From: Blautia massiliensis (ex Durand et al. 2017)
Lineage (GTDB): Bacteria; Bacillota; Clostridia; Lachnospirales; Lachnospiraceae
Reading direction: 5' to 3'
Assembly (NCBI RefSeq): GCF_001487165.1
Contig: NZ_LN913006.1
Location: 809,596 to 873,595, forward strand
DNA: 64,000 nucleotides
In this document: positions 1 through 64,000 of the stretch, piece after piece
Numbering within the stretch: position 1 is the first letter of the stretch
Layout: each line of letters begins with the position of its first letter
The notes under the pieces: generated by a model
Told to the model about the DNA's origin: nothing
The model's input: only the letters and a program-made list of their open reading frames with translations
The model's database searches: none
Position numbers and translations under genes: made by a program

Positions 1-1
1 C

Positions 2-823
2 GGAATGGTAACCGGAACATCCTGGGTCATGGTTCCGGAAACCGTAAAATTTAACCTGACAGGGAAGCTTCCTGAGGGCGTTTACGCAAGAGATCTGATC
101 CTTACCATTATCGGCGAGATCGGGGCAAACGGCTGCAACTATCAGGCAATGGAGTTTGCCGGTGAGGGCGCCAGAACATTAAGCATCAGCGACCGTATGG
201 CACTTTGCAACATGGCTGTTGAGGCCGGTGCGAAGACAGGGATCTTTGAGGCTGATGATAAAGCTCTGGAATATCTGAAAGAGCATGGACGTGAGCCAAA
301 AGCGGTATATCACAGCGATCCGGATGCTGTTTACGCAAGAGAGTATACCTTTGATCTTTCAAAAGTTCGTCCGGTTGTAGCGAAGCCAGACTTTGTTGAC
401 AATGTGGTTCCGGCTGAGGAAACCTGCGGCATCAAGATCAACGAAGCGTTCCTTGGCTCCTGCAATAACGGCCGTATTGAAGACCTCCGTGTAGGCGCAG
501 AGGTGATCAAAGGCAAAAAAGTTGCAGAGGGAGTTCGTTTCCTGGTTGTTCCTGCAAGCCAGACCATCTATCGTCAGGCATTAAAGGAGGGGCTTATCGA
601 TATCTTCATGGAAGCAGGGGCTATTGTTATGAACCCGAACTGCAGTGTATGCTGGGGAAGCTGCCAGGGTGTTATCGGCGAGAATGAGGTCCTGATCAGC
701 ACAGGAACCCGTAATTTCAAGGGACGTGCAGGTCATCCGAGCTCCAAGGTTTACCTGGGATCTGCGGCAACAGTTACTGCATCTGCCGTTGCAGGTGAGA
801 TCGCAATTGCTGACAGAGTATAA
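2..823 (+). CDS. Aconitase/3-isopropylmalate dehydratase large subunit family, C-terminal part (copy 1)
   Basis: The reading frame is already open at the window edge, so the N-terminus (about 150 residues) is missing. The visible part aligns by eye along its whole length with the complete copy at 1473-2717. It keeps three likely [4Fe-4S] cysteines: one in GSCNNGR and two in NPNCSVCWGSC. The family dehydrates and rehydrates 2- or 3-hydroxy tricarboxylates or isopropylmalate. Two residues differ from textbook LeuC: GSCNNGR replaces SCTNGR, and the CSVCWGSC loop resembles the homoaconitase/dimethylmalate dehydratase branch. A 135-bp gap separates it from the small-subunit gene, and no leuA or leuB is nearby. 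Substrate is unknown; leucine biosynthesis is only one option. Confidence 0.85.
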   Translation, partial: GMVTGTSWVMVPETVKFNLTGKLPEGVYARDLILTIIGEIGANGCNYQAMEFAGEGARTLSISDRMALCNMAVEAGAKTGIFEADDKALEYLKEHGREPKAVYHSDPDAVYAREYTFDLSKVRPVVAKPDFVDNVVPAEETCGIKINEAFLGSCNNGRIEDLRVGAEVIKGKKVAEGVRFLVVPASQTIYRQALKEGLIDIFMEAGAIVMNPNCSVCWGSCQGVIGENEVLISTGTRNFKGRAGHPSSKVYLGSAATVTASAVAGEIAIADRV

Positions 824-958
824 GAGTTTCAGAAAAGATTTAAATAATATATTCAGAAATTATCAGAGGATGATCCGTTTCGGCGTGGGTTCTTATAACA
901 GGGCAGACAGAAAACATTTGCCTGATGATACGGAACGGAATAAACAGGAGATATACAT

Positions 959-1450
959 ATGGAAGCATTTACAGGAAAAGTATGGGTACTTGGTGATGAT
1001 ATCGATACGGATATCATTATCCCGACAGAGTACCTTGCACTGAAAACCATTGACGATATGAAACAGTACGGATTCAGTCCCCTTCGTCCGGAGCTGGCCG
1101 GACAGATCCAAAAGGGCGACATTATTGTAGCAGGAAAGAACTTCGGATGCGGATCCTCCAGAGAGCAGGCACCGGAGATCATCAAGGCACTGGGTGTGCA
1201 GTGTGTCATTGCGAAATCTTTTGCCCGGATCTTTTTCCGCAACTCCATTAACAACGGCCTTCTTCTTATTGAGCAGCCGGATCTTCATGACAATGTAAAA
1301 GAGGGAGATCAGGTTACGGTAGTAATGAATGAGCATGTAGAGCACAATGGAAAACAGTACCCGATCGCTTCTCTTCCAGAGAATCTGATGGATATCATCC
1401 AGGCTGGCGGACTGGTAAAAGCCATGCGTAAGCTGAACGGCCTGGACTAA
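959..1450 (+). CDS. leuD: 3-isopropylmalate dehydratase small subunit family (LeuD-like)
   Basis: A 163-residue swivel-domain protein that pairs with an aconitase-type large subunit to form the active site. It has the family landmarks DDIDTDIIIPTEYL near residue 15 and FGCGSSREQAP near residue 60. The start is preceded by AGGAGA about 6 nt upstream. It lies between two large-subunit genes, 22 bp before the second. In archaeal relatives, the residues right after IIP-x-x-YL help separate isopropylmalate from homoaconitate enzymes (roughly YLVY versus YLRT). Here the loop reads YLAL, matching neither. The family is certain; the substrate is not. Confidence 0.88.
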   Translation: MEAFTGKVWVLGDDIDTDIIIPTEYLALKTIDDMKQYGFSPLRPELAGQIQKGDIIVAGKNFGCGSSREQAPEIIKALGVQCVIAKSFARIFFRNSINNGLLLIEQPDLHDNVKEGDQVTVVMNEHVEHNGKQYPIASLPENLMDIIQAGGLVKAMRKLNGLD

Positions 1451-1472
1451 AAAAACGGAGAGGAGAGAAATA

Positions 1473-2717
1473 ATGGGCGAGACGATCATTGAAAAAATTA
1501 TCAGACATAATACAGGCAAGGCAGTAAAGCCTGGTGATATCGTGACGGTCAATGTGGACAGAGTGATGATCCATGATATCTTTATTCCGTTTGTAGCGGA
1601 AAAATTTGAGGAGATGGGCTTTCAGAAGCTGTGGGATCCGGACAAGGTTGTTCTGATCTATGACCATCTTGTACCGGCAAGTCAGCAGGATGATACCAGA
1701 CATTTCCATGTGGGAGATGCTTTTGCAGCTAAATATGGCATGAAAAACGTACACAGAAGTGACGGTATCTGTCATCAGCTTATGACTGAGGCAGGTTATG
1801 TTAAACCCGGTAATATTGTATTTGGCACAGACAGCCATACCACGACTTATGGATGTGTCGGTGCGTTTTCTTCCGGCATCGGTTACACAGAGATGGCCAG
1901 CATCCTGGGAACAGGAACCATGTGGATCAAGGTTCCGGAAACCATAAAGGTTGTGATCGACGGAGAACTTCCGGAGAATGTCATGTCCAAGGATATCATC
2001 CTCCGCCTGATCGGTGACCTTCGTGCAGATGGAGCTACTTACCGTGCTTTGGAATTTTCCGGAAGCACCATTGAAAATATGTCTGTGGCAAGCCGTATGA
2101 CTATGGCGAATATGGCAATTGAGGCCGGTGCGAAATGTGCACTTTTCACACCGGATGAGAAGACAGCTGCTTACTGCAACGTAGAGCTTGATGATTATCA
2201 GAAGAGTCTTGTGGGAGATGAGGATGCTGTCTACATGAAGACCATAACTTATAAAGCAGAGGATTTTGTGCCGGTAATGGCATGTCCGTCTCAGGTGGAC
2301 AAGATCCGTGATGTCAGTGAGCTTCAGGGTGAGACCATCGACCAGGTATTCATCGGTTCCTGTACCAACGGACGTCTGGAGGATCTTATGGCGGCAGCAG
2401 AGGTGCTGAAGGGCAAAAAGGTTGCAGACTTTGTAAAGCTGATCGTGACTCCTGCCAGCCGCAAAATTTACTGTCAGGCTATTGAGCTTGGCATTCTGGA
2501 TACTCTTGCGGAAGCAGGGGCTATCATTACACATCCGGGCTGCGGACTTTGCTGCGGAAGGACCGGCGGAATCCTGACAGACGGTGAAAAGGTCGTGGCA
2601 ACCAACAATCGTAATTTCCTGGGACGTATGGGAACTTCCAAGGTTCAGATCTATCTGGCATCTCCGAAAACAGCAGCAGCCTGTGCCGTTGCAGGCAAGA
2701 TCGTAATGCCGGAATAA
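1473..2717 (+). CDS. leuC: Aconitase/3-isopropylmalate dehydratase large subunit family (copy 2)
   Basis: A full-length 414-residue catalytic subunit, close to the size of the archaeal/clostridial LeuC-HacA type. Visible motifs are GTDSHTTTYG near residue 112, GSCTNGR near residue 292 and HPGCGLCCGR near residue 354; the cysteines of the last two ligate the catalytic [4Fe-4S] cluster. GGAGAGGAG sits just upstream of the ATG. It is related to, but clearly diverged from, the copy at 2-823, so this is an old paralogue pair rather than a recent duplication. An intrinsic terminator follows. It may partner with the small subunit at 959-1450; whether both large subunits share that partner cannot be seen. 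Confidence 0.88.
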   Translation: MGETIIEKIIRHNTGKAVKPGDIVTVNVDRVMIHDIFIPFVAEKFEEMGFQKLWDPDKVVLIYDHLVPASQQDDTRHFHVGDAFAAKYGMKNVHRSDGICHQLMTEAGYVKPGNIVFGTDSHTTTYGCVGAFSSGIGYTEMASILGTGTMWIKVPETIKVVIDGELPENVMSKDIILRLIGDLRADGATYRALEFSGSTIENMSVASRMTMANMAIEAGAKCALFTPDEKTAAYCNVELDDYQKSLVGDEDAVYMKTITYKAEDFVPVMACPSQVDKIRDVSELQGETIDQVFIGSCTNGRLEDLMAAAEVLKGKKVADFVKLIVTPASRKIYCQAIELGILDTLAEAGAIITHPGCGLCCGRTGGILTDGEKVVATNNRNFLGRMGTSKVQIYLASPKTAAACAVAGKIVMPE

Positions 2718-2775
2718 GAAGCAGAAGATTCTGAGAGAAATACTGTTGCCAGAAACAGATAAAGAAACGTATGAG

Positions 2776-2815
2776 AAAGACAGATTTTCGCAGAGGCGTC
2801 AGTCTGTCTTTTTTT
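2776..2815 (+). terminator. Rho-independent terminator after the dehydratase genes
   Basis: A 9-bp stem (AAAGACAGA at 2776-2784 with TCTGTCTTT at 2803-2811) runs straight into a T tract. It ends the dehydratase operon before the separately transcribed L,D-transpeptidase. Confidence 0.8.
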
Positions 2816-2932
2816 ACCGGATCAGAAGGATCCGGGATAAGTCATTTTTACAGAAAATGGGATTTATTGTATTATAATAACAGCCAGTGTGACAACATAA
2901 CATATATTACATAAGACTCGAGGGATAAGGGT

Positions 2933-4372
2933 ATGGAGAAAAGATCAACCATCAGTAAAAAGACACTGAAGATCATACTTGGGATCTGCATTGGCGTAAC
3001 AATCCTGGCAGTGGCAGGGTTATTTGTCTATACATACTTGGCAGATCACAATACGCTGGGACGGAAGATTTCCATATGGGGAGTGGATGTTTCCGGACTG
3101 GATGCAAAGCAGGCAGAAGAAAAGATCACTGCGGAATTTGCAGATCGTCCGGTATCCTTTCAGGAAAATGATCAGGAAGTTTACAGTACTACTTTGAAAG
3201 AGCTGGGCTACAGTCTCAATGAAGAAGCCCTTCTGAGTAAGCTTACAGAAATTCAGAAACAGCGGGAAGAGAGCCGGAAGCTTTTTCCAAAGGAAGAAAA
3301 TATAGAACCGGAATGTCAGATCGAGGAAGATGAGGAGCAGGAAAAGCAGGCTCTCGATCTTTCAAATTTCGGTACGGAAGAAAGAAAAGCTTCTGTTGAT
3401 GCAGCCATTCAGTACGATAAGGAGAAAAAAGAATTCACCCTTGTGAAGCAGGTACAGGGGACGGAGATCGATCCGGATAAGCTGGAGACTACCGTGGACA
3501 CAAATCTGAACGCAGCATTTGATACGGCTCTGCTTGGGGATATCATTACAGTACCGATCAACAAGCATGTGTATGTAAGTCCGACTGTCACTGCAACAGA
3601 GGATATGAAAAATAAGGTTACAGACCTGAACAGCCAGCTGAAGAAATACCGCAGCAGTACAGTAACTTATACATTCGGAAGTGAAACGGCTGTTCTGGAT
3701 TCCGATACGATCACATCCTGGCTGAAGGCTGAAGGGGAGACGCTGACTTTAGATGAAGAAGCCATTAAAGCCTACATCAGTGAGCTTGCCAACAAATACA
3801 ATACCATTTATGTTCCCCGCACCTTTCATACATCTACGGGAACGGATGTGACCATTGAGGGAAATGAGTACGGATACCGGATCGATCAGGACGGAGAATA
3901 TGCTCAGCTTCTGGAAGACCTGAAAAGCGGTACTGCTGTAACAAGAGAGCCTGTTTACAGCAAAAAAGGATACCAGAGAAACGGAACAGACGATCTGGCA
4001 GGCAGTTACATAGAGGTCAGTCTGGATGCACAGCATTTGTGGCTGTATAAGGACGGAAGCCTTGTGACGGAAACAGATATTGTCAGCGGTAAGCCGGTGA
4101 AGGGGCGTGAAACATATCGTGGTGCATGGCCGATCGCCTACAAGGCGAGTCCCTTTAACCTTACCAGCAATGAATATGGTTACGATGTAAAGGTTAATTA
4201 CTGGATGCCTTTTGTCTACGGACAGGGACTTCATGATGCGTCTTGGCAATCATCCTTTGGCGGGAACCGTTATAAAACCAACGGAAGCCACGGCTGCATC
4301 AATCTGCCTAAGGATCAGGCAGCACTGATCTATAACACCATTGATGCAGGTTATCCGATCATTATTTACTGA
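2933..4372 (+). CDS. L,D-transpeptidase with putative peptidoglycan-binding domains
   Basis: A 479-residue membrane-anchored cell-wall enzyme. Residues 11-33 form one transmembrane segment (N-terminus inside). The middle, about 50-310, resembles the PG_binding_4 domains found ahead of clostridial YkuD domains. The C-terminal 130 residues are the YkuD catalytic domain, with the SHGC signature at 452-455; Cys455 is the nucleophile and His453 its partner. The family forms 3-3 crosslinks in peptidoglycan or attaches proteins to it. An acidic Glu-rich insert lies near residues 122-145. It is monocistronic, with a terminator directly after the stop codon. Confidence 0.92.
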   Translation: MEKRSTISKKTLKIILGICIGVTILAVAGLFVYTYLADHNTLGRKISIWGVDVSGLDAKQAEEKITAEFADRPVSFQENDQEVYSTTLKELGYSLNEEALLSKLTEIQKQREESRKLFPKEENIEPECQIEEDEEQEKQALDLSNFGTEERKASVDAAIQYDKEKKEFTLVKQVQGTEIDPDKLETTVDTNLNAAFDTALLGDIITVPINKHVYVSPTVTATEDMKNKVTDLNSQLKKYRSSTVTYTFGSETAVLDSDTITSWLKAEGETLTLDEEAIKAYISELANKYNTIYVPRTFHTSTGTDVTIEGNEYGYRIDQDGEYAQLLEDLKSGTAVTREPVYSKKGYQRNGTDDLAGSYIEVSLDAQHLWLYKDGSLVTETDIVSGKPVKGRETYRGAWPIAYKASPFNLTSNEYGYDVKVNYWMPFVYGQGLHDASWQSSFGGNRYKTNGSHGCINLPKDQAALIYNTIDAGYPIIIY

Positions 4373-4379
4373 TAGGAGC

Positions 4380-4412
4380 AAAAAAGCTTCGGAGAGATCC
4401 GGAGCTTTTTTT
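4380..4412 (+). terminator. Terminator after L,D-transpeptidase
   Basis: AAAAAGCTTCGGA pairs with TCCGGAGCTTTTTT around a short GAGA loop, followed by T residues. It begins only a few bases after the transpeptidase stop. Confidence 0.85.
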
Positions 4413-4509
4413 ATGCCCGAAAATGAAAATTATCATGGAAGCAGGATCGTAAATGATAAGGTTTTTCAAAAGTACGTTAAAAAAAACACAAAAAAATATC
4501 GAAAAAGCC

Positions 4510-4538
4510 TTGTCGAAACAGAAATAACGTGATATGAT
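4510..4538 (+). promoter_or_regulatory. Predicted sigma-A promoter of the hdr-flx-frd-fum operon
   Basis: TTGTCG (4510-4515), a 17-bp spacer and TATGAT (4533-4538) form a good sigma-A promoter. It is about 200 bp upstream of the first gene, so the transcript would carry a long leader. Confidence 0.6.
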
Positions 4539-4544
4539 GATTTC

Positions 4545-4738
4545 GGAAATCGAGCTAATACACTTCTTAATTGCGGAGGAAGAGTGTTTTTCTCTTTTAT
4601 TTGGGTGCAAATTGATAAAAAAACTCAAATAAGTGTTAGTTGAGATTTCATTTTTTTATTCATGTATCGTTAAAAAAAAGACAATATATGAACAAGAATA
4701 TCTACTAGAAACGTCAGATTTTAGACTAAGAAAGGATA
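4545..4738 (+). promoter_or_regulatory. Long structured 5' leader of the hdr operon (possible attenuator)
   Basis: Between the predicted promoter and hdrB lie about 190 bases with two potential stem-loops. The first pairs ACACTTCTT (from 4560) with AAGAGTGT, one bulge, followed by TTTTTCTCTTTT, which looks like an intrinsic terminator. The second pairs TTATTTGGGT (4597-4606) with ACTCAAATAA (4623-4632), with one G-T pair, and overlaps the first T tract. This would suit attenuation or a protein/ligand-responsive leader. It matches no riboswitch class I recognise. The 4373-4509 part of the gap holds only the previous terminator and AT-rich sequence. Confidence 0.35.
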
Positions 4739-4747
4739 ATGAAAGGT

Positions 4748-5542
4748 ATGAAGTACAGTTATTATCCGGGTTGCACCCTGAGAACAAAGGCCAAAGATCT
4801 GGATGAGTATGCCAGAGCCAGTGCCACAGCCCTTGGGTTTGAGCTTGAGGAGATCGAGGACTGGCAGTGTTGTGGTGGTGTTTATCCGCTTGGCACAGAC
4901 GAGATCGCCACAAAGCTTTCTTCCGTCCGTGCGTTAAACCAGGCAAAAGAAAAAGGCCAGGATCTGGTGACAATCTGTTCAGCCTGTCATCATGTGATCA
5001 AGCGTGTCAATGATGATATGAAAAATGTGGAAGATATCCGGATCAGAGCCAACAATTATATGCAGTTGGAAGCTCCCTATGAAGGAGAGACAACCGTTCT
5101 CCATTATCTGGAGGTTCTCCGGGACAGAGTCGGTTTTGATAAACTGAAAGAAAAAGTAGTAAATCCTTTTACCGGAAAGAAGATCGGAGCCTATTACGGA
5201 TGTCTGCTTCTGAGACCTGGAAAGATCATGGCATTTGATGATCCGGAAAATCCAAGGATCATGGAGGATTTTATCCGTGCCCTTGGCGCTGAGCCTGTGA
5301 TCTATCCTTACAGAAATGAATGCTGTGGAGGATATATATCCCTGAAAGAAAAAGAAATGTCACAGAATATGTGTGAAAAGATTGAAGAAAGCGCAGCAGG
5401 CTTTGGCGCAGATATGCTGATCACTGCCTGTCCGCTCTGCAAATACAATCTGAATAAAAATTCCGGAAATAAAATGCCGGTTTACTATTTTACAGAGCTT
5501 CTGGCAGAAGCCCTTGGCGTCAAAGAGGAGGTGGCAAAATGA
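4748..5542 (+). CDS. hdrB: Heterodisulfide reductase subunit B-like protein
   Basis: A protein of about 264 residues with two complete CCG domains. Domain 1 has Cys9, Cys41-Cys42, Cys77 and Cys80; domain 2 has Cys152, Cys192-Cys193, Cys228 and Cys231. In HdrB of methanogens these bind two non-cubane [4Fe-4S] clusters that cleave a disulfide. All ligands are present, so the catalytic site appears intact. An ATG at 4739 would add three residues; I prefer 4748 because the AAAGGA site is too close to 4739 and homologues begin MKYxYYPG. Its stop overlaps hdrC by 4 bp (ATGA). The organism should lack coenzymes M and B, so the natural disulfide or other acceptor is unknown. Confidence 0.88.
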   Translation: MKYSYYPGCTLRTKAKDLDEYARASATALGFELEEIEDWQCCGGVYPLGTDEIATKLSSVRALNQAKEKGQDLVTICSACHHVIKRVNDDMKNVEDIRIRANNYMQLEAPYEGETTVLHYLEVLRDRVGFDKLKEKVVNPFTGKKIGAYYGCLLLRPGKIMAFDDPENPRIMEDFIRALGAEPVIYPYRNECCGGYISLKEKEMSQNMCEKIEESAAGFGADMLITACPLCKYNLNKNSGNKMPVYYFTELLAEALGVKEEVAK

Positions 5543-5928
5543 GAGATAACCATTCTGCTGCGGAAAAAATAAAGGAGATCAGCGGGACCAATCCTCTGAA
5601 ATGTATGAAGTGTGGCAAATGCTCTGCTACCTGCCCATCCTTTGACGAGATGGATATCAAGCCTCATCAGTTTGTGTCCTACGTGATCAATGAAAATATC
5701 GAAGCACTTGTAAATTCAGCATCTCTGTGGAAATGTCTTTCCTGTTTTGCCTGTGTGGAGCGCTGTCCGCGAGACGTAAAACCCGGAAAGATCATTGACG
5801 GGGCAAGACAGCTGGTTGTTCGGGAAAAAGGCGGAGACTATCTTTCACCAAATGAAATTCCGGAGCTTCTTGATCCGGAGCTTCCTCAGCAGCTGCTTGT
5901 AAGTGCGTTCAGAAGATACAGGAGGTGA
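5539..5928 (+). CDS. hdrC: Heterodisulfide reductase subunit C-like ferredoxin
   Basis: A 129-residue soluble protein with two [4Fe-4S] motifs: Cys22, 25, 28 and 32, then Cys66, 69, 72 and 76. In Hdr complexes this subunit passes electrons from HdrA to the CCG-domain subunit HdrB. It is translationally coupled to hdrB by a 4-bp overlap. No membrane segment is present, so the complex is cytosolic, unlike HdrE-linked forms. Confidence 0.88.
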   Translation: MRDNHSAAEKIKEISGTNPLKCMKCGKCSATCPSFDEMDIKPHQFVSYVINENIEALVNSASLWKCLSCFACVERCPRDVKPGKIIDGARQLVVREKGGDYLSPNEIPELLDPELPQQLLVSAFRRYRR

Positions 5929-5932
5929 GAAA

Positions 5933-7921
5933 GTGCAGAGAATCGGTGTATTTGTCTGTCATTGCGGAAGTAATATTGCCGCTACGGTAGACGTGAAAAA
6001 AGTTGTGGAGATCATTGCAAAAGAGCCAGGAGTTGTCCATGCAGAAGATTATCAGTATATGTGTTCTGAAGCAGGACAGTCCAGGATCCAGGAAGCCATC
6101 CGTGAAAAAAATCTCACAGGAGTGGTTGTCTGTTCCTGTTCTCCGCGTATGCATGAGGCAACTTTCCGTAAAGCAGCGGAAAAGGCCGGCCTGAATCCAT
6201 ATATGGTGGAGATCGCAAATATCCGTGAGCACTGTTCCTGGATCCACAAGGATATGCAGGAGGCTACGGAGAAGGCCGTGATCCTTGCAAGAGCAGCAGT
6301 AGCAAAAGTCAATTTAAATGCTCCTCTTCAGCCGGGAGAAAGCCAGGTTACAAAGAGAGCCCTGATCATCGGAGGCGGTATCGCCGGAATCCAGACGGCT
6401 CTTGATATTGCCGATGCAGGCTATGAAGTTGATATTGTGGAAAAAACACCAAGTATCGGCGGAAGAATGTCACAGCTTGACAAAACCTTCCCTACTCTGG
6501 ATTGCTCCGCATGTATCCTTACTCCAAAAATGGTGGAGGCTGCAGCTCACGAAAAGATCAATATCTATACATACAGTGAAGTAGAAAAAGTTGCAGGTTT
6601 TGTAGGAGATTTTACTGTTGATATCCGCAAAAAAGCGCGAAGTGTCAACATGGACAAATGTACAGGCTGTGGAGTCTGCCAGGAAAAATGTCCTTCCAAA
6701 AAGATTCCAAATGAGTTCAACAGAGGGCTGAACAACCGGTCAGCTATTTATACTCCGTTTGCACAGGCGATTCCAAATGTTCCTGTGATCGACAGAGAGC
6801 ATTGCCTGAAATTTAAGACAGGCAAATGTGGTGTCTGCTCCAAAGTATGTCAGGCAGGAGCCATTGATTACGACCAGCAGGATGAGATCGTAACACAGAA
6901 ATACGGAGCAATCGTGGTGGCAACCGGATTTGATACCATCAAGCTTGACAAATATGATGAATATGCATACAGCCAGAGCAAGGATGTGATCACATCTCTG
7001 GAGCTGGAGCGTATCATGAATGCTGCAGGACCTACAAAAGGACATCTTGAGCGCCTCTCCGATGGAAAAGCACCGAAGGAGATCGTATTTATCCAGTGTG
7101 TTGGAAGCCGTTGCTCCGATGACCGTGGAAAGCCATACTGTTCCAAGATCTGCTGTATGTACACAGCTAAGCATGCCATGCTGATCCGTGATAAATATCC
7201 GGATACCAATGTGACGGTATTTTATATTGATGTCCGTACACCTGGTAAAAACTTCGATGAGTTTTACAGAAGAGCAGTTGAGCAGTATAACGTAAACTAC
7301 ATCAAAGGTCAGGTAGGAAAAGTAATCCCGCAGCCGGATGGAACACTTCTTGTTCAGGGCTCGGACCTTCTTGATAATAAGCAGATCTTCAAGAAAGCAG
7401 ATATGGTAGTTCTTGCAACAGCCATTGAACCGAATCCGGATGTACGTAAGATTGCTACCATGCTTACTGCAAGTATTGACACCAACAATTTCCTTACAGA
7501 AGCCCATGCAAAGCTTCGTCCTGTAGAATCACCGACAGCAGGAATTTTCCTTTCCGGTGTATGCCAGGGGCCAAAGGATATCCCGGAGACAGTTGCCCAG
7601 GCAGGAGCTGCGGCTGTTAAGGCCATAGGACTTCTTGCAAAGGACAAGTTGACAACCAATCCATGTACGGCAAAATCCGACGAGCTTCTCTGTAACGGAT
7701 GCTCTACCTGTGCAAATGTATGTCCTTACGGAGCGATTTCCTATGAGGAGAAACAGGTCAACGATCACGGTATCCGTGAGACAAGAAGAGTTGCGGTTGT
7801 CAATACAGCACTTTGCCAGGGCTGCGGTGCCTGCACAGTAGCCTGCCCGTCAGGAGCCATGGACCTTCAGGGCTTCTCCAACAGACAGATTATCGCGGAG
7901 GTGGATGCAATATGTCGATAG
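5933..7921 (+). CDS. hdrA: Heterodisulfide reductase subunit A-like flavoprotein
   Basis: A 662-residue FAD protein from a GTG start at 5933. GGAGG lies 7 nt upstream; the frame opens earlier at 5903 inside hdrC. In order: an N-terminal domain with CHCG at residues 9-12, the FAD Rossmann motif GGGIAG near 147-152, an inserted ferredoxin region (CTGCGVCQEKCP and CGVCSKVC), and two C-terminal [4Fe-4S] motifs (CNGCSTCANVCPYG and CQGCGACTVACPSG). HdrA carries the bifurcating FAD in characterised Hdr complexes, splitting electron pairs between ferredoxin and HdrB. It overlaps the MvhD-like gene by 10 bp. No selenocysteine codon is involved. Confidence 0.9.
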   Translation: MQRIGVFVCHCGSNIAATVDVKKVVEIIAKEPGVVHAEDYQYMCSEAGQSRIQEAIREKNLTGVVVCSCSPRMHEATFRKAAEKAGLNPYMVEIANIREHCSWIHKDMQEATEKAVILARAAVAKVNLNAPLQPGESQVTKRALIIGGGIAGIQTALDIADAGYEVDIVEKTPSIGGRMSQLDKTFPTLDCSACILTPKMVEAAAHEKINIYTYSEVEKVAGFVGDFTVDIRKKARSVNMDKCTGCGVCQEKCPSKKIPNEFNRGLNNRSAIYTPFAQAIPNVPVIDREHCLKFKTGKCGVCSKVCQAGAIDYDQQDEIVTQKYGAIVVATGFDTIKLDKYDEYAYSQSKDVITSLELERIMNAAGPTKGHLERLSDGKAPKEIVFIQCVGSRCSDDRGKPYCSKICCMYTAKHAMLIRDKYPDTNVTVFYIDVRTPGKNFDEFYRRAVEQYNVNYIKGQVGKVIPQPDGTLLVQGSDLLDNKQIFKKADMVVLATAIEPNPDVRKIATMLTASIDTNNFLTEAHAKLRPVESPTAGIFLSGVCQGPKDIPETVAQAGAAAVKAIGLLAKDKLTTNPCTAKSDELLCNGCSTCANVCPYGAISYEEKQVNDHGIRETRRVAVVNTALCQGCGACTVACPSGAMDLQGFSNRQIIAEVDAICR

Positions 7922-8355
7922 AAACAAAGGAAGAATTCAGACCAAAGATCGTGGCATTCTGCTGTAACTGGTGCAGCTACGCCGGAGCAGACCTTGCCGG
8001 AAGCAGCCGTTTGAGCTATCCGGCGGATGTAAAGATCATCCGTGTTCCATGTTCCTGCCGTGTCAATCCCATGTTCATCCTCCGTGCCTTTGAAAAAGGA
8101 GCCGATGGTGTGATCATGTGCGGATGTCATCCGGGAGACTGCCATTACAGTACCGGAAACTATTATGCAAGAAGACGTATGACACTTCTGTTTTCAATGC
8201 TGGATTATATTGGGGTGGAAAACGGAAGAACACGTGTGGAATGGGTATCTGCCGCAGAAGGCGTGAAATTTTCACAGACTATGAATGAGTTTGTTGAGAA
8301 GATCCATTCACTTGGTAAAAACGTGAGATTGGAGGATATAAGATGCAGGAGCTGA
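7912..8355 (+). CDS. mvhD: MvhD/FlxD-like [2Fe-2S] hydrogenase-type subunit
   Basis: A 147-residue member of the MvhD family (methyl-viologen-reducing hydrogenase delta), which docks an electron donor to HdrA. The Cys pattern is FCCNWCSYAGAD at about 16-27, PCSCRVN near 46-52 and CGCHPGDCHY near 69-78. The start at 7912 is chosen from GGAGG 9 nt upstream and family length; the open frame extends further back, inside hdrA. It overlaps hdrA by 10 bp and the next gene by 13 bp, suggesting fixed stoichiometry. With no hydrogenase nearby, the electron donor is expected to be the Flx-like module that follows. Confidence 0.87.
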   Translation: MSIETKEEFRPKIVAFCCNWCSYAGADLAGSSRLSYPADVKIIRVPCSCRVNPMFILRAFEKGADGVIMCGCHPGDCHYSTGNYYARRRMTLLFSMLDYIGVENGRTRVEWVSAAEGVKFSQTMNEFVEKIHSLGKNVRLEDIRCRS

Positions 8356-9317
8356 TAAAACGTGCAAAAGAACTGCTTGCAGATGGCACGGTAGTCCGGG
8401 TTCTTGGGTGGAAAGCCGGAGATCTTGCCTTTAATCCGGAACCAGCCTATTTTGAAACACCGGAATCTCTGGAGGATTTTGTCTATGATGGATTCTGCGG
8501 TGCCAATTTAAGCAAATATATGATCGAAGCTTCCAAGCTGGAAGGAAAAACCATGGTCTGTCTGAAGCCCTGCGATACATATAGCTTTAACCAGCTTTTG
8601 AAAGAGCATCGTGTAGACAGAGAAAAAGCCTATATCGTAGGTGTTGGCTGTAAAGGAAAGCTGGATATTGAAAAGATCCGCAAAATGGGGATCAAGGGTA
8701 TCCGGGGAATTTCCGGAGCAGAGATTACCGGAGATGCAGAGACATTGACTGTGGATACTGTTTACGGAGAAAAAACCTGTGCATACAAAGATGCCATGCT
8801 GGAACGCTGCCATGTATGTAAAGGAAAAGAGCATAAAATTTACGATGAACTGATCGGTGAGTCAAAGGAGACAAAGGACGCTGACCGTTTCGCAGAAGTT
8901 GAGCGGATCGAGGCAATGAGTCCGGAAGAAAAATTTGCATTCTGGCAGAGCGAGCTGAGTAAATGTATCCGCTGTAATGCCTGCCGTAATGTATGTCCGG
9001 CCTGCAGCTGCCGCAAATGCGTTTTTGACAGCAACAAGTTCGACAGCGCCCAGAAGGCAAATGTGGATTCCTTTGAGGAAAAGATGTTCCATGTGATCCG
9101 TGCCTTCCATGTAGCTGGAAGATGTACGGACTGTGGCGAGTGCAGCAGAGTCTGCCCGCAGGGAATTCCCCTTCATCTGTTTAACCGTAAGTTTATCAAG
9201 GATATTGATGCGTTTTACGGTGAGTATCAGGCAGGCGAGGATGCGGAGTCAAAGGGTCCGCTTACCAGCTTTACCTTTGAGGATGTAGAGCCAGGGATCG
9301 TGGCAGAAAGGGGATAA
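8343..9317 (+). CDS. FrhB/FlxC-like iron-sulfur oxidoreductase subunit
   Basis: A 324-residue protein. The first 170 residues resemble the N-terminal part of coenzyme F420 hydrogenase/dehydrogenase beta (FrhB) proteins, with CLKPCDT near residue 75 and GVGCKGK near 101. The C-terminal half has two ferredoxin-type motifs, CIRCNACRNVCP near 204 and CTDCGECSRVCP near 262, plus an extra Cys-rich CSCRKC stretch. It lies in the position of flxC in Flx-Hdr operons of sulfate reducers. The likely role is an electron wire between the NADH flavoprotein and MvhD. F420 use is unlikely in this lineage. Confidence 0.75.
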   Translation: MQELIKRAKELLADGTVVRVLGWKAGDLAFNPEPAYFETPESLEDFVYDGFCGANLSKYMIEASKLEGKTMVCLKPCDTYSFNQLLKEHRVDREKAYIVGVGCKGKLDIEKIRKMGIKGIRGISGAEITGDAETLTVDTVYGEKTCAYKDAMLERCHVCKGKEHKIYDELIGESKETKDADRFAEVERIEAMSPEEKFAFWQSELSKCIRCNACRNVCPACSCRKCVFDSNKFDSAQKANVDSFEEKMFHVIRAFHVAGRCTDCGECSRVCPQGIPLHLFNRKFIKDIDAFYGEYQAGEDAESKGPLTSFTFEDVEPGIVAERG

Positions 9318-9320
9318 TGT

Positions 9321-10358
9321 ATGTATAAGATCGCAGTAGAAAATCTGCCGGCATTATTCCGGAAAATTGCCGCAGACCAGGAATTATATTTACCGGTAAA
9401 GGTAAGTGAACAGGTGAACTTCAAGGCATGGAGTGAGGATGCAGAAGTTTCCCTTGAAACACTGAAAACCGTGAAATCACCGAAGGATGCTTTCTTTCCG
9501 CAGAGTGAAAATCTCTATACCTGTAAAAAAGACGGAAAAAATATCAGCATTGAGCCTCAGGCACTGAAAGACCAGAATTTTGTCGTATTCGGAATGAGAG
9601 CCTGTGATGTACAGGGTGTGAAGGTTCTCGACAAGGTATTCCTTGGGGATCCGGTGGATACTTTTTACCAGGCAAGAAGAGAACATGGAACTATCGTAGC
9701 TCTTGCCTGTCATGAACCGGAGGAAAGCTGCTTCTGTAAAGTATTTGGCATTGATGCTGCAGATCCGGAAGCAGATGTTGCAGCCTGGATCATCGAGGGA
9801 GAACTTTTCTGGAAGCCTCTCACAGAAAAAGGAAATGCTCTGACAGAAGCTGTGAAGGAGCTTTTGGCAGATGCTGATGAGACAAAGGTAGAAGAGGAGA
9901 AGAAGGCAATCCGTGGTATTATCGAGCTTCTTCCATATACACATCTTTCACTGGAAGGATGGGCGCAGGAAGAATACATGGACCGTTTCAATTCTCCTGT
10001 ATGGGAGAAACTGTACAAGCCTTGTCTTGCCTGCGGAACCTGTACCTTCGTATGTCCGACCTGTCAGTGCTATGACATTAAGGATTACGACACAGGGCAC
10101 GGTGTTCACCGTTACCGCTGCTGGGATTCCTGCATGTACTCTGATTTTACCATGATGGCTCACGGAAACAACCGTACCAGCCAGATGCAGAGATTCCGTC
10201 AGAGATTTATGCATAAGCTTGTTTATTATCCGTTAAATAATGACGGCATGTTCTCCTGTGTTGGCTGCGGCCGCTGCGTGGAGAAATGTCCGGAATCTTT
10301 AAATATCGTAAAAGTCATCAAGGCCTTTGAAAAACAGGGAGGTGAAAAGAATGAGTGA
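9321..10358 (+). CDS. 4Fe-4S dicluster subunit (FlxB / sulfhydrogenase-beta / AsrA-like)
   Basis: A 345-residue protein with the layout of sulfhydrogenase beta and anaerobic sulfite reductase A. About 230 N-terminal residues contain GMRACDVQGV (near 98) and a conserved CHEPEESCFCKVFG segment. Two [4Fe-4S] motifs follow: CLACGTCTFVCPTC near 234 and CVGCGRCVEKCP near 312. In the Flx module this type of subunit relays electrons from the FAD/NAD subunit. It starts 3 bp after the previous stop and overlaps the next gene by 8 bp. Confidence 0.78.
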   Translation: MYKIAVENLPALFRKIAADQELYLPVKVSEQVNFKAWSEDAEVSLETLKTVKSPKDAFFPQSENLYTCKKDGKNISIEPQALKDQNFVVFGMRACDVQGVKVLDKVFLGDPVDTFYQARREHGTIVALACHEPEESCFCKVFGIDAADPEADVAAWIIEGELFWKPLTEKGNALTEAVKELLADADETKVEEEKKAIRGIIELLPYTHLSLEGWAQEEYMDRFNSPVWEKLYKPCLACGTCTFVCPTCQCYDIKDYDTGHGVHRYRCWDSCMYSDFTMMAHGNNRTSQMQRFRQRFMHKLVYYPLNNDGMFSCVGCGRCVEKCPESLNIVKVIKAFEKQGGEKNE

Positions 10359-11205
10359 ATGTACCTGTCATAAAAATTATACACTGGATACGCTGATCCC
10401 CAAGGTTGGCGTGATCACAGATATCCGTCAGGAGACACCGGATGTAAAAACCTTCCGTGTGGAGGCTCCGGAGGGTGGAAAGCTTTTCGAGCATATGCCA
10501 GGACAGTGTGCCATGGTCTGTGCACCAGGCGTCAGTGAAGGTATGTTTTCCATTACTTCTTCTCCGACTGTAAAGGATTATCAGGAATTCAGTATCAAAA
10601 AATGCGGATCCCTTACCGACTATCTCCATAGCCTTCAGGTTGGAGATGAGATCGCAGTCCGCGGACCATACGGAAATCATTTTCCGGTGGAAGATAAGTT
10701 AAAGGGAAAAAATCTCCTGTTCATCGCAGGTGGAATCGGTCTGGCACCTCTCCGTTCCGTGATCAATTATGTGCTGGATAACCGTGAGGATTACGAAACA
10801 GTAGATATTCTCTATGGTTCCCGTTCCGCAGATGATCTGGTGCAGCTTAAGGAAATCCAGGAAGTATGGATGAAAACAGAAGGTGTAAATGTATATCTTA
10901 CCATTGACCGCGAGCAGGAAGGCTGGGACGGTCATGTAGGATTTGTTCCGAATTATCTGAAGGAGATTGGTTTTGATACCAATAAGACCGCTCTGGTCTG
11001 CGGCCCGCCGATCATGATCAAATTCGTTCTGGCAGGACTGGAAGAGCTGGGCTTCTCCAGAGATCAGGTATATACCACACTGGAGCTTCGTATGAAATGC
11101 GGTGTCGGAAAATGCGGCCGCTGCAACATCGGAGACAAATACGTCTGCAAAGACGGCCCGGTATTCCGATGTGATGAGGTGGATGAATTACCTAATGAGT
11201 ACTAA
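10351..11205 (+). CDS. FAD/NAD(P)H-binding oxidoreductase subunit (FlxA / AsrB / HydG-like)
   Basis: A 284-residue ferredoxin-NADP reductase-fold protein. An FAD domain (about 30-110) is followed by an NAD domain with AGGIGLAPLRS near 127. A C-terminal [2Fe-2S] motif, CGVGKCGRCNIG plus a later Cys, is typical of DHOD electron-transfer/AsrB proteins. It is the probable NADH entry point of the complex. The ATG at 10351 has GGGAGGTG 7 nt upstream. The 269-bp gap to frdB, which holds a large palindrome, is the only long break between hdrB and the fumarase genes. Confidence 0.82.
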   Translation: MSECTCHKNYTLDTLIPKVGVITDIRQETPDVKTFRVEAPEGGKLFEHMPGQCAMVCAPGVSEGMFSITSSPTVKDYQEFSIKKCGSLTDYLHSLQVGDEIAVRGPYGNHFPVEDKLKGKNLLFIAGGIGLAPLRSVINYVLDNREDYETVDILYGSRSADDLVQLKEIQEVWMKTEGVNVYLTIDREQEGWDGHVGFVPNYLKEIGFDTNKTALVCGPPIMIKFVLAGLEELGFSRDQVYTTLELRMKCGVGKCGRCNIGDKYVCKDGPVFRCDEVDELPNEY

Positions 11206-11264
11206 GTTATAGATTGCACCTTAAGAAACTTTCAAATATATGCGCTGGTTATAGCCAGTACACA

Positions 11265-11443
11265 GCCATGTGGAACAGCCATCTCGCTAAGATGCCCATT
11301 TTAGGAGCGGTTTTAGCGGCGCTGAAATCCAGTACTTACGAAGACTTAGGAGTGAAGGCTCTCCTGAACTCCTTAGTCGCAGTTAGTACTTAGTTCAGCA
11401 GAGCGTTGCGACGGGCACGTGTGAGATGGCTGTTCCACATGGC
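11265..11443. repeat. 179-bp imperfect palindromic element inside the operon
   Basis: Outer arms of 23 bases (11265-11287 and 11421-11443) are inverted repeats with a single difference that is still a G-U pair in RNA. Nested inside are GCTGAA/TTCAGC, AGTACT/AGTACT and an 11-base pair of arms (GACTTAGGAGT with ACTCCTTAGTC, one mismatch). In RNA it would fold into one long hairpin. It contains no credible ORF; a frame through its right arm only extends frdB. It looks like a small non-autonomous repeat (MITE/REP-like) or a structured RNA. Copy number elsewhere in the genome cannot be seen here. Confidence 0.7.
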
Positions 11444-11474
11444 GTACGATTTGGATAAAAGAAAGGACACCAAC

Positions 11475-12152
11475 ATGGAAAATAATATGGTAAACGTATA
11501 TTTTTTCGGTAAAAAATACAGCGTTCCCGGTGATCTGACCATTATGACAGCTATGGAATATGCCGGTTATACATTAAAAAGAGGATGCGGCTGCAGACAC
11601 GGATTCTGCGGTGCCTGTGCGACCATCTACAGGATCAAGGGACAGAATGAGCTGAAAACCTGTCTCGCCTGTCAGACACAGGTGCAGGAGGGAATGTATG
11701 TGGCAAGTATCCCGTTCTTCCCTACAGACAAGAGACTTTATAATATAGAAGATCTTAAGCCGAACCAGCAGGTAATGATGGAGCTTTATCCGGAGATCTA
11801 CAGCTGCATCGGATGCAATGCCTGCACAAAGGCCTGTACACAGGACTTAAATGTCATGCAGTATATTGCATATGCTCAGAGAGGCGAGCTTGAAAAATGT
11901 GCAGAGGAATCCTTTGACTGCGTAAGCTGCGGCTGCTGTTCCGTAAGATGTCCGGCAGGAATTTCCCATCCGATGGTAGGCCTTCTGGCAAGACGTCTCA
12001 CCGGAAAATATATTGCGCCGAAAAGCGAGCATCTGGAGAAACGTGTGGAAGAGATCCACGAGGGCAAATTTGACGATATGATCGAGAAGATCATGCAGAA
12101 GCCGATCACAGAGATGCAGGAACTTTACAACAGCAGAGAAATCGAGAAGTAG
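11475..12152 (+). CDS. frdB: Fumarate reductase/succinate dehydrogenase iron-sulfur subunit
   Basis: A 225-residue protein. The N-terminal plant-type [2Fe-2S] domain has cysteines at 38/40, 45, 48 and 63/66. The C-terminal region has Cys111, 114, 117 and 121, then Cys149, 152, 155 and 159. The second motif has an extra cysteine at the position that is non-cysteine in [3Fe-4S] FrdB proteins, so a [4Fe-4S] cluster is predicted. ATG 11475 follows AAAGGA 7 nt upstream, just outside the palindrome. There are no quinone-binding membrane subunits, so this should be a soluble enzyme fed by protein electron carriers, plausibly the Hdr-Flx proteins. Confidence 0.88.
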   Translation: MENNMVNVYFFGKKYSVPGDLTIMTAMEYAGYTLKRGCGCRHGFCGACATIYRIKGQNELKTCLACQTQVQEGMYVASIPFFPTDKRLYNIEDLKPNQQVMMELYPEIYSCIGCNACTKACTQDLNVMQYIAYAQRGELEKCAEESFDCVSCGCCSVRCPAGISHPMVGLLARRLTGKYIAPKSEHLEKRVEEIHEGKFDDMIEKIMQKPITEMQELYNSREIEK

Positions 12153-12165
12153 GAGGGCGTAAAAC

Positions 12166-13776
12166 ATGTATGCACCATATCCAGAAAATATGATGGAATC
12201 CATCAAAAAGGTAGAGGCTACAAGAGCGGAGCGTATGGCAACAGAGCCAAGACGTCTGAGTGCAGATGAGAAAGATGCTCTTCTCAAAAAATTCCATCCG
12301 GACTATAACCCGGATGCATTTGCAGAGATCAAGGTAGGACCGAACAAGGGACAGAAAGCACCACTGGAACTGACAAAAATGCTCCATTCAGAAAGCCGTC
12401 TGCTCAACGAAAAAATCGATCTTACAAAAATCGATTATGATGTAGATGTACTGATCATCGGCGGTGGCGGAGCAGGCTCTTCCTGTGCCATCGAGGCCCA
12501 CAACGCAGGTGCCAACGTTATGATCGTTACAAAGCTCCGTATCGGTGATGCCAACACCATGATGGCAGAAGGCGGGATCCAGGCAGCAGATAAAGAAAAT
12601 GATTCCCCGGTACAGCATTATCTGGACTGCTTTGGAGGCGGACATTTTGCAGCAAAACCGGAGCTGGTAAAAAGACTGGTAATGGAAGCCCCGGATGCGA
12701 TCAAATGGCTCAACGACCTTGGTGTTGAGTTTGATAAAGCAGAAGACGGAACCATGGTCACTACACATGGCGGCGGTACCTCCAGAAAGAGAATGCATGC
12801 TGCAAAGGATTATTCCGGATCAGAGATCATGCGTACTATCCGTGATGAGGTCTTAAATCTTAAGATCCCGGTAGTGGAATTTACCTCCGCTGTAGAACTT
12901 CTGAAGGATGAAAAAGGTCAGACTGCCGGTGCAGTCCTTCTCAACATGGAAACCGGAGACTATTCCGTTGCAAGAGCAAAAACAGTTGTAATTGCAACCG
13001 GTGGTGCAGGAAGAATGCATTATCAGGGATTCCCGACCTCCAATCACTACGGAGCAACTGCTGACGGACTCGTACTTGGATACAGAGCAGGCGCTTCCCT
13101 TCTTTACCAGGATTCTATCCAGTATCATCCAACAGGTGCGATCTATCCGTCACAGATCCTTGGTGCCCTGGTAACAGAGAAGGTTCGTTCCGTTGGTGCA
13201 CAGCTTGTAAATGCAAACGGAGAAGCTTATATTCATCCGCTGGAAACCCGTGACGTAAATGCTTCCGGTGTTATCCGCGAGTGTGAGGAAGGCCGTGGCG
13301 TTGAAGTTCCAGGTGGACGAAAAGGTGTATGGCTGGATACTCCGATGATCGAGATCCTGGGCGGTGAGGGAACTATCGAAAAGAGGATCCCTGCCATGTT
13401 CCGTATGTATATGAACTACGGCATTGATATGAGAAAAGTCCCGATCGTGATCTACCCGACCCTTCATTATCAGAACGGTGGTCTTGAGATCAACGGAGAC
13501 GGCTTTACAAAAGAAATCCCGAACCTTCTGGTTGCAGGAGAGGCAGCAGGCGGAATCCACGGAAGAAACCGACTGATGGGCAACTCTCTTCTTGATGTAA
13601 TTGTATTCGGACGAAATGCAGGTAAAAAAGCAGCTGCCAAATGCAAAGAGGTAGAGCTTGGCACCATGAATCTAGATCATATCAGAAAATATGAAGAGGA
13701 ACTGAAAAATGCAGGAGTTGATACAGGAGACGTATCTCCTATGCTTCTGCCGAAATATGCCCGCCACGAACGTTAA
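12166..13776 (+). CDS. frdA: Soluble fumarate reductase/succinate dehydrogenase flavoprotein subunit
   Basis: A 536-residue flavoprotein. About 90 N-terminal residues precede the Rossmann motif GGGGAGSS near 99, an extension not seen in standard FrdA. Substrate-site motifs are HGGGTSRKRMHA near 205, HPTG near 327 and GEAAGGIHGRNRLMG. The residue corresponding to the His that covalently holds FAD in respiratory FrdA/SdhA is Asn130 (ANTMMAEGG), so FAD should be non-covalent. The C-terminal helical cap is short. It follows frdB by 13 bp. Reduction of fumarate to succinate is expected, given the fumarase genes downstream. Confidence 0.88.
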   Translation: MYAPYPENMMESIKKVEATRAERMATEPRRLSADEKDALLKKFHPDYNPDAFAEIKVGPNKGQKAPLELTKMLHSESRLLNEKIDLTKIDYDVDVLIIGGGGAGSSCAIEAHNAGANVMIVTKLRIGDANTMMAEGGIQAADKENDSPVQHYLDCFGGGHFAAKPELVKRLVMEAPDAIKWLNDLGVEFDKAEDGTMVTTHGGGTSRKRMHAAKDYSGSEIMRTIRDEVLNLKIPVVEFTSAVELLKDEKGQTAGAVLLNMETGDYSVARAKTVVIATGGAGRMHYQGFPTSNHYGATADGLVLGYRAGASLLYQDSIQYHPTGAIYPSQILGALVTEKVRSVGAQLVNANGEAYIHPLETRDVNASGVIRECEEGRGVEVPGGRKGVWLDTPMIEILGGEGTIEKRIPAMFRMYMNYGIDMRKVPIVIYPTLHYQNGGLEINGDGFTKEIPNLLVAGEAAGGIHGRNRLMGNSLLDVIVFGRNAGKKAAAKCKEVELGTMNLDHIRKYEEELKNAGVDTGDVSPMLLPKYARHER

Positions 13777-13826
13777 CAATATGTTATGATAATAAAAACA
13801 TATGAGATAAGCGAAAGGAGTCTATT

Positions 13827-14669
13827 ATGAGAGAAATCGAAGTAACCAGACTTACAGAGGTTATCGAAAAACTCTGTATCGAAGCCAATGAACATCTCCC
13901 GGAAGATGTGAAGGATGCTATCAAAACCTGCCGTGCCTGCGAGGACGGTGAGATCGCAAAAGGTGTCCTTGATAACATTATCGAGAATTTTGATATCGCA
14001 GACAGTGAGAATGTTCCGATCTGTCAGGATACCGGAATGGCATGCGTATTCCTTGAAATTGGTCAGGATGTCCACTTTACAGGCGGAGATTTAAATGATG
14101 CCATCAATGAAGGTGTACGCCGCGGATACGATAAAGGTTACCTGAGAAAATCCGTTGTCAAGGATCCGGTACGCCGTGGAAACACAGGTGATAATACACC
14201 GGCTATGATCTATACAGAGATCGTTCCTGGAGATCAGGTGAAAGTAACTGTAGGACCAAAAGGCTTCGGAAGCGAGAATATGAGCCAGATCCGTATGTTC
14301 AAGCCATCTGCAGGCCTTCAGGGAATCAAGGATTTCATTCTTGAGGCTGTAGAAACTGCAGGTCCGAACCCATGTCCGCCTATGGTAGTTGGTGTTGGTA
14401 TCGGAGGAACTTTTGACAAATGTGCACTTCTTGCAAAGAAAGCGCTGATGCGTCCTCTGAATACAGAGAACCCGGATCCTTACTATGCAGATCTTGAGAA
14501 AGAGATGCTGGAGAAGATCAACAAGCTTGGTATCGGACCTCAGGGCTTTGGCGGAAAGACCACAGCTATCGGTCTGAACATTGAGACTATGCCTACTCAT
14601 ATCGCAGGTATGCCATGTGCAGTTAACATCAACTGCCATGTAACACGTCATAAAACGGAGGTGCTTTAA
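13827..14669 (+). CDS. Class I fumarate hydratase, alpha subunit
   Basis: A 280-residue catalytic half of a two-subunit iron-sulfur fumarase (or tartrate dehydratase family). The signature CQDTGMA (Cys66) gives one ligand of the [4Fe-4S] cluster; other conserved cysteines lie in GGTFDKC and near the C-terminus. AAAGGAG precedes the ATG, 50 bp after frdA. The beta subunit follows after one base. With frdAB it gives malate-fumarate-succinate conversion. L-tartrate dehydratase is the main alternative for this family; the fumarate reductase context favours fumarase. Confidence 0.88.
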
Positions 14670-14670
14670 T

Positions 14671-15234
14671 ATGGAAAGAAGAAAGATCACACTGCCTCTG
14701 ACAAGAGAGCTGGCAAGAACTCTCCATGCAGGCGACCAGGTTTTACTGACAGGAACTATCTATACATCCCGTGATGCAGGTCACAAGAGAATGTGCGAGG
14801 CCCTTGCAAAAGGAGAAAAGATTCCTTTTGACCCTACAGATGCTACCATTTACTATGTAGGTCCGACCCCGGCAAAACCAGGCGAAGTCATCGGCTCCGC
14901 AGGCCCTACAACCAGCGGCCGTATGGATGCCTATGCACCGACTATGATGTCCGTAGGCGCCAGAGGAATGATCGGAAAAGGTGCCCGCCTTCCGGAAGTC
15001 GTAGATGCAATGAAAAAATATGACGGCGTATATTTCGGAGCCATCGGCGGTGCAGGTGCACTTCTTGCAAAATGCATCAAAAAAGCAGAGCTTATCGCTT
15101 ACGAAGACCTGGGCGCAGAAGCACTCCGCAAGCTTTATGTGGAAGACATGCCGCTTGTAGTCATCATTGACAGCGAGGGAAATAACCTCTACGAAGAGGG
15201 GCGTGCAGAGTACCTGAAAGACCACGCAGAATAA
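14671..15234 (+). CDS. Class I fumarate hydratase, beta subunit
   Basis: A 187-residue swivel-domain partner of the alpha subunit. Typical motifs are VGPTPAKPGEVIGSAGPTTS (about 65-84), RMDAYAP and GGAGALLAKC near 129. Its ATG is one base after the alpha stop, with ACGGAGG upstream inside the alpha gene, so the two are coupled. It is the last gene of the operon; a strong terminator follows at 15281-15362. Confidence 0.88.
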   Translation: MERRKITLPLTRELARTLHAGDQVLLTGTIYTSRDAGHKRMCEALAKGEKIPFDPTDATIYYVGPTPAKPGEVIGSAGPTTSGRMDAYAPTMMSVGARGMIGKGARLPEVVDAMKKYDGVYFGAIGGAGALLAKCIKKAELIAYEDLGAEALRKLYVEDMPLVVIIDSEGNNLYEEGRAEYLKDHAE

Positions 15235-15280
15235 TCTTTTGCTCTACAATATGATATTGTGATATATTTCAAAAAGGAAT

Positions 15281-15362
15281 AAAAAGGATAAAAGTCCGAC
15301 AGTAAATGCTGAAGATCCGTGCAGAAGCATTTGTTGTTGGACTTTTTAATTTGATCCTTTTT
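15281..15362 (+). terminator. Strong extended terminator ending the fumarase operon
   Basis: AAAAGTCCGAC...AAATGCT (15290-15310) pairs with AGCATTT...GGACTTTT (15326-15346) and ends in T residues. An outer pairing, AAAAAGGAT (15281-15289) with ATCCTTTTT (15354-15362), extends the stem. Confidence 0.85.
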
Positions 15363-15437
15363 GAAAAAACATCATTGATACGATTAACGCAAATGCTGCT
15401 GCATAAACATCCACCTCTGTGAAGCATAAAATTTTAC

Positions 15438-15509
15438 CCGGATTTACAATAAATTTAACCATAAATCCGGTTGACAAAACCCGGCCGGGAACGTTATAAT
15501 GGCCGGGTT
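15438..15509 (+). promoter_or_regulatory. Promoter with two perfect inverted repeats ahead of a small ORF
   Basis: TTGACA (15471-15476), an 18-bp spacer and TATAAT (15495-15500) form a near-consensus promoter. A perfect 9-bp inverted repeat, AACCCGGCC (15478-15486) and GGCCGGGTT (15501-15509), brackets the -10 box. A second, CCGGATTTA (15438-15446) and TAAATCCGG (15462-15470), ends at the -35 box. Placement over the promoter core suggests repressor operators, or DNA that can extrude as cruciforms. Confidence 0.6.
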
Positions 15510-15545
15510 GATAAAAAAATTTAAGAAAAAAGGCAGGTGAACAGA

Positions 15546-15743
15546 ATGGACAGTTGTGATTCTCATGGGCGAAGTTGTAGCTCTCAGAGTGAAAGATGGA
15601 AAGAACAGAGCGAGATGAGACTGTTCCATTCTGTTTTAAGTGTACAGAATATCTGTGAGAATATTATGTCTGTATATCAGAAGGATATATTTGACAGGAT
15701 GTATCGGTGCCATCAGAATCTGTACGATATTATTACATTATAA
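15546..15743 (+). CDS. Small Cys-containing protein of unknown function (65 aa)
   Basis: I do not recognise this protein. It is translated from ATG 15546 with AGGCAGGTG about 8 nt upstream and sits right behind a near-consensus promoter. The N-terminus carries two cysteines (MDSCDSHGRSC); two more lie in VQNICEN and RMYRCHQN. The C-terminal half (SVLSVQNICENIMSVYQKDI) could form amphipathic helices. There is no signal peptide or membrane segment. Being single and strongly promoted, it may be a small regulatory, metal-binding or stress protein, but nothing in the sequence decides this. Confidence 0.5.
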   Translation: MDSCDSHGRSCSSQSERWKEQSEMRLFHSVLSVQNICENIMSVYQKDIFDRMYRCHQNLYDIITL

Positions 15744-15878
15744 TTGTAGCAGGATTATAATAGATATCTTTTTCATTCTTCTCATTCTGAGAATCTTACA
15801 GTAAGGCGATCATGTATAAATTCATTTCGCTTTATACTCAAATCCCAAGGAAACACAATCGAAAATCAAACAGCACAT

Positions 15879-15905
15879 AGACATGCTTTAACATGTCTGT
15901 TTTTG
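15879..15905 (+). terminator. Weak terminator between the small ORF and mgtE
   Basis: AGACATG (15879-15885) pairs with CATGTCT (15892-15898), followed by GTTTTT. The stem is only 7 bp, so termination may be partial. Confidence 0.45.
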
Positions 15906-15947
15906 GTGTGCGTGTTTTGTGCGAAACTATGTGAGGAGGATGAGAAA

Positions 15948-17342
15948 ATGACAAAAAGAAATCAGGATTTTTCAAAAGATATTCTGAGTCTGATCCGAAG
16001 CAGTGTTTCTCCGGCAGTTTTAAGTGAAAGGCTGCAGGATTTCCACGAAAACGATCTGGCGGAAGTATTAAGAGAATTAAGCACTGCGGAGCGCAGCAGA
16101 CTATACCGTATCCTGGAAAGCAGTATGTTGGCAGATGTTTTTGAATATCTGGAGGAAGAAGAAACTGTACAATATCTGGAAGAGATGGATGTAAAAAAAG
16201 CGGCAGCCATTCTTTCCAAAATGGAAACCGATGCCCTGGCAGATGTTTTAAAGCAGATCGATAAAGAAAAACGCAAGCTTCTGATCCAGCTTCTGGATGA
16301 ACAGGTGCGGAAAGATATTGAAATGATCCGCTCCTTTGATGAGGATGAGATCGGAAGCAGAATGACAATGAACTGCATTGTGATCCGTGAAAACCTGACC
16401 GTAAAGCAGGCCATGAGTGAGCTGGTTTCCCAGGCGGCAGATAATGATAATATTTCTACGATCTTTGCAGTGACGGACAGAGGGGAGTTTTATGGAGCCC
16501 TGGATCTGAAGGATCTGATCACAGCAAGACAGGACCACCCTATGGAAGAGCTGATCGTAACTTCCTATCCATATGTGTATGGTACTGAGCAGATCGACGA
16601 CTGTATGGAACGGCTGAAGGATTATTCTGAAGATTCCATTCCTGTACTGGACGATGACAATCGTTTCCTTGGAGTGATCACATCCGCAGGGATCATCGAT
16701 CTGGTAGACGATGAGATGGGAGAGGATTATGCAAAGCTGGCTGGTCTGACTGCAGAGGAAGATCTGAAAGAACCTCTTTTTGAAAGCATGAAAAAAAGAA
16801 TGCCCTGGCTGATCGTTCTTCTGGGCCTTGGTATGGTGGTATCTTCTGTTGTGGGAATGTTTGAAAAAGTAGTTACCTGTCTGCCGATCATCATGTGCTT
16901 TCAGTCTCTGATCCTGGATATGGCAGGAAATGTTGGAACCCAGTCCCTGGCTGTAACCATCCGTGTGCTGATGGATGAGACGCTGACGGGCAGACAGAAA
17001 GCAGAGCTTGTGCTGAAGGAAATGCGGATCGGTCTTTGCAACGGTGGTCTGCTCGGTATTCTGTCTTTTGTACTGATCGGATTGTATATTTTCTTATTCA
17101 AAGGAAAAACACTCGTATTTGCCTATGCGGTATCCGGCTGTATCGGATTATCCCTGCTGGTGGCCATGCTGGTATCTAGTGCAGTGGGAACCTGCATACC
17201 GCTGTTTTTCAAAAAGGTTGGTGTGGACCCGGCAGTAGCCTCGGGTCCTCTGATCACTACGGTGAATGACCTTGTAGCCGTGATAACATACTATGGAATG
17301 AGCTGGATATTCCTGATCGAGATGTTCCACCTGGCTGGCTGA
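15948..17342 (+). CDS. mgtE: Magnesium transporter MgtE
   Basis: A 464-residue Mg2+ channel. The cytosolic N domain (about 1-125) contains the repeated ALAD/AxILxxM helices. Two CBS domains follow (about 125-255), including SIPVLDDDNRFLGVITSAGI, then five transmembrane helices (about 285-464). The pore helix region contains GNVGTQSLAV, where the family selects Mg2+. ATG 15948 follows GAGGAGGATG; the frame opens earlier at 15903. I looked for an M-box riboswitch in the 200-bp upstream region and did not find one. Confidence 0.93.
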   Translation: MTKRNQDFSKDILSLIRSSVSPAVLSERLQDFHENDLAEVLRELSTAERSRLYRILESSMLADVFEYLEEEETVQYLEEMDVKKAAAILSKMETDALADVLKQIDKEKRKLLIQLLDEQVRKDIEMIRSFDEDEIGSRMTMNCIVIRENLTVKQAMSELVSQAADNDNISTIFAVTDRGEFYGALDLKDLITARQDHPMEELIVTSYPYVYGTEQIDDCMERLKDYSEDSIPVLDDDNRFLGVITSAGIIDLVDDEMGEDYAKLAGLTAEEDLKEPLFESMKKRMPWLIVLLGLGMVVSSVVGMFEKVVTCLPIIMCFQSLILDMAGNVGTQSLAVTIRVLMDETLTGRQKAELVLKEMRIGLCNGGLLGILSFVLIGLYIFLFKGKTLVFAYAVSGCIGLSLLVAMLVSSAVGTCIPLFFKKVGVDPAVASGPLITTVNDLVAVITYYGMSWIFLIEMFHLAG

Positions 17343-17420
17343 GAGTAAAATGCAGCTATGCTCATAAAAATAGACAGATATCAGAAATCTGTCGAATAAC
17401 AGAAAAGTTACCAATACAAA

Positions 17421-17454
17421 AAAATTCCGGATCGAAAGATTCGGGATTTTTCTT
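17421..17454 (+). terminator. Terminator after mgtE
   Basis: AAATTCCGGA pairs with TTCGGGATTT (two G-T pairs) around a short loop, followed by TTTCTTT. Confidence 0.7.
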
Positions 17455-17481
17455 TACATACAAACAGAAAGCTATTATAAT
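17453..17481 (+). promoter_or_regulatory. Predicted promoter of the AGCS symporter gene
   Basis: TTTACA (17453-17458), a 17-bp spacer and TATAAT (17476-17481). The -35 box lies in the tail of the mgtE terminator. Confidence 0.65.
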
Positions 17482-17494
17482 GAAAGACACGCTT

Positions 17495-17537
17495 TGCCCG
17501 TTTAAAACGTTGCAGAAATAAATACAAACAACGGGCA
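17495..17537 (+). promoter_or_regulatory. Inverted repeat in the symporter leader
   Basis: TGCCCGTT (17495-17502) and AACGGGCA (17530-17537) are a perfect 8-bp inverted repeat in the 5' untranslated region. It could be an operator just downstream of the start point or a leader hairpin. Confidence 0.35.
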
Positions 17538-17590
17538 GAAAAAGAGAACAAAACGATCACATGGGGTGATTGGGGAAAGGAAACAGTAAC

Positions 17591-18982
17591 ATGATAGTAA
17601 CAATGATCGAAAAGGTCTATACATTTCTGTGGGGAGATTTGATAAAGATCCCGCTTCCGGGAGGAAGTACGCTGGGAATCTCACTTCTGATCCTGCTTCT
17701 GATTCCGACCGGTATCTATTTTACCATCAGGACAAAGCTTCTGCCGATCCGTCTTTTTCCGGATATGGTACGAGCCCTGTCAGAAAAGAAAAGTGACAAA
17801 AATAATCTTTCAGCATTTCAGACGCTGATCGTGTCTACAGCTACCCGTGTGGGAATGGGAAACCTGGTCGGTGTGGTAGCTGCGATCTCGGCAGGAGGTG
17901 CAGGAGCGGTATTCTGGATGTGGATCACGGCGCTGATCGGTTCCTCCACTGCTTTTATCGAAGCAACCCTGGCACAGCTCTATAAAGAAAAGGATCCTCT
18001 TTATGGTGGCTACAGGGGCGGTCCTGCCTACTATATCCATCGCTACTGGGAAGAAAAACAGGGCAGAAAACGAAAAAAGGTTCTGCTTTCCGTTCTGTTT
18101 GCCATTTCCGGCCTGATCTGCTGGTGTGGAATCAGTCAGGTTATCAGCAATTCCGTCACGGCGTCTTTCAAAAATGCTTTTGATATTCCGCCGCTGTATA
18201 CTACCATCGTGCTGGTAGTGATCGCAGCTGTGATCGTGCTTCGGAAGAATGCAACGGTTAAAGTTCTGGATCTTCTGGTGCCGGTGATGGCAGTGCTTTA
18301 TTTTGTGATCACGCTGTTTATTATATTTACAAATCTTGGAAGTATGCCGGGAGTATTTAAACGGATTTTTGAAGAAGCTTTCGGATTTCGTCAGGCTGTT
18401 GCCGGCGGATTTGGCGTCGTGCTGATGAACGGAGTAAAAAGAGGCCTTTTTTCCAATGAGGCGGGAAGCGGCTCCGCTCCCTGTGCAGCAGCGGCAGCAG
18501 AATGTGACAGTCCGGTAAAAGCCGGATTTGTCCAGGCCCTGGGTGTATTTGTGGATACGATCGTGATCTGCAGCTGTACAGCTATGATCATGCTTCTGGC
18601 CCCGGAAGATCTGGTACAGGGGCTTTCCGGAATGGAACTTCTTCAGACTGCCATGCATTATCATATGGGGCAGTTTGGAGTGATCTTTATTGCTGCAACA
18701 CTGTTTATGTTCAGCTTTTCCACATTCCTGGGAATCCTGTTTTATGCAAGAGGCAATGTGGCCTATCTTTTCGGTGATAACTGGGGTTCACAGACAGGAT
18801 ATAAGGTGCTGGCACTGGTGATGCTGTTTATCGGTGGGATCGCGGCTTACACATTTGTATGGGATCTGGGAGATGTAGGAATCGGCCTGATGACGATCTT
18901 TAATATTTTCATGCTGTATCCTCTTGGGGAAAAAGCACTGAAAGAGCTGAAGATCTATGAATCGGAAAAGAAGAAAAAATAA
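17591..18982 (+). CDS. Alanine/glycine:cation symporter family protein (AGCS)
   Basis: A 463-residue sodium-coupled small amino acid importer. About 10-11 transmembrane helices are visible. The family signature region GNLVGVVAAISAGGAGAVFW (near 92-111) is followed by GSSTAFIEATLAQLYKEKD and YGGYRGGPAYYI, and the substrate-site segment SNEAGSGSAP is present. ATG 17591 has GGAAAGG about 9 nt upstream; an in-frame TTG at 17570 lacks one. Which amino acid is carried is not clear; alanine, glycine and glutamine are known for the family. Confidence 0.9.
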   Translation: MIVTMIEKVYTFLWGDLIKIPLPGGSTLGISLLILLLIPTGIYFTIRTKLLPIRLFPDMVRALSEKKSDKNNLSAFQTLIVSTATRVGMGNLVGVVAAISAGGAGAVFWMWITALIGSSTAFIEATLAQLYKEKDPLYGGYRGGPAYYIHRYWEEKQGRKRKKVLLSVLFAISGLICWCGISQVISNSVTASFKNAFDIPPLYTTIVLVVIAAVIVLRKNATVKVLDLLVPVMAVLYFVITLFIIFTNLGSMPGVFKRIFEEAFGFRQAVAGGFGVVLMNGVKRGLFSNEAGSGSAPCAAAAAECDSPVKAGFVQALGVFVDTIVICSCTAMIMLLAPEDLVQGLSGMELLQTAMHYHMGQFGVIFIAATLFMFSFSTFLGILFYARGNVAYLFGDNWGSQTGYKVLALVMLFIGGIAAYTFVWDLGDVGIGLMTIFNIFMLYPLGEKALKELKIYESEKKKK

Positions 18983-18987
18983 AACTG

Positions 18988-19017
18988 TTTACAGACCTTG
19001 AGAGCATATGGTAATAT
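18988..19017 (+). promoter_or_regulatory. Possible promoter for thrH and the esterase
   Basis: TTTACA (18988-18993), an 18-bp spacer and TAATAT (19012-19017) lie in the 135-bp gap after the symporter. The -10 is imperfect. Confidence 0.35.
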
Positions 19018-19117
19018 CAGGGTAAAGCGCTAAAAGATTAAAGAGTTCTGACAGCCGGAAGGAGTCAGACTCTGTGAAATATCAACGGTAAGTTGGATCA
19101 AGAGGAGGATATGAAAG

Positions 19118-19720
19118 ATGTATATTACATGTCTGGACGTAGAAGGTGTACTGGTACCGGAGATCTGGATCGCATTTGCAGAGGCAAGCGGAATCCCGGA
19201 GCTCAAGAGAACAACCCGTGATGAGCCGGATTATGATAAGCTGATGAATTGGAGACTTGGAATTCTGAAAGAACATGGTCTGGGACTGAAAGAGATCCAG
19301 GAGACTATTGCAAAGATCGATCCCCTTCCGGGAGCAAAGGAATTTCTGGATGAGCTGAGATCTTTTTCCCAGGTGATACTGATCAGTGATACCTTTACAC
19401 AGTTTGCAACTCCGCTGATGGAGAAGCTTGGACGGCCGACACTTTTCTGTAATTCCCTGGAAGTAGCAGAGAACGGAGAGATCACAGGCTTTAAGATGCG
19501 CTGTGAGAAATCCAAGCTGACAACTGTGAAGGCACTGCAGTCCATGGGATTTGAGACTATCGCAAGCGGAGATTCCTACAATGATCTCGGAATGATCCAG
19601 GCAAGCAAAGCAGGATTCCTTTTCCGCAGTACAGAACAGATCCGTGCAGATCATCCGGAAATTCTGGCTTACGAAGAGTACGATGAACTTCTTGTAGCGA
19701 TCAGAGAAGCAATGAAATGA
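19118..19720 (+). CDS. thrH: Bifunctional phosphoserine phosphatase/homoserine phosphotransferase ThrH
   Basis: A 200-residue HAD-superfamily enzyme. The catalytic motif LDVEGVLVPEIW places the nucleophile at Asp7. Motif II is ISDTFTQF, and motif III/IV is ASGDSYNDLGM near 148. ThrH dephosphorylates phosphoserine and can transfer the phosphate to homoserine, making a threonine precursor. The length matches the family. AGAGGAGG precedes the ATG by about 8 nt. The esterase gene begins 16 bp after its stop. Confidence 0.88.
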   Translation: MYITCLDVEGVLVPEIWIAFAEASGIPELKRTTRDEPDYDKLMNWRLGILKEHGLGLKEIQETIAKIDPLPGAKEFLDELRSFSQVILISDTFTQFATPLMEKLGRPTLFCNSLEVAENGEITGFKMRCEKSKLTTVKALQSMGFETIASGDSYNDLGMIQASKAGFLFRSTEQIRADHPEILAYEEYDELLVAIREAMK

Positions 19721-19736
19721 AGAAGGGAAAACCGGA

Positions 19737-20585
19737 ATGATCAACGATAGAATTGTGATCGAAGAAAAAACAAAGGACTATAATGAGGCATGGATAGAGA
19801 CCTATTTCTGGCAGGAGTCGGAAGAACTCTATCCGGGGCAGAAGCGTCCGGTCATAGTGATCTGTCCGGGCGGAGCTTATGGCATGACTTCAGACAGAGA
19901 GGCAGAAGCCATTGCTGTCCGGTTTATGGGAATGGGCTATCACGCAGTGGTGCTTCGTTACAGTGTGGCACCTGCCAGATATCCGGTGGCCCTCCGTCAG
20001 CTGGCAAAAACAGTAGCTCTTCTCAGAGAGAACAGCGATAAGTGGCATATTGAAAAGAATAAGATCATTGTGTCCGGTTTTTCGGCAGGAGGCCATCTGG
20101 CAGCTTCTCTGGGAGTATTCTGGAATACGGAGGAGCTTGCAGGGATCACGGGAATGGAAAACGAGAGGATCCGTCCCAATGGCATGATCCTGAATTATCC
20201 GGTGATCACTTCAGGGGAAGTTGGTCATGAAGAAAGCTTTCGAAATCTTCTGGGAGATCGTTATGAGGAGCTGAAAGATCGGATGTCTCTGGAATTTCAG
20301 GTTACGGAAGATACACCCAGAACCTTTATCTGGCATACCTTTGAGGATCAGACGGTGCTGCTGGATAATACACTTCTCTTTGTTCAGGCACTCTATAAAA
20401 AGGGCATTCCAGTGGAGTATCATGTTTTTCCGCAGGGACCCCATGGGATCGGCCTGGCAAATGAGCTGACTGCCAACGAAAACGGCAGAGGGATCGCAAG
20501 AGCCTGTGAACCATGGAGTGAGCTTGCAGGAAAATGGCTGAACCGAGAATTCCCATGGTGGAACGGGGCAAAGATCGAAAGATAA
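19737..20585 (+). CDS. Alpha/beta hydrolase (acetyl-esterase/BD-FAE-like)
   Basis: A 282-residue serine hydrolase without a signal peptide. The predicted triad is Ser116 in GFSAGG, Asp204 in HTFEDQTV and His236 in GPHGIGL. The oxyanion motif near 44 is CPGGAYG. This matches the hormone-sensitive-lipase/BD-FAE-type esterases, some of which remove acetyl groups from sugars. The substrate cannot be inferred from thrH next door. The family call is firm, the specific activity is not. Confidence 0.82.
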   Translation: MINDRIVIEEKTKDYNEAWIETYFWQESEELYPGQKRPVIVICPGGAYGMTSDREAEAIAVRFMGMGYHAVVLRYSVAPARYPVALRQLAKTVALLRENSDKWHIEKNKIIVSGFSAGGHLAASLGVFWNTEELAGITGMENERIRPNGMILNYPVITSGEVGHEESFRNLLGDRYEELKDRMSLEFQVTEDTPRTFIWHTFEDQTVLLDNTLLFVQALYKKGIPVEYHVFPQGPHGIGLANELTANENGRGIARACEPWSELAGKWLNREFPWWNGAKIER

Positions 20586-20606
20586 TACGAGACTGCTGTG
20601 TCGGAT

Positions 20607-20650
20607 AAAATATCCTTTTTATCGGGAAACCGGTAGAGAGGGTATTTTTT
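20607..20650 (+). terminator. Terminator after the esterase
   Basis: AAAATATCC (20607-20615) pairs with GGGTATTTT (20640-20648), one G-T pair, and continues into a T run. Confidence 0.65.
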
Positions 20651-20787
20651 ATGATTGTGATGCTTGTGATGAATGCTGTATTTGTCGGCTGTTTTGTCTG
20701 GCTTATCTGATGATAAAAGCTTTGCAGGGCTTTGGTGTGGATCTGGATCAACATTCACATTGCAGAAAGAAAGGAATTTTGATAATT

Positions 20788-21894
20788 ATGGATAAAAATC
20801 AGATTTTTATTACCAGTGGTACGGAATATAAAAGAATGACAAAGGAGCTTCTGGAAAAAGCGGATCTTCAGTCCCATATCGGGGACAGAAAGAAAAAGAT
20901 CGGGATCAAGCCGAATCTGGTTTCTCCTTCAGAGGCTTCTTGGGGTGCAACGACTCATCCGGAAGTGGTTGCAGGAATTATCGAGTATCTGAAGGAGCAT
21001 GGCTTCCGGGATATGGTGATGCTGGAGGGATCCTGGGTAGGAGATAAGACAAGGGAGGCTTTTGAGACCTGTGGCTTTGACAGGCTTGAGGAAGAGTATC
21101 AGGTGCCGTTCTGGGATATGCAGAAGGATAAGGGTATTTCTGTGGACTGCGGCGGAATGGAGCTGAATGTCTGTGAGCGGGTAAAGGAGCTTGATTTTCT
21201 GATCAATGTGCCGGTTCTGAAAGGCCATTGTCAGACAAAAATCACCTGTGCCCTTAAGAATATGAAGGGGTTGATTCCAAATAAGGAAAAGAGACGGTTT
21301 CATTCTCTGGGGCTTCATAAACCCATTGCTCATCTGAATATGGGGATACAGCAGGACTTTATTGTTGTGGATAATATCTGCGGGGATCTGGATTTTGAAG
21401 ATGGCGGAAATCCTGTTGTGATGAACCGGGTGATGGCTGCCTGTGATCCGGTTCTTGTGGATGCATATGTGTGTCAGATGATGCATTATGAGGTAGCTGA
21501 GGTTCCTTATGTGAAGCTGGCAGGTGAGCTTGGAGTGGGCTGTTCAGATATTTCAAAAGCAGATGTCAGATTTCTGGAGGATGGTGCGGATCAGAGGATG
21601 CCGGTATCCAGAAAGGTTGTGGAGCTTGCAGATGCCGTGGAGGAGGTGGAATCCTGCAGTGCCTGCTACGGGTATCTGATCCCGGCATTGGAGATGCTGA
21701 AGGAAGAGGGGCTTTTTGAGAAGCTGGATGAAAAGATCTGCATCGGGCAGGGGTATCGTGGTAAGACGGGAGTGCTTGGTGTGGGACACTGTACCTGTAA
21801 GTTTCAGAATTATGTGGAGGGGTGTCCGCCGTTGGAGGGGGATATATATGAGTTTTTGAAAGAGTATATTGGTGAACGGACGCCGGGGAAGTGA
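20788..21894 (+). CDS. DUF362 domain-containing protein
   Basis: A 368-residue protein of the DUF362 family. Typical segments are IGIKPNLVSPSE near 39, VLKGH near 145 and CALKNMKGLIPNKEKRRFH near 155. The family is uncharacterised in biochemistry and often sits with iron-sulfur proteins; here only scattered C-terminal cysteines (CSACYG and GHCTCKF) are present. The start is uncertain: ATG 20788 is 13 nt from AAGGA, while TTG 20779 is 4-5 nt from it. The last codons and the stop lie inside the left arm of a 25-bp inverted repeat, so the C-terminal TPGK tail is encoded by that element. Confidence 0.75.
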   Translation: MDKNQIFITSGTEYKRMTKELLEKADLQSHIGDRKKKIGIKPNLVSPSEASWGATTHPEVVAGIIEYLKEHGFRDMVMLEGSWVGDKTREAFETCGFDRLEEEYQVPFWDMQKDKGISVDCGGMELNVCERVKELDFLINVPVLKGHCQTKITCALKNMKGLIPNKEKRRFHSLGLHKPIAHLNMGIQQDFIVVDNICGDLDFEDGGNPVVMNRVMAACDPVLVDAYVCQMMHYEVAEVPYVKLAGELGVGCSDISKADVRFLEDGADQRMPVSRKVVELADAVEEVESCSACYGYLIPALEMLKEEGLFEKLDEKICIGQGYRGKTGVLGVGHCTCKFQNYVEGCPPLEGDIYEFLKEYIGERTPGK

Positions 21895-22084
21895 CAGTCC
21901 TCCGGGCCGGACTCCGTCGGGGGATGCTGCTAAGGTTCCGTGAGCCGGCTAAAACCATTGCGGAAGGGTCCAGAACTCGCCTTCGGCTCAAACAGCTGGG
22001 CCCTTCCGCAATAACGCCGTCTCCCGCAACCTAACCATCATCACCCCTTCTCCGTAGCAGCCCGGAGGACTGTCACTTCCCCGG
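21883..22084. repeat. 202-bp palindromic element with perfect 25-bp arms
   Basis: Bases 21883-21907 and 22060-22084 are perfect inverted repeats of 25 bp. Inside, TTGCGGAAGGG and CCCTTCCGCAA form a second nested pair of arms. The element is GC-rich compared with its surroundings and contains no credible ORF. Its left arm supplies the stop codon of the DUF362 gene, so it probably landed at the gene's 3' end and may now act as terminator. It differs in sequence from the palindrome at 11265-11443. Confidence 0.75.
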
Positions 22085-22493
22085 CTGACGTTTCAGCCGG
22101 AGAGGTAGAAGCGGACGCGTGGTGTCCTGTCCTTACGTTTTGATGAGTTGAGCGTCCGCAGTTGGAGGTGTGGGAAGAATAGCGTCTGGTCAATAAATAT
22201 TTTGGTGTTGCTCAATGTGTTGGAATGGTGGGAAGGATACGTCTTCTTGTTGAAAGGTGTTATGCCGATGAGATTGGCACAGCCTGGCGCTTTAAACAAA
22301 CGCAGAATCCATCACCCTGTCAACAACGTAACATAATCAAAACGTACGGTTCATAGCGGGGCCTGAGGGAAGGGGTGCAGGGGAGGGGAAACGGCCTTTC
22401 GCAACTACGAGTGCTTCCCCTCCCTTGCGGTTTCACTTACGCTTCCAAAGCGTAAAAACATTTTTCAGAAAAAATTTTCAGAAAAAAAGAATC
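22085..22493. other. Gene-free hairpin-rich interval
   Basis: I see no supported gene in this stretch. It holds a CCGGCTGA/TCAGCCGG hairpin (22081-22100), a perfect GGGAGGGGAA/TTCCCCTCCC inverted repeat (22381-22390 and 22415-22424) and a TTACGCTT/AAGCGTAA hairpin (22437-22455). The last lies downstream of the minus-strand kinase-like gene and could slow transcription there. The G-rich strand around 22360-22390 is unusual for this genome. Short ORFs here lack ribosome sites. Confidence 0.5.
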
Positions 22494-23081
22494 CTAAAGA
22501 CATCTCTTTACAATCTCAATAATCTGCTCCATAGAAAACCGGCTGCTGTCAATACAGAGATCATACTGTGTCATATCCAGCCATTTGCTGTCTGTAAAGT
22601 ATTCATAGTAAGCCTTTCTCTCTTTATCCATTTTTTTGACCAGCTTCCGTGCGCTGGCTTCTTCTCTGCCGGTACGGCGTATCACATTCTGAATTCTTTC
22701 CTCAAAAGGTGCATGGATAAAAAGTTTAAGTGATTTATCCTTCAGGATATTGGTCGCACAGCGGCCGACAATTACGCAGTCCTCTCTCTGCGGAAGGGAC
22801 AGGATGATCTTTCTCTGGAGATCATAGAGCACATCGTTCATTGGTACAAAAGAGAAATTATCTGTAAACTGTAGCTCACTGTCAACGGGAAATACCCACT
22901 GACTGGCTTTTTTCTCGTCTACCTTTGCCAGGGTGTCGAAGGGGATATTGTTTTTCTTGGCAGCCATGTCGATCAGTTCTTTATCATAAAAACCGATGTC
23001 CAGGTTTTCAGCCAGAGTCTTGCCGATAAGGCGTCCGTTGCTTCCAAACATACGATTGATGGTGATAATACGTTTTGCCAT
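22494..23081 (-). CDS. Cytidylate kinase-like family protein
   Basis: A 195-residue P-loop protein of the cytidylate kinase-like family that is abundant in Lachnospiraceae. The nucleotide-binding loop is RMFGSNGRLIGKTLAENL near the N-terminus. A VIVGRCA motif lies near 105 and a lid-like RRTGREEASARKLV region near 135. It is not the housekeeping Cmk and its substrate is unknown. The start has a perfect AAGGAGG 7-8 nt upstream on the minus strand. It is transcribed opposite to its neighbours and is probably single. Confidence 0.85.
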   Translation of the reverse strand: MAKRIITINRMFGSNGRLIGKTLAENLDIGFYDKELIDMAAKKNNIPFDTLAKVDEKKASQWVFPVDSELQFTDNFSFVPMNDVLYDLQRKIILSLPQREDCVIVGRCATNILKDKSLKLFIHAPFEERIQNVIRRTGREEASARKLVKKMDKERKAYYEYFTDSKWLDMTQYDLCIDSSRFSMEQIIEIVKRCL

Positions 23082-23391
23082 AAAGATACCTCCTTTATTT
23101 CGGACCGAAAGCAGGAATATCTGATTTTCGGTAGTTTTTCTTACTTCTTTTATAACATATTTCGGTAAGAAATACCAGAAAATAATATATAATTTTTAAA
23201 ATAATATTTAATATATACAAAAATGATAGCAACAGACAGAAAATATAATTGATTATTTGCATTTGTATATGAAAAATATCATACCTTTTTCACCGGGTTT
23301 TCACAGATCACACAAAGTCTTTATGCATTTTTCTTTTAAAGTATTTTTAAAACAGAGAGAACATACACAGCATATTTTGAGGTTAAGGAAA
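23082..23391. other. AT-rich intergenic region
   Basis: This 310-bp gap separates the minus-strand kinase-like gene from the export relic. It is very AT-rich and carries a short ACCGAAA/TTTCGGT inverted repeat near 23104-23134 within the kinase leader. I see no gene, RNA or clear promoter on the plus strand; the first plausible reading frame is the relic at 23392. Confidence 0.4.
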
Positions 23392-23793
23392 ATGAAACGA
23401 CGGCGTAAAAGGCTTATGGTGATCATCCCGGTGGCGGCTGTCTGCGTGGCAGGTGCGGGAACTGTGGGATATTTTAAAGTGGCGCATACGAAGCCGGCGC
23501 AGAAAACAGCAGCGAAAACGTAATCGGTGGAGGCGAAAAAAGGGAACCTTTCCAAGACAATTGTGGGTACCGGTAATCTGGATCTGGCAGAAAATGCGTT
23601 TACAGAGCTCCTGATGGAACGCTTTGAGCAGGACGAAGACGCTTTTTCCATTGTGGATCAGTCAGAGATCATGGAAGCCATGTCCGGTGTCACCAACACC
23701 ATGTCTCTGATGATCGATGTGCTTTTGGGTCTGTATCCGGCTAACAAGGCAGCATCCAGGAAGCCTATTGATGCGCTTCGGTATTCCGGCTAA
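23392..23793 (+). pseudogene. Collapsed relic of a MacA-MacB-type export operon
   Basis: One frame runs through fragments of two genes. Codons 1-43 are the N-terminus of an HlyD/MacA-like adaptor (basic start, then a membrane anchor near residues 9-25). A TAA at 23521 interrupts it, after which VEAKKGNLSKTIVGTGNLDL continues the adaptor. It then jumps to a MacB/FtsX permease fragment (DQSEIMEAMSGVTNTMSLMI) and again to the permease C-terminus (LYPANKAASRKPIDALRYSG). Two large internal deletions and one nonsense codon are therefore visible. No ATPase domain remains. The product cannot be functional. Confidence 0.72.
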
Positions 23794-23808
23794 AAAGAAA
23801 TTATAATA

Positions 23809-23857
23809 ACGTGATTTGTGAGATGGATTTTTTGTCAGAACAAATCGCGTTTTTTTA
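23809..23857 (+). terminator. Terminator after the export relic
   Basis: ACGTGATTTGT (23809-23819) pairs with ACAAATCGCGT (23840-23850), one G-T pair, followed by seven T residues. It is probably the preserved terminator of the lost operon. Confidence 0.75.
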
Positions 23858-23956
23858 TCTGGAAATCCGCACATTGATAAGGTATAATCTATAACAGTTA
23901 GAGGAATATCTCTGCCGGGAGGACGGAACTGCCGGCAGGGAACTGCCGAGAAAGGG

Positions 23957-26002
23957 ATGACAGTAAATTTGAACATCGTGGAGAAATGTGTTTCATGCCT
24001 GAATATAAAAGAATCTTATGATCTGGCCAGGCGCATGGAACAGGAAAAAACAAATCCGGTTCTGGGATACCGTACAGCAGGCTCCCTGGCAGAGCGAAAA
24101 ACCGGAGATATGCTTTTGGAAGAAATGAAAAAAGCCGGTCTCACACAGGTAGAAAAAGATAAGATCCGTGTGGATGCATGGGAATTTAAAAAAGCGGTGA
24201 TGCGCTGCCATGACAGAGAGGGAACCTGCCGGGAGATCCAGCTTGGCGCATATCAGACGGATTTTAAGACCAATGGCTTTCAGAGGTTTGATCTTGTATA
24301 TCTTGGAAAGGGTACAGCCGACGAATATAAGGATATCGATGTGAAAGGAAAGCTGGTTCTTATCGAGATCAATCAGAGAGAAGAATGGTGGATCAACTAC
24401 CCGGTGTATCAGGCACACCTGAAGGGTGCAGCAGCTCTGATTGCCGTACAGAGCAGAGGATACGCACAGATCGATGATACGGCTTTGAATGCACAGGATA
24501 TCGCAGGACCTTCCTGTGCGCCTGCATTTTCCATGTCACGGACAGATTTTCTTATGATCCGTCAGCTGATGGAGGAAAAAAATGAGAATGGGAATCGTGT
24601 TCCGGAGCTTTCCGTGGAATTTGATGCGGACACAGAGGTGATCAAAGACCAGTATACCTACAATATCGTTGGCAAAATCCCGGGAACCGATTCGGATTCC
24701 ATGATCCTGTTAAGTGCTCACTATGATTCCTATTTTGAGGGATTTCAGGACGATAATGCGGCAGTGGCCATGATCATTGGAATTGCCAGGGCGCTGCTCC
24801 GTGGTGGCTATAAACCTCGCCATACTATTGTGGTATGTGCTCTTGCAGCAGAAGAATGGGGGATTTCCGACACAAAATATGACTGGTCCACAGGTGCTTA
24901 CCGCCAGGTATTTGAGGCGAGACCGGAGTGGCAGGGGCACGTGATCGCAGATCTGAATTTTGAGCTTCCGGCTCATGCACACAGTACCAGAGATGCAGTA
25001 CGATGTACCTATGAGTATGCGGATTTTGTGCGCAGCTTCGTGGATACTGTGCAGATGCCGGAGGGGATTTATCCGGAGGGCATGACCACGTTGTATCCCA
25101 TTGAAACCTGGTCTGATGATTTTACCATGGCTATTTCCGGGATCCCGTCCATGGTCAATGATTTCAGCGGTGGTCCCTTTATGGAAAATTATTATCATTC
25201 CCAATACGATAACCAGGATGTTTATGAGGAAGAGGTATACAGATTCCATCATGAATTTTATCTGAAACTTCTTCTGGCTATTGACAGCCTTGCTCTGCCG
25301 CCAATGGATTTCGGGCGGGTACTGGACCAAAGTATTAAGACCTTGGATACGGATCTGTGTATGCAGACCGGCGCCGACAGTACACTCCTTCTGAAAAAAA
25401 CAGAAGAGGCAAAAAAAGCGGCTGCCATCCTTGCAAAGCAGGTACGGCGCTTCAACAGCCTTCCGGAAGAAAAACGTGACTGGAAAAAAGCTGATGCCAT
25501 TACCGAAAAGCTTCTCGGTGTATTCCGGAAATCCCAGGATTATCTGGTACGTCTGGACTGGGATGACAATGTGATCTTTCCGCAGCAGGCAGTGCAGAAC
25601 AATCTTTATGCACTGAAGAAAGCGATGGGATATCTGGAAAAAGGAGAGATCGCACCTGCGCTGGAGGCTTTTTACAGTATTGACAACAACTGTTATGCCT
25701 TTCAGTTTGAGCGGGAAGTCTTTTATCATTTTACGGAATATATCTTGAAGCAGTCCCCGGATCGCCTGATGTGGGGAAAGGGCAGGATCATCCACCATGA
25801 GAACCTTTATGATCTTGTGGAAAGGCTGAAGGAAAAGAAGCCGGGTGACAGTCTGGAGGCGGAAAAGCAGAGCCTCAAGGAAGCCTGGGAAAGACAGAAG
25901 CGTTATTATGCGGATGATATTGAATATCTGATCCGTGCAGTGGAAAAGCTCAGGAATCTGATCTGCGAGGTCAGTGATATGTTTGAAAAAGGAACAGAAT
26001 AA
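23957..26002 (+). CDS. M28 family metallopeptidase with PA domain
   Basis: A 681-residue zinc aminopeptidase/glutamate carboxypeptidase II-like protein. The order is an N-terminal segment, a PA-type insertion (about 95-215), the M28 catalytic domain (about 235-445) and a helical C-terminal dimer-like domain (about 465-670). Predicted metal and catalytic residues are His255 (SAHYDS), Asp266 (DDNAA), Glu299-Glu300 (AAEEWG) and a late His in YYHSQYD. No signal peptide or membrane segment is visible, so it should be cytosolic, unusual for PA-M28 enzymes. The exact start is uncertain because GAAAGG almost touches the ATG. The GNAT gene follows by 20 bp. Confidence 0.83.
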   Translation: MTVNLNIVEKCVSCLNIKESYDLARRMEQEKTNPVLGYRTAGSLAERKTGDMLLEEMKKAGLTQVEKDKIRVDAWEFKKAVMRCHDREGTCREIQLGAYQTDFKTNGFQRFDLVYLGKGTADEYKDIDVKGKLVLIEINQREEWWINYPVYQAHLKGAAALIAVQSRGYAQIDDTALNAQDIAGPSCAPAFSMSRTDFLMIRQLMEEKNENGNRVPELSVEFDADTEVIKDQYTYNIVGKIPGTDSDSMILLSAHYDSYFEGFQDDNAAVAMIIGIARALLRGGYKPRHTIVVCALAAEEWGISDTKYDWSTGAYRQVFEARPEWQGHVIADLNFELPAHAHSTRDAVRCTYEYADFVRSFVDTVQMPEGIYPEGMTTLYPIETWSDDFTMAISGIPSMVNDFSGGPFMENYYHSQYDNQDVYEEEVYRFHHEFYLKLLLAIDSLALPPMDFGRVLDQSIKTLDTDLCMQTGADSTLLLKKTEEAKKAAAILAKQVRRFNSLPEEKRDWKKADAITEKLLGVFRKSQDYLVRLDWDDNVIFPQQAVQNNLYALKKAMGYLEKGEIAPALEAFYSIDNNCYAFQFEREVFYHFTEYILKQSPDRLMWGKGRIIHHENLYDLVERLKEKKPGDSLEAEKQSLKEAWERQKRYYADDIEYLIRAVEKLRNLICEVSDMFEKGTE

Positions 26003-26022
26003 AACCATATCTGGAGGAAAGA

Positions 26023-26658
26023 ATGGAAAGCCATAATTTATACCGAGTGAAAGAAGAAGATCTGGATAAGCTGATCCGGATATTGACCGTATGTTTTTCG
26101 GAGGATCCTCTGTATCATGCATTGATCCCGGACAGGGATACCAGAGAACGGCTGATGCCGGAGCTTTTTACCTGTGATCTTACGGAGTTTTTTGAGACCT
26201 GCGAGATCTATGCAGACAGCAGTGAGCTGAACAGTATCCTGGTAGTATCCGACGGAACGGAGCATGAAGCAGCCTTACATAATCTGATGGTGGATTTTTT
26301 TGCCCTTCTGAAAACAGATGGCTATCTGATCAAAGAGGATCCAAGTCTTGCGACCCTGCGGAAATTCATCCAGGGAAAAGACTATCTGAATTCCAGCTGG
26401 ACTTCCCAGCTTCATACAGCAGAAAGGCTTCATGTGATCTATCTGGCAGTGGCGCCGAAGATGCAGCATCACGGTCTTGCTGAAAAGCTGATGGATGAGG
26501 TGATCGATTATGCGGACAGGCATAAGCTGATGATCTCTCTGGAAACCCATAATCCGGCAAATGTTTCCATGTATGAGAAATTCGGATTTAAATTATACGG
26601 CATTGTACAGAAAAAAGGATTTGATCTGAAGCAGTACTGCATGATCAAACAGGCATAG
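26023..26658 (+). CDS. GNAT family N-acetyltransferase
   Basis: A 211-residue acetyl-CoA-dependent acetyltransferase. The core is visible in YLAVAPKMQHHGLAEKLM (motif A, acetyl-CoA loop; here Q-x-x-G-L-A) and NPANVSMYEKFGFKLYGI (motif B) at the C-terminus. The N-terminal half is variable and has no diagnostic substrate motif. CTGGAGGAAAG precedes the ATG. It lies between a peptidase and a glucosidase gene with short gaps; the shared operon says little about the acceptor. Confidence 0.85.
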   Translation: MESHNLYRVKEEDLDKLIRILTVCFSEDPLYHALIPDRDTRERLMPELFTCDLTEFFETCEIYADSSELNSILVVSDGTEHEAALHNLMVDFFALLKTDGYLIKEDPSLATLRKFIQGKDYLNSSWTSQLHTAERLHVIYLAVAPKMQHHGLAEKLMDEVIDYADRHKLMISLETHNPANVSMYEKFGFKLYGIVQKKGFDLKQYCMIKQA

Positions 26659-26669
26659 GAGGAATTACG

Positions 26670-28346
26670 ATGAAACGAAAATGGTGGCATGACAAAGTGG
26701 TATATCAGATATACCCCAAGAGCTTTTATGATTCCAACGGAGACGGGATCGGAGACATCCCGGGAATCATCAGCAAGCTTGATTATCTTAAGGAACTGGG
26801 AGCAGATATCCTCTGGCTTTCCCCAATCTATAAATCTCCCCTTGCAGACCAGGGATATGACATTGCAGATTATTATGCGATTGATCCGAGGTTTGGGACC
26901 ATGGAGGATATGGATCGTCTGATCGCAGAAGCAAAAAAAAGAGAAATGTACATCCTTATGGATCTGGTGGTAAATCACTGCTCCGATGAGCATGAGTGGT
27001 TTCAGCAGGCCATTAAGGATCCGGACGGAAAGTATGGAAATTTCTTTTATATCCGGGACAAAAAGGATGATAAAGTTCCCTGCAACTGGAGAAGCTATTT
27101 CGGTGGTCCGGTATGGGAAGAGCTTCCGGGACATCCGGATAAACAGTATCTCCATGTATTCCACAAGAAGCAGCCGGATCTCAACTGGGAGAATCCTGAA
27201 GTAAGAGAGGAAGTCTACAAAAACATCCGCTGGTGGATGGAAAAAGGGCTTGGCGGATTCCGTATTGATGCCATTATCAATATCAAGAAGAAGCTTCCGT
27301 TTTCCGATTATCCTGCCGATCGTGCAGATGGGCTCTGCAGCGTCGGGAGGATGCTGGAGGAGGCAGAAGGGATTGGAGAATTTCTGGGAGAGATGGCTGA
27401 GAAGTGCTTTCATCCCTATGATGCTTTTACTGTAGGAGAGGTCTTCAATGAAAAGGAAGATGAGATCAAAGATTTTATCGGAGAAAACGGATATTTTTCA
27501 TCCATGTTTGATTTTGAAGAAACCTGTTACGGAAAGAGCGAGGATGGCTGGTATGCATCCAAACCGTACCTGACTCCGGAAGAGTACAAGAAGTGTATTT
27601 TCCATACGCAGAAAAAGATTGGGGATACCGGCATGATCTCCAACATTATTGAGAATCATGATGAGCCAAGAGGTGTCTGTCACTATATTTCTCCGGAAGA
27701 CCGCTGTCCGGATTCAAGGAAACTCCTGGCAGGTGTTTATTTCCTGCTGAAGGGAATTCCGTTTATTTATCAGGGGCAGGAGATCGGTATGGAAAATATG
27801 GAGTTTACTTCTATGGATCAGATCGATGACATCAGTACCATCGATGAATACCAGGTAGCGCTCCGTGCCGGATGCAGTGAAAAAGAAGCGCTTGATGCTG
27901 CTTCCGCATTTTCCAGAGACAATGCCAGAACTCCGGTACAGTGGAGCGCAGAGAAAAATGCGGGATTTTCAGAAGGAGAGCCGTGGCTTGGGGTCAATCC
28001 CAATTATAAGGAGATCAATATAGAGTCCCAGTTAATGGATAGTGATTCCCTCCTTTCTTTCTACAAAAAGCTGATTGCACTGAGAAAAGCTCCGGAATAT
28101 AAAGAAACGCTTGTATACGGAACATTCGCTCCATATCAGGAAGAACAGAAGAATCTGATCGCCTATACAAGAAACGGTGAGAAAAATCTTCTGATCCTGG
28201 GAAATATGCAGGCACAGTCACAGAAGGTATCTTTGCCGGGAGAAGTAAAAGAGGTGCTTCTGAATAATCAGAAAGCTGTGGAGATCACAGAAAAAGAAAT
28301 CATTTTGAAACCGTATCAGTTTATCGTTCTGGAGACCGCTGACTGA
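26670..28346 (+). CDS. GH13 alpha-glucosidase (oligo-1,6-glucosidase type)
   Basis: A 558-residue cytosolic glycoside hydrolase. Conserved GH13 regions are DLVVNHCSDEHEW (I), GGFRIDAIINI with nucleophile Asp200 (II), FTVGEVFN with acid/base Glu257 (III) and ENHDEPR with Asp331 (IV). The overall length and the QPDLNWENPEVREEV segment match GH13_31 enzymes that split alpha-1,6 or alpha-1,4 glucosyl bonds, or sucrose. A signal peptide is absent, so it acts on imported oligosaccharides. AGGAGG precedes the ATG, 11 bp after the GNAT stop. No transporter or sugar regulator is next to it. Confidence 0.88.
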   Translation: MKRKWWHDKVVYQIYPKSFYDSNGDGIGDIPGIISKLDYLKELGADILWLSPIYKSPLADQGYDIADYYAIDPRFGTMEDMDRLIAEAKKREMYILMDLVVNHCSDEHEWFQQAIKDPDGKYGNFFYIRDKKDDKVPCNWRSYFGGPVWEELPGHPDKQYLHVFHKKQPDLNWENPEVREEVYKNIRWWMEKGLGGFRIDAIINIKKKLPFSDYPADRADGLCSVGRMLEEAEGIGEFLGEMAEKCFHPYDAFTVGEVFNEKEDEIKDFIGENGYFSSMFDFEETCYGKSEDGWYASKPYLTPEEYKKCIFHTQKKIGDTGMISNIIENHDEPRGVCHYISPEDRCPDSRKLLAGVYFLLKGIPFIYQGQEIGMENMEFTSMDQIDDISTIDEYQVALRAGCSEKEALDAASAFSRDNARTPVQWSAEKNAGFSEGEPWLGVNPNYKEINIESQLMDSDSLLSFYKKLIALRKAPEYKETLVYGTFAPYQEEQKNLIAYTRNGEKNLLILGNMQAQSQKVSLPGEVKEVLLNNQKAVEITEKEIILKPYQFIVLETAD

Positions 28347-28468
28347 TGCGGCATCAGAACAGCAGAGAAAAAAACAATAGCTATTTAGCTGACAGTCTGT
28401 TAAAATAAATGCTCGGCTGAAAAAACAGCCGTAAAGAAAGAGAATGAGAATTCAGAAGGGAATAAAGT

Positions 28469-29281
28469 ATGCTGAAGATAAAGAATTACATAAAGGCAGA
28501 AAGCCTTGAACAGGCATATGAACTGAACCAGAAAAGAACAGCCTGTGTGCTGGGCGGTATGGTCTGGCTGAAAATGGGAAACCGGAACATCATGACAGCC
28601 ATTGATCTGTCAGGTCTTGGGCTGGATACTATTACAGAAACAGAAGAAGCATTTGTGATCGGCTGTATGACACCACTTCATGCGCTGGAAACCCACAAAG
28701 AGCTGAATGCCTATACAAACAGTGCTATCCGTGAAAGTGTACGGCACATTGTGGGTGTGCAGTTTCGAAACTGTGCCACAGTGGGCGGAAGTATTTTCGG
28801 AAGATTCGGATTTTCCGATGTACTGACCATGTTTCTGGCACTGGATACCTGGGTGGAGCTGTACAATGGCGGAACCATTCCGCTGGCACAGTTTGCATCC
28901 ATGGAAAAGGATAACGATATCCTGGTAAATATCATTGTAAAAAAACAGCCGCTGAACAGTGTGTACTTAAGTCAGCGGAACAATTCCACAGATTTTCCTG
29001 TGCTCACCTGTGCGGCCGCTCTTATTGACGGAAAAGCAAGAACTGTCATTGGGGCCAGACCCGGAAAAGCAATGATCGTGGAAGATGAAGAGGAAATCTT
29101 AAAAGATTTTGTACAGATGAATGCACAGCAGAAAAAGGATGCAGCAGCATCTTTTGCCGCATATGCAGCGGAACATGTTTCTACAGACAAGAACATGCGT
29201 GCTTCAAAAGAATACAGAAGTCTTCTTGTGAAAGTCCTTACAAGAAGAGCCTGGGAAGAGATCGGAGGGAGAGCAGAATGA
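28469..29281 (+). CDS. Molybdenum hydroxylase FAD-binding subunit (XdhB/CoxM type)
   Basis: A 270-residue FAD subunit of a xanthine dehydrogenase-family enzyme. The pyrophosphate-binding region VLGGMVWLKMG near 27 and the second FAD motif NCATVGGSIFGRFGFSD near 101-117 are visible. It passes electrons from the [2Fe-2S] subunit to NAD or another acceptor. GAAGGGA precedes the ATG; its stop overlaps the next start by 4 bp (ATGA). The C-terminal part is somewhat short for the family. Confidence 0.85.
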   Translation: MLKIKNYIKAESLEQAYELNQKRTACVLGGMVWLKMGNRNIMTAIDLSGLGLDTITETEEAFVIGCMTPLHALETHKELNAYTNSAIRESVRHIVGVQFRNCATVGGSIFGRFGFSDVLTMFLALDTWVELYNGGTIPLAQFASMEKDNDILVNIIVKKQPLNSVYLSQRNNSTDFPVLTCAAALIDGKARTVIGARPGKAMIVEDEEEILKDFVQMNAQQKKDAAASFAAYAAEHVSTDKNMRASKEYRSLLVKVLTRRAWEEIGGRAE

Positions 29282-29748
29282 ATATCACTTTCTGGCTGAA
29301 TGGTGTAAAACGGCAGGCAGAGGTACGTCCGGATGAACTGCTTCTGGATTTCCTGCGGAAAAACAGCTGTTACAGCGTAAAACGTGGCTGTGAGACTGCA
29401 AACTGTGGTCTCTGTACTGTGCTGATGGATGAACGTCCGGTACTGTCCTGCTCCATGCTGGCTGCCCGCGCAGACGGGAAACGGATCGTGACTCTGGAGG
29501 GAATGCAGGAGGAAGCAAAGGAATTCGGCGCTTTTATGGCAAATGAGGGAGCAGAGCAGTGTGGCTTCTGCAATCCGGGATTTATCATGAATGTATTTGC
29601 CATGTTAAAGGAACTGGAAGATCCCACAGAAGAGGATATCCTGGAGTATCTTTCCGGAAATCTGTGCCGTTGCTCGGGATTTGTGGGACAGACCAGAAGT
29701 ATCCTGAAATTTCTCGACTATAAAAAAGGACAGGAGGAAGGAAAATGA
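29278..29748 (+). CDS. Molybdenum hydroxylase [2Fe-2S] subunit (XdhC/CoxS type)
   Basis: A 156-residue protein with the two-domain layout of the family. The plant-type cluster motif CETANCGLC near 40, with a later Cys in PVLSC, is followed by the helical domain with CGFCNPGF near 99 and CRCSGF near 136. Both [2Fe-2S] clusters should be intact. It starts within the stop of the FAD subunit and its own stop overlaps the Mo subunit by 4 bp, so all three are coupled. Confidence 0.9.
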   Translation: MNITFWLNGVKRQAEVRPDELLLDFLRKNSCYSVKRGCETANCGLCTVLMDERPVLSCSMLAARADGKRIVTLEGMQEEAKEFGAFMANEGAEQCGFCNPGFIMNVFAMLKELEDPTEEDILEYLSGNLCRCSGFVGQTRSILKFLDYKKGQEEGK

Positions 29749-32039
29749 AATACGTAAACAAGCCGGTGCCAAAAACAGATGCAATGTCGCTGGTAACCGG
29801 AAAACCGGTCTATACCGATGATCTCGCACCTTCTGACTGCCTGATCGTCAAGATCTTAAGAAGTCCTCATGCCAATGCCTGGGTGGAAGAGATCAAGACA
29901 GATGCTGCAAAGAAGATCGAGGGGATTGCCTGTGTTCTGACCTATGAGGATGTTTCCCACAAAAGATTTACCCTGGCCGGGCAGACAGCGCCGGAGATCA
30001 GTCCATGGGATCGCTATATCATAGATAAGCATGTGCGTTTTGTAGGGGATCCGGTTGCCATCGTAGCCGGTGAGACAGAAGAGGCAGTAGATAAAGCCTT
30101 GAAACGCATTAAGGTAAAATATCGTGTGGAGGAAGCAGTTCTGGATATCCACACAGCCAAGGATAATCCCATTCTGGTGCACCCGGAGGATGACTGGTAT
30201 ATGCCGATCCCGGCCGGAGGAGATAATAAGCGTAATCTCTGTTCCTCCAATGTAGAAGAAGTGGGTGATGTGGATGCCATGCTGGAAAAATGTGCGTATA
30301 CAGTAGACCAGGTTTACCACACAAAGGCAAATCAGCAGACCATGATGGAGACCTTCCGTACCTACTGTTATATGGACCATTTTCAGAGACTGACGGTGGT
30401 TTCTTCCACCCAGATCCCGTTCCATATCCGAAGGATCGTAGGAAATGCGCTGAACATTCCGTCTTCCAAAGTTCGTGTGATCAAGCCTCGTATCGGCGGG
30501 GGTTTTGGTGCAAAACAGTCTTCTGTCAGTGAGGTTTTTCCGGCACTGGTAACATGGGTTACCGGGCGTCCGTCCAAGATCGTTTTTTCCAGAAAGGAAT
30601 CCATGATCGCGTCTTCTCCGCGTCATGAGATGGAAGTCCATATCCGTATGGGTGCGGACGAAAACGGTATTGTAAAGGCAATCGATCTTTATACTCTTTC
30701 CAACACCGGTGCCTATGGAGAGCATGGGCCTACAACCGTAGGACTTTCAGGCCATAAATCCATTGCGCTGTATCGTCATACGGAAGCCTACCGTTTTGCC
30801 TATGATGTTGTTTACACCAATATGCAGGCAGCTGGCGCTTATCGTGGCTATGGTGCCACACAGGGTATTTTTGCTGTGGAGTCTGCAGCAGATGAGCTGG
30901 CTCATAAGATGGGGATGGATCCAGTAAAATTCCGTGAGCTGAACATGCCTATGGAGGGAGAGGCACTTCCAGGATATCCGGATGTACCGATCAACGGCAG
31001 TTGTACCATGGATAAATGCCTTGCCCGTGCAAAGGAAATGATCGGATGGGATGAGAAATATCCGTTCCGTGATATGGGTAACGGCAAAGTACGGGGTGTC
31101 GGTATCGCTATGGCCATGCAGGGCTCATCAATTGCAGGGATCGATGTCGGCGGAGCAGACATTAAATTAAATGAGGATGGTTCCTATACCCTGGCACTTG
31201 GATGTTCTGATATGGGAACCGGCTGTGATACCATTCTTGCTCAGATGGCAGCAGACTGTCTGGATACAGATATGAAAAATATCGTGGTATTCAGTGTGGA
31301 TACAGATATTTCTCCCTATGATTCCGGTTCTTATGCATCTTCCACAACCTATGCAACCGGAAATGCCGTGATCCAGGCCTGCGGAGAACTCAGAAAGAGA
31401 ATCCACGCTTTTGGCGCACAGATGCTTGGAGTATCTGCAGAGGATTCTGATTTTGACGGAGAAAAAGTCCGCACAGAAGACGGAAAAGAGGTAACGCTGC
31501 AGCAGATCGCAGGAAAAGCGACCTGTGGAGTCTGCAGTGAGCTTCAGGTTGTAAAAGAATATTCTTCTCCGATCTCTCCGCCACCGTTTATGGTAGGTGC
31601 CGCTGAAGTGGAGGTCGATAAAGAGACCGGACAGATCGATGTCATTGATTATGTGGGCGTGATCGACTGTGGAACTCCGATCAATCCAAATCTTGCCAGA
31701 GTGCAGGCAGAAGGCGGTATCGGTCAGGGAATCGGAATGGTTCTGTATGAGGATGTACAGTATACAGATAAGGGAAAGATCCGTAACAATTCTTTTATGC
31801 AGTATAAGATCCCCAACCGTATGGATATTCCGAAGGTGCGGATCGAGTTTGAGAGCAGCTACGAGAAGACAGGTCCTTTCGGTGCAAAATCCATTGGTGA
31901 GCTTGTGATCGATACACCTTGTCCGGCTATTGCTAATGCGGTTTATAATGCAACAGGTGTACGTGTCAGAGAGCTCCCGATCACTCCGGAGAAGGTTGCA
32001 ATGGGAATCCTTGCCAGAGAAGCCGGAGAGAAGGTGTGA
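29745..32039 (+). CDS. Molybdenum hydroxylase molybdopterin-binding subunit
   Basis: A 764-residue catalytic subunit. Molybdopterin motifs include GGGFGAKQ (251-258), AYRGYG (365-370, Arg367) and GAKSIGE with the catalytic Glu719. In purine-oxidising XDH the residue at the end of GGGFGxK is Glu; here it is Gln258, so the substrate may not be a standard purine. No molybdopterin-maturation (XdhC-type chaperone), purine transporter or selenium gene is nearby. It ends one base before a membrane-protein gene. Annotation as xanthine dehydrogenase would be a family-level guess. Confidence 0.85.
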   Translation: MKYVNKPVPKTDAMSLVTGKPVYTDDLAPSDCLIVKILRSPHANAWVEEIKTDAAKKIEGIACVLTYEDVSHKRFTLAGQTAPEISPWDRYIIDKHVRFVGDPVAIVAGETEEAVDKALKRIKVKYRVEEAVLDIHTAKDNPILVHPEDDWYMPIPAGGDNKRNLCSSNVEEVGDVDAMLEKCAYTVDQVYHTKANQQTMMETFRTYCYMDHFQRLTVVSSTQIPFHIRRIVGNALNIPSSKVRVIKPRIGGGFGAKQSSVSEVFPALVTWVTGRPSKIVFSRKESMIASSPRHEMEVHIRMGADENGIVKAIDLYTLSNTGAYGEHGPTTVGLSGHKSIALYRHTEAYRFAYDVVYTNMQAAGAYRGYGATQGIFAVESAADELAHKMGMDPVKFRELNMPMEGEALPGYPDVPINGSCTMDKCLARAKEMIGWDEKYPFRDMGNGKVRGVGIAMAMQGSSIAGIDVGGADIKLNEDGSYTLALGCSDMGTGCDTILAQMAADCLDTDMKNIVVFSVDTDISPYDSGSYASSTTYATGNAVIQACGELRKRIHAFGAQMLGVSAEDSDFDGEKVRTEDGKEVTLQQIAGKATCGVCSELQVVKEYSSPISPPPFMVGAAEVEVDKETGQIDVIDYVGVIDCGTPINPNLARVQAEGGIGQGIGMVLYEDVQYTDKGKIRNNSFMQYKIPNRMDIPKVRIEFESSYEKTGPFGAKSIGELVIDTPCPAIANAVYNATGVRVRELPITPEKVAMGILAREAGEKV

Positions 32040-32040
32040 A

Positions 32041-33105
32041 ATGCAGGAGCTGATACTGGCAATTGCCGGACTAATCCTGGAGCTGCTGGTATTTTTCTGT
32101 GCAGGAAGTCTGCTGACACGGATACTGAAAATGAAGGCGGAAGTAACCATGGAACTGGTCTTGGGATATCTTCTGTATTTTGCGGTTTTTGAGATACTTG
32201 CAGTTCCTATGACACTGAAATGGGTAAAACTGAGTACCTTTTCGCATCTGTGGATGGTGATCATGGCAGCTTGTGTACTGGCAGCATGTCTGTTTGCGCA
32301 TAAACTTTGGAAGGGACAGCTGGACCGGATAGGAGAAACATTTCGGAAGCATTCACTGCTGCTGCTTTTGACCGCTGCGGCAGTGATCCTGCAGTGTTTT
32401 CTGGTGGCTGCATATCAGGACGTTACTGCAGATGCAACACATTATATTGGTTCAGTAAGCACTTCCGTGTATACAGACACTCTTGCCCGATACAGTCCGC
32501 TTACCGGTGTTATCCAGAGAAATTTTAATCTCCGCTATGATCTTTCTGCATATCCGATGAACAATGCGGTGTGGTGTGTCCTTCTGGGCATCCACCCGAT
32601 CGTTCAGTCCAAGGTCGTGATGTCTGTGATCAACATGCTGATGATCAATCTTCTGATCTACCAGATCGGAAAAAGCTTTTTTCGTGGAGATGAAAAAAAA
32701 GCAGACCTGATGGTTCTTTTTGTGTGTCTGATGCAATTGTTTTCTTTTTCTATCTATACAACAGGAACCTTTGCGTTTATGCGGGTTTATGAAGGGAAGG
32801 CCCTGCTGGCAAATATTTCCATTCCGGCAGCGCTTCTGGTAAGTATACGGCTCTGGCTCAACAAAGATGGCAGAAATAAAGAGAGCTGGGTGCTGCTTTT
32901 CATTGCTGCAGTCAGTGCGTTGACGTTTTCAGGATCCTCCCTTATTTATCCTGCAGTAGTCAGTACGGCGATCCTTCCGGTGATGGTGCTGAAGAAAAAG
33001 ATTTCCTACGCGATTCCCTATGCGCTTTGTATGCTGCCGGGATTTTTGTATGCCCTGGTTTATTTTTCGGCGAAGCTTGGATGGATCGCATTTCCGGCAT
33101 CATAG
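32041..33105 (+). CDS. Polytopic membrane protein, DUF6077-like N-terminal part
   Basis: A 354-residue hydrophobic protein with about nine predicted membrane segments. An extracytoplasmic stretch contains DVTADATHYIGSVSTSVYTD near 135-155, a pattern I associate with DUF6077-type proteins and with glycosyltransferase-like GT-C folds. The ATG is one base after the Mo-subunit stop, with GGAGAGAAGG upstream. It ends abruptly after a membrane segment. The next gene carries further membrane segments and a soluble tail, so these may be two halves of one protein. Confidence 0.6.
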   Translation: MQELILAIAGLILELLVFFCAGSLLTRILKMKAEVTMELVLGYLLYFAVFEILAVPMTLKWVKLSTFSHLWMVIMAACVLAACLFAHKLWKGQLDRIGETFRKHSLLLLLTAAAVILQCFLVAAYQDVTADATHYIGSVSTSVYTDTLARYSPLTGVIQRNFNLRYDLSAYPMNNAVWCVLLGIHPIVQSKVVMSVINMLMINLLIYQIGKSFFRGDEKKADLMVLFVCLMQLFSFSIYTTGTFAFMRVYEGKALLANISIPAALLVSIRLWLNKDGRNKESWVLLFIAAVSALTFSGSSLIYPAVVSTAILPVMVLKKKISYAIPYALCMLPGFLYALVYFSAKLGWIAFPAS

Positions 33106-33139
33106 GAAACTGGGAAGATACTATGGATAGGAGAAGAAA

Positions 33140-33970
33140 ATGGCGGGAGTAACGATCGAAGAACTGGGACTGCGTTTTGTGCAGATCTGTATGGAAAATT
33201 ACTGGAGTGGCTGTCTGCTGCCTGTATTTTTTCTGGCAGGTATACTCTGGGATATTTTTTACCGCAGGAGAAAAGAATCCAGAGTGTTCCTGTATTATCT
33301 AGTCTTTCTGGCACTTACGGTATATAATCCGGTTCTTGTAAAATATGTGATACCAAAGGTACATTTTGAAAGTGAATATTATCGTTTTATCTGGATCCTT
33401 CCGGTGATCCCGGGTGCTGCCTATTATGCTGTACGGATCGTAGAAGCGGTAAGGTTTCGATGGCTGAAGGCTGTAACAGCGCTGATCCTTGCGGCAGTGA
33501 TCGTCACTACGGGGACACCTGTTCCCGGCATTGCAAAAGATTATGTGATGGCGGAAAACATCTATAAAGTCCCGAATGAGCTGCGCTCAGTATGCGATGT
33601 GATCCATCAGGACTGCGATAAAGAACAACCCAAGGTTGTTTTTGACAATGAGCTGAATCTGGTGGCTAGACAGTATGATCCGTCACTGATCCTTGTTCTG
33701 GATCGTAATTTTATCCTGTATCGTGCAGGAAGTACTGTGGTAGGAAACTACGAAAACAGCAAGGCCTACCAGATCCAGAAAGTGATCATGGATGTGATCA
33801 GTTATCAGATGGATGTAGGGATCGATAAGTTCCGGCAGGTATTGAAAAGAACGGAAACCGATTATCTCGTTCTTCCGGTAGATCTTACAAATCATGACTA
33901 TATCCGTCAGGCAGGATGTACCCCTATTGCACAGACAGAAAAATATGTGGTATACAGGTTTGAAGGGTGA
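33140..33970 (+). CDS. Membrane protein with extracytoplasmic C-terminal domain, possible second half of DUF6077-like protein
   Basis: A 276-residue protein with about four membrane segments in the first 135 residues and a soluble C-terminal domain of about 140 residues. Its N-terminus looks like the middle of a larger polytopic protein. The gap to the previous gene is 34 bp and the frame is shifted by one, with a TAG four codons before the ATG. AGGAGAAG gives it its own ribosome site, so it can be translated separately. No function is recognisable. Confidence 0.6.
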   Translation: MAGVTIEELGLRFVQICMENYWSGCLLPVFFLAGILWDIFYRRRKESRVFLYYLVFLALTVYNPVLVKYVIPKVHFESEYYRFIWILPVIPGAAYYAVRIVEAVRFRWLKAVTALILAAVIVTTGTPVPGIAKDYVMAENIYKVPNELRSVCDVIHQDCDKEQPKVVFDNELNLVARQYDPSLILVLDRNFILYRAGSTVVGNYENSKAYQIQKVIMDVISYQMDVGIDKFRQVLKRTETDYLVLPVDLTNHDYIRQAGCTPIAQTEKYVVYRFEG

Positions 33971-34083
33971 ATGTGTTCGCCCTTCTGGCCTGGAAAAATG
34001 ACTAAAGTGCGTAAAACGATACGGAGAACGGAGTGAACAGCAACCATAAAATGTGTGATGAATATGTACTGTTTAAAAAAATC

Positions 34084-34112
34084 TTTACAATTTCATGGAT
34101 TTGTGTTAAAAT
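34084..34112 (+). promoter_or_regulatory. Predicted promoter of the tRNA-Arg gene
   Basis: TTTACA (34084-34089), 17-bp spacer and TAAAAT (34107-34112) stand about 65 bp ahead of the tRNA. The rest of the 33971-34177 gap shows nothing else. Confidence 0.6.
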
Positions 34113-34177
34113 CATAAACAGTGTAAACCTACTTTGATAATTTCATACCTGAATTTAGAAGTTATGTTTTTCATTAT

Positions 34178-34249
34178 GCACCTGTAGCTCAGTGGATAGA
34201 GCAGTGGTTTCCGGTACCATGTGCGGGGGTTCGATTCCCTTCAGGTGTG
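34178..34249 (+). tRNA. tRNA-Arg (CCG anticodon)
   Basis: The 72-nt cloverleaf folds by eye. The acceptor stem is GCACCTG/CAGGTGT, the D stem GCTC/GAGC, and the anticodon stem GTGGT/ACCAT with loop TTCCGGT, giving anticodon CCG. The T loop is TTCGATT with a T stem containing two G-T pairs. The discriminator is G and CCA is not encoded. A perfect 8-bp hairpin (34254-34261 with 34270-34277) follows directly and may help 3' processing or termination. Confidence 0.9.
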
Positions 34250-34306
34250 TTACCCGGAACAGTGGGAATTGTTCCGGCGTGTTGTTATGATAAGGAGGAC
34301 AAGAAC

Positions 34307-35227
34307 TTGGATGATTTCAGAGAATGGTTATCAGATAACCTTCGCTATTTTATGTTAGGCGGAGCCATTCTGGTGATCGTGCTTGTTCTGATCTTTGGCG
34401 TCCGCGCCTGTGTTGGAGGTAAGAAGGGGAATTCCAATAAAGATCAGACAACAGCCCAAAGTAACCAGGAAAATGATCCTTCTTCTCCGGCAAATGATGG
34501 GGAGACAGACGAGAAGAAAGACGCCAGTTCCGCGGCAGATACGGATGCGGAGACAACCATGGAAAAAGCCAGCACGGAAGTAACCGAGCTGATTCAGAGC
34601 TATTATAAAGCTTTTGGGGAAAAAGACATTGCAACACTTAAGACGATTGAGGACGGATTTACGCCGGCTGACGAGTCGCAGATTAATTCAAGGGATTATA
34701 TTGATGGGTATGAGGTACAGAATGTTTACGCTAAGAAGGGACTGACGGACGATTCGTATGTCGTTTATGTAGTCTTTAATTATATCTGTACTGGAATTGA
34801 GACTCCGGTTCCGGCACTGAGCCAGTTTTATGTGGAGACGGGCAGTGACGGCAATCTGAAGATCAAAGGTGGTGCTGATGACGATGCAGATATCAGTGCT
34901 TATGTGAAAAAACTGGAATCTGAGAAGGATGTGCAGGAGCTTATCACAAAGGTAAAGACGGACTATGAAGCTGCGCAGGAGAGTGATCCCTCTCTGGCAG
35001 AATTTCTTCAGGGCCTTGGTGAAGATGCCAGTGCTTCCGCAGATGCAGGAACAATGCTTACAGTTACAGAGGATTGTAATGTTCGTGCTTCCGCAGATTC
35101 AGAGGGTGAGGTTATCGGTGGTTTTTCTGCAGGAACGGAAGTTGAAAAGAAAGGGCAGGAAGGCGACTGGATACAGGTTGATTATGATGGACAGACCGGT
35201 TATGTCTATAGTGGTCTGTTAGAATAA
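34307..35227 (+). CDS. Membrane-anchored SH3b-domain protein
   Basis: A 306-residue protein from a TTG start with AGGAGG 8-9 nt upstream; the frame extends back into the tRNA. Residues 14-32 form one membrane helix, followed by a Ser/Thr/Asp-rich linker (about 40-90). A central domain of about 120 residues is predicted extracellular and could be NTF2-like. The C-terminal SH3b domain contains NVRASADSEGEVIGGF and GYVYSGLLE. SH3b domains usually bind peptidoglycan. Terminator follows. It is a probable cell-envelope protein without a visible enzyme domain. Confidence 0.8.
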   Translation: MDDFREWLSDNLRYFMLGGAILVIVLVLIFGVRACVGGKKGNSNKDQTTAQSNQENDPSSPANDGETDEKKDASSAADTDAETTMEKASTEVTELIQSYYKAFGEKDIATLKTIEDGFTPADESQINSRDYIDGYEVQNVYAKKGLTDDSYVVYVVFNYICTGIETPVPALSQFYVETGSDGNLKIKGGADDDADISAYVKKLESEKDVQELITKVKTDYEAAQESDPSLAEFLQGLGEDASASADAGTMLTVTEDCNVRASADSEGEVIGGFSAGTEVEKKGQEGDWIQVDYDGQTGYVYSGLLE

Positions 35228-35239
35228 TAAGGGTTAATA

Positions 35240-35272
35240 AAATGCAGGTTCCGGAAGAACCTGCATTTTTGT
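35240..35272. terminator. Bidirectional terminator between convergent genes
   Basis: AAATGCAGGTT (35240-35250) pairs perfectly with AACCTGCATTT (35258-35268), followed by TTTG. It serves the SH3b gene and may also act on the opposing gene ending at 35293. Confidence 0.8.
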
Positions 35273-35292
35273 TGCTCTGATATAACGAAAGA

Positions 35293-35829
35293 TCATTTTT
35301 TGAGTGAACCGTCTGCTGCCAATGTGTATTTTTTTCCATTTACGGTGATGGTTCCGGTCTGCATGATTCCGTCTTCGTCCAGATAATAACGTTTTTTGCC
35401 TAGGGTGATCCAGCCGGTCTGCATGATTCCGTCCTTATTGAAATAATATCGATGACCATCTGTGTCGGTAAGCCATCCGGTATAGGCGGTTCCGTCAACC
35501 ATAAATTTCCAGTTGGTGCCATCCGGTGTCCAGACTCCGTTTTCTGCCTCCGGCGAACCCTTTTCTGTTTCGGGAATCTCTGTGGGAACAGGAGACGGTG
35601 TGGCTGAAGGTGAGGGAGCGCCGGAAGATATCGATGCATCTGTATGGTGATCGCGATCTGAACTTGGTTCAATGGCCGAAATATCGCTGGTATTTATGGA
35701 AACTACGGAAGTACTGCTGCTTTCAAAAGGACCGGCCGATGACTGGGTAAAGAGAATACCGCAGATCAGACACAGGAAAACAGCGACAAAGATCAGCAGC
35801 CGGTTCATACGTGGAGTATGCTCTGACAT
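35293..35829 (-). CDS. Anchored protein with choline-binding-like (CW) repeats
   Basis: A 178-residue minus-strand protein. An N-terminal signal-anchor (about 9-30) is followed by a Ser/Thr/Pro-rich linker. The C-terminal 80 residues consist of about four aromatic repeats, such as GWLTDTDGHRYYFNKDGIMQ and GWITLGKKRYYLDEDGIMQ, typical of cell-wall/choline-binding modules. It likely attaches to wall polymers. A good AGGAGG precedes the start on the minus strand. There is no catalytic domain. Confidence 0.82.
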   Translation of the reverse strand: MSEHTPRMNRLLIFVAVFLCLICGILFTQSSAGPFESSSTSVVSINTSDISAIEPSSDRDHHTDASISSGAPSPSATPSPVPTEIPETEKGSPEAENGVWTPDGTNWKFMVDGTAYTGWLTDTDGHRYYFNKDGIMQTGWITLGKKRYYLDEDGIMQTGTITVNGKKYTLAADGSLKK

Positions 35830-35906
35830 GTTTTTCCTCCTGATATTTAAGTATATTTCTGTTTATCATACAATAATGAGAAAGAAAATACAAGAAAAAT
35901 AACCGG

Positions 35907-35935
35907 TTGCGAACACGTGGGAAAAAATATATAAT
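35907..35935 (+). promoter_or_regulatory. Predicted promoter that would give a leaderless rluF mRNA
   Basis: TTGCGA (35907-35912), 17-bp spacer and TATAAT (35930-35935). The expected start point, 6-7 bp downstream, coincides with the A of the ATG at 35942. No Shine-Dalgarno sequence is present. Confidence 0.55.
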
Positions 35936-35941
35936 AGAACA

Positions 35942-36859
35942 ATGGACGAAAAAATCAGAATCAATAAATATTTAAGCGATATAGGAGTCTGCTCAAGAAG
36001 AGAGGCAGACCGACTGACAGAAGCGAGGAGAGTTACTGCTAATGGAGAACTGGTTTCCACAGGAATGAAGATCCTTCCGGATGCGGAGATCTGTATTGAC
36101 GGAAAGCCTGTAAAAAAACAGGAAAAAAAGATCCTGCTTCTTTTTCATAAACCAAAAGGGATTGTCTGCAGTACCAAGCAGCAGCGGAAAGAGGTAACAG
36201 TAACAGAATATCTGGATTATCCGGTGCGGATCTATCCCATAGGACGGCTGGATAAAGATTCCGAAGGACTGCTTCTCCTTACCAATGAAGGAGATCTGGT
36301 GAACCGTATCATGAAGGCGGGGAACTACCATGAAAAGGAATATCAGGTGACCGTGAATAAACCGGTGACAGAAGAATTTATCCGTGGTATGGGCGGCGGA
36401 GTGCCGATCCTTGATACGGTCACACGTCCCTGCAAGGTTACAAAAACAGGTAAGAACAGTTTTTGTATCATCCTTACCCAGGGTCTGAACCGCCAGATCC
36501 GTCGTATGTGTGAATATTTCGGATATAAAGTCGTAACACTGAAACGTGTTCGGATCATGAATCTGTATATTGATGGCCTGGAAGAGGGGAAATATCGTGA
36601 GATCCGACCGGAAGAACGAAAAGAACTGGAGGAGATGCTTTCCTCCGAAAAATCAGAAAAAAGGACGGGAGGAAGCCATGAACGAATCATCCATAAAAAA
36701 AATGAAAGAGCTGGGAGAAAAGCTCCGGGAAGCGTCCAGGGCCTATTATCAGGAAGACAGGGAGATCATGTCCAACGTGGAGTACGACGCCCTGTACGAC
36801 ACTCTGAGCGCACTGGAGAAAGAAACAGGGATCGTTCTGGCAGACAGTCCAACCGTTAA
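35942..36859 (+). CDS. rluF: RluF/RsuA-type pseudouridine synthase with out-of-frame C-terminal extension
   Basis: A 305-residue RNA pseudouridine synthase. An S4 RNA-binding domain lies at about 4-60. The catalytic domain has Asp104 in GRLDKDSEG and the GLNRQIRRMCEYFGYKV motif. It modifies 23S rRNA (RluF/RluB group) in relatives. The enzyme should end near residue 235, but the frame continues through the start of ligA. This gives a basic tail of about 60 residues encoded by the +2 frame of ligA (overlap 36678-36859). It is probably a lost stop codon that has been tolerated. Confidence 0.85.
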   Translation: MDEKIRINKYLSDIGVCSRREADRLTEARRVTANGELVSTGMKILPDAEICIDGKPVKKQEKKILLLFHKPKGIVCSTKQQRKEVTVTEYLDYPVRIYPIGRLDKDSEGLLLLTNEGDLVNRIMKAGNYHEKEYQVTVNKPVTEEFIRGMGGGVPILDTVTRPCKVTKTGKNSFCIILTQGLNRQIRRMCEYFGYKVVTLKRVRIMNLYIDGLEEGKYREIRPEERKELEEMLSSEKSEKRTGGSHERIIHKKNERAGRKAPGSVQGLLSGRQGDHVQRGVRRPVRHSERTGERNRDRSGRQSNR

Positions 36860-38639
36860 TGTAGGATATGAGGCAGTGGAGCAGCTCCCCAAGGAAGAAC
36901 ATGAGAGACCGATGCTGTCTCTGGATAAGACCAAAGAGAGAGAAGCTTTGAGAGAGTTTATCGGGGAACATCCTACACTTTTATCCTGGAAGCTGGATGG
37001 CTTAACGATCGTGCTTACCTATGAAAACGGAGAGCTTATAAAGGCAGTTACCAGAGGAAATGGTATTGTGGGAGAGGTTATTACCAATAATGCCAGAGTA
37101 TTTAAGAACATACCTTTGAAAATTTCTTTTAAAGGGAGACTGGTACTTCGCGGAGAAGCCATCATTACTTATTCGGATTTTGAAAAGATCAACGAAACTA
37201 TCGGAGATGCAGATGCCAAATACAAAAATCCCAGAAATCTCTGCAGTGGTTCTGTCCGCCAGCTGAATAACGAAATTACAGCGAAGAGAAACGTACGGTT
37301 TTATGCTTTTTCTTTAGTGAGTGCGGAAGGCGTGGATTTCCGGAATTCCAGGGAGGTGCAGTTTCGGTGGCTGAATGAACAGGGTTTTGAGGTTGTGGAA
37401 TATCGAAAAGTCACAGCGGAAACTCTGGATGAAGCGATGGATTACTTTGCGGAAGCAGTTACGACCAATGATTTTCCGTCAGATGGGCTTGTGGCATTGT
37501 ATGATGATATTGCTTACGGAGAATCTCTGGGAACTACGGCCAAGTTTCCAAGGAACGCCATGGCATTTAAATGGGCCGATGAGATGCGTGATACGAGACT
37601 TCTGGAGATTGAGTGGAGCCCGTCCAGGACCGGACTGATCAATCCGGTAGCAATTTTTGAGCCGGTGGAACTGGAAGGCACCACAGTGAGCAGAGCCAGT
37701 GTGCATAACATCAGTATCATGAAGGAACTGAAGCTGGGGATCGGAGATACCATTCGTGTATACAAAGCAAATATGATCATTCCTCAGATTGCGGAAAATC
37801 TGACCGGAAGCGGTAATGCACCGATCCCGCATACCTGCCCGGCCTGCGGACAGGAAACGGTAGTGAAGAAAGAAAACGATGTGGAATGTCTTTTCTGCGT
37901 CAATCCGGGGTGCCCGGCCAAGAAGATCAAATCCTTTGGGCTTTTTACAAGCAGGGATGCCATGAATATCGACGGACTTTCCGAGGCAACACTGGAGAAA
38001 TTCATTGCCAGGGGATTTGTCCATGACTTTGGCGATATTTTTGAGATCAGCCGGTATAAAGATGAGATCGTGGAAATGGAAGGCTTTGGGCAGAAATCCT
38101 ATGATAATCTTATGGAAAGTCTGGAACGGGCGAAAGAGACTACACTTCCAAGGGTGATCTACAGTCTTGGGATCGCAAATATCGGTCTGGCTAATGCAAA
38201 AGTGATCTGCCGCCATTTTGACAACGATCTGGACAGGATACGTCATGCCAGTCTGGAAGAGGTCAGTGATATTGATACTATCGGGCCGGTCATTGCCGGA
38301 AATCTGGTAGCTTATTTTAGGGATGAGAATAATAATCGCCGCCTGGATCATCTGATGAGATTTCTTCATATTCAGGAGGACAGTCCCAAACAGGAACAGA
38401 TCTTTGAAGGAATGAATTTTGTGATCACAGGAAGTCTGGTGCACTTTGGAAATCGAAGTGAGGCCAAAGAGCTGATCGAATCCCTGGGAGGCAAGGTTAC
38501 CGGTTCAGTTACCAAAAAGACCAATTATCTGATCAATAACGACATCCAGTCCAATTCATCCAAAAACAAAAAGGCAAGAGAACTGGGGATTCCGATCCTT
38601 TCAGAAGAAGATTTTCGGAAACTTGCCGGAGTGCAGTAA
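36678..38639 (+). CDS. ligA: NAD-dependent DNA ligase LigA
   Basis: A 653-residue replicative ligase. The adenylation lysine is Lys105 in SWKLDGL, a variant of the KxDG motif. The OB fold, a Zn-finger (CPACGQ and CLFCVNPGCPAKK), HhH region and a C-terminal BRCT domain from about 575 are all visible. ATG 36678 has GGGAGGAAG 5-6 nt upstream, inside the preceding pseudouridine synthase frame. The overlap with rluF is 182 bp. Lachnospiraceae often carry this short-motif LigA type; a second canonical ligA may exist elsewhere. Confidence 0.92.
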   Translation: MNESSIKKMKELGEKLREASRAYYQEDREIMSNVEYDALYDTLSALEKETGIVLADSPTVNVGYEAVEQLPKEEHERPMLSLDKTKEREALREFIGEHPTLLSWKLDGLTIVLTYENGELIKAVTRGNGIVGEVITNNARVFKNIPLKISFKGRLVLRGEAIITYSDFEKINETIGDADAKYKNPRNLCSGSVRQLNNEITAKRNVRFYAFSLVSAEGVDFRNSREVQFRWLNEQGFEVVEYRKVTAETLDEAMDYFAEAVTTNDFPSDGLVALYDDIAYGESLGTTAKFPRNAMAFKWADEMRDTRLLEIEWSPSRTGLINPVAIFEPVELEGTTVSRASVHNISIMKELKLGIGDTIRVYKANMIIPQIAENLTGSGNAPIPHTCPACGQETVVKKENDVECLFCVNPGCPAKKIKSFGLFTSRDAMNIDGLSEATLEKFIARGFVHDFGDIFEISRYKDEIVEMEGFGQKSYDNLMESLERAKETTLPRVIYSLGIANIGLANAKVICRHFDNDLDRIRHASLEEVSDIDTIGPVIAGNLVAYFRDENNNRRLDHLMRFLHIQEDSPKQEQIFEGMNFVITGSLVHFGNRSEAKELIESLGGKVTGSVTKKTNYLINNDIQSNSSKNKKARELGIPILSEEDFRKLAGVQ

Positions 38640-38730
38640 AGGCCGTACAGACTGGAGATACTTTTTATCTGAAGAAAAAAGCCGAGCGGCTCCTTTATAA
38701 GAGACGCTTCATATATAAGGAGGGCAAACA

Positions 38731-39663
38731 ATGCCGATCAAAACACAGGGGGATCTTCCGGTAAAGGAGATCCTGGAGAGAGAAAATATATTTGTAATGG
38801 ACGAAAAACGTGCCATGCACCAGGATATCCGTCCGATCCATATTCTGATCCTGAATCTGATGCCGCTGAAAGAAGAAACAGAGCTGCAGCTTCTGCGTTC
38901 TCTTTCCAATACACCGCTGCAGGTGGATGTGACATTTATGGCTGTGGAGAGCCATGAAGCCAAGAATACATCTCTCAGCCATCTGAACAAGTTTTATGAA
39001 ACATTCACCGATATAAAGAAACGTAAATTTGATGGAATGATCATCACAGGAGCACCGGTGGAGCAGATGCCTTTTGAGGAAGTGGATTACTGGAATGAGC
39101 TGACTGAGATCATGGATTGGACTGAGAAGCATGTGACTTCCACGATCTTTCTCTGTTGGGCAGCGCAGGCCAGTCTTTATCATTTTTATGGCCTGGAGAA
39201 AAAACCTCTGGATAAGAAAATGTTCGGACTTTTCCAGCACAGGGTACTGAACCGTAAGATCCCGCTGGTCCGGGGCTTTGATGATGTATTTCTTGCGCCG
39301 CATTCCAGACACACAGAAGTTCCTATTGCAGATATCCATGCATGCAAAGACCTTACGGTCCTGGCGGAAAGCGAAGAGGCTGGTCTGTTCCTTGCAATGG
39401 CAGAGGGAGGACGTAAAATCTTTGTTATGGGACATCCGGAATACGACCGCGTGACTTTGGATGGCGAATATAAAAGAGACCTTGCCAAGGGTCTGCCTAT
39501 TGAAATCCCGAAGAACTATTACAAAGATGACGATCCAAACAACAAACCACTCCTCACCTGGAGGGCCCATGCCAACAACCTGTATACGAACTGGTTGAAT
39601 TATTACGTATACCAGAGTACTCCGTATGATCTGTACGGGACACCAGATTTTAGGGAAATTTAA
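38731..39663 (+). CDS. metA: Homoserine O-acetyltransferase (MetA family)
   Basis: A 310-residue enzyme making an activated homoserine for methionine synthesis. The catalytic Cys142 is in LCWAAQA and the His-Glu pair in GHPEYD. Position 111 is Glu (TGAPVEQMPFEEVDYW). In this family Glu111 goes with acetyl-CoA use and Gly111 with succinyl-CoA, so this should be an acetyltransferase despite the common succinyltransferase label. AAGGAGGG precedes the ATG. I found no S-box or T-box in the 91-bp upstream gap. Confidence 0.92.
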   Translation: MPIKTQGDLPVKEILERENIFVMDEKRAMHQDIRPIHILILNLMPLKEETELQLLRSLSNTPLQVDVTFMAVESHEAKNTSLSHLNKFYETFTDIKKRKFDGMIITGAPVEQMPFEEVDYWNELTEIMDWTEKHVTSTIFLCWAAQASLYHFYGLEKKPLDKKMFGLFQHRVLNRKIPLVRGFDDVFLAPHSRHTEVPIADIHACKDLTVLAESEEAGLFLAMAEGGRKIFVMGHPEYDRVTLDGEYKRDLAKGLPIEIPKNYYKDDDPNNKPLLTWRAHANNLYTNWLNYYVYQSTPYDLYGTPDFREI

Positions 39664-39685
39664 GGAATATGAAATAAGTGTTAGC

Positions 39686-39733
39686 ATAAGCTCATAAATC
39701 GTAGACAAAGCTATGATTTATGGGCTTATTTTA
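39686..39733 (+). terminator. Terminator after metA
   Basis: ATAAGCTCATAAATC (39686-39700) pairs almost fully with GATTTATGGGCTTAT (39715-39729) and ends in TTTTA. Confidence 0.8.
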
Positions 39734-39766
39734 GATTGCTGCTTACGAAGGTCTTTCCTGAAAAAC

Positions 39767-39787
39767 ATTCCTACAAAATGTAGGAAT
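39767..39787. promoter_or_regulatory. Perfect inverted repeat upstream of the methyltransferase operon
   Basis: ATTCCTACA (39767-39775) and TGTAGGAAT (39779-39787) are perfect 9-bp inverted repeats with a 3-base gap. They lie 135 bp before the first methyltransferase gene. A regulator operator or short hairpin is possible. The rest of this 258-bp gap holds only the metA terminator and AT-rich sequence. Confidence 0.4.
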
Positions 39788-39921
39788 AAATGCAATGTTT
39801 ATGGTATGAAATGCGGCTGGTTTTTTGCATTTATTTTGATACAATCATTATATAAAAGACATGGAACTGAAATAAGAATTCTTGATGCAGGCCAGAATAT
39901 GTTAACGGGAGGATAAATAAT

Positions 39922-40737
39922 ATGATAATCATAGGTGAAAAAATCAATGGATCCATCCCCTCTGTGGCGGAGGCGATCGCAAACAGAGATGCAGAATTCA
40001 TCAAGCAGCGGGCACTTGCTCAGGCAAACTCAGGAGCAAGCTATATTGATTGTTGCGCATCTGTTCCGGAAGCAGAAGAAGTAGAAACCTTGAAATGGAT
40101 GATCGACTGTATTCAGGAAGTGACAGATCTTCCGATTTCCGTAGACAGTCCCAGTGCAGATGTTCTTACAGAAGCTTACAAATTCTGCAGAAAACCGGGT
40201 ATTTTTAACTCTGTATCCGGTGAAGGGGATAAGATCGATAAGATTTTTCCTCTTATGGCACAGCCTGAAAATAAAGGGTGGCAGGTTATCGCACTTCTAA
40301 GCGATGATACAGGTATCCCCAAAAGTGCGGAAGACAGGCTGAAGGTATTTGACAAGATCATGGCAAAAGCGAAAGAGTACGGAATTTCACCGGATCGTAT
40401 CCATATTGATCCATTGGTTGAGATGCTCTGTACATCTGAAGATGGTATTGCGATGAACGTGGAAGTAATTTCAAGTGTCCGTAAACAGTATCCGATGATC
40501 CACATTACAGCGGCGATCAGCAACATTTCCTTCAATCTGCCGGTACGTAAGCTTATCAATTTCGGATTTGTGGTACTTGCAATGAATGCCGGCCTTGACA
40601 GTGCGATCATGGATCCTACAAACAGAGATATGCTTGGACTTGTATATGCAACAGAGGCATTGCTTGGTCTGGATGATTACTGTATGGAATACATCGGAGC
40701 ATACAGAGAAGGTCTGATCGGACCTGTAAAAAAATAA
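39922..40737 (+). CDS. Methyltetrahydrofolate:corrinoid methyltransferase (MtgA/AcsE family)
   Basis: A 271-residue TIM-barrel of the pterin-binding family. It begins IIIGEKINGSIPSV, as in AcsE and MtgA-type methyltransferases, and keeps the pterin-site segment SVDSPS near 73 and SNISFNLP near 200. It would move a methyl group between a corrinoid protein and tetrahydrofolate. GGGAGG precedes the ATG. The corrinoid protein and its activator follow, giving three of the four parts of a methyl-transfer system; the fourth may be the UroD-like protein at 47883. Confidence 0.85.
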   Translation: MIIIGEKINGSIPSVAEAIANRDAEFIKQRALAQANSGASYIDCCASVPEAEEVETLKWMIDCIQEVTDLPISVDSPSADVLTEAYKFCRKPGIFNSVSGEGDKIDKIFPLMAQPENKGWQVIALLSDDTGIPKSAEDRLKVFDKIMAKAKEYGISPDRIHIDPLVEMLCTSEDGIAMNVEVISSVRKQYPMIHITAAISNISFNLPVRKLINFGFVVLAMNAGLDSAIMDPTNRDMLGLVYATEALLGLDDYCMEYIGAYREGLIGPVKK

Positions 40738-40784
40738 ATAAAACGCATATGCGGAATGCGGATAAAAAGCGGAGGTGTTTGATT

Positions 40785-41417
40785 ATGTCAAAAATCACAG
40801 AAGTAGCAGAATTGGTAGAAAAAGGAAAAGCAAAACTTGTAGGTGCAGCTGTACAGTCAGCTCTTGATGAAGGCTGTGAGGCAACAGAGATTCTTAACAG
40901 CATGATCGATGCAATGGCTGTTGTAGGTGAAAGATTTAAGAACGGAGAAATCTTTGTTCCGGAAATGCTGGTAGCAGCCCGTGCAATGAAAAAGGGTGTT
41001 GAGGTTCTGAAACCACATCTTGCATCCGGCGCTACAGGAAGTATGGGAAAACTTATCATCGCTACTGTAGCAGGAGATCTTCATGATATCGGAAAGAATC
41101 TTGTTGCGATGATGATCGAAAGTGCCGGCTTTGAAGTTATTGATCTCGGTGTTGATGTACCTGCATCGAAGGTTATTGAATGTTACAAAGAAAATCCGGA
41201 TGTTAAGGTAATTGCACTTTCAGCGCTGCTCACAACTACAATGCCGGCTCTGAAAGATACAGTTGCAGCACTTAATGCGGAAGATTTCAGAAGCAATGTT
41301 AAGATCATGGTTGGAGGAGCACCGATCACGAAGGAGTTTGCAGATGAGATCGGCGCAGATGGATATTCAGAAGATGCAGCAAGCGCAGCAGTTCTTGCAA
41401 AAGCTTTGGCAGCATAA
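40785..41417 (+). CDS. Corrinoid (cobalamin-binding) methyl carrier protein
   Basis: A 210-residue MtaC/MtvC-type corrinoid protein. The helical cap domain (about 1-85) is followed by the B12-binding Rossmann domain with DLHDIGKN; His100 is the lower cobalt ligand. GAGGAPI-like end motifs (MVGGAPITKEFADEIGADGY) are present. GCGGAGG precedes the ATG; the frame extends to 40749 without a ribosome site. A stem-loop follows before the activator gene, likely lowering expression of the latter. Confidence 0.92.
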   Translation: MSKITEVAELVEKGKAKLVGAAVQSALDEGCEATEILNSMIDAMAVVGERFKNGEIFVPEMLVAARAMKKGVEVLKPHLASGATGSMGKLIIATVAGDLHDIGKNLVAMMIESAGFEVIDLGVDVPASKVIECYKENPDVKVIALSALLTTTMPALKDTVAALNAEDFRSNVKIMVGGAPITKEFADEIGADGYSEDAASAAVLAKALAA

Positions 41418-41432
41418 GGGAAAATAAAACGG

Positions 41433-41479
41433 GCCGCTCTGTATTGTCTGTGCATGGCATAGACGGCAGAGCGGCTTTT
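41433..41479 (+). terminator. Partial terminator/attenuating hairpin between corrinoid protein and activator
   Basis: GCCGCTCTG (41433-41441) pairs with CAGAGCGGC (41467-41475), followed by TTTTG. The inner loop can also pair (GTCTGTGC with GCATAGAC). The weak T run suggests leaky termination, fitting the low need for a catalytic activator. Confidence 0.65.
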
Positions 41480-41508
41480 GCTTTACAGTGACCATCGGAG
41501 GGATGAAA

Positions 41509-43209
41509 ATGTACCGAATAAAATTTATCAGGGAGGAAAAGGAGATCCTGGTGGAACCGGGTACCAGGATCCTTGAGGCGGAAAGAAAAGCAAAGCTGGT
41601 TCCTGATGCACCCTGCGGAGGCCGGGGAAAGTGCGGGAAATGTCGTGTTAAAATAGAAGATCACATGGTGCTTGCATGTCAGACGGAAATCCATAGTGAC
41701 CTTGAAGTAGATACATTGTCCGGATGCCAGGAAGAGGAGATCCTTACAGAAGGAATGCAGAGACCGGTTGCGTTCAGGCCTGATCTGAAACAGAAAAAAG
41801 TGATTCTTAAGAAACCGGAGACAGGAGACAACCGCTCTGAATGGGAGCGGCTGACAGAACAGCTGGATGTGGAAAAACCTGTTCTGCCTGATACTGAAAT
41901 TGCATCGAAGCTTTACGGCTGCAGAAAAGAAGCAGAAGAATGGTATGTGATCTGTGCAGGAAATGAGATCCTGGATATCAGCAGAGAAGAGAAAAAAATC
42001 TGTTTTGCGGCTTTTGATATAGGTACCACGACGGTGGTCGGCTATCTTATGGATGCATTGACCGGGAAGCAGCTGGCTCTCAAGAGCAGAATGAACCCAC
42101 AGACTCAGTATGGCGCAGATGTGATCATGCGGGCGGATCATGCTCTGGAGCATGGCGTAGAGCAGCTGACCGGCTGCATACGGAATGCGGTTGATGAAAT
42201 GCTCCAGGAACTGGCAGAGGAAGCAGGAAGAAGCACATTAGATATCTGTCAGGTATCTGTGGTAGGAAATACCTGCATGCATCATCTTTTTCTTGGGATT
42301 TCTCCGGCATCGCTGGTCCATGCACCGTATAATCCGGCGATCAGTCAGGGGCTTACACTGAATGCAGAGCAATATGGGCTCCATATCCACAGAAAGGGGC
42401 AGCTGCTTATGCTGCCTGATATAGCCGGGTATGTAGGGGCAGATACCTGTGGCTGCATTTTGGCGCTCAGACAGGATCAGCAGAACGAGATCAGCCTTAT
42501 GATCGATATTGGAACGAACGGGGAGATGGTCCTTGGAAATAAAACGAGATTAGCCTGCTGTTCAACAGCTGCCGGTCCGGCATTTGAAGGTGCAAAGATC
42601 GAGTGCGGGATGCGCGGAGGAGCAGGAGCAGTAGATCATGTAGTATACAAAGATGGAAAATGGGAATACACGACTATAGGAAATAAGGCTCCGGCAGGCT
42701 TATGCGGTTCAGGTCTGATCGATCTTGTGGCACAGCTGTACCTGGCTGGCTTTATTGATGAAAGTGGTCATCTGGAAAGCGGCCAGGAAAAGGCGGGAGT
42801 GTTTGTGCTGGTACCTCCGGAAAAGTCGGGAAATGACAGGGGCGTTTATCTGACGCAGAAGGATATCGGAGAGGTACAGCTGGCAAAAGCGGCTATCGCA
42901 GCGGGAATCTTTCTTCTTATGAAAAGACTGGAGATCACAGAAAAGGATATTAAACGGGTCTATCTTGCCGGTGCATTCGGCAATTACATGAATCCGGAAA
43001 GTGCGGCAGCGATCGGGATGTTCCCGGCCGGACTGCTGCCCAGGATACAGCCGGTGGGAAATGCGGCAGGCGAAGGTGCAAGGATCGCGCTTCTGAATGA
43101 AGAGGAAAGAAAAGAAATGGATCGGACTGTCAAAAATATGGATTTTGTGGAGCTGGCAGCTTCGCCGGAGTTCCAGGACTGTTTTGTGGATGGCTTATGC
43201 TTTCCGTAA
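41509..43209 (+). CDS. Corrinoid activation protein with N-terminal [2Fe-2S] domain (RACo/RamA-like, ASKHA)
   Basis: A 566-residue reductive activator. The N-terminal ferredoxin domain has CGGRGKCGKC near 38-47 and a later Cys. The C-terminal ASKHA ATPase contains FDIGTTTV near 172, MIDIGTNGE near 333 and AGAFGNYMNPE near 483. In known systems it reduces inactive Co(II) corrinoid to Co(I) using ATP. ATG 41509 has GGAGGG 6 nt upstream, whereas GTG 41488 has none. It lies between the corrinoid protein and a DUF2284 protein. Confidence 0.9.
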   Translation: MYRIKFIREEKEILVEPGTRILEAERKAKLVPDAPCGGRGKCGKCRVKIEDHMVLACQTEIHSDLEVDTLSGCQEEEILTEGMQRPVAFRPDLKQKKVILKKPETGDNRSEWERLTEQLDVEKPVLPDTEIASKLYGCRKEAEEWYVICAGNEILDISREEKKICFAAFDIGTTTVVGYLMDALTGKQLALKSRMNPQTQYGADVIMRADHALEHGVEQLTGCIRNAVDEMLQELAEEAGRSTLDICQVSVVGNTCMHHLFLGISPASLVHAPYNPAISQGLTLNAEQYGLHIHRKGQLLMLPDIAGYVGADTCGCILALRQDQQNEISLMIDIGTNGEMVLGNKTRLACCSTAAGPAFEGAKIECGMRGGAGAVDHVVYKDGKWEYTTIGNKAPAGLCGSGLIDLVAQLYLAGFIDESGHLESGQEKAGVFVLVPPEKSGNDRGVYLTQKDIGEVQLAKAAIAAGIFLLMKRLEITEKDIKRVYLAGAFGNYMNPESAAAIGMFPAGLLPRIQPVGNAAGEGARIALLNEEERKEMDRTVKNMDFVELAASPEFQDCFVDGLCFP

Positions 43210-43225
43210 TGCGAGGAGAATGGAT

Positions 43226-43765
43226 ATGCTTAATATAAAAGAACTGGAAGAGATGGGAAAAAAGGCAGGATTTTCTCATGTAGCACTTCTGAAGAGCGAT
43301 TCGATCCAGCTTATGCCGGAGGTAAGGGAAATGTGCAAAAATAATACCTGCCATATGTATGCAAAACGCTGGAGCTGTCCTCCCGGATGCGGAGATCTTG
43401 AAGTATGCAGAAAAAAGATAGAAAAGTACAGGGAAGGCATTATTGTCCAGACAGTGGGGAAACTGGAGGATCCTTTGGACGGAGAGACGATGATGGAGAC
43501 CGAAGCGGTTCATAAACAGAATTTTTATGAATTTGAAAAAGTGCTCAGAGAAAGATGGCCGGGTATGCTCCCCATAGGGGCCGGGTGCTGTACAAAATGT
43601 AAAACGTGTACATATCCGGATGCTCCATGCCGTTTCCCCGAACAGGCATTTTCTTCGATGGAAGCCTATGGAATGCTGGTAACACAGGTATGCCAGGCAA
43701 ATGGTCTGGAATACTATTATGGTCCCTGTACGATCGCCTATACCAGCTGTTATCTTCTTGAATAG
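43226..43765 (+). CDS. DUF2284 Cys-rich metal-binding protein
   Basis: A 179-residue Cys-rich protein with CPPGCGDLEVC and GCCTKCKTCTYPDAPCR motifs, as in DUF2284 proteins thought to bind metal or iron-sulfur. Function is unknown. ATG 43226 has GAGGAG 7 nt upstream; the neighbouring ATG at 43220 is too close. It starts 16 bp after the activator gene. DUF2284 genes recur near corrinoid and anaerobic aromatic pathways, so a role in methyl transfer is plausible but not shown. Confidence 0.8.
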   Translation: MLNIKELEEMGKKAGFSHVALLKSDSIQLMPEVREMCKNNTCHMYAKRWSCPPGCGDLEVCRKKIEKYREGIIVQTVGKLEDPLDGETMMETEAVHKQNFYEFEKVLRERWPGMLPIGAGCCTKCKTCTYPDAPCRFPEQAFSSMEAYGMLVTQVCQANGLEYYYGPCTIAYTSCYLLE

Positions 43766-43780
43766 AACAGGAGTGAAAAA

Positions 43781-44563
43781 ATGAATGACAGAGAACGGGA
43801 GGCATATCTGAACAGGATCGGATATGAGGGTGAATTAAGAACAGATAAAAAATGTCTGGAAAAGATAATGGACCTTCATCTTTGCAGTATTCCCTTTGAA
43901 AATCTGGAAGTTTTTGACGAGGGAAGGATTCCTTCTCTGAAGTGGGAAGATATTTATGAGAAGATCATTGTCAGAAAACGAGGTGGATATTGCTTTGAGC
44001 TGAATAAATTGTTTTATGAGCTTCTGAAAGCTTTGGATTTCCGTGTGATCCCTGTGGCAGTAAGGATATTGTGGAACCGGGAAGAGCTTCCGCCGGTCCT
44101 GCACCGGGCAACCCTTGTTATTTTTGAGGAAGGAAGCTATTACTGTGATGTAGGATACGGAGGTCCCGGTCCCAAGAAGCCGGTTCTTATGAAGGATGGT
44201 ATCCACAGAGAAAAAAACGGATGGTACCGTGTTAACATGAAGCCGGGAAATACAAACGGAGAGATACTTGTTGAACGAAGGAAAGAAGAAAAATATCTGC
44301 CAATACTCAGATTTTCACAGACTCCTACAGTAGAAGCAGATTTTGAACTGCTGAATTTCTATTGTGCAAAATCTCCAGATGTATTATTTACCAGAAAAAG
44401 AGTAGTGAGCATCTGCAGACCGGAAGGAAGTGTTGCGCTGACTGGGGATGTTCTTACGATCCAGAAGGAAGATGGATCCATTGAAACGAAAATAAGTGAT
44501 TCGGAAGAAACCATCAGGCTATGGATGGAACATTATTTCGGATTGGAGTTTTTACAGATATAA
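43781..44563 (+). CDS. Arylamine N-acetyltransferase family protein (NAT)
   Basis: A 260-residue acetyl-CoA-dependent enzyme with the NAT catalytic triad: Cys71 in RGGYCFELN, His108 in LHRATLV and Asp123 in CDVGYGG. The length matches bacterial NATs. It begins 15 bp after DUF2284, with AGGAGTG upstream. NATs acetylate aromatic amines and hydrazines. Sitting in a corrinoid methyltransferase cluster, it hints that the cluster handles aromatic compounds; that is inference. Confidence 0.88.
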   Translation: MNDREREAYLNRIGYEGELRTDKKCLEKIMDLHLCSIPFENLEVFDEGRIPSLKWEDIYEKIIVRKRGGYCFELNKLFYELLKALDFRVIPVAVRILWNREELPPVLHRATLVIFEEGSYYCDVGYGGPGPKKPVLMKDGIHREKNGWYRVNMKPGNTNGEILVERRKEEKYLPILRFSQTPTVEADFELLNFYCAKSPDVLFTRKRVVSICRPEGSVALTGDVLTIQKEDGSIETKISDSEETIRLWMEHYFGLEFLQI

Positions 44564-44569
44564 ACAGAA

Positions 44570-44607
44570 AAAAGGACCAGGTTGTCAGGTGACAGTCTGG
44601 TCCTTTT
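44570..44607. terminator. Bidirectional terminator between nat and the PucR-type regulator
   Basis: AAAAGGACCAG (44570-44580) pairs with CTGGTCCTTTT (44597-44607). The minus-strand regulator stop codon lies in its loop, at 44585. Confidence 0.8.
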
Positions 44608-46165
44608 CCTGCAGAAGAAAGCAAAGCTGCAGAAGAAGCCGGTCTTTCGGATTATCCAGATTAACCTTTGTGAGCTTCTGGATGCGCTCCAGACGGTAGG
44701 TCAGGGAACTTCTATGTATAAAAAGCTCACGGGCTGTCTGAAGAGAATTGCGTTCATGCTCCAGATAGACCTTGAGTGTGTGATACAGCTCAGTATTGTT
44801 TTTTCGGTCATAATTCTGCAGTGCATCCAGCCGTGAAGAGACCAGAAGCTCGGGACTGATCTGATGGCTGATCTGGGAAAGCATATATTCCAGAAGATAA
44901 GCATCAAAATGATAGCACCAGGCCATGCTCTGACTTTTTTTGCCCAGGCGCAAGGCGGAAACAGCCTGAATATAGCCCTGAGGGATCAGGAGAAAATCAC
45001 GAAATTCAGAGCTTACTCCCATTTTAAAAAGCCCTTCGCGCAGGATGATCGCAAGTGAACTGATAACATCGGAAGATACAGAGTGCTTAAAGGACAGATT
45101 AACGATCACAACGATTCCCTGCTGATAGGTAAAAGCCAGACCTTCCGGGATCTGGGCTTCAATGTGTCCCAGTGTGGCGATGGAAGAGTGCATACGGTCA
45201 TCCTGCTGCTGGGTTTCCAGACGAAGTACAAGATACCGGTCATGGCGATTCCAGTTCAGATACTGGATCTGATCGGTAACTGCTTGTAGTTCTGTGAGCT
45301 TTCCGGAAAGATACTCCGTGAAAAACTGCCGGGAGTCATTTCCCATTGAAATTTGGAACAGATTGTGTCGACGGATGCACAGCTCGATAAAGGAGCCAAG
45401 ATACTCAAGAGCAGAAAAATGTCCGGGCTGTATCTCCGTCTGGAGCTCATCCACACAAAGCCGACCCTGATAATTGCCGCTGACCCAGAGATTCATGTAG
45501 AGGATACGATAACCGCGGAGCTCTTCGGAATAAATATTGGCGCCGTGGGTGATAAGTGTGCGCTGGTATTCGGCGTCAAGCTTGAAATCCTGAATCAGGC
45601 TTAAAGGTGCGATGAGTCTTCCTGTACGCTGGTCATGGACCCATTCGGACATACCGGTTACGTGCCGGGGAGAAGAAAGGATATAAAAGTTGGTGTCGTG
45701 GGCAAAAACCGGATTATGAAATATATCCAGACTGGCTTCCAGCATTTCATTCAACGGATCGATACTTCCAAGTGCAAGCTGGAGTTTACTGTCCCAGTCA
45801 GAATATCTGTCAAAGGTCTGCTGTATTTGGTTGAAGACCTCAGAAAAAGAAAGGGTTCCCTTAATGTGAAGGATCCTGCAGCTTTCGGAAAAGCAGGAAA
45901 GATCACCGGAGCCCACCACTACAAATGCGATGTTCTGGTATCGCAGGAAGCTTTCGGAAAGAGAATTGCCGAAGACAAGATAAAGGTAGCATGGCTTCAG
46001 CAGGGCTCCTGCCTGATATATGCGAAGACCATCCAGCGTCAGGGGGTCTTCACGGCAGAGGATGGAAACATCCTCTTTTTTCTCCGCAAAATCGTCAGCA
46101 ATGATCTGGAGATTAAGATGGAAGCCGGTATGCGGGCTATTCACGAAATGCTCTCTTTTGTTCAA
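44585..46165 (-). CDS. PucR-type transcriptional regulator (C-terminal HTH_30)
   Basis: A 526-residue regulator from a TTG start with GGAGG 7 nt upstream on the minus strand. The N-terminal part (about 1-260) is a ligand-sensing domain resembling purine-catabolism/GAF-like regions. A GGDEF-like CdaR region follows. The C-terminal 65 residues form the PucR helix-turn-helix (VYLEHERNSLQTARELFIHR). It sits between nat and the transporter-methyltransferase pair, which points away from it, so it likely controls one or both. A TTTTTA-17-TATAAT promoter is readable at about 46207-46235 on the minus strand. Confidence 0.83.
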   Translation of the reverse strand: MNKREHFVNSPHTGFHLNLQIIADDFAEKKEDVSILCREDPLTLDGLRIYQAGALLKPCYLYLVFGNSLSESFLRYQNIAFVVVGSGDLSCFSESCRILHIKGTLSFSEVFNQIQQTFDRYSDWDSKLQLALGSIDPLNEMLEASLDIFHNPVFAHDTNFYILSSPRHVTGMSEWVHDQRTGRLIAPLSLIQDFKLDAEYQRTLITHGANIYSEELRGYRILYMNLWVSGNYQGRLCVDELQTEIQPGHFSALEYLGSFIELCIRRHNLFQISMGNDSRQFFTEYLSGKLTELQAVTDQIQYLNWNRHDRYLVLRLETQQQDDRMHSSIATLGHIEAQIPEGLAFTYQQGIVVIVNLSFKHSVSSDVISSLAIILREGLFKMGVSSEFRDFLLIPQGYIQAVSALRLGKKSQSMAWCYHFDAYLLEYMLSQISHQISPELLVSSRLDALQNYDRKNNTELYHTLKVYLEHERNSLQTARELFIHRSSLTYRLERIQKLTKVNLDNPKDRLLLQLCFLLQEKDQTVT

Positions 46166-46254
46166 AATATTTCCTCCAATTCATAAAAGCCTTGTATTTA
46201 TAGGAAATTATAACATATTAGACGGAAAATAAAAAGAAAACGGAGAGGAAATTA

Positions 46255-46286
46255 TTTGTGCATATTTACAATAATAACTGTACAAA
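46255..46286. promoter_or_regulatory. Candidate operator in the regulator-transporter divergent region
   Basis: TTTGTGCA (46255-46262) and TGTACAAA (46279-46286) are inverted repeats with one mismatch, centred about 55 bp upstream of the transporter -35. This spacing suits an activator site for the neighbouring PucR-type protein. No binding motif is known to me for this regulator. Confidence 0.3.
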
Positions 46287-46326
46287 AAGTATGAAGCATT
46301 GGAGAAAGAATGAAGAAGTGTGCGGA

Positions 46327-46355
46327 TTTACGAACAAGAAAAAAACAACTATACT
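46327..46355 (+). promoter_or_regulatory. Predicted promoter of the transporter-methyltransferase pair
   Basis: TTTACG (46327-46332), 17-bp spacer and TATACT (46350-46355), about 70 bp before the transporter start. Confidence 0.6.
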
Positions 46356-46427
46356 GTAATCATCAAAGGTAACGTGAAGTTGTGGAAATGGCCGGTCCCA
46401 CAAAAAAACAGCGAAGGGGGAAAGAAA

Positions 46428-47828
46428 ATGAGTAAAAATGAAATACCGAAACAAGATCCGAAACAGAAAAAGGGTCTTACAAATGCCCTGAAATATTTCT
46501 TTGGTGTTGGTGATGCCGGATTTGTTCTTATGAGTAATATCGAGACATTTTACTTTATGACATTTCTGACGGATCTGGCAGGCTTTGCAGCTGGTGTAGC
46601 TGGTGTGATCAATTCCGTATTTACCATTGTTGATGCATGTCTGTCCTGGCTTTACGGAGGAATCATCAATGGCACAAAAGCAAAGAAATGGGGGCGTTAT
46701 CGTTCCTGGCTGATCATGGTTCCGTGGATGGTGCCGTTTCTGTACGCATTCATGTTCATACGTGTCAGTGATAATGAATGGCTTTCGGCAGTGGTGATCA
46801 TTGCCGCATCCATCGCATCTCATGTGGCATGGAATTTCAGCTATGTTGCCAATGCAACCCTGATCAGTATTGTTGGTAAAACACCGGAAGACAAAGCAAC
46901 GCTTGCATCCTCCAGGGCAACCTGGAATAACATAGGCGGTCTGTTGTTTTCCTATATGGGTCTTCCATTTGCAACACTTCTTGCCGGATATGTCGGTGAG
47001 AAAAATAAATTTGCAGCAGCAGCTTTCTGCCTGGGTATTCTGATGGTCGTAACCTATTTTGCCCATTTCAAGATGACGGAAGGCTATGAAGAGATTGAAA
47101 TAGAAACAGCAGGAAAGAAAAATGACAAAACAAAGATCACGATCAGAGAGATGTTTGCTTCCCTGTTTCAGAATCCGCCTCTTATGGTCCTGATGCTGGC
47201 AGACCTTGCAAAATGGTGTGTGAAATTTGTAACAGCAGCATCTGCTATTTACTATTTCAGGGATGCAATGGGAAATCCGGGACTGATGACCACTTATCTT
47301 CTCTGTGTTGCCATCGGTGCCATCATCGGAGCTTTTTCCATGAGATACATTGCAAAAGCAATATCGTCCCGTACAACTATGATCATCGCTTATGCAGGAA
47401 TGGCAGTATCACTGTTCCTTGTATATATTTTCTATGGAAATGCAATGACAGTGATCGCCCTTATGACACTTGCCCAGTTCTTCTATGGTATGGCTTTTGC
47501 AGCTTCACCTGCACTTTATGCGGACACTGTAGTGTATGCAACATGGAAGAGCGGAAAAGATGCATCCGGATGGATCATGGGATTACAGAATCTTCCGCTG
47601 AAGATTGCCGTATTCTTAAGAGGAACGATCCTCAGCGCCTGTCTTGTGGCGGTAGGCTGGAAATCCGGAGTTGTTCTTGAGGGAACGGCCCGTCAGGGAA
47701 TGACGATTTCCTTTGCACTTGTTCCGGCTATTTTCTGTCTGGCAGGTCTTCTGCTTCTCGTGTTTGGATTTAAGATCACAAAGGAAAAGGTTCTTCAGTA
47801 TCAGGCTGAGATTGACGCAAGATCATAA
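46428..47828 (+). CDS. MFS transporter, glycoside-pentoside-hexuronide (GPH) cation symporter type
   Basis: A 466-residue transporter with about 12 membrane helices and the GPH-type loop KKWGRYRSWL near residue 86. It begins FGVGDAGFVLMSN after a lysine-rich N-terminus. GGGGGAAAG precedes ATG 46428; the open frame extends back to 46320. It is followed 54 bp later by a UroD-family methyltransferase. Relatives beside corrinoid methyltransferases probably import the methylated substrate rather than sugars. The substrate is not evident. Confidence 0.85.
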   Translation: MSKNEIPKQDPKQKKGLTNALKYFFGVGDAGFVLMSNIETFYFMTFLTDLAGFAAGVAGVINSVFTIVDACLSWLYGGIINGTKAKKWGRYRSWLIMVPWMVPFLYAFMFIRVSDNEWLSAVVIIAASIASHVAWNFSYVANATLISIVGKTPEDKATLASSRATWNNIGGLLFSYMGLPFATLLAGYVGEKNKFAAAAFCLGILMVVTYFAHFKMTEGYEEIEIETAGKKNDKTKITIREMFASLFQNPPLMVLMLADLAKWCVKFVTAASAIYYFRDAMGNPGLMTTYLLCVAIGAIIGAFSMRYIAKAISSRTTMIIAYAGMAVSLFLVYIFYGNAMTVIALMTLAQFFYGMAFAASPALYADTVVYATWKSGKDASGWIMGLQNLPLKIAVFLRGTILSACLVAVGWKSGVVLEGTARQGMTISFALVPAIFCLAGLLLLVFGFKITKEKVLQYQAEIDARS

Positions 47829-47882
47829 AGATAAGTGATCGGGTATTTCGAAAGATCACAGGATAATAAAGGAGGAAGCATT

Positions 47883-48896
47883 ATGTTGAAAGCATCGGAG
47901 ATTTTACTTGAAACGATAAAAAAGGATGGCAGGCCGGAACGACTTCTGAGACAGTATGAGGGTGCGACCTTTTACCCGCCGAACCCGGCAAATAATTATG
48001 TGCGTGGAAACCGTCACCGTGGTATGGAGCCTATGAAGGATCTTTTCGGAACTGAGATCCTCTGGCCCCAGGAACAGCTGGCTGCAATGCCACATGTAAC
48101 AGAGGACAACAAGGTCATTGATGATATCACAGAATGGAAAGAGCAGCTGGTGATCCCGGATATTGTCGGTCAGTGCTCGGATCCGGCTTTATGGGAACCA
48201 TTTAAACAGAAGGCACAGGAGATAAAGGATTCAGGAAGCCTTTTCATGGCATTTATGCCTACAGGTGTTTTTGAGAGGCTTCACTTCCTGATGGGATTTG
48301 AGGATATGCTGGTGAACTTCCTTCTTGAGCCGGAGGATATGATGGATCTCTGCAATGCCATTGGGGAGTACCGGTTCCAGCTTACAAAGCTGATCGTTGA
48401 TAATCTCCACCCGGATATCATCCTTTCCCACGATGACTGGGGTTCCAAGCAGTCCCTGTTCATCAGTCCGGACACATGGAGAGAATTTATCAAACCACAG
48501 TATGAAAGATCCTATAAATATATGAAAGACCATGGAGTGATCGTCATGCATCACGCAGATTCCTTCATGGAACCGATCATAGAGGATATGGTTGATCTTG
48601 GGATTGACATCTGGCAGGGAACACTTCCGCAGAATGATATTCCGAAGCTCCAGAAACAGCTGAACGGAAGAATGACACTTATGGGCGGAATCGATGCTTC
48701 GATCGTAGACCGAGTGGATTCCACAGAAGAAGAGATCCGCAAGGAGGTCAGAAGAGCATGTGAGGAGTATGCACCACACGGACATTTCATTCCATGTATT
48801 ACCTATGGAGGTCCCGGTTGTCTGTTCCCTCATGTAGATTCAATTATTGATGACGAGATTGAAAAATATAATAAAGAGGTATATGGAATTCATTAA
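47883..48896 (+). CDS. Uroporphyrinogen decarboxylase-family methyltransferase (MtaA/MtvB-like)
   Basis: A 337-residue UroD-fold protein. It is not the haem enzyme; the family includes corrinoid methyltransferases for methanol, methylamines and aryl methyl ethers. The zinc site of MtaA-type enzymes is His-x-Cys plus a late Cys. Here the first part reads His224-Ala-Asp226 (MHHADSF), and the late Cys313 in GGPGCLFP is kept, so an Asp may replace a Cys ligand. AAAGGAGG precedes the ATG. With the genes at 39922-43209 it could complete a four-part O-demethylase system. Confidence 0.85.
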   Translation: MLKASEILLETIKKDGRPERLLRQYEGATFYPPNPANNYVRGNRHRGMEPMKDLFGTEILWPQEQLAAMPHVTEDNKVIDDITEWKEQLVIPDIVGQCSDPALWEPFKQKAQEIKDSGSLFMAFMPTGVFERLHFLMGFEDMLVNFLLEPEDMMDLCNAIGEYRFQLTKLIVDNLHPDIILSHDDWGSKQSLFISPDTWREFIKPQYERSYKYMKDHGVIVMHHADSFMEPIIEDMVDLGIDIWQGTLPQNDIPKLQKQLNGRMTLMGGIDASIVDRVDSTEEEIRKEVRRACEEYAPHGHFIPCITYGGPGCLFPHVDSIIDDEIEKYNKEVYGIH

Positions 48897-48917
48897 AAGC
48901 GCCAATTGAATAAAAAA

Positions 48918-49608
48918 GAACCTCAAGGTATGATTGAGTTGCATCTTGGCGGATGTAAACAAAACAATCAAGCACTGGAGGTTCCAAATGAATTATACAC
49001 AGAATGAAAAGATTGAGCAAGTAACAGATTCAACAATGGTTGTCGGAGTTGATATCGGAAGCCAGATACATTATGCAAGAGCTTTTGATAACAGAGGACG
49101 CGAACTTACAAAACGTATTTTTTCTTTTCATAACGATCTGGAAGGGTTCAATTCTTTCAGCCTTTGGGCAGAGACACTTAAGACTGAGAATAAAAAGATT
49201 GCAGTTCTGATAAGAGACCTGGTATACAGCCGTGACGGGATCATGAAGCAGCACAACATATCTGCAAACAGGATTCAGAGATGGCTTGCAATACATTTCC
49301 CGGAATATCTGGGATTATACACACGATTTGATGCAATAAGCGGCCTGGCAGTGCTTGAAAAAGCACCATTGCCAAAAGATGTGATCGCGCTTGGAGTAAA
49401 TGGGATCCGAAAGATCTGGCATGATAAAAAGATGCGTGGCAGAGGAGTTACTGAAGATAGGGCAAAGACCCTGGTTGAAGCTGCGCACAACAGTGTTGGA
49501 CTTGATGGAGGGATTGGAACAAAAAGTGAATTATATATGCTGCTTGGTTTCCAGCACGGTTTATCTTTACGGAGAACCGAAGACAAGTACCGTCTGGGCA
49601 TCTATTGA
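48918..49608 (+). mobile_element. Remnant of an IS110-family insertion sequence
   Basis: The transposase remnant at 48988 is preceded by about 70 bases containing a GAACCTC (48918-48924) / GAGGTTC (48978-48984) inverted repeat. IS110 elements carry non-coding sequence upstream of the transposase that yields the bridge RNA; this may be a piece of it. The right end is lost: transposase homology stops near 49549 and different coding sequence follows. IS110 elements do not leave clear terminal repeats, so exact ends cannot be set. Confidence 0.6.
48988..49608 (+). pseudogene. IS110-family transposase, internally deleted and 3'-truncated
   Basis: A 206-codon frame against about 400 for intact enzymes. 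The RuvC-like N-terminus (VVGVDIGSQIHYA, Asp22) runs to KIAVLI at residue 75. There the frame jumps over the catalytic EPTG region to RIQRWLAIHFPEYLGLYTRF. The second part continues through DAISGLAVLEKAPLPKDVI to about residue 188, then loses homology. About 90 residues and the whole C-terminal catalytic part are missing, so it cannot transpose. GGAGG precedes the ATG, so the fragment may still be translated. Confidence 0.78.
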
Positions 49609-49642
49609 TCTGAAGCAGCGGCAGCTTTTTGATCTGGATTAA
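49560..49642 (+). other. Orphan 3' coding end joined to the IS110 remnant
   Basis: In the frame ending at 49642 the sequence reads VYLYGEPKTSTVWASIDLKQ and continues to a stop. It looks like the C-terminus of another protein, in a different frame from the transposase. I do not recognise it. It is probably the tail of a host gene that lost its front when the IS110 element inserted and decayed. Confidence 0.35.
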
Positions 49643-49660
49643 AATTTACATAATCTTTAT

Positions 49661-49689
49661 TTGATTATTTGAAAAAACAGTGCTATAGT
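49661..49689 (+). promoter_or_regulatory. Predicted promoter of the phospholipase C-like gene
   Basis: TTGATT (49661-49666), 17-bp spacer and TATAGT (49684-49689), 114 bp before the TTG start. Confidence 0.6.
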
Positions 49690-49802
49690 AAAGTTGGTTC
49701 CGGTAAACGGATGATTTATGGATCCCAGAAGAGGACCGGGCGGAACCAAATTACTGTTGACCGGTCAGGATCTGGATCAGGAAAGAAGGAAGAGGGAAAA
49801 AA

Positions 49803-50399
49803 TTGCGTAAAAAATCACATATACTGTTAGGCAGATACCTGGCTGACCAGATGTCTGAGGTGTACAGTCTCCAGCAGCACAGAAAAGCGTTTTGCCTGGG
49901 TAATATCATGCCTGATCTGAAACCATCGTTTCTCACCACCAGACATGAGTTTTTCGGAACATTCGATCACCTCCAGAATAAGATGAGGGCGCTTGTCGAG
50001 AAGAACCCGGAGGAAGAGAATGCCAGAGTATACTGGAGAAGATTCGGTGAGGTCATGCATTATATGGCTGATTATTTTACTTTTCCTCATAACAAAACAT
50101 ACAAAGGAAATCTTGCAGCACATAATTCTTATGAAGCTGAGCTGAAAAACCGCCTGAGAGAATGCATCCTCAGCGGCGCAGCAGACAGCCAGCTGGAAGA
50201 AGCGAAGCAGTTTGAAAGCTTTGAGGAACTTGTGGAATATATCCGTGAGCGTCATGCATATTATCTGGAAAGCCCGCGGTGCATTGCCGATGACATCCGT
50301 TTTATCCTTCGGGTGTGCTATCAGGTTGTACAGGGAATTTTTCAGCTCTGTGTCAGAAAACAGTTTCATATGGGCGGACAGCCGGCAGTGACTGTCTGA
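49803..50399 (+). CDS. Zinc-dependent phospholipase C-like protein
   Basis: A 198-residue protein from a TTG start with GGAAGAGGG upstream. It has the spaced histidines and acidic residues of the zinc-dependent phospholipase C/S1-P1 fold: SHILLGRYLADQ at the N-terminus, CLGNIMPDLKPSF near 31, and HYMADYFTFPHN near 85. There is no signal peptide, so it should be cytosolic, unlike secreted bacterial phospholipases. Lachnospiraceae commonly carry this short form; its substrate is unknown. Confidence 0.75.
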   Translation: MRKKSHILLGRYLADQMSEVYSLQQHRKAFCLGNIMPDLKPSFLTTRHEFFGTFDHLQNKMRALVEKNPEEENARVYWRRFGEVMHYMADYFTFPHNKTYKGNLAAHNSYEAELKNRLRECILSGAADSQLEEAKQFESFEELVEYIRERHAYYLESPRCIADDIRFILRVCYQVVQGIFQLCVRKQFHMGGQPAVTV

Positions 50400-50407
50400 C
50401 AGTATAT

Positions 50408-50444
50408 AAAAAGCCGCAGTGTGTGAGAGCACTGTGGCTTTTTT
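50408..50444 (+). terminator. Terminator after the phospholipase-like gene
   Basis: AAAAAGCCGCAGTG pairs with CACTGTGGCTTTTT around a short loop, with one G-T pair, and ends in T residues. Confidence 0.8.
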
Positions 50445-50532
50445 ACGTTATGGTAAACTCTAAAAAATCTTACAAAAATGTGAATAAAAAGTGAAAAATA
50501 GATGAATTGAAGGAGATATCCTACCAGAACAG

Positions 50533-50561
50533 TTGATTTCACGATTTTCGTATGCTAAAAT
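50533..50561 (+). promoter_or_regulatory. Predicted promoter of the NlpC/P60 gene
   Basis: TTGATT (50533-50538), 17-bp spacer and TAAAAT (50556-50561). It leaves a leader of about 95 nt before the ATG at 50663, in which I see no known riboswitch. Confidence 0.6.
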
Positions 50562-50662
50562 AAATTGAATTAAACTTTAAGTTATCAAACGGTTTAAGGC
50601 AGACCTTTATTATAGGGGAAGTAAAGGGATGTTCAAGGAAAGAAGGGAGCATCTTAATAAAT

Positions 50663-52675
50663 ATGAAGAACAAGTACCTGAATAAGTTTTTTTGCATCAC
50701 GATGTTATCAGCTATGGTACTGGCAATTCCAACCGGAGTAAAAGCCGCCGAGGAAGCAGATAATGTTGTTGCTGAGGAAGGTGTTTCAGGAGACGGGAGT
50801 GAGGTAAGTGAACCGGAACCAGAAGTTCCGGCAGAACCGGAGCCGACAGCTGCACCGGAACCGGAAATAACTGCTGCACCTGACCCGGAACCAACTACAG
50901 CGCCGGAGCCAACAGATACACCGACACCTGCGCCGACGGAAACACCGGAGCCAACTGCAACACCTGCGCCGACGGGAACACCGGAGCCGACAGCGACACC
51001 TGCACCAACGGCAACACCGGAACCGACAGCGACACCTGCACCAACGGCAACGCCGGAGCCAACCGCAACACCTGCACCGACGGAAACACCGGCCAGGGAT
51101 GACTCTGCAAAGGTACAAGCGGTGATCCGGAAGATCAAAGCACTGGCAGGCAGAACGATCACAGCAGCAGATAAAGCGGAGATAGATAGCGTACGTGCAG
51201 CTTATGAGGCACTGTCTAATACAGAAAAGGCCAAGGTTACGAATTATAAGATCCTGACTGAGGCAGAAGCCAAGCTTGCAGCTGTCGACAAGAACGACAG
51301 TGATAACAAAAAAGGCAACAAAAAAGATGATAGCAGCACGGAAGATAACAAGAATACAGAGATCACAGATGGAAATAACGCCACAGCAACACAGATCGGA
51401 GATCCTGTTTATGTGACAAATATGGTATCCAATCTCCATGCGGGCAAGGATTTTTATCTGGATAGTCTTAAGAGCAATTATCATCTGTCCTTCTCTGATG
51501 ATTTTGCTTCTGTAATGGAAGAGATCGAAAGAGAATATAAAGAGAAGAACAAGCTTACCGATACGGAGAATACACTTCTGGTAAGAAACTGGCAGGATAT
51601 CCTTGCTGTTTATATTTACGAAAAGAGCAAAGCAGGAGCAACGTCATTTACATTGGATGCATCCTGCAAGGATGATCTGGCAAGGATCTTTGCGGAGATG
51701 AACCCCATCGTCAGGGACAAGCAGGATATTACCAAGATATCCTACGGAAATCGTAAGATCAACTACTACATCAAGAAGAACAATATTGCAAAGGAAGACA
51801 GAAGCGTCCTTAAGAAATATGTGGAAACAGACTGTAAGCTTCTCTGTGCGGTAGTTACCGCATCCAAAGGCTTTGTCCGTGAAAGCGTGGGAGACAATGT
51901 TTCTGAGGATCGTGTAGATGTTATCACCGCAGCGTATTCACTGGTTGGCAAGGTCGGATATTTCTGGGGCGGCAAATCTACGGTGATTGGAGAAGATCCA
52001 AGCTGGGGCTCCGTTGAGAAGGTATCAGCAGACGGTAGCAGAAGCTCCGGTACGCTCCGTGCATATGGTCTGGACTGCAGCGGCTTTGTTACCTGGGCAG
52101 TGATCAATGGATATAAGGATCAGGGAATGCAGGCAGCAGTTGGAGACGGAACCTCTGACCAGTGGGAGAAGGCCGGTGTTGTCAGCGAAGCAGATGCACA
52201 GCCAGGAGATCTGGTATTCCAGAGAGGACCGGAAGCAGGAAGCAACAACCACGTTGGTATCCTGTGCGGAAAGACGGATTCCGGCGACTGGATCGCAGTA
52301 CATTGTTCCTCAAGCAAGAATGGTGTAACGGTTGGTGAGGCATACAGTGCAAGCTTCCGTTATATCAGAAAGCCATCCTTCTATCAGGATACAACAGCGG
52401 AGGAAAATAAGACCACAGCTACAGAGAATGATGTTCTGACAGAGGAGAGTGCAGAAAAGCTCCTCACGGATGTGGTTAGATCTGATGCACTGAAGGATGC
52501 ACTGGCATCCGGTGATACTGTTTCCAGTGACCTTCTTGCAGATTTTAAGAATAAGGCTTTGCAGGAGGATGAGGAAGAAGATGAAGTTGAGACGCTGACT
52601 CTGGATCAGGAGACCATGGACGATGCAGTGGATACATTTGATGATGATGTAGAAACACTGGAAATGGAAAACTAA
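50663..52675 (+). CDS. Secreted NlpC/P60 peptidoglycan hydrolase with proline-threonine repeat linker
   Basis: A 670-residue exported protein. A signal peptide (1-28, ending VKA-AEE) is followed by an acidic Pro-rich stretch and 12-residue PTxTPEPTATPA repeats (91-144). A helical region (150-400) follows. The NlpC/P60 domain (about 415-570) has Cys472 in GLDCSGF, His530 in NNHVGIL and His547 as the catalytic triad. The tail is acidic. These enzymes cut gamma-D-glutamyl-diaminopimelate bonds in peptidoglycan. The linker probably spans the wall. A terminator and a transglutaminase gene follow. Confidence 0.9.
   Translation: MKNKYLNKFFCITMLSAMVLAIPTGVKAAEEADNVVAEEGVSGDGSEVSEPEPEVPAEPEPTAAPEPEITAAPDPEPTTAPEPTDTPTPAPTETPEPTATPAPTGTPEPTATPAPTATPEPTATPAPTATPEPTATPAPTETPARDDSAKVQAVIRKIKALAGRTITAADKAEIDSVRAAYEALSNTEKAKVTNYKILTEAEAKLAAVDKNDSDNKKGNKKDDSSTEDNKNTEITDGNNATATQIGDPVYVTNMVSNLHAGKDFYLDSLKSNYHLSFSDDFASVMEEIEREYKEKNKLTDTENTLLVRNWQDILAVYIYEKSKAGATSFTLDASCKDDLARIFAEMNPIVRDKQDITKISYGNRKINYYIKKNNIAKEDRSVLKKYVETDCKLLCAVVTASKGFVRESVGDNVSEDRVDVITAAYSLVGKVGYFWGGKSTVIGEDPSWGSVEKVSADGSRSSGTLRAYGLDCSGFVTWAVINGYKDQGMQAAVGDGTSDQWEKAGVVSEADAQPGDLVFQRGPEAGSNNHVGILCGKTDSGDWIAVHCSSSKNGVTVGEAYSASFRYIRKPSFYQDTTAEENKTTATENDVLTEESAEKLLTDVVRSDALKDALASGDTVSSDLLADFKNKALQEDEEEDEVETLTLDQETMDDAVDTFDDDVETLEMEN
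50933..51094 (+). repeat. 36-bp tandem repeats encoding PTxTPEPTATPA
   Basis: Four full 36-bp units and half a unit encode 12-residue repeats that differ only at the third residue (Glu, Gly, Ala, Ala, Glu). The copies are nearly identical at the DNA level, so repeat number could vary between strains. The same repeats create a long, meaningless open frame on the minus strand. Confidence 0.85.
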
Positions 52676-52695
52676 GGGACAGCGATTGAAGATAA

Positions 52696-52728
52696 GGGCA
52701 GTCTCCCACGGGAGGCTGCCCTTTCTTA
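52696..52728 (+). terminator. Terminator between NlpC/P60 and transglutaminase genes
   Basis: GGGCAGTCTCCC (52696-52707) pairs with GGGAGGCTGCCC (52710-52721), one G-T pair, followed by TTTCTT. Outer AGCGATTG/CAATCGCT arms extend the stem. Confidence 0.7.
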
Positions 52729-52760
52729 CAATCGCTGCTTCAGACATAGGACATGATATT

Positions 52761-53969
52761 ATGAAAAAAAGAAATTTCTGCCCCATGGCAGCCGCAGTGC
52801 TTACAGCTGCAGTGATCCTTCAGCCCTTTAGCACTTCGGCAGGGGCACTGGGTCAGATCCGCTCCATAGCAAAGAGCATTATTTCAGGCGAACCAAAGGA
52901 AGTAGAGGAATTGCGTCAGATGGAGGTTGCCCAGAGCGAAGAAGGGCATCAGGAATATTATTTCAAACAGCTTACGGAAGAAGAGCAGAGAGTATATCGG
53001 GAGCTGCTGAAAGGAATCCGTGCCCGGGAAAAGGAGTTTTATCTGACGATCTCCGATGATGACAGTATTGACAGAAGCTATCATGCAGTATTGAAAGACC
53101 ACCCGGAGATATTCTGGGTCCACAATCGTGAAAAAATCTACAAAACTACGTATTCAGACAGTGATTACTGCGTTTTTACTCCGGGCTATACTTATACAGA
53201 CAGCGAGATCGATGAGATACAGACGGCCATGGAGCAGAGCTTTCAGGAGGTCAGAGCCCTGATCCCGGAGGATGCCGGTGACTACGAGAAGGTACGCATT
53301 GTTTATACGTATGTTATTGACCATACCCAGTATCAGACCGGGGAGGATGATCAGAGCATAGCAGGTGTTTTCTGGAAAAAATCCGCAGTCTGTGCCGGAT
53401 ATGCAGGAGCTGTCCAGTATCTTCTGGAAAGGCTGGATATTCCCTGTATTTATGTGGACGGAAGCACAAAAGGAAGTACAGAGGGTCATGCATGGGATAT
53501 TGTAAAAATAGGCCAGGAGTATTATTATGTAGATGCTACCAATGGGGATCAGCCGGATTTTTTAAATGGAGATGCCGCACAGCTGGAAGAACATAAGACG
53601 ATCATTTACGATTATCTCTGCCCTTTCCCGGAAGAATATGAAAAAACCTATACACCATCGGAAGAACTGACAGTTCCGGCATGTACTGCGAAGGATCTGG
53701 ATTTTTATGTGCTGAACCAGGGGTACTTTGAAGATTACAGCTGGCAGGACATATATGATTATTGTAAGATGAGACTGGATAATGGTGCGGCTGTAGTGCG
53801 TTTCAAGTTTGGCAGTCAGGAAGCTTTTTCCGAAGCCTGTCAGGAACTGCTGGATGATGGCGTGGTACAGAATGTGGCACAGTATTATATGAAACTTCAC
53901 GGACTTGGTCAGGTGGAGTATCATTATGGAGTGATGGATAATTTTTATACCATATATTTTATTTTCTGA
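52761..53969 (+). CDS. Exported transglutaminase-like protein
   Basis: A 402-residue protein with an N-terminal signal or anchor (about 8-28). The transglutaminase-like domain has Cys211 in SAVCAGYAG, His243 in TEGHAWD and Asp258 in YYVDATNGD. The upstream part (about 60-190) resembles the helical region seen before such domains in Firmicutes; the C-terminal part is unknown. It may act as a protease or crosslinker at the cell surface. ATG 52761 has AGGA 9 nt upstream; longer frames include terminator sequence. It lies next to a wall hydrolase. Confidence 0.83.
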   Translation: MKKRNFCPMAAAVLTAAVILQPFSTSAGALGQIRSIAKSIISGEPKEVEELRQMEVAQSEEGHQEYYFKQLTEEEQRVYRELLKGIRAREKEFYLTISDDDSIDRSYHAVLKDHPEIFWVHNREKIYKTTYSDSDYCVFTPGYTYTDSEIDEIQTAMEQSFQEVRALIPEDAGDYEKVRIVYTYVIDHTQYQTGEDDQSIAGVFWKKSAVCAGYAGAVQYLLERLDIPCIYVDGSTKGSTEGHAWDIVKIGQEYYYVDATNGDQPDFLNGDAAQLEEHKTIIYDYLCPFPEEYEKTYTPSEELTVPACTAKDLDFYVLNQGYFEDYSWQDIYDYCKMRLDNGAAVVRFKFGSQEAFSEACQELLDDGVVQNVAQYYMKLHGLGQVEYHYGVMDNFYTIYFIF

Positions 53970-54018
53970 AACATCTTCGGGAAGATTTCCGGAGGTTTTG
54001 GAAAGAGAGGAGTAAGTT

Positions 54019-55278
54019 ATGAATATGGATATGTTGTCAAGAGGATTTGACATACTGCAGAGAGCAGGAGGTATGGAACAGATCAGCCAGCTGATGGTGA
54101 TCGTATATGGAGTGCTCTGCGTTTTCGGGCTTTTGAACTGTATCCTGGGATATCGTATCCTCCGGTTCTGGATGATGATCTTTGGATTTATCATCGGAGC
54201 AGGCGCCGGCTTTGGTGTAACCTATATGTCCGGTGTTCAGGATAAAATGGTGATCGCAGGTGCCATGGCGGGACTGGGGATCGTACTGGCTGTTGTTTCG
54301 TTTCTGATCTACAGGGCAGGAATCTTTGTACTGGGATTTGGTATCGGAATAACATTGAGTATCTATCTGGTCCATCCGACCAGTTCTTTTTCTTTTTTCC
54401 TGTGCATCCTTATCGGCGTGGGACTGGGAGTACTTGCTATGCGTTATGCGAAAGGAGTGATCATTGTCGGAACCAGTATACTGGGTGGTGTTCTGGCAGG
54501 ATTATCCATTGCAAAGATCGCAGGGCTGGCGCAGTTTCCATATGGCGTCGGTATGGCAGCGGGAATTGCGATCCTTGGTATGCTGATCCAGTTCGCCATC
54601 AACAAAGACCGATACGATGAGGAAGATGACGAAGAAGAGGATGACGACGATGGAACTCTGCCGGAGGAGACCAGGAAGCCGGCAGGAAGGGACCGTAGAG
54701 GAAACAGTCGTGAATACACCTCTGACCGTAACAGGGACGATCACAGATATACATACGAAAACCGGGCAAACGATGACCGGGAAAGCCGGGGTGAAAGACG
54801 TTCCCGCAGACCATCTGACAGAGAAGGACGCAACTCTGACAGACGAGAAAGAAATTATGCAGACAGCCGAAAAAGATCCGGAAGCGAAAGAAACAGCAAA
54901 GGCAGTTCCACTGAAAGAAGAAGCACTTCCGGAACCTCCGGCAGAAACAGAACCTCCGACAGAAATTATGCTTCGGATGACAGAAGAGGCCGCAGATACA
55001 GCCAGAGCAGCAGCACCAGGGAACGAAGGAATGCAGGAACGGGAAGCAGATCCCGCTATGCAGATCCGGAGGATCATGAAGACTATGATCGTTTTGATGA
55101 GTCGGAAAACAGGGACAGCTATGAAGATTTTGAAAAACTGCAGCAGAAAAGACGCCGGATGGATATTGAAAATATGGCGGATTTTGATGAGCAGGAAGAA
55201 TATGGAAATTACAGGAATGACCCGGATCTGATGAATGATGAGGATCTGGATGAGCTTGATGAGTGGAAAGACAACTGA
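54019..55278 (+). CDS. DUF4203-like membrane protein with a long charged tail
   Basis: A 419-residue protein. The first 195 residues hold about six to seven membrane helices rich in glycine, as in DUF4203/TMEM198-like proteins. From about 197 the sequence is hydrophilic: acidic DEEDDEEEDDDDG, then an Arg/Ser/Asp-rich disordered region (about 210-350), then an acidic end. The tail has repeated RxxR and DR pairs. Function unknown. GAGAGGAG precedes the ATG. The tail is probably cytosolic and could bind nucleic acids or phospholipid head groups. Confidence 0.75.
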   Translation: MNMDMLSRGFDILQRAGGMEQISQLMVIVYGVLCVFGLLNCILGYRILRFWMMIFGFIIGAGAGFGVTYMSGVQDKMVIAGAMAGLGIVLAVVSFLIYRAGIFVLGFGIGITLSIYLVHPTSSFSFFLCILIGVGLGVLAMRYAKGVIIVGTSILGGVLAGLSIAKIAGLAQFPYGVGMAAGIAILGMLIQFAINKDRYDEEDDEEEDDDDGTLPEETRKPAGRDRRGNSREYTSDRNRDDHRYTYENRANDDRESRGERRSRRPSDREGRNSDRRERNYADSRKRSGSERNSKGSSTERRSTSGTSGRNRTSDRNYASDDRRGRRYSQSSSTRERRNAGTGSRSRYADPEDHEDYDRFDESENRDSYEDFEKLQQKRRRMDIENMADFDEQEEYGNYRNDPDLMNDEDLDELDEWKDN

Positions 55279-55301
55279 GAAAAATCCGAGGAGTGACAGA
55301 A

Positions 55302-55781
55302 ATGGGAAAAGAAGCCAAAACAAACGCGATGAGAATGCTGGATCGAAAAAAAGTAAAATATGAAGCAATCGCATATGACTGTGGAGAGTTCATAGATGGG
55401 ATCCACTGTGCAGACATCACAGGAGCCCCTCATGATCAGTCCTTTAAGACCCTGGTCATGGAAGGGAAAAGCGGCGGCTACTATGTGTTTGTAGTTCCGA
55501 TCGAGAAAGAGGTGGACCGTAAGGCAGCCGCAAAGTCTGTAGGCGAAAAAACAGTAGATATGATCCATGTAAAGGATCTTACAAAGATCACGGGCTATAT
55601 CCGCGGAGGCTGCAGCCCTCTTGGAATGAAAAAAAATTATCCGGTGGTGTTTGACCAGTCTGCCGAAAACTTTGATGAGATCTATGTAAGTGGTGGAAGA
55701 GTAGGCCTTACCCTGAAGGTACCGCTTAAAGATCTTCTGGATGTAACACAGGGCAAGCTTGCTCCGATCACCATGGAGTAA
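55302..55781 (+). CDS. ybaK: Cys-tRNA(Pro)/Cys-tRNA(Cys) deacylase YbaK
   Basis: A 159-residue editing domain protein that hydrolyses mischarged Cys-tRNA(Pro). The key lysine region KTLVMEGKSGGYYVFVVP near 47-64 and GYIRGGCSPLGMKK near 103 are present. ATG 55302 has GAGGAG 8 nt upstream, right after the DUF4203 stop. Length matches the family. Confidence 0.9.
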   Translation: MGKEAKTNAMRMLDRKKVKYEAIAYDCGEFIDGIHCADITGAPHDQSFKTLVMEGKSGGYYVFVVPIEKEVDRKAAAKSVGEKTVDMIHVKDLTKITGYIRGGCSPLGMKKNYPVVFDQSAENFDEIYVSGGRVGLTLKVPLKDLLDVTQGKLAPITME

Positions 55782-55797
55782 GCGCATATAAAACAGA

Positions 55798-55850
55798 TAA
55801 AAAAACTCCCCTGACTGCCTGTAAAGGCGGAAGCAGGGGAGATTTTTTGT
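55798..55850. terminator. Bidirectional terminator between ybaK and the ABC-F gene
   Basis: CTCCCCTG (55806-55813) pairs with CAGGGGAG (55834-55841), flanked by A residues on the left and T residues on the right, so it works in both directions. Confidence 0.8.
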
Positions 55851-55866
55851 TACAGAAGCATGGGAT

Positions 55867-57507
55867 TTAGTTATCCTGTGCGTCCTCTTCGTTAACCTGG
55901 AATACGTGACGCTTCTTGGCCATTTCGTCGCTGGCAAGATACTCGTCGTAAGTGGTGATCTTGTCTACCAGCTTGCCGTTAGGAAGGATCTCCATGATGC
56001 GGTTTGCAGTTGTCTGTACAAACTGGTGATCGTGTGAGGTGAAAAGGATCACTCCCGGGAATTTGATCAGTCCGTTGTTCAGTGCTGTGATAGACTCCAT
56101 ATCCAGATGGTTGGTTGGCTCATCCAGGATCAGGATATTGGCACCGGAGATCATCATCTTGGAAAGAAGACAGCGAACTTTTTCACCACCGGAAAGAACA
56201 CGGACACGTTTTACACCATCCTCACCAGGGAAAAGCATACGGCCAAGGAATCCACGGACGTAGGTTGCGTCCTTGATCTCGGAGTACTGTGTCAGCCAGT
56301 CGGTGATAGTAAGGTCGTTATCGAATTCCTGTGTGTTATCCTTCGGGAAATATGCCTGGGAAGTGGTAACGCCCCATTTGTAATTTCCTTCATCCGGCTC
56401 CATTTCACCTGTAAGGATCTTGAAGAAGGTTGTGATGGCCTGCTCGTTGGCGCCCACAAAGGCAACCTTATCTTCACGACCAAGAGTGAAGGAAATGTCG
56501 TCCAGAACCTTTACTCCATCAATGGTCTTGGACAGATTTTCCACCATGAGGACCTCGTTTCCGATCTCACGGTTCGGGCGGAAGTCGATGTATGGATATT
56601 TACGGCTGGAAGGACGCATGTCATCCAGCTGGATCTTTTCCAGGGCACGCTTTCTGGAAGTCGCCTGCTTGGATTTGGAAGCATTGGCGCTGAAACGGGA
56701 GATGAACTCCTGGAGCTCTTTGATCTTCTCCTCTTTCTTTTTGTTGGCCTCTTTCATCTGCTTGATCAGAAGCTGGCTGGATTCAAACCAGAAGTCATAG
56801 TTTCCGGCATAAAGCTGGATCTTGCCATAATCGATATCAGCAGTATGTGTGCAGACCTTGTTCAGGAAATAACGGTCATGGGATACTACGATAACCGTAT
56901 TGTCAAAATTGATCAGGAACTCCTCCAGCCATTCGATAGCAGGAAGATCCAGGTGGTTGGTCGGCTCATCAAGAAGAAGGATATCAGGATTTCCGAAAAG
57001 AGCCTGTGCAAGAAGAACCTTGACCTTCATACTACCGGTAAGGTCTGCCATCTGTGTATAGTGGAACTCAGTGTCGACTCCGAGACCGTTGAGAAGAGTA
57101 GCAGCATCGGACTCTGCTTCCCATCCGTTCATCTCTGCAAACTCACCCTCAAGCTCGCTGGCACGGATGCCATCTTCGTCTGTGAAATCTTCCTTTGCGT
57201 AAATGGCTTCTTTCTCTTTCATGATCTGATAGAGTCTTTCATTACCCATGATGACAGTATCCAGAACCGGATAAGCATCATATTTGAAGTGATCCTGCTG
57301 TAGGAAAGAAAGTCTCTGACCGGGGGTGATCACAATGTCGCCCTTGGTAGGCTCAAGCTGACCGGAAAGGATTTTGAGGAATGTAGATTTTCCTGCGCCG
57401 TTGGCGCCGATCAATCCATAACAGTTACCCTCTGTAAATTTGATGTTAACGTCTTCAAACAGCGCTTTTTTTCCAACGCGCAGTGTGATGTTATTTGCTG
57501 AAATCAT
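55867..57507 (-). CDS. ABC-F family ATPase (YkpA/YbiT-like)
   Basis: A 546-residue protein with two ABC domains and no membrane part; relatives act at the ribosome. Domain 1 has an intact Walker A (GANGAGKST, 34-42) but a degenerate signature (LTGSMKVKV near 156). Domain 2 has a degenerate Walker A (GANEQAITT, 352-360, no Lys) but an intact LSGGEKVR signature. Both Walker B regions (LDEPTNHLD) are intact. Since Walker A of one domain pairs with the signature of the other, one composite ATP site should work and the other be dead. The P-site linker is Lys-rich (about 250-290). It is transcribed from 57560-57588. Confidence 0.88.
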   Translation of the reverse strand: MISANNITLRVGKKALFEDVNIKFTEGNCYGLIGANGAGKSTFLKILSGQLEPTKGDIVITPGQRLSFLQQDHFKYDAYPVLDTVIMGNERLYQIMKEKEAIYAKEDFTDEDGIRASELEGEFAEMNGWEAESDAATLLNGLGVDTEFHYTQMADLTGSMKVKVLLAQALFGNPDILLLDEPTNHLDLPAIEWLEEFLINFDNTVIVVSHDRYFLNKVCTHTADIDYGKIQLYAGNYDFWFESSQLLIKQMKEANKKKEEKIKELQEFISRFSANASKSKQATSRKRALEKIQLDDMRPSSRKYPYIDFRPNREIGNEVLMVENLSKTIDGVKVLDDISFTLGREDKVAFVGANEQAITTFFKILTGEMEPDEGNYKWGVTTSQAYFPKDNTQEFDNDLTITDWLTQYSEIKDATYVRGFLGRMLFPGEDGVKRVRVLSGGEKVRCLLSKMMISGANILILDEPTNHLDMESITALNNGLIKFPGVILFTSHDHQFVQTTANRIMEILPNGKLVDKITTYDEYLASDEMAKKRHVFQVNEEDAQDN

Positions 57508-57559
57508 ATCATACCTCTTTTTTCATTAAATAAATATCGTTTCAATTACATACGAAAGC

Positions 57560-57588
57560 ATTACAATCGTTTCCTATTGTACCGTAAA
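57560..57588 (-). promoter_or_regulatory. Predicted promoter of the ABC-F gene
   Basis: On the minus strand TTTACG, a 17-bp spacer and TGTAAT. It is about 52 bp from the ATG. Confidence 0.5.
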
Positions 57589-57676
57589 CTGAAAAATTTG
57601 CAAGCTGTATTTTCCTTTTTTCGGCTAAATAAAGGAAAAACAGGGGATTACTATGAATCACAGGAAAATAATAACC

Positions 57677-57705
57677 TTTTATTATATAAAAAAATGGGTT
57701 ATACT
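57677..57705 (+). promoter_or_regulatory. Possible promoter of the Rrf2 gene
   Basis: TTTTAT (57677-57682), 17-bp spacer and TATACT (57700-57705). The -35 is weak, as is common for activated or repressed promoters. The rest of the 57508-57848 gap shows no gene. Confidence 0.4.
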
Positions 57706-57848
57706 GTCGTATGTGGTAATGAAGTATTCCGGGGATATGGATATCCGGCTCTCTGGCACATCAGAAACACCCAGGAACGTGGCAGATCGGATGGAATGCG
57801 GAAACTATCATAAATCAGCAGCTTAGTTGAACAGAAGAGAGGTTAAAA

Positions 57849-58262
57849 ATGTTTATCACCAGAGAAAGCGATTATGCGATGCGGGTTATCCGCGCATTGA
57901 TGTGGGAGCCGCGTTTGAGCGTCAGCGAGATCTGTGAGAGGGAATCGATCACAGCACCCTTTGCATACAAGATACTGAAGAAGCTTCAGAATGCAGGGCT
58001 CGTGGAAGGATACCGCGGAGTTCATGGCGGTTACGCGCTGAAGAGAGATCCGGAAGAACTGTCATTATATGAGATATACAGTGCGATCGATCCGGATATG
58101 TCCATCATTGAGTGCCTGAACGGCACATATCAGTGTCCAAGGAACGGACAGGACGGAGTTCCCTGCCATGCACATGATGAGCTTCAGGAGATCCAGGATC
58201 AGCTGTGGACAATGCTCCGTCGGAAATCCATGAAGGATCTTTTCGGAAAAGAGGAGAAGTGA
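57849..58262 (+). CDS. Rrf2 family transcriptional regulator
   Basis: A 137-residue winged-helix regulator. The N-terminal DNA-binding part (about 1-65) ends GVHGGYALKRDP. Three cysteines, Cys89, Cys96 and Cys106 (CLNGTYQCP and GVPCH), could bind an iron-sulfur cluster as in IscR/NsrR. GAGAGG precedes the ATG. It is 244 bp upstream of the PFOR gene and probably controls it or itself in response to iron, oxygen or redox state. No binding site can be assigned. Confidence 0.85.
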   Translation: MFITRESDYAMRVIRALMWEPRLSVSEICERESITAPFAYKILKKLQNAGLVEGYRGVHGGYALKRDPEELSLYEIYSAIDPDMSIIECLNGTYQCPRNGQDGVPCHAHDELQEIQDQLWTMLRRKSMKDLFGKEEK

Positions 58263-58303
58263 TTCCCGGATGTGAGTTGGGATAAGCGTATGAGATGATA
58301 AGG

Positions 58304-58345
58304 AGAGCAGTTTGGAGAGGAAAAATTCCGAACAGCTCTTTTTTA
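58304..58345 (+). terminator. Terminator after the Rrf2 gene
   Basis: AGAGC and TTTGG on the left pair with CCGAA and GCTCT on the right (one internal loop), followed by TTTTTT. Confidence 0.65.
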
Positions 58346-58404
58346 TTTGTGAAAAAGATAACGGCGTTTGTACAGGATAATATACAAAAAACAATGAAAG
58401 AAAA

Positions 58405-58433
58405 TGGACATAACTGGGAATCTATGATATAAT
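58405..58433 (+). promoter_or_regulatory. nifJ: Strong predicted promoter of the PFOR gene
   Basis: TGGACA (58405-58410), 17-bp spacer and TATAAT (58428-58433). The transcript would begin near 58440 and carry a TTTAGGC/GCCTAAA hairpin (58446-58452 and 58461-58467) close to its 5' end, a common mRNA-stabilising layout. Confidence 0.65.
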
Positions 58434-58506
58434 AACCAATGGAATTTTAGGCCTTCATAAGCCTAAATAATATATTTTTTAACAAACCTTTAAGGAGGAA
58501 AAAACA

Positions 58507-61500
58507 ATGGCAAGAAAGATGAAAACCATGGATGGTAACCATGCAGCCGCTCATGCATCATATGCTTTTTCTGATGTAGCTGCTATTTACCCGATTACCC
58601 CTTCATCTGTAATGGCTGAGGCTACAGACGAGTGGGCAACTCAGGGAAGAAAGAACATCTTTGGACAGGAAGTACAGGTTACAGAGATGCAGTCTGAGGC
58701 AGGTGCAGCAGGTGCCGTTCACGGTTCTCTGGCAGCAGGTGCCCTGACTACAACTTACACAGCTTCCCAGGGTCTTCTGCTTATGATCCCGAACCTTTAC
58801 AAGATCGCTGGTGAGCAGCTTCCGGGAGTTATCAACGTATCTGCCCGTGCACTTGCTTCCCACGCACTTTGTATTTTCGGTGACCATTCCGACGTTATGG
58901 CCTGTCGTCAGACTGGATGTGCAATGCTTTGTGAGTCTTCTGTACAGGAGGTTATGGACCTTACACCGGTTGCTCATCTTGCAGCAATCAAAGGAAAAGT
59001 TCCGTTCATCAACTTCTTCGACGGATTCCGTACATCTCATGAGATCCAGAAGATCGAGACATGGGACTATGAAGATCTGAAAGATATGGCAGATATGGAC
59101 GCAATCGCAGAGTTCCGTAACCGTGCTCTGAACCCGAACCATCCATGTCAGAGAGGTTCCGCTCAGAACCCGGATATCTTCTTCCAGGCAAGAGAGGCAT
59201 GTAATCCATATTATGACGCTCTTCCGGCAGTTGTTCAGGAGTACATGGACAAAGTTAACGAGAAGATCGGAACAGACTACAAACTGTTCAACTACTACGG
59301 AGCTGCTGACGCTGAGCACATCATCGTAGCTATGGGTTCCGTAAACGATACCATCGAGGAGACAATCGATTACCTTATGGCAGCTGGCAAGAAAGTCGGT
59401 GTTGTTAAAGTTCGTCTTTACAGACCATTCTGTGCACAGGCTCTTATCGATGCAATCCCGGATACAGTTAAGCAGATCTCTGTTCTTGACAGAACAAAAG
59501 AGCCAGGAGCTCTTGGCGAGCCTCTGTATCTTGATGTTGTTGCAGCTCTTCGCGACAGCAAGTTCAGCGATGTTAAGATCTTTACAGGACGTTACGGACT
59601 TGGTTCCAAAGATACAACACCTGCACAGATCGTAGCAGTATATGAGAACACTGAGAAAGAGAAATTCACAATCGGTATCGTTGATGATGTTACAAACCTT
59701 TCTCTTGAGACAGGCGCACCACTTGTTACAACACCAGAGGGAACAACAAACTGCAAGTTCTGGGGACTTGGAGCTGATGGTACTGTAGGTGCTAACAAGA
59801 ACTCCATCAAGATCATCGGTGATAACACAGACATGTACGCTCAGGCTTACTTCGATTATGACTCCAAGAAGTCCGGCGGTGTTACAATGTCTCACCTTCG
59901 TTTCGGTAAGAAACCGATCAAATCCACATACCTGATCCACAAAGCAAACTTCGTTGCATGTCATAATCCGTCCTATGTTAACAAATATAACATGGTACAG
60001 GAGCTTGTTGACGGAGGTACATTCCTTCTGAACTGTGCTTGGGATATGGAAGGACTTGAGAAACATCTTCCAGGACAGGTTAAAGCTTTCATCGCTAACC
60101 ACAATATCAAATTCTACACCATCGATGGTGTTAAGATTGGTATTGAGACTGGCATGGGACCAACACGTATCAACACAATTCTTCAGTCCGCATTCTTCAA
60201 ACTTACAGGAATCATTCCTGAGGAGCAGGCTATCGAGCTTATGAAAGCTGCTGCTAAAGCTACTTACGGACGTAAAGGTGATGACGTTGTTAAGAAGAAC
60301 TGGGCAGCTATCGATGCCGGTGCTAAACAGGTCGTAGAGGTTCAGGTTCCGGAGAGCTGGAAGAACGCTGAGGACGAGGGACTCTTCATGTCTCACGCAT
60401 CCCACGGTGCTCAGGAAGCTCAGGACTTCGTAAACAACATCCAGTGCAAGATCAATGCTCAGGAAGGTAACAGCCTCCCAGTATCTGCATTCAAGGATTA
60501 TGTAGATGGTACAACACCATCCGGAACAGCTGCATATGAGAAACGTGGTATCGCAGTTAACGTTCCTGTATGGGTTCCGGACAACTGTATCCAGTGTAAC
60601 CGCTGTGCATACGTCTGCCCGCATGCTGCAATCCGTCCGGTTGCTATGACAGCAGATGAGACAGCTAACGCTCCAGAGGGAATCAAGACACTTCCACTTA
60701 CAGGAATGAAAGACTATACATTCACAATGACTGTATCCGCTCTTGACTGTACAGGATGTGGTTCCTGCGCAAATGTCTGCCCAGGAAAGAAAGGCAACAA
60801 AGCTCTTGAGATGGCTCCGCTTGAAGCTAACACAGAAGAGCAGAAATTCTTCGATTACGGTGTAACACTTCCTCAGAAGGAAGACGTTATCGCTAAATAT
60901 AAAGAGACAACTGTAAAAGGCAGCCAGTTCAAACAGCCGCTCCTTGAGTTCTCCGGCGCTTGTGCAGGTTGTGGTGAGACACCATACGCTAAGCTGATCA
61001 CACAGCTCTTTGGTGACAGAATGTACATTGCAAATGCTACAGGATGTTCCTCTATCTGGGGTAACTCTTCACCATCTACACCATACACAACAAACGCTAA
61101 GGGACAGGGACCTGCATGGTCAAACTCTCTGTTCGAGGATAACGCAGAGTTCGGTTATGGTATGCTTCTTGCACAGCGTGCGATCCGTGGCGGTCTGAAA
61201 GAGAAGATCGAAGACCTTGTAGCTAACGGAACAAACGAGGATGTTAAGGCAGCTGGTCAGGAATGGCTGGATACTTATGCTGTAGGCGCAACAAATGGTG
61301 CAGCTACAGAGAAACTCGTTGCAGCTCTTGAGGCTTGCGGATGTGACAAGGCTAACGAGATCCTTGCACAGAAAGACTTCCTCTCCAAGAAATCCCAGTG
61401 GATCTTCGGTGGTGACGGATGGGCTTACGATATCGGATTCGGTGGTGTTGACCACGTTCTTGCAAGCGGACGTGACATCAACGTTATGGTATTCGATACA

Positions 61501-62052
61501 GAGGTTTACTCCAACACAGGCGGACAGTCTTCCAAATCTACACCGACAGGTGCGATCGCTCAGTTCGCAGCAGGCGGAAAAGAGACTAAGAAGAAAGATA
61601 TGGCATCTATCGCAATGAGCTATGGCTATGTATATGTAGCACAGATTTCCATGGGTGCTGACTTCAACCAGACTGTAAAAGCAATCGCAGAGGCAGAGGC
61701 ATATCCGGGACCATCCCTGATCATCGCTTACGCTCCATGTATCAACCATGGTATCAAGAAAGGTATGAGCAAAGCTCAGACAGAGGAAGAGCTGGCAGTT
61801 AAGTGCGGATACTGGCACAACTTCAGATTCAACCCGGCTGCTGAGAACAAGTTCAGCCTTGATTCCAAGACACCGGATATGGAGAACTATATGGACTTCC
61901 TGAACGGTGAGGTTCGTTACAATTCTCTGCAGCGTCAGAATCCTGAGAAAGCTGCAAGACTGTTTGCTAAGAACGAGTCTGAGGCTCAGGCTAGATATGA
62001 GTATCTGCAGAAACTTATCACTCTTTACGGAGCAGATAAGAAAGAAGACTAA
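58507..62052 (+). CDS. nifJ: Pyruvate:ferredoxin (flavodoxin) oxidoreductase
   Basis: An 1181-residue single-chain PFOR that splits pyruvate to acetyl-CoA and CO2 and reduces ferredoxin. Domain I begins TMDGNHAAAHASYAFSD; the CoA- and TPP-facing domains follow. Two ferredoxin motifs are CIQCNRCAYVCPHA and CTGCGSCANVCPGK (about 697-760). The proximal cluster uses CAGCGETPY and a later TGCSSIWG, and the TPP motif is GGDGWAYDIGFGG with NTGGQ. AAGGAGG precedes the ATG. Codon use is strongly biased to GCT, GTT and CTT compared with neighbours, as expected for one of the most abundant proteins in the cell. Confidence 0.97.
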   Translation: MARKMKTMDGNHAAAHASYAFSDVAAIYPITPSSVMAEATDEWATQGRKNIFGQEVQVTEMQSEAGAAGAVHGSLAAGALTTTYTASQGLLLMIPNLYKIAGEQLPGVINVSARALASHALCIFGDHSDVMACRQTGCAMLCESSVQEVMDLTPVAHLAAIKGKVPFINFFDGFRTSHEIQKIETWDYEDLKDMADMDAIAEFRNRALNPNHPCQRGSAQNPDIFFQAREACNPYYDALPAVVQEYMDKVNEKIGTDYKLFNYYGAADAEHIIVAMGSVNDTIEETIDYLMAAGKKVGVVKVRLYRPFCAQALIDAIPDTVKQISVLDRTKEPGALGEPLYLDVVAALRDSKFSDVKIFTGRYGLGSKDTTPAQIVAVYENTEKEKFTIGIVDDVTNLSLETGAPLVTTPEGTTNCKFWGLGADGTVGANKNSIKIIGDNTDMYAQAYFDYDSKKSGGVTMSHLRFGKKPIKSTYLIHKANFVACHNPSYVNKYNMVQELVDGGTFLLNCAWDMEGLEKHLPGQVKAFIANHNIKFYTIDGVKIGIETGMGPTRINTILQSAFFKLTGIIPEEQAIELMKAAAKATYGRKGDDVVKKNWAAIDAGAKQVVEVQVPESWKNAEDEGLFMSHASHGAQEAQDFVNNIQCKINAQEGNSLPVSAFKDYVDGTTPSGTAAYEKRGIAVNVPVWVPDNCIQCNRCAYVCPHAAIRPVAMTADETANAPEGIKTLPLTGMKDYTFTMTVSALDCTGCGSCANVCPGKKGNKALEMAPLEANTEEQKFFDYGVTLPQKEDVIAKYKETTVKGSQFKQPLLEFSGACAGCGETPYAKLITQLFGDRMYIANATGCSSIWGNSSPSTPYTTNAKGQGPAWSNSLFEDNAEFGYGMLLAQRAIRGGLKEKIEDLVANGTNEDVKAAGQEWLDTYAVGATNGAATEKLVAALEACGCDKANEILAQKDFLSKKSQWIFGGDGWAYDIGFGGVDHVLASGRDINVMVFDTEVYSNTGGQSSKSTPTGAIAQFAAGGKETKKKDMASIAMSYGYVYVAQISMGADFNQTVKAIAEAEAYPGPSLIIAYAPCINHGIKKGMSKAQTEEELAVKCGYWHNFRFNPAAENKFSLDSKTPDMENYMDFLNGEVRYNSLQRQNPEKAARLFAKNESEAQARYEYLQKLITLYGADKKED

Positions 62053-62109
62053 TTATTGATCAATAGTTACTGTTTATACAGTGTGCTTGCTGATTAAGCA
62101 TTAGGTGAC

Positions 62110-62145
62110 AGGCCTGCGGTGTTTAGCGCACCGCAGGCCTTTTTT
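62110..62145 (+). terminator. Terminator after the PFOR gene
   Basis: AGGCCTGCGGTG (62110-62121) pairs with CACCGCAGGCCT (62129-62140) and ends in TTTTT. Confidence 0.9.
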
Positions 62146-62165
62146 CATATACAGGAGAGATATAC

Positions 62166-64000
62166 ATGAAGAGAATTTTTTCGAAGGAGAAATCCCGGAA
62201 AGAGAAAAAAGCAGATTTTTATATTCTGTATACGATTGTTTTTGCGGCGATCTCGCTGTTTATTTACAGTTGTTTTTATTTCAATGGAAAATCCCTGATC
62301 TGGAGTCATGACGGTGTTCCGCAGCACATCAATGCATTGGCCTATTATGGAAAATATCTGCGGAATGTTCTGCAGACGCTGGTGACGGAGCATAAGCTTT
62401 CCCTTCCTATGTGGGATATGCATATCGGATACGGTTCCGATATCCTTACAACACTTCATTATTATGCGATCGGTGATCCGCTGACCTTACTGTCCGTTTT
62501 TGTACCGGAAAAAGACACAGAGATCTTATATGAGCTTCTGATCTTTCTCCGCATTTATCTGGCGGGTATCACATTCAGCATTTACTGCTTTTACCGCAAG
62601 AATCCCAAACAGGCTACATTTCTTGGAAGCCTTGTTTATATTTTTGCAGGATGGACCATTTATGCGTCCATGAAGCATCCATATTTTTCCAATCCCATGA
62701 TCTATCTGCCGCTGGTCCTTATGGGAATTGAAAAGATTTACAAAAAAGAAAAGCCATACCTTTTTATCTGTGCGACGGCTGTAGCGGCAATGTCTAATTT
62801 TTATTTCTTTTATATGATCAGTATCTTTATGGTGCTGTATGCAGCTTTCCGGTATTTTGGAATATTCCGTAAGCGTTCAGTAAAAGATGTATTTCAGTGG
62901 TTCCTGAAATTTGCTGGCTTTTATCTGGTCGCACTTATGATCGCTGCACTGATCTTTTTACCTGTGGTCATGACTCTGTTTGGAACAGAGCGCTTTCAGG
63001 CGCAGAATTATGTGCCGCTGTTATATGACCGCATTTACTACGAAAAATATCTCGGCTGCCTGATCGGCGAAAATATGATCCAGTGGGGAGTTGCTGGATA
63101 TTCCGCAGTTGCAATGGCAGGCGTGTTTGTGATCTTTTCCAAAAAGAAAAAATATACGGGACTGAAGCTGGGCTTTGTGCTTCTGAATCTGTTTTTGCTG
63201 ATCCCCTTTGCAGGTCATGTACTGAATGGATTTTCATACGTGTCCAACCGATGGATCTGGGCGTATGGAATGCTGATCGCATATATCTTGGTACAGGCAT
63301 ATCCGGAACTGTTTACGCTGGGCATCAGGGAAAAACGACGGATATTTGTGATGCTGCTGATATATGGCGTGCTGGCACTGTTTTCAGAATCCGCTCGTAC
63401 GGAACGCAATATCATGGCACTGATGATGCTGGTCCTGGTTGTGTTTACAGTGGTTTCCTACGGAAACGTATTTACACAGGGAAAATATCTCTGTGGAATG
63501 ATCGTGGCCGTGCTTGTGACAAGCATCCTTCTGAATGTTTCATACCAGTATTCTTACGAAAAAGATTATCTGTCAGAATTTGAGGAAAAGGATCAGGCGC
63601 TGGAGAAGCTTCAGTCCGGACCGGACAAAGCGATCCGGTCAATGGACGATTCAGCGGTTACCAGATATGACCAGTACAAAACGGGCTCTTATGTAAACAC
63701 TGCCATGTATATGGGAACCAACAGTACTTCCTATTATTTCAGTGTGGCCAATGGAAATATCAGCCGTTTCTTTGATGAGATGTATCTGAATACCCCCTGG
63801 GATTATCATTACAGCAGCCTAGACGGACGGAGTATCCTAGATCGTCTTGCCTCGGTGAAATATTTTGCCATCAAAAAAAGCGGATATGGGTATCTGCCAT
63901 ACGGCTATGACAGTGAAGCAGCAGTCACAAAAAAATACAGGATCTACGAAGACGAGGATTCCCTTCCTCTTGGTTATACCTATGATTCCTGGATCCCCAG
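62166..64000 (+). CDS. YfhO family membrane protein, 3' end outside the window
   Basis: An open frame from ATG 62166 (AGGAGAG upstream) to the window end, about 611 codons with no stop. It starts with a lysine/arginine-rich segment and then runs of membrane helices; about ten are visible in the first 430 residues. SHDGVPQHINALAYYGKYL near 46 and the following GYGSDILTTLHYYAIGDPL fit the YfhO family, which in Gram-positive bacteria is linked to lipoteichoic acid glycosylation. A soluble extracellular part begins near 470. C-terminus is cut off by the window edge. Confidence 0.85.
   Translation, partial: MKRIFSKEKSRKEKKADFYILYTIVFAAISLFIYSCFYFNGKSLIWSHDGVPQHINALAYYGKYLRNVLQTLVTEHKLSLPMWDMHIGYGSDILTTLHYYAIGDPLTLLSVFVPEKDTEILYELLIFLRIYLAGITFSIYCFYRKNPKQATFLGSLVYIFAGWTIYASMKHPYFSNPMIYLPLVLMGIEKIYKKEKPYLFICATAVAAMSNFYFFYMISIFMVLYAAFRYFGIFRKRSVKDVFQWFLKFAGFYLVALMIAALIFLPVVMTLFGTERFQAQNYVPLLYDRIYYEKYLGCLIGENMIQWGVAGYSAVAMAGVFVIFSKKKKYTGLKLGFVLLNLFLLIPFAGHVLNGFSYVSNRWIWAYGMLIAYILVQAYPELFTLGIREKRRIFVMLLIYGVLALFSESARTERNIMALMMLVLVVFTVVSYGNVFTQGKYLCGMIVAVLVTSILLNVSYQYSYEKDYLSEFEEKDQALEKLQSGPDKAIRSMDDSAVTRYDQYKTGSYVNTAMYMGTNSTSYYFSVANGNISRFFDEMYLNTPWDYHYSSLDGRSILDRLASVKYFAIKKSGYGYLPYGYDSEAAVTKKYRIYEDEDSLPLGYTYDSWIP

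What the first reader, a model, noticed from the sequence alone, without database searches (positions are those of the whole stretch)
4748..15234. Hdr-Flx module co-operonic with soluble fumarate reductase and fumarase: possible NADH-driven, ferredoxin-coupled fumarate reduction
Gene order is hdrB-hdrC-hdrA-mvhD-flxC-like-flxB-like-flxA-like-frdB-frdA-fumA-fumB. Most Hdr/Flx genes overlap by 4-13 bp. Known Flx-Hdr complexes bifurcate electrons from NADH to ferredoxin and a disulfide. Here no coenzyme M/B or DsrC gene is present, and the next genes are a quinone-independent fumarate reductase. Fumarate (or a thiol relay like methanogen thiol:fumarate reductase) could be the high-potential acceptor. 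That would let a fermenter gain reduced ferredoxin from succinate formation.
Basis: partly seen in the sequence, partly recalled or inferred. Interest (0 to 1): 0.85.

Follow-up and report, generated by a model that had tools for sequence, protein, structure and literature searches.

The report
Predicted electron-splitting fumarate reductase operon
A gut bacterium carries one gene cluster that probably splits electrons from NADH between fumarate and ferredoxin, so that making succinate also stores energy; the idea has been proposed in print for a related bacterium, but we found no biochemical proof.

Summary
Window 4739-15234 holds hdrB-hdrC-hdrA-flxD-flxC-flxB-flxA-frdB-frdA-fumA-fumB on one strand. 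The nine-gene order up to frdA is intact in 62 of 62 close relatives with enough flank. I found no biochemical proof. What I add: (1) FrdA keeps the fumarate-site residues but has Asn where covalent-FAD enzymes have His. (2) The 28 best HdrB matches among 398 phylum genomes all lie in the 39 FrdA-bearing genomes, seven of them with FrdBA at a separate place. (3) In matched Hdr-Flx clusters HdrB (perhaps HdrC) diverges where FrdA is absent; HdrA and FlxA-D hardly do. (4) Some genomes have only hdrCB beside frdBA. Best reading: NADH-fed bifurcation at HdrA, with HdrBC passing high-potential electrons to FrdBA. Main weakness: 11 of 38 other FrdA genomes show no HdrB of this type.

The parts
4739..5542 (+). 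hdrB: two CCG domains, both non-cubane cluster motifs complete; of the HdrB type found with FrdA (start may be 4748)
   Evidence: PF02754, two stretches; C12/C44C45/C80/C83 and C155/C195C196/C231/C234 conserved; tree
5539..5928 (+). hdrC: ferredoxin-type subunit with two [4Fe-4S] motifs
   Evidence: TIGR03290/NF041779 matches below cut-off; 8 Cys conserved
5933..7921 (+). hdrA: FAD and Fe-S subunit, presumed bifurcation site (alternative start 5903)
   Evidence: phmmer E 1e-208 to HdrA 5odc_A over residues 3-660; K413, aligned to chain residue 409, present in 100 of 100 rows
7912..8355 (+). flxD / mvhD: presumed link between Flx and HdrA
   Evidence: PF02662 E 6e-55
8343..9317 (+). flxC-like Fe-S relay, related to FdhB of HdrABC-Fdh complexes
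   Evidence: 9t1s_M, 7bkb_E, 8rvu_E matches, E 1.3e-21 to 1.6e-20, best stretch in the C-terminal Fe-S part
9321..10358 (+). flxB-like Fe-S subunit (ShyB/AsrA-like)
   Evidence: PF17179; NF040829 197.7 bits, below its cut-off of 690
10351..11205 (+). flxA-like FAD/NAD(P)-binding subunit with [2Fe-2S] domain, presumed NADH entry
   Evidence: PF00175, PF00970, PF10418; C250, C255, C258, C266 conserved
11206..11474 (+). 269-nt intergenic region with very strong hairpin; single copy in genome; no T-run terminator listed
11475..12152 (+). frdB: [2Fe-2S] plus two four-Cys [4Fe-4S] motifs, no fused CCG domain
   Evidence: C40/45/48/66, C111/114/117/121, C149/152/155/159 each in at least 121 of 122 rows; domains
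12166..13776 (+). frdA: compact fumarate reductase flavoprotein with about 90-aa N-terminal extension, no Pfam match for the usual C-terminal domain
   Evidence: PF00890; TfrA best NCBIfam at 332.8 bits, below its 718 cut-off; active-site residues
13827..14669 (+). fumA: class I fumarase alpha part
   Evidence: PF05681 E 6e-121
14671..15234 (+). fumB: class I fumarase beta part
   Evidence: NF005310 291.8 bits over cut-off 238

Best explanation
The operon encodes a soluble, quinone-free electron-bifurcating fumarate reductase. Fumarase makes fumarate from malate. FlxABC takes hydride from NADH and FlxD passes electrons to the FAD of HdrA. HdrA sends one electron of each pair to ferredoxin and the other through HdrC and the two non-cubane clusters of HdrB to FrdB and the FAD of FrdA, where fumarate becomes succinate. 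Overall: 2 NADH + fumarate + oxidised ferredoxin (2 e-) -> 2 NAD+ + succinate + reduced ferredoxin. Rnf or a hydrogenase then uses the ferredoxin. Shown here: the gene set, its conservation, intact active and cluster sites, HdrB divergence that goes with FrdA, no DsrC match, presence of RnfC. Inferred: NADH as donor, bifurcation, ferredoxin reduction, the direct HdrB-to-FrdB contact, and co-transcription. The weight below is for the coupled, ferredoxin-reducing reading; the direct contact alone I put at about 0.5.
For: Nine-gene order in 62 of 62 loci with at least 7.3 kb upstream; of 18 shorter loci 16 agree as far as they reach and 2 say nothing. In a phylum sample of 398 genomes, 39 (own included) hold FrdA at E<=1e-100; the 28 best HdrB matches (222 bits or more; next 208) all lie in those 39 (hypergeometric p 2e-34, treating genomes as independent). 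In seven of these genomes no hdr gene was found beside frdA in the stretch fetched, but an hdrBCA-flxDCBA cluster lies elsewhere, six complete and one cut after flxB. Mean identity of window-type clusters to other Frd-genome against no-FrdA-genome Hdr-Flx clusters: HdrB 48.2 v 37.5, HdrA 58.3 v 57.0, FlxD 58.4 v 55.3, FlxC 36.7 v 38.5, FlxB 39.0 v 37.2, FlxA 56.3 v 55.1; path-length ratio HdrB 1.54, others 0.87-1.14. Four loci have only hdrC-hdrB beside frdBA in the stretch fetched, and G315 (L198) is consistent at a contig end. Methanogen TfrB matches FrdB and HdrB in different parts of one chain (19-184 and 396-487). Fumarate-site residues in 126-128 of 128 FrdA rows. 23 of 67 related operons carry an extra gene between frdA and fumA; the one tested is of the AspT family, to which succinate exporter SucE1 belongs (PMC9527358, passages). 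Two RnfC over cut-off, no DsrC, no MenD over cut-off. Energetically allowed: -18 to -53 kJ/mol over the potentials tried.
Against: No biochemistry here or in the papers found. Eleven of 38 other FrdA genomes show no Frd-type HdrB: five of them have other HdrBs (G073, G079, G115, G120, G421), five have none at E<=1e-40, and one (G293) has its frd contig cut; so FrdBA can work with other partners. The HdrB tree split is partly built in, because the comparison rows were chosen among the lower-scoring HdrBs; the HdrB identity ranges of the two groups overlap (38.2-57.5 v 34.0-41.8). HdrA also separates the two groups in the matched tree (support 99), though without extra distance. HdrB keeps both complete non-cubane motifs, which also suits disulfide reduction. 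The operon is patchy: 8 of 40 relatives sampled, 6 of 24 in the genus, have FrdA at 68% identity or more (many of these assemblies are incomplete). The 269-bp hairpin gap leaves co-transcription unproven. PMC8578096 (passages) reports that a purified Moorella HdrABC-MvhD-MetFV complex did not reduce ferredoxin. PMC12773636 (passages) assumes a plain NADH-dependent fumarate reductase in Blautia luti; 'hdr' and 'heterodisulfide' do not occur in its main text.
Confidence: 0.65

Rival explanations
1. Thiol relay: Hdr-Flx bifurcates from NADH to ferredoxin and a small disulfide, and FrdBA reduces fumarate with the resulting dithiol, as methanogen thiol:fumarate reductase does with CoM/CoB.
For: HdrB keeps both complete CCG motifs; the best named family of FrdA is TfrA.
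Against: FrdB has no CCG domain of its own, unlike TfrB; no DsrC in the genome; HdrB, and not HdrA or Flx, diverges with FrdA, which fits a docking partner; hdrCB alone beside frdBA in some genomes. Other small disulfides, and CoM/CoB genes, were not searched.
Confidence: 0.15
2. Non-bifurcating NADH:fumarate reductase: the Hdr-Flx genes carry electrons from NADH to FrdBA without ferredoxin, or ferredoxin is only an alternative donor.
For: PMC12773636 assumes an NADH-dependent fumarate reductase in Blautia luti (passages); the Moorella HdrABC-MvhD-MetFV complex did not reduce ferredoxin (PMC8578096, passages).
Against: HdrA aligns nearly end to end with HdrA of the methanogen complex 5odc, with the lysine at chain position 409; the energy drop is large enough to be worth coupling. 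None of this proves bifurcation.
Confidence: 0.15
3. Two separate enzymes share an operon because both belong to succinate-forming fermentation, without sharing electrons: Hdr-Flx serves an unknown disulfide and FrdBA takes electrons from ferredoxin or a flavodoxin.
For: Eleven of 38 other FrdA genomes show no Frd-type HdrB, so FrdBA does not always need it.
Against: Co-occurrence when unlinked and divergence of HdrB but not HdrA/Flx with FrdA are hard to explain without contact or a shared carrier.
Confidence: 0.05

Closest known systems
'Succinate operon' of Pseudoclostridium thermosuccinogenes (PMC7282089, passages; 2019 preprint cited there, not read)
   Same: Fumarase, a Flx-Hdr block whose locus tags allow seven genes, a two-gene fumarate reductase, and the proposal that succinate formation is coupled to ferredoxin reduction
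   Different: By locus tag the fumarase lies at the other end; a proposed transporter ends that operon and the window lacks one; no sequence of that operon was compared here
FlxABCD-HdrABC of Desulfovibrio vulgaris (Ramos et al. 2015; title seen in reference lists)
   Same: Same subunit set for NADH input, HdrA flavin, HdrBC
   Different: No DsrC in this genome; HdrB of the type found with FrdA; fumarate reductase in the same gene cluster
Methanogen thiol:fumarate reductase TfrAB
   Same: TfrA is the best named relative of FrdA; TfrB joins FrdB-like and HdrB-like parts in one chain
   Different: Scores below the curated cut-offs; the FrdB- and HdrB-like parts are separate proteins here; no evidence for CoM/CoB
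8-Methylmenaquinol:fumarate reductase (SdhABE)
   Same: An HdrB-like SdhE works with an SdhA/SdhB-type pair (recalled)
   Different: Scores well below cut-offs (SdhE 145 v 500, SdhA 214 v 1100); no MenD over cut-off
HdrABC complexes of methanogens with hydrogenase or formate dehydrogenase (5odc, 7bkb, 8rvu, 9sfi)
   Same: HdrA (E 1e-208), HdrB relatives, FlxC related to FdhB
   Different: Input is presumed NADH, acceptor presumed fumarate

Membership tests
FlxABCD-HdrABC | HdrA, HdrB with two CCG domains, HdrC, FlxD/MvhD, FlxC, FlxB and a NAD/FAD-binding FlxA in one cluster | tested here: met
   no sequence of the Desulfovibrio proteins was compared
FlxABCD-HdrABC | DsrC-type disulfide partner in the genome (recalled as typical of sulfate reducers) | tested here: not met
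   no PF04358 match in the genome
FlxABCD-HdrABC | NADH oxidation coupled to ferredoxin reduction | not testable with these tools
   needs purified complex
Thiol:fumarate reductase TfrAB | TfrA and TfrB models at or above curated cut-offs | tested here: not met
   FrdA 332.8 v 718; FrdB 33.1 v 385
Thiol:fumarate reductase TfrAB | CCG (HdrB-like) domain fused to the iron-sulfur subunit | tested here: not met
   FrdB 225 aa, no PF02754
Thiol:fumarate reductase TfrAB | CoM-SH and CoB-SH as donors | not testable with these tools
   CoM/CoB synthesis genes were not searched either
8-Methylmenaquinol:fumarate reductase | SdhA and SdhE models at or above cut-offs | tested here: not met
   214.3 v 1100 and 145.3 v 500
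Fumarate reductase / SdhA flavoprotein superfamily | dicarboxylate-site residues H, T-E, R, H, R (E. coli FrdA positions recalled) | tested here: met
   H321, T337, E338, R362, H434, R469 in 126-128 of 128 rows, some rows being copies of one locus
Fumarate reductase / SdhA flavoprotein superfamily | histidine for covalent FAD | tested here: not met
   Asn130 in 127 of 128 rows, Gln in one
P. thermosuccinogenes-type 'succinate operon' | fumarase + Flx-Hdr block + two fumarate reductase genes in one cluster | tested here: met
   gene content against the paper's passages; no sequence comparison made
P. thermosuccinogenes-type 'succinate operon' | proposed succinate transporter gene in the operon | tested here: not met
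   none in the window operon and no PF06826 in the genome; a spacer ORF in 23 of 67 related operons, one of them tested by Pfam

The most novel reading that the evidence does not exclude
HdrBC plus FrdBA is a reusable 'fumarate end' in Bacillota: a specialised HdrB wires its two non-cubane clusters straight into a fumarate reductase instead of a disulfide, and different input modules (Flx with NADH; HdrA plus a 1076-residue double HdrA-like protein without FlxA/B; HdrBC alone) plug into it. It would be a non-thiol terminal acceptor for an HdrB.
Probability: 0.45. Interest if true: 0.78.

Novelty: new member of a known kind. Interest (0 to 1): 0.6.

Why it matters
Succinate is a common product of gut fermentation. 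If each succinate also yields reduced ferredoxin, energy budgets drawn for such bacteria need changing: the 2026 Blautia luti model (passages) counts 3.05-3.15 ATP per glucose with a plain NADH-dependent fumarate reductase and calls its own result on which hydrogenase spends the ferredoxin unexpected. A purified Hdr-Flx-Frd complex would also show an HdrB that feeds something other than a disulfide, of which I found no report in the searches named in the full report. The HdrB type gives a sequence marker to tell fumarate-coupled Hdr-Flx clusters from others.

Tried and rejected
Rex operator search: four 3-mismatch hits in the window, none near the operon, no more than chance. Idea that the flxA-frdB hairpin is a multi-copy repeat: single copy in the genome. 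Idea that the structured RNA found in that gap in relatives belongs to this operon: rejected, it is dispersed in 1-4 copies in 9 of 11 genomes searched. FrdA as aspartate oxidase: NadB models score lower than TfrA, and the genome has another, weaker relative (437-aa frame) at C4:2286439-2287683, which I take to be NadB (inference). Idea that HdrA would track FrdA like HdrB: the first HdrA tree rejected one clade (p-AU 0.0055) but held a mis-picked fragment (L160) and a long row (L205); in the matched set HdrA separates (support 99) with no extra distance.

Limits of the counts: the 80 genome-contig loci are the closest of at least 571 relatives (75-100% FrdA identity), so 62 of 62 describes close kin only. 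Loci L034-L041 were mapped (eight of eight agree, L039 truncated) but not counted, and some are the same regions as L042, L043 and L100. The comparison HdrBs were taken from below the score gap, so that tree's split is partly by construction; three of its 11 'no_frd' rows come from FrdA genomes (other HdrBs of G291, G315, G073), and two rows labelled unlinked (L198, L199) are contig ends. The seven no-FrdA Hdr-Flx clusters are those with all seven genes among 11 fetched, chosen among the better HdrB matches outside the Frd set. Four of the 12 distant Frd-genome clusters (L170, L174, L175, L178) were fetched only as far as flxD or the start of flxC. In one search only one no-FrdA HdrC passed the length filter. 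The p-value treats genomes as independent. L063 was dropped from alignment A4 because its frdA frame holds stops. Of the 23 spacer genes only L083's was run against Pfam; the other 22 were judged from their first 70 residues.
Full report
What is there. The window lies in a 3.72-Mb genome held in four contigs. The nearest named record by FrdA is Blautia luti MSK.16.34 (100% identity, whose note says records very near the window's genome may be left out), so I take the host to be a Blautia species close to B. luti; the window's genome itself is unnamed. Eleven genes run in one direction from 4739 to 15234. Pfam and NCBIfam give HdrB, HdrC, HdrA, MvhD/FlxD, three Flx-like subunits, an iron-sulfur and a flavoprotein subunit of the fumarate reductase superfamily, and a two-part class I fumarase. 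The one thing missed is a 269-bp gap between flxA and frdB with a strong hairpin.

Is the cluster conserved? A scan of genome contigs with a FrdA alignment gave at least 571 relatives, of which the best 80 were kept. Of these, 62 had at least 7.3 kb upstream, and all 62 keep hdrB-hdrC-hdrA-flxD-flxC-flxB-flxA-frdB-frdA. Of the 18 shorter ones, 16 agree as far as they reach and two have no upstream gene. Of 67 with at least 3.2 kb downstream, fumarase follows directly in 35, after a spacer gene in 23, and was not found in 9. The spacer gene in L083 belongs to the AspT family (PF06826 257 bits; TIGR01625 over cut-off); the other 22 look alike by eye. PMC9527358 (passages) places the succinate exporter SucE1 in that family, which fits succinate as the product. 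The window's own genome has no PF06826 match. The operon is patchy: among 40 relatives sampled, 8 (6 of 24 in the genus) have FrdA at 68% identity or more, and all 8 carry the cluster as far as their contigs reach.

Wider sample. Among 398 genomes spread over the phylum, 39 (own included) hold FrdA at E<=1e-100, in 40 places. I fetched all 39 places other than the window's own and mapped the window's genes on them, opening all ORFs in 15 of them. By genome, the 38 others divide as follows. Eleven have hdrC/hdrB/hdrA, further HdrA-like stretches, flxD and a distant flxC before frdBA, some cut by contig ends (in L152 the HdrA-like stretch is one 1076-residue ORF). One has the full hdrCBA-flxDCBA-frdBA. 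Four have frdBA followed by hdrBCA-flxD, where the stretch ends. Five have only hdrC-hdrB by frdBA (one, G315, pieced from two contig ends, L167 and L198). Seven have no hdr beside frdA in the stretch fetched but a separate hdrBCA-flx cluster elsewhere. Ten have none of these. In the ten, FrdBA sits by other genes. In G079 and G421, and at one of the two FrdA places of G131, these look by eye like membrane electron carriers; Pfam was run only on three proteins of L182 (G131), one of which is an FMN-binding Fe-S protein. In G335 and G419 the neighbour is a 1144-residue protein that I take, from recall, to be pyruvate carboxylase.

HdrB goes with FrdA. In the same 398 genomes, 148 have an HdrB match at E<=1e-40. 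The 28 best, at 222 bits or more and one per genome, all lie in the 39 FrdA genomes; the next match has 208 bits. The eleven FrdA genomes without such an HdrB are the ten above and G293, whose frd contig is cut; five of them (G073, G079, G115, G120, G421) have other HdrBs. A tree of 50 HdrBs puts 39 from Frd genomes on one side of a branch against 11 others, SH-aLRT 100, but the 11 were picked from below the score gap, so this split is partly built in. The matched control is more telling. I compared 12 window-type clusters with 12 distant Hdr clusters of Frd genomes and 7 Hdr-Flx clusters of genomes without FrdA (fewer rows for some subunits). Mean HdrB identity falls from 48.2 to 37.5% (ranges 38.2-57.5 and 34.0-41.8), while HdrA (58.3, 57.0), FlxD (58.4, 55.3), FlxC (36.7, 38.5), FlxB (39.0, 37.2) and FlxA (56.3, 55.1) change little. 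HdrC falls too (38.5, 28.8) but with one comparison row. Tree path ratios agree: HdrB 1.54, the others 0.87-1.14. So the electron-input side is generic and the acceptor side differs where FrdBA exists. With the hdrCB-frdBA loci this points to HdrBC as FrdBA's partner. Methanogen TfrB, which matches FrdB over 19-184 and HdrB over 396-487, looks like a natural fusion of the two; HdrC's weak match (121-219, 23 bits) overlaps FrdB's and may be generic ferredoxin.

Sites. FrdA keeps H321, T337, E338, R362, H434 and R469 in 126-128 of 128 rows, matching the E. coli FrdA substrate residues (positions recalled), but has Asn130 in place of the covalent-FAD histidine in 127 of 128. From recall, E. coli FrdA with that histidine changed still reduces fumarate but poorly oxidises succinate, so this enzyme is probably a one-way fumarate reductase. 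It has a conserved N-terminal extension of about 90 residues and no match to the usual C-terminal domain. FrdB has a [2Fe-2S] set and two full four-cysteine [4Fe-4S] sets; quinone-linked FrdB has a three-cysteine [3Fe-4S] set (recalled). HdrB keeps both CCG motifs. HdrA aligns over 658 residues with methanogen HdrA 5odc_A (E 1e-208), and a lysine aligned with chain residue 409, which I recall lies by the bifurcating flavin, is present in 100 of 100 rows. FlxC resembles FdhB of HdrABC-formate dehydrogenase complexes. No PDB entry in the listings holds both a FrdA-like and an HdrB-like chain.

Mechanism. I think NADH enters at FlxA and bifurcation happens at HdrA; ferredoxin takes the low-potential electrons, and HdrC-HdrB-FrdB-FrdA take the rest to fumarate. 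The sum is -33 to -53 kJ/mol with NADH at -320 mV and -18 to -37 with NADH at -280 mV, for ferredoxin at -400 to -500 mV. RnfC is present twice over cut-off, so ferredoxin could feed an ion gradient. DsrC is absent and MenD is not found over cut-off; the futalosine route was not tested. Bifurcation itself is inferred.

What is known. PMC7282089 (2020; passages read) describes a 'succinate operon' in Pseudoclostridium thermosuccinogenes: fumarase, a Flx-Hdr block whose locus tags allow seven genes, a two-gene fumarate reductase and a possible transporter, up about four-fold at low CO2 (not significant for every subunit, by its own words), and treats fumarate reduction as linked to ferredoxin reduction. 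[quoted passage not shown] A 2014 paper known to me only by its title in a reference list already puts Hdr-Flox and reduction of endogenous fumarate together in Desulfovibrio alaskensis. Searches for a biochemical demonstration or for HdrBC as partner of fumarate reductase showed none in their listings: 30 of 62 listed; 25 of 138; 20 of 181; 1 of 1; 13 of 13; 6 of 6; 25 of 78. That is no proof of absence, because the lists were capped and most subscription journals are not held. PMC12773636 (2026; passages) measured fumarate reductase with methyl viologen and found frdAB highly transcribed by semi-quantitative PCR in Blautia luti, assumed an NADH-dependent enzyme, and has neither 'hdr' nor 'heterodisulfide' in its main text. 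That makes B. luti a ready test organism.

Verdict. This is a real, conserved and probably coupled system, a new member of a published but unproven kind. The fresh part is the HdrB divergence that goes with FrdA, which makes the proposal testable. FrdBA is modular, since 11 of 38 other FrdA genomes sampled show no such HdrB.

Noticed in passing
flxA-frdB gap of L042 (9128-9270), L043, L036, L037, L044, L106, L108, L110, L112; own genome G000:C4:2369328-2369462 (-): An RNA element of about 140 nt with strong covariation (15 of 30 predicted pairs show compensatory change in 7 sequences). It reached no Rfam gathering score in 6 loci searched and occurs in 1-4 copies in 9 of 11 genomes searched, with no common neighbour by eye in the 5 places looked at. 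The window's flxA-frdB gap gave no match.
   Followed up: partly
window 11206-11474: 269-nt intergenic region with a 21-bp perfect inverted repeat (11265-11285/11423-11443) and fold z -8.1; partly shared with L043 and L044. It may set the ratio of Frd to Hdr-Flx transcript.
   Followed up: partly
window 5-2717: Tandem aconitase-superfamily genes: the 3' part of a LeuC/HacA-type large subunit, a LeuD/DmdB-type small subunit, then a second full large subunit, upstream of the operon; substrate unclear.
   Followed up: no
L152 5955-9182; similar HdrA-like stretches in L153-L160, L168, L179: A 1076-residue protein with two HdrA-like halves (only L152 was opened) beside hdrCBA, flxD and frdBA, with no FlxA/FlxB match: possibly a different, double-flavin input module for the same HdrBC-FrdBA end.
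   Followed up: partly
L182 6383-9996 (-), L165, L187: FrdBA of this family beside membrane-type genes by eye; in L182 an FMN-binding Fe-S protein and a 536-residue protein without Pfam or NCBIfam match. These FrdBA copies may use another donor.
   Followed up: no
L188, L189, L190 (G115, G073, G120): The most distant FrdA relatives (52-53% identity). L189, the only one opened, and the LeuC-like gene near L190 do not suggest a fumarate pathway, so the substrate may differ.
   Followed up: no
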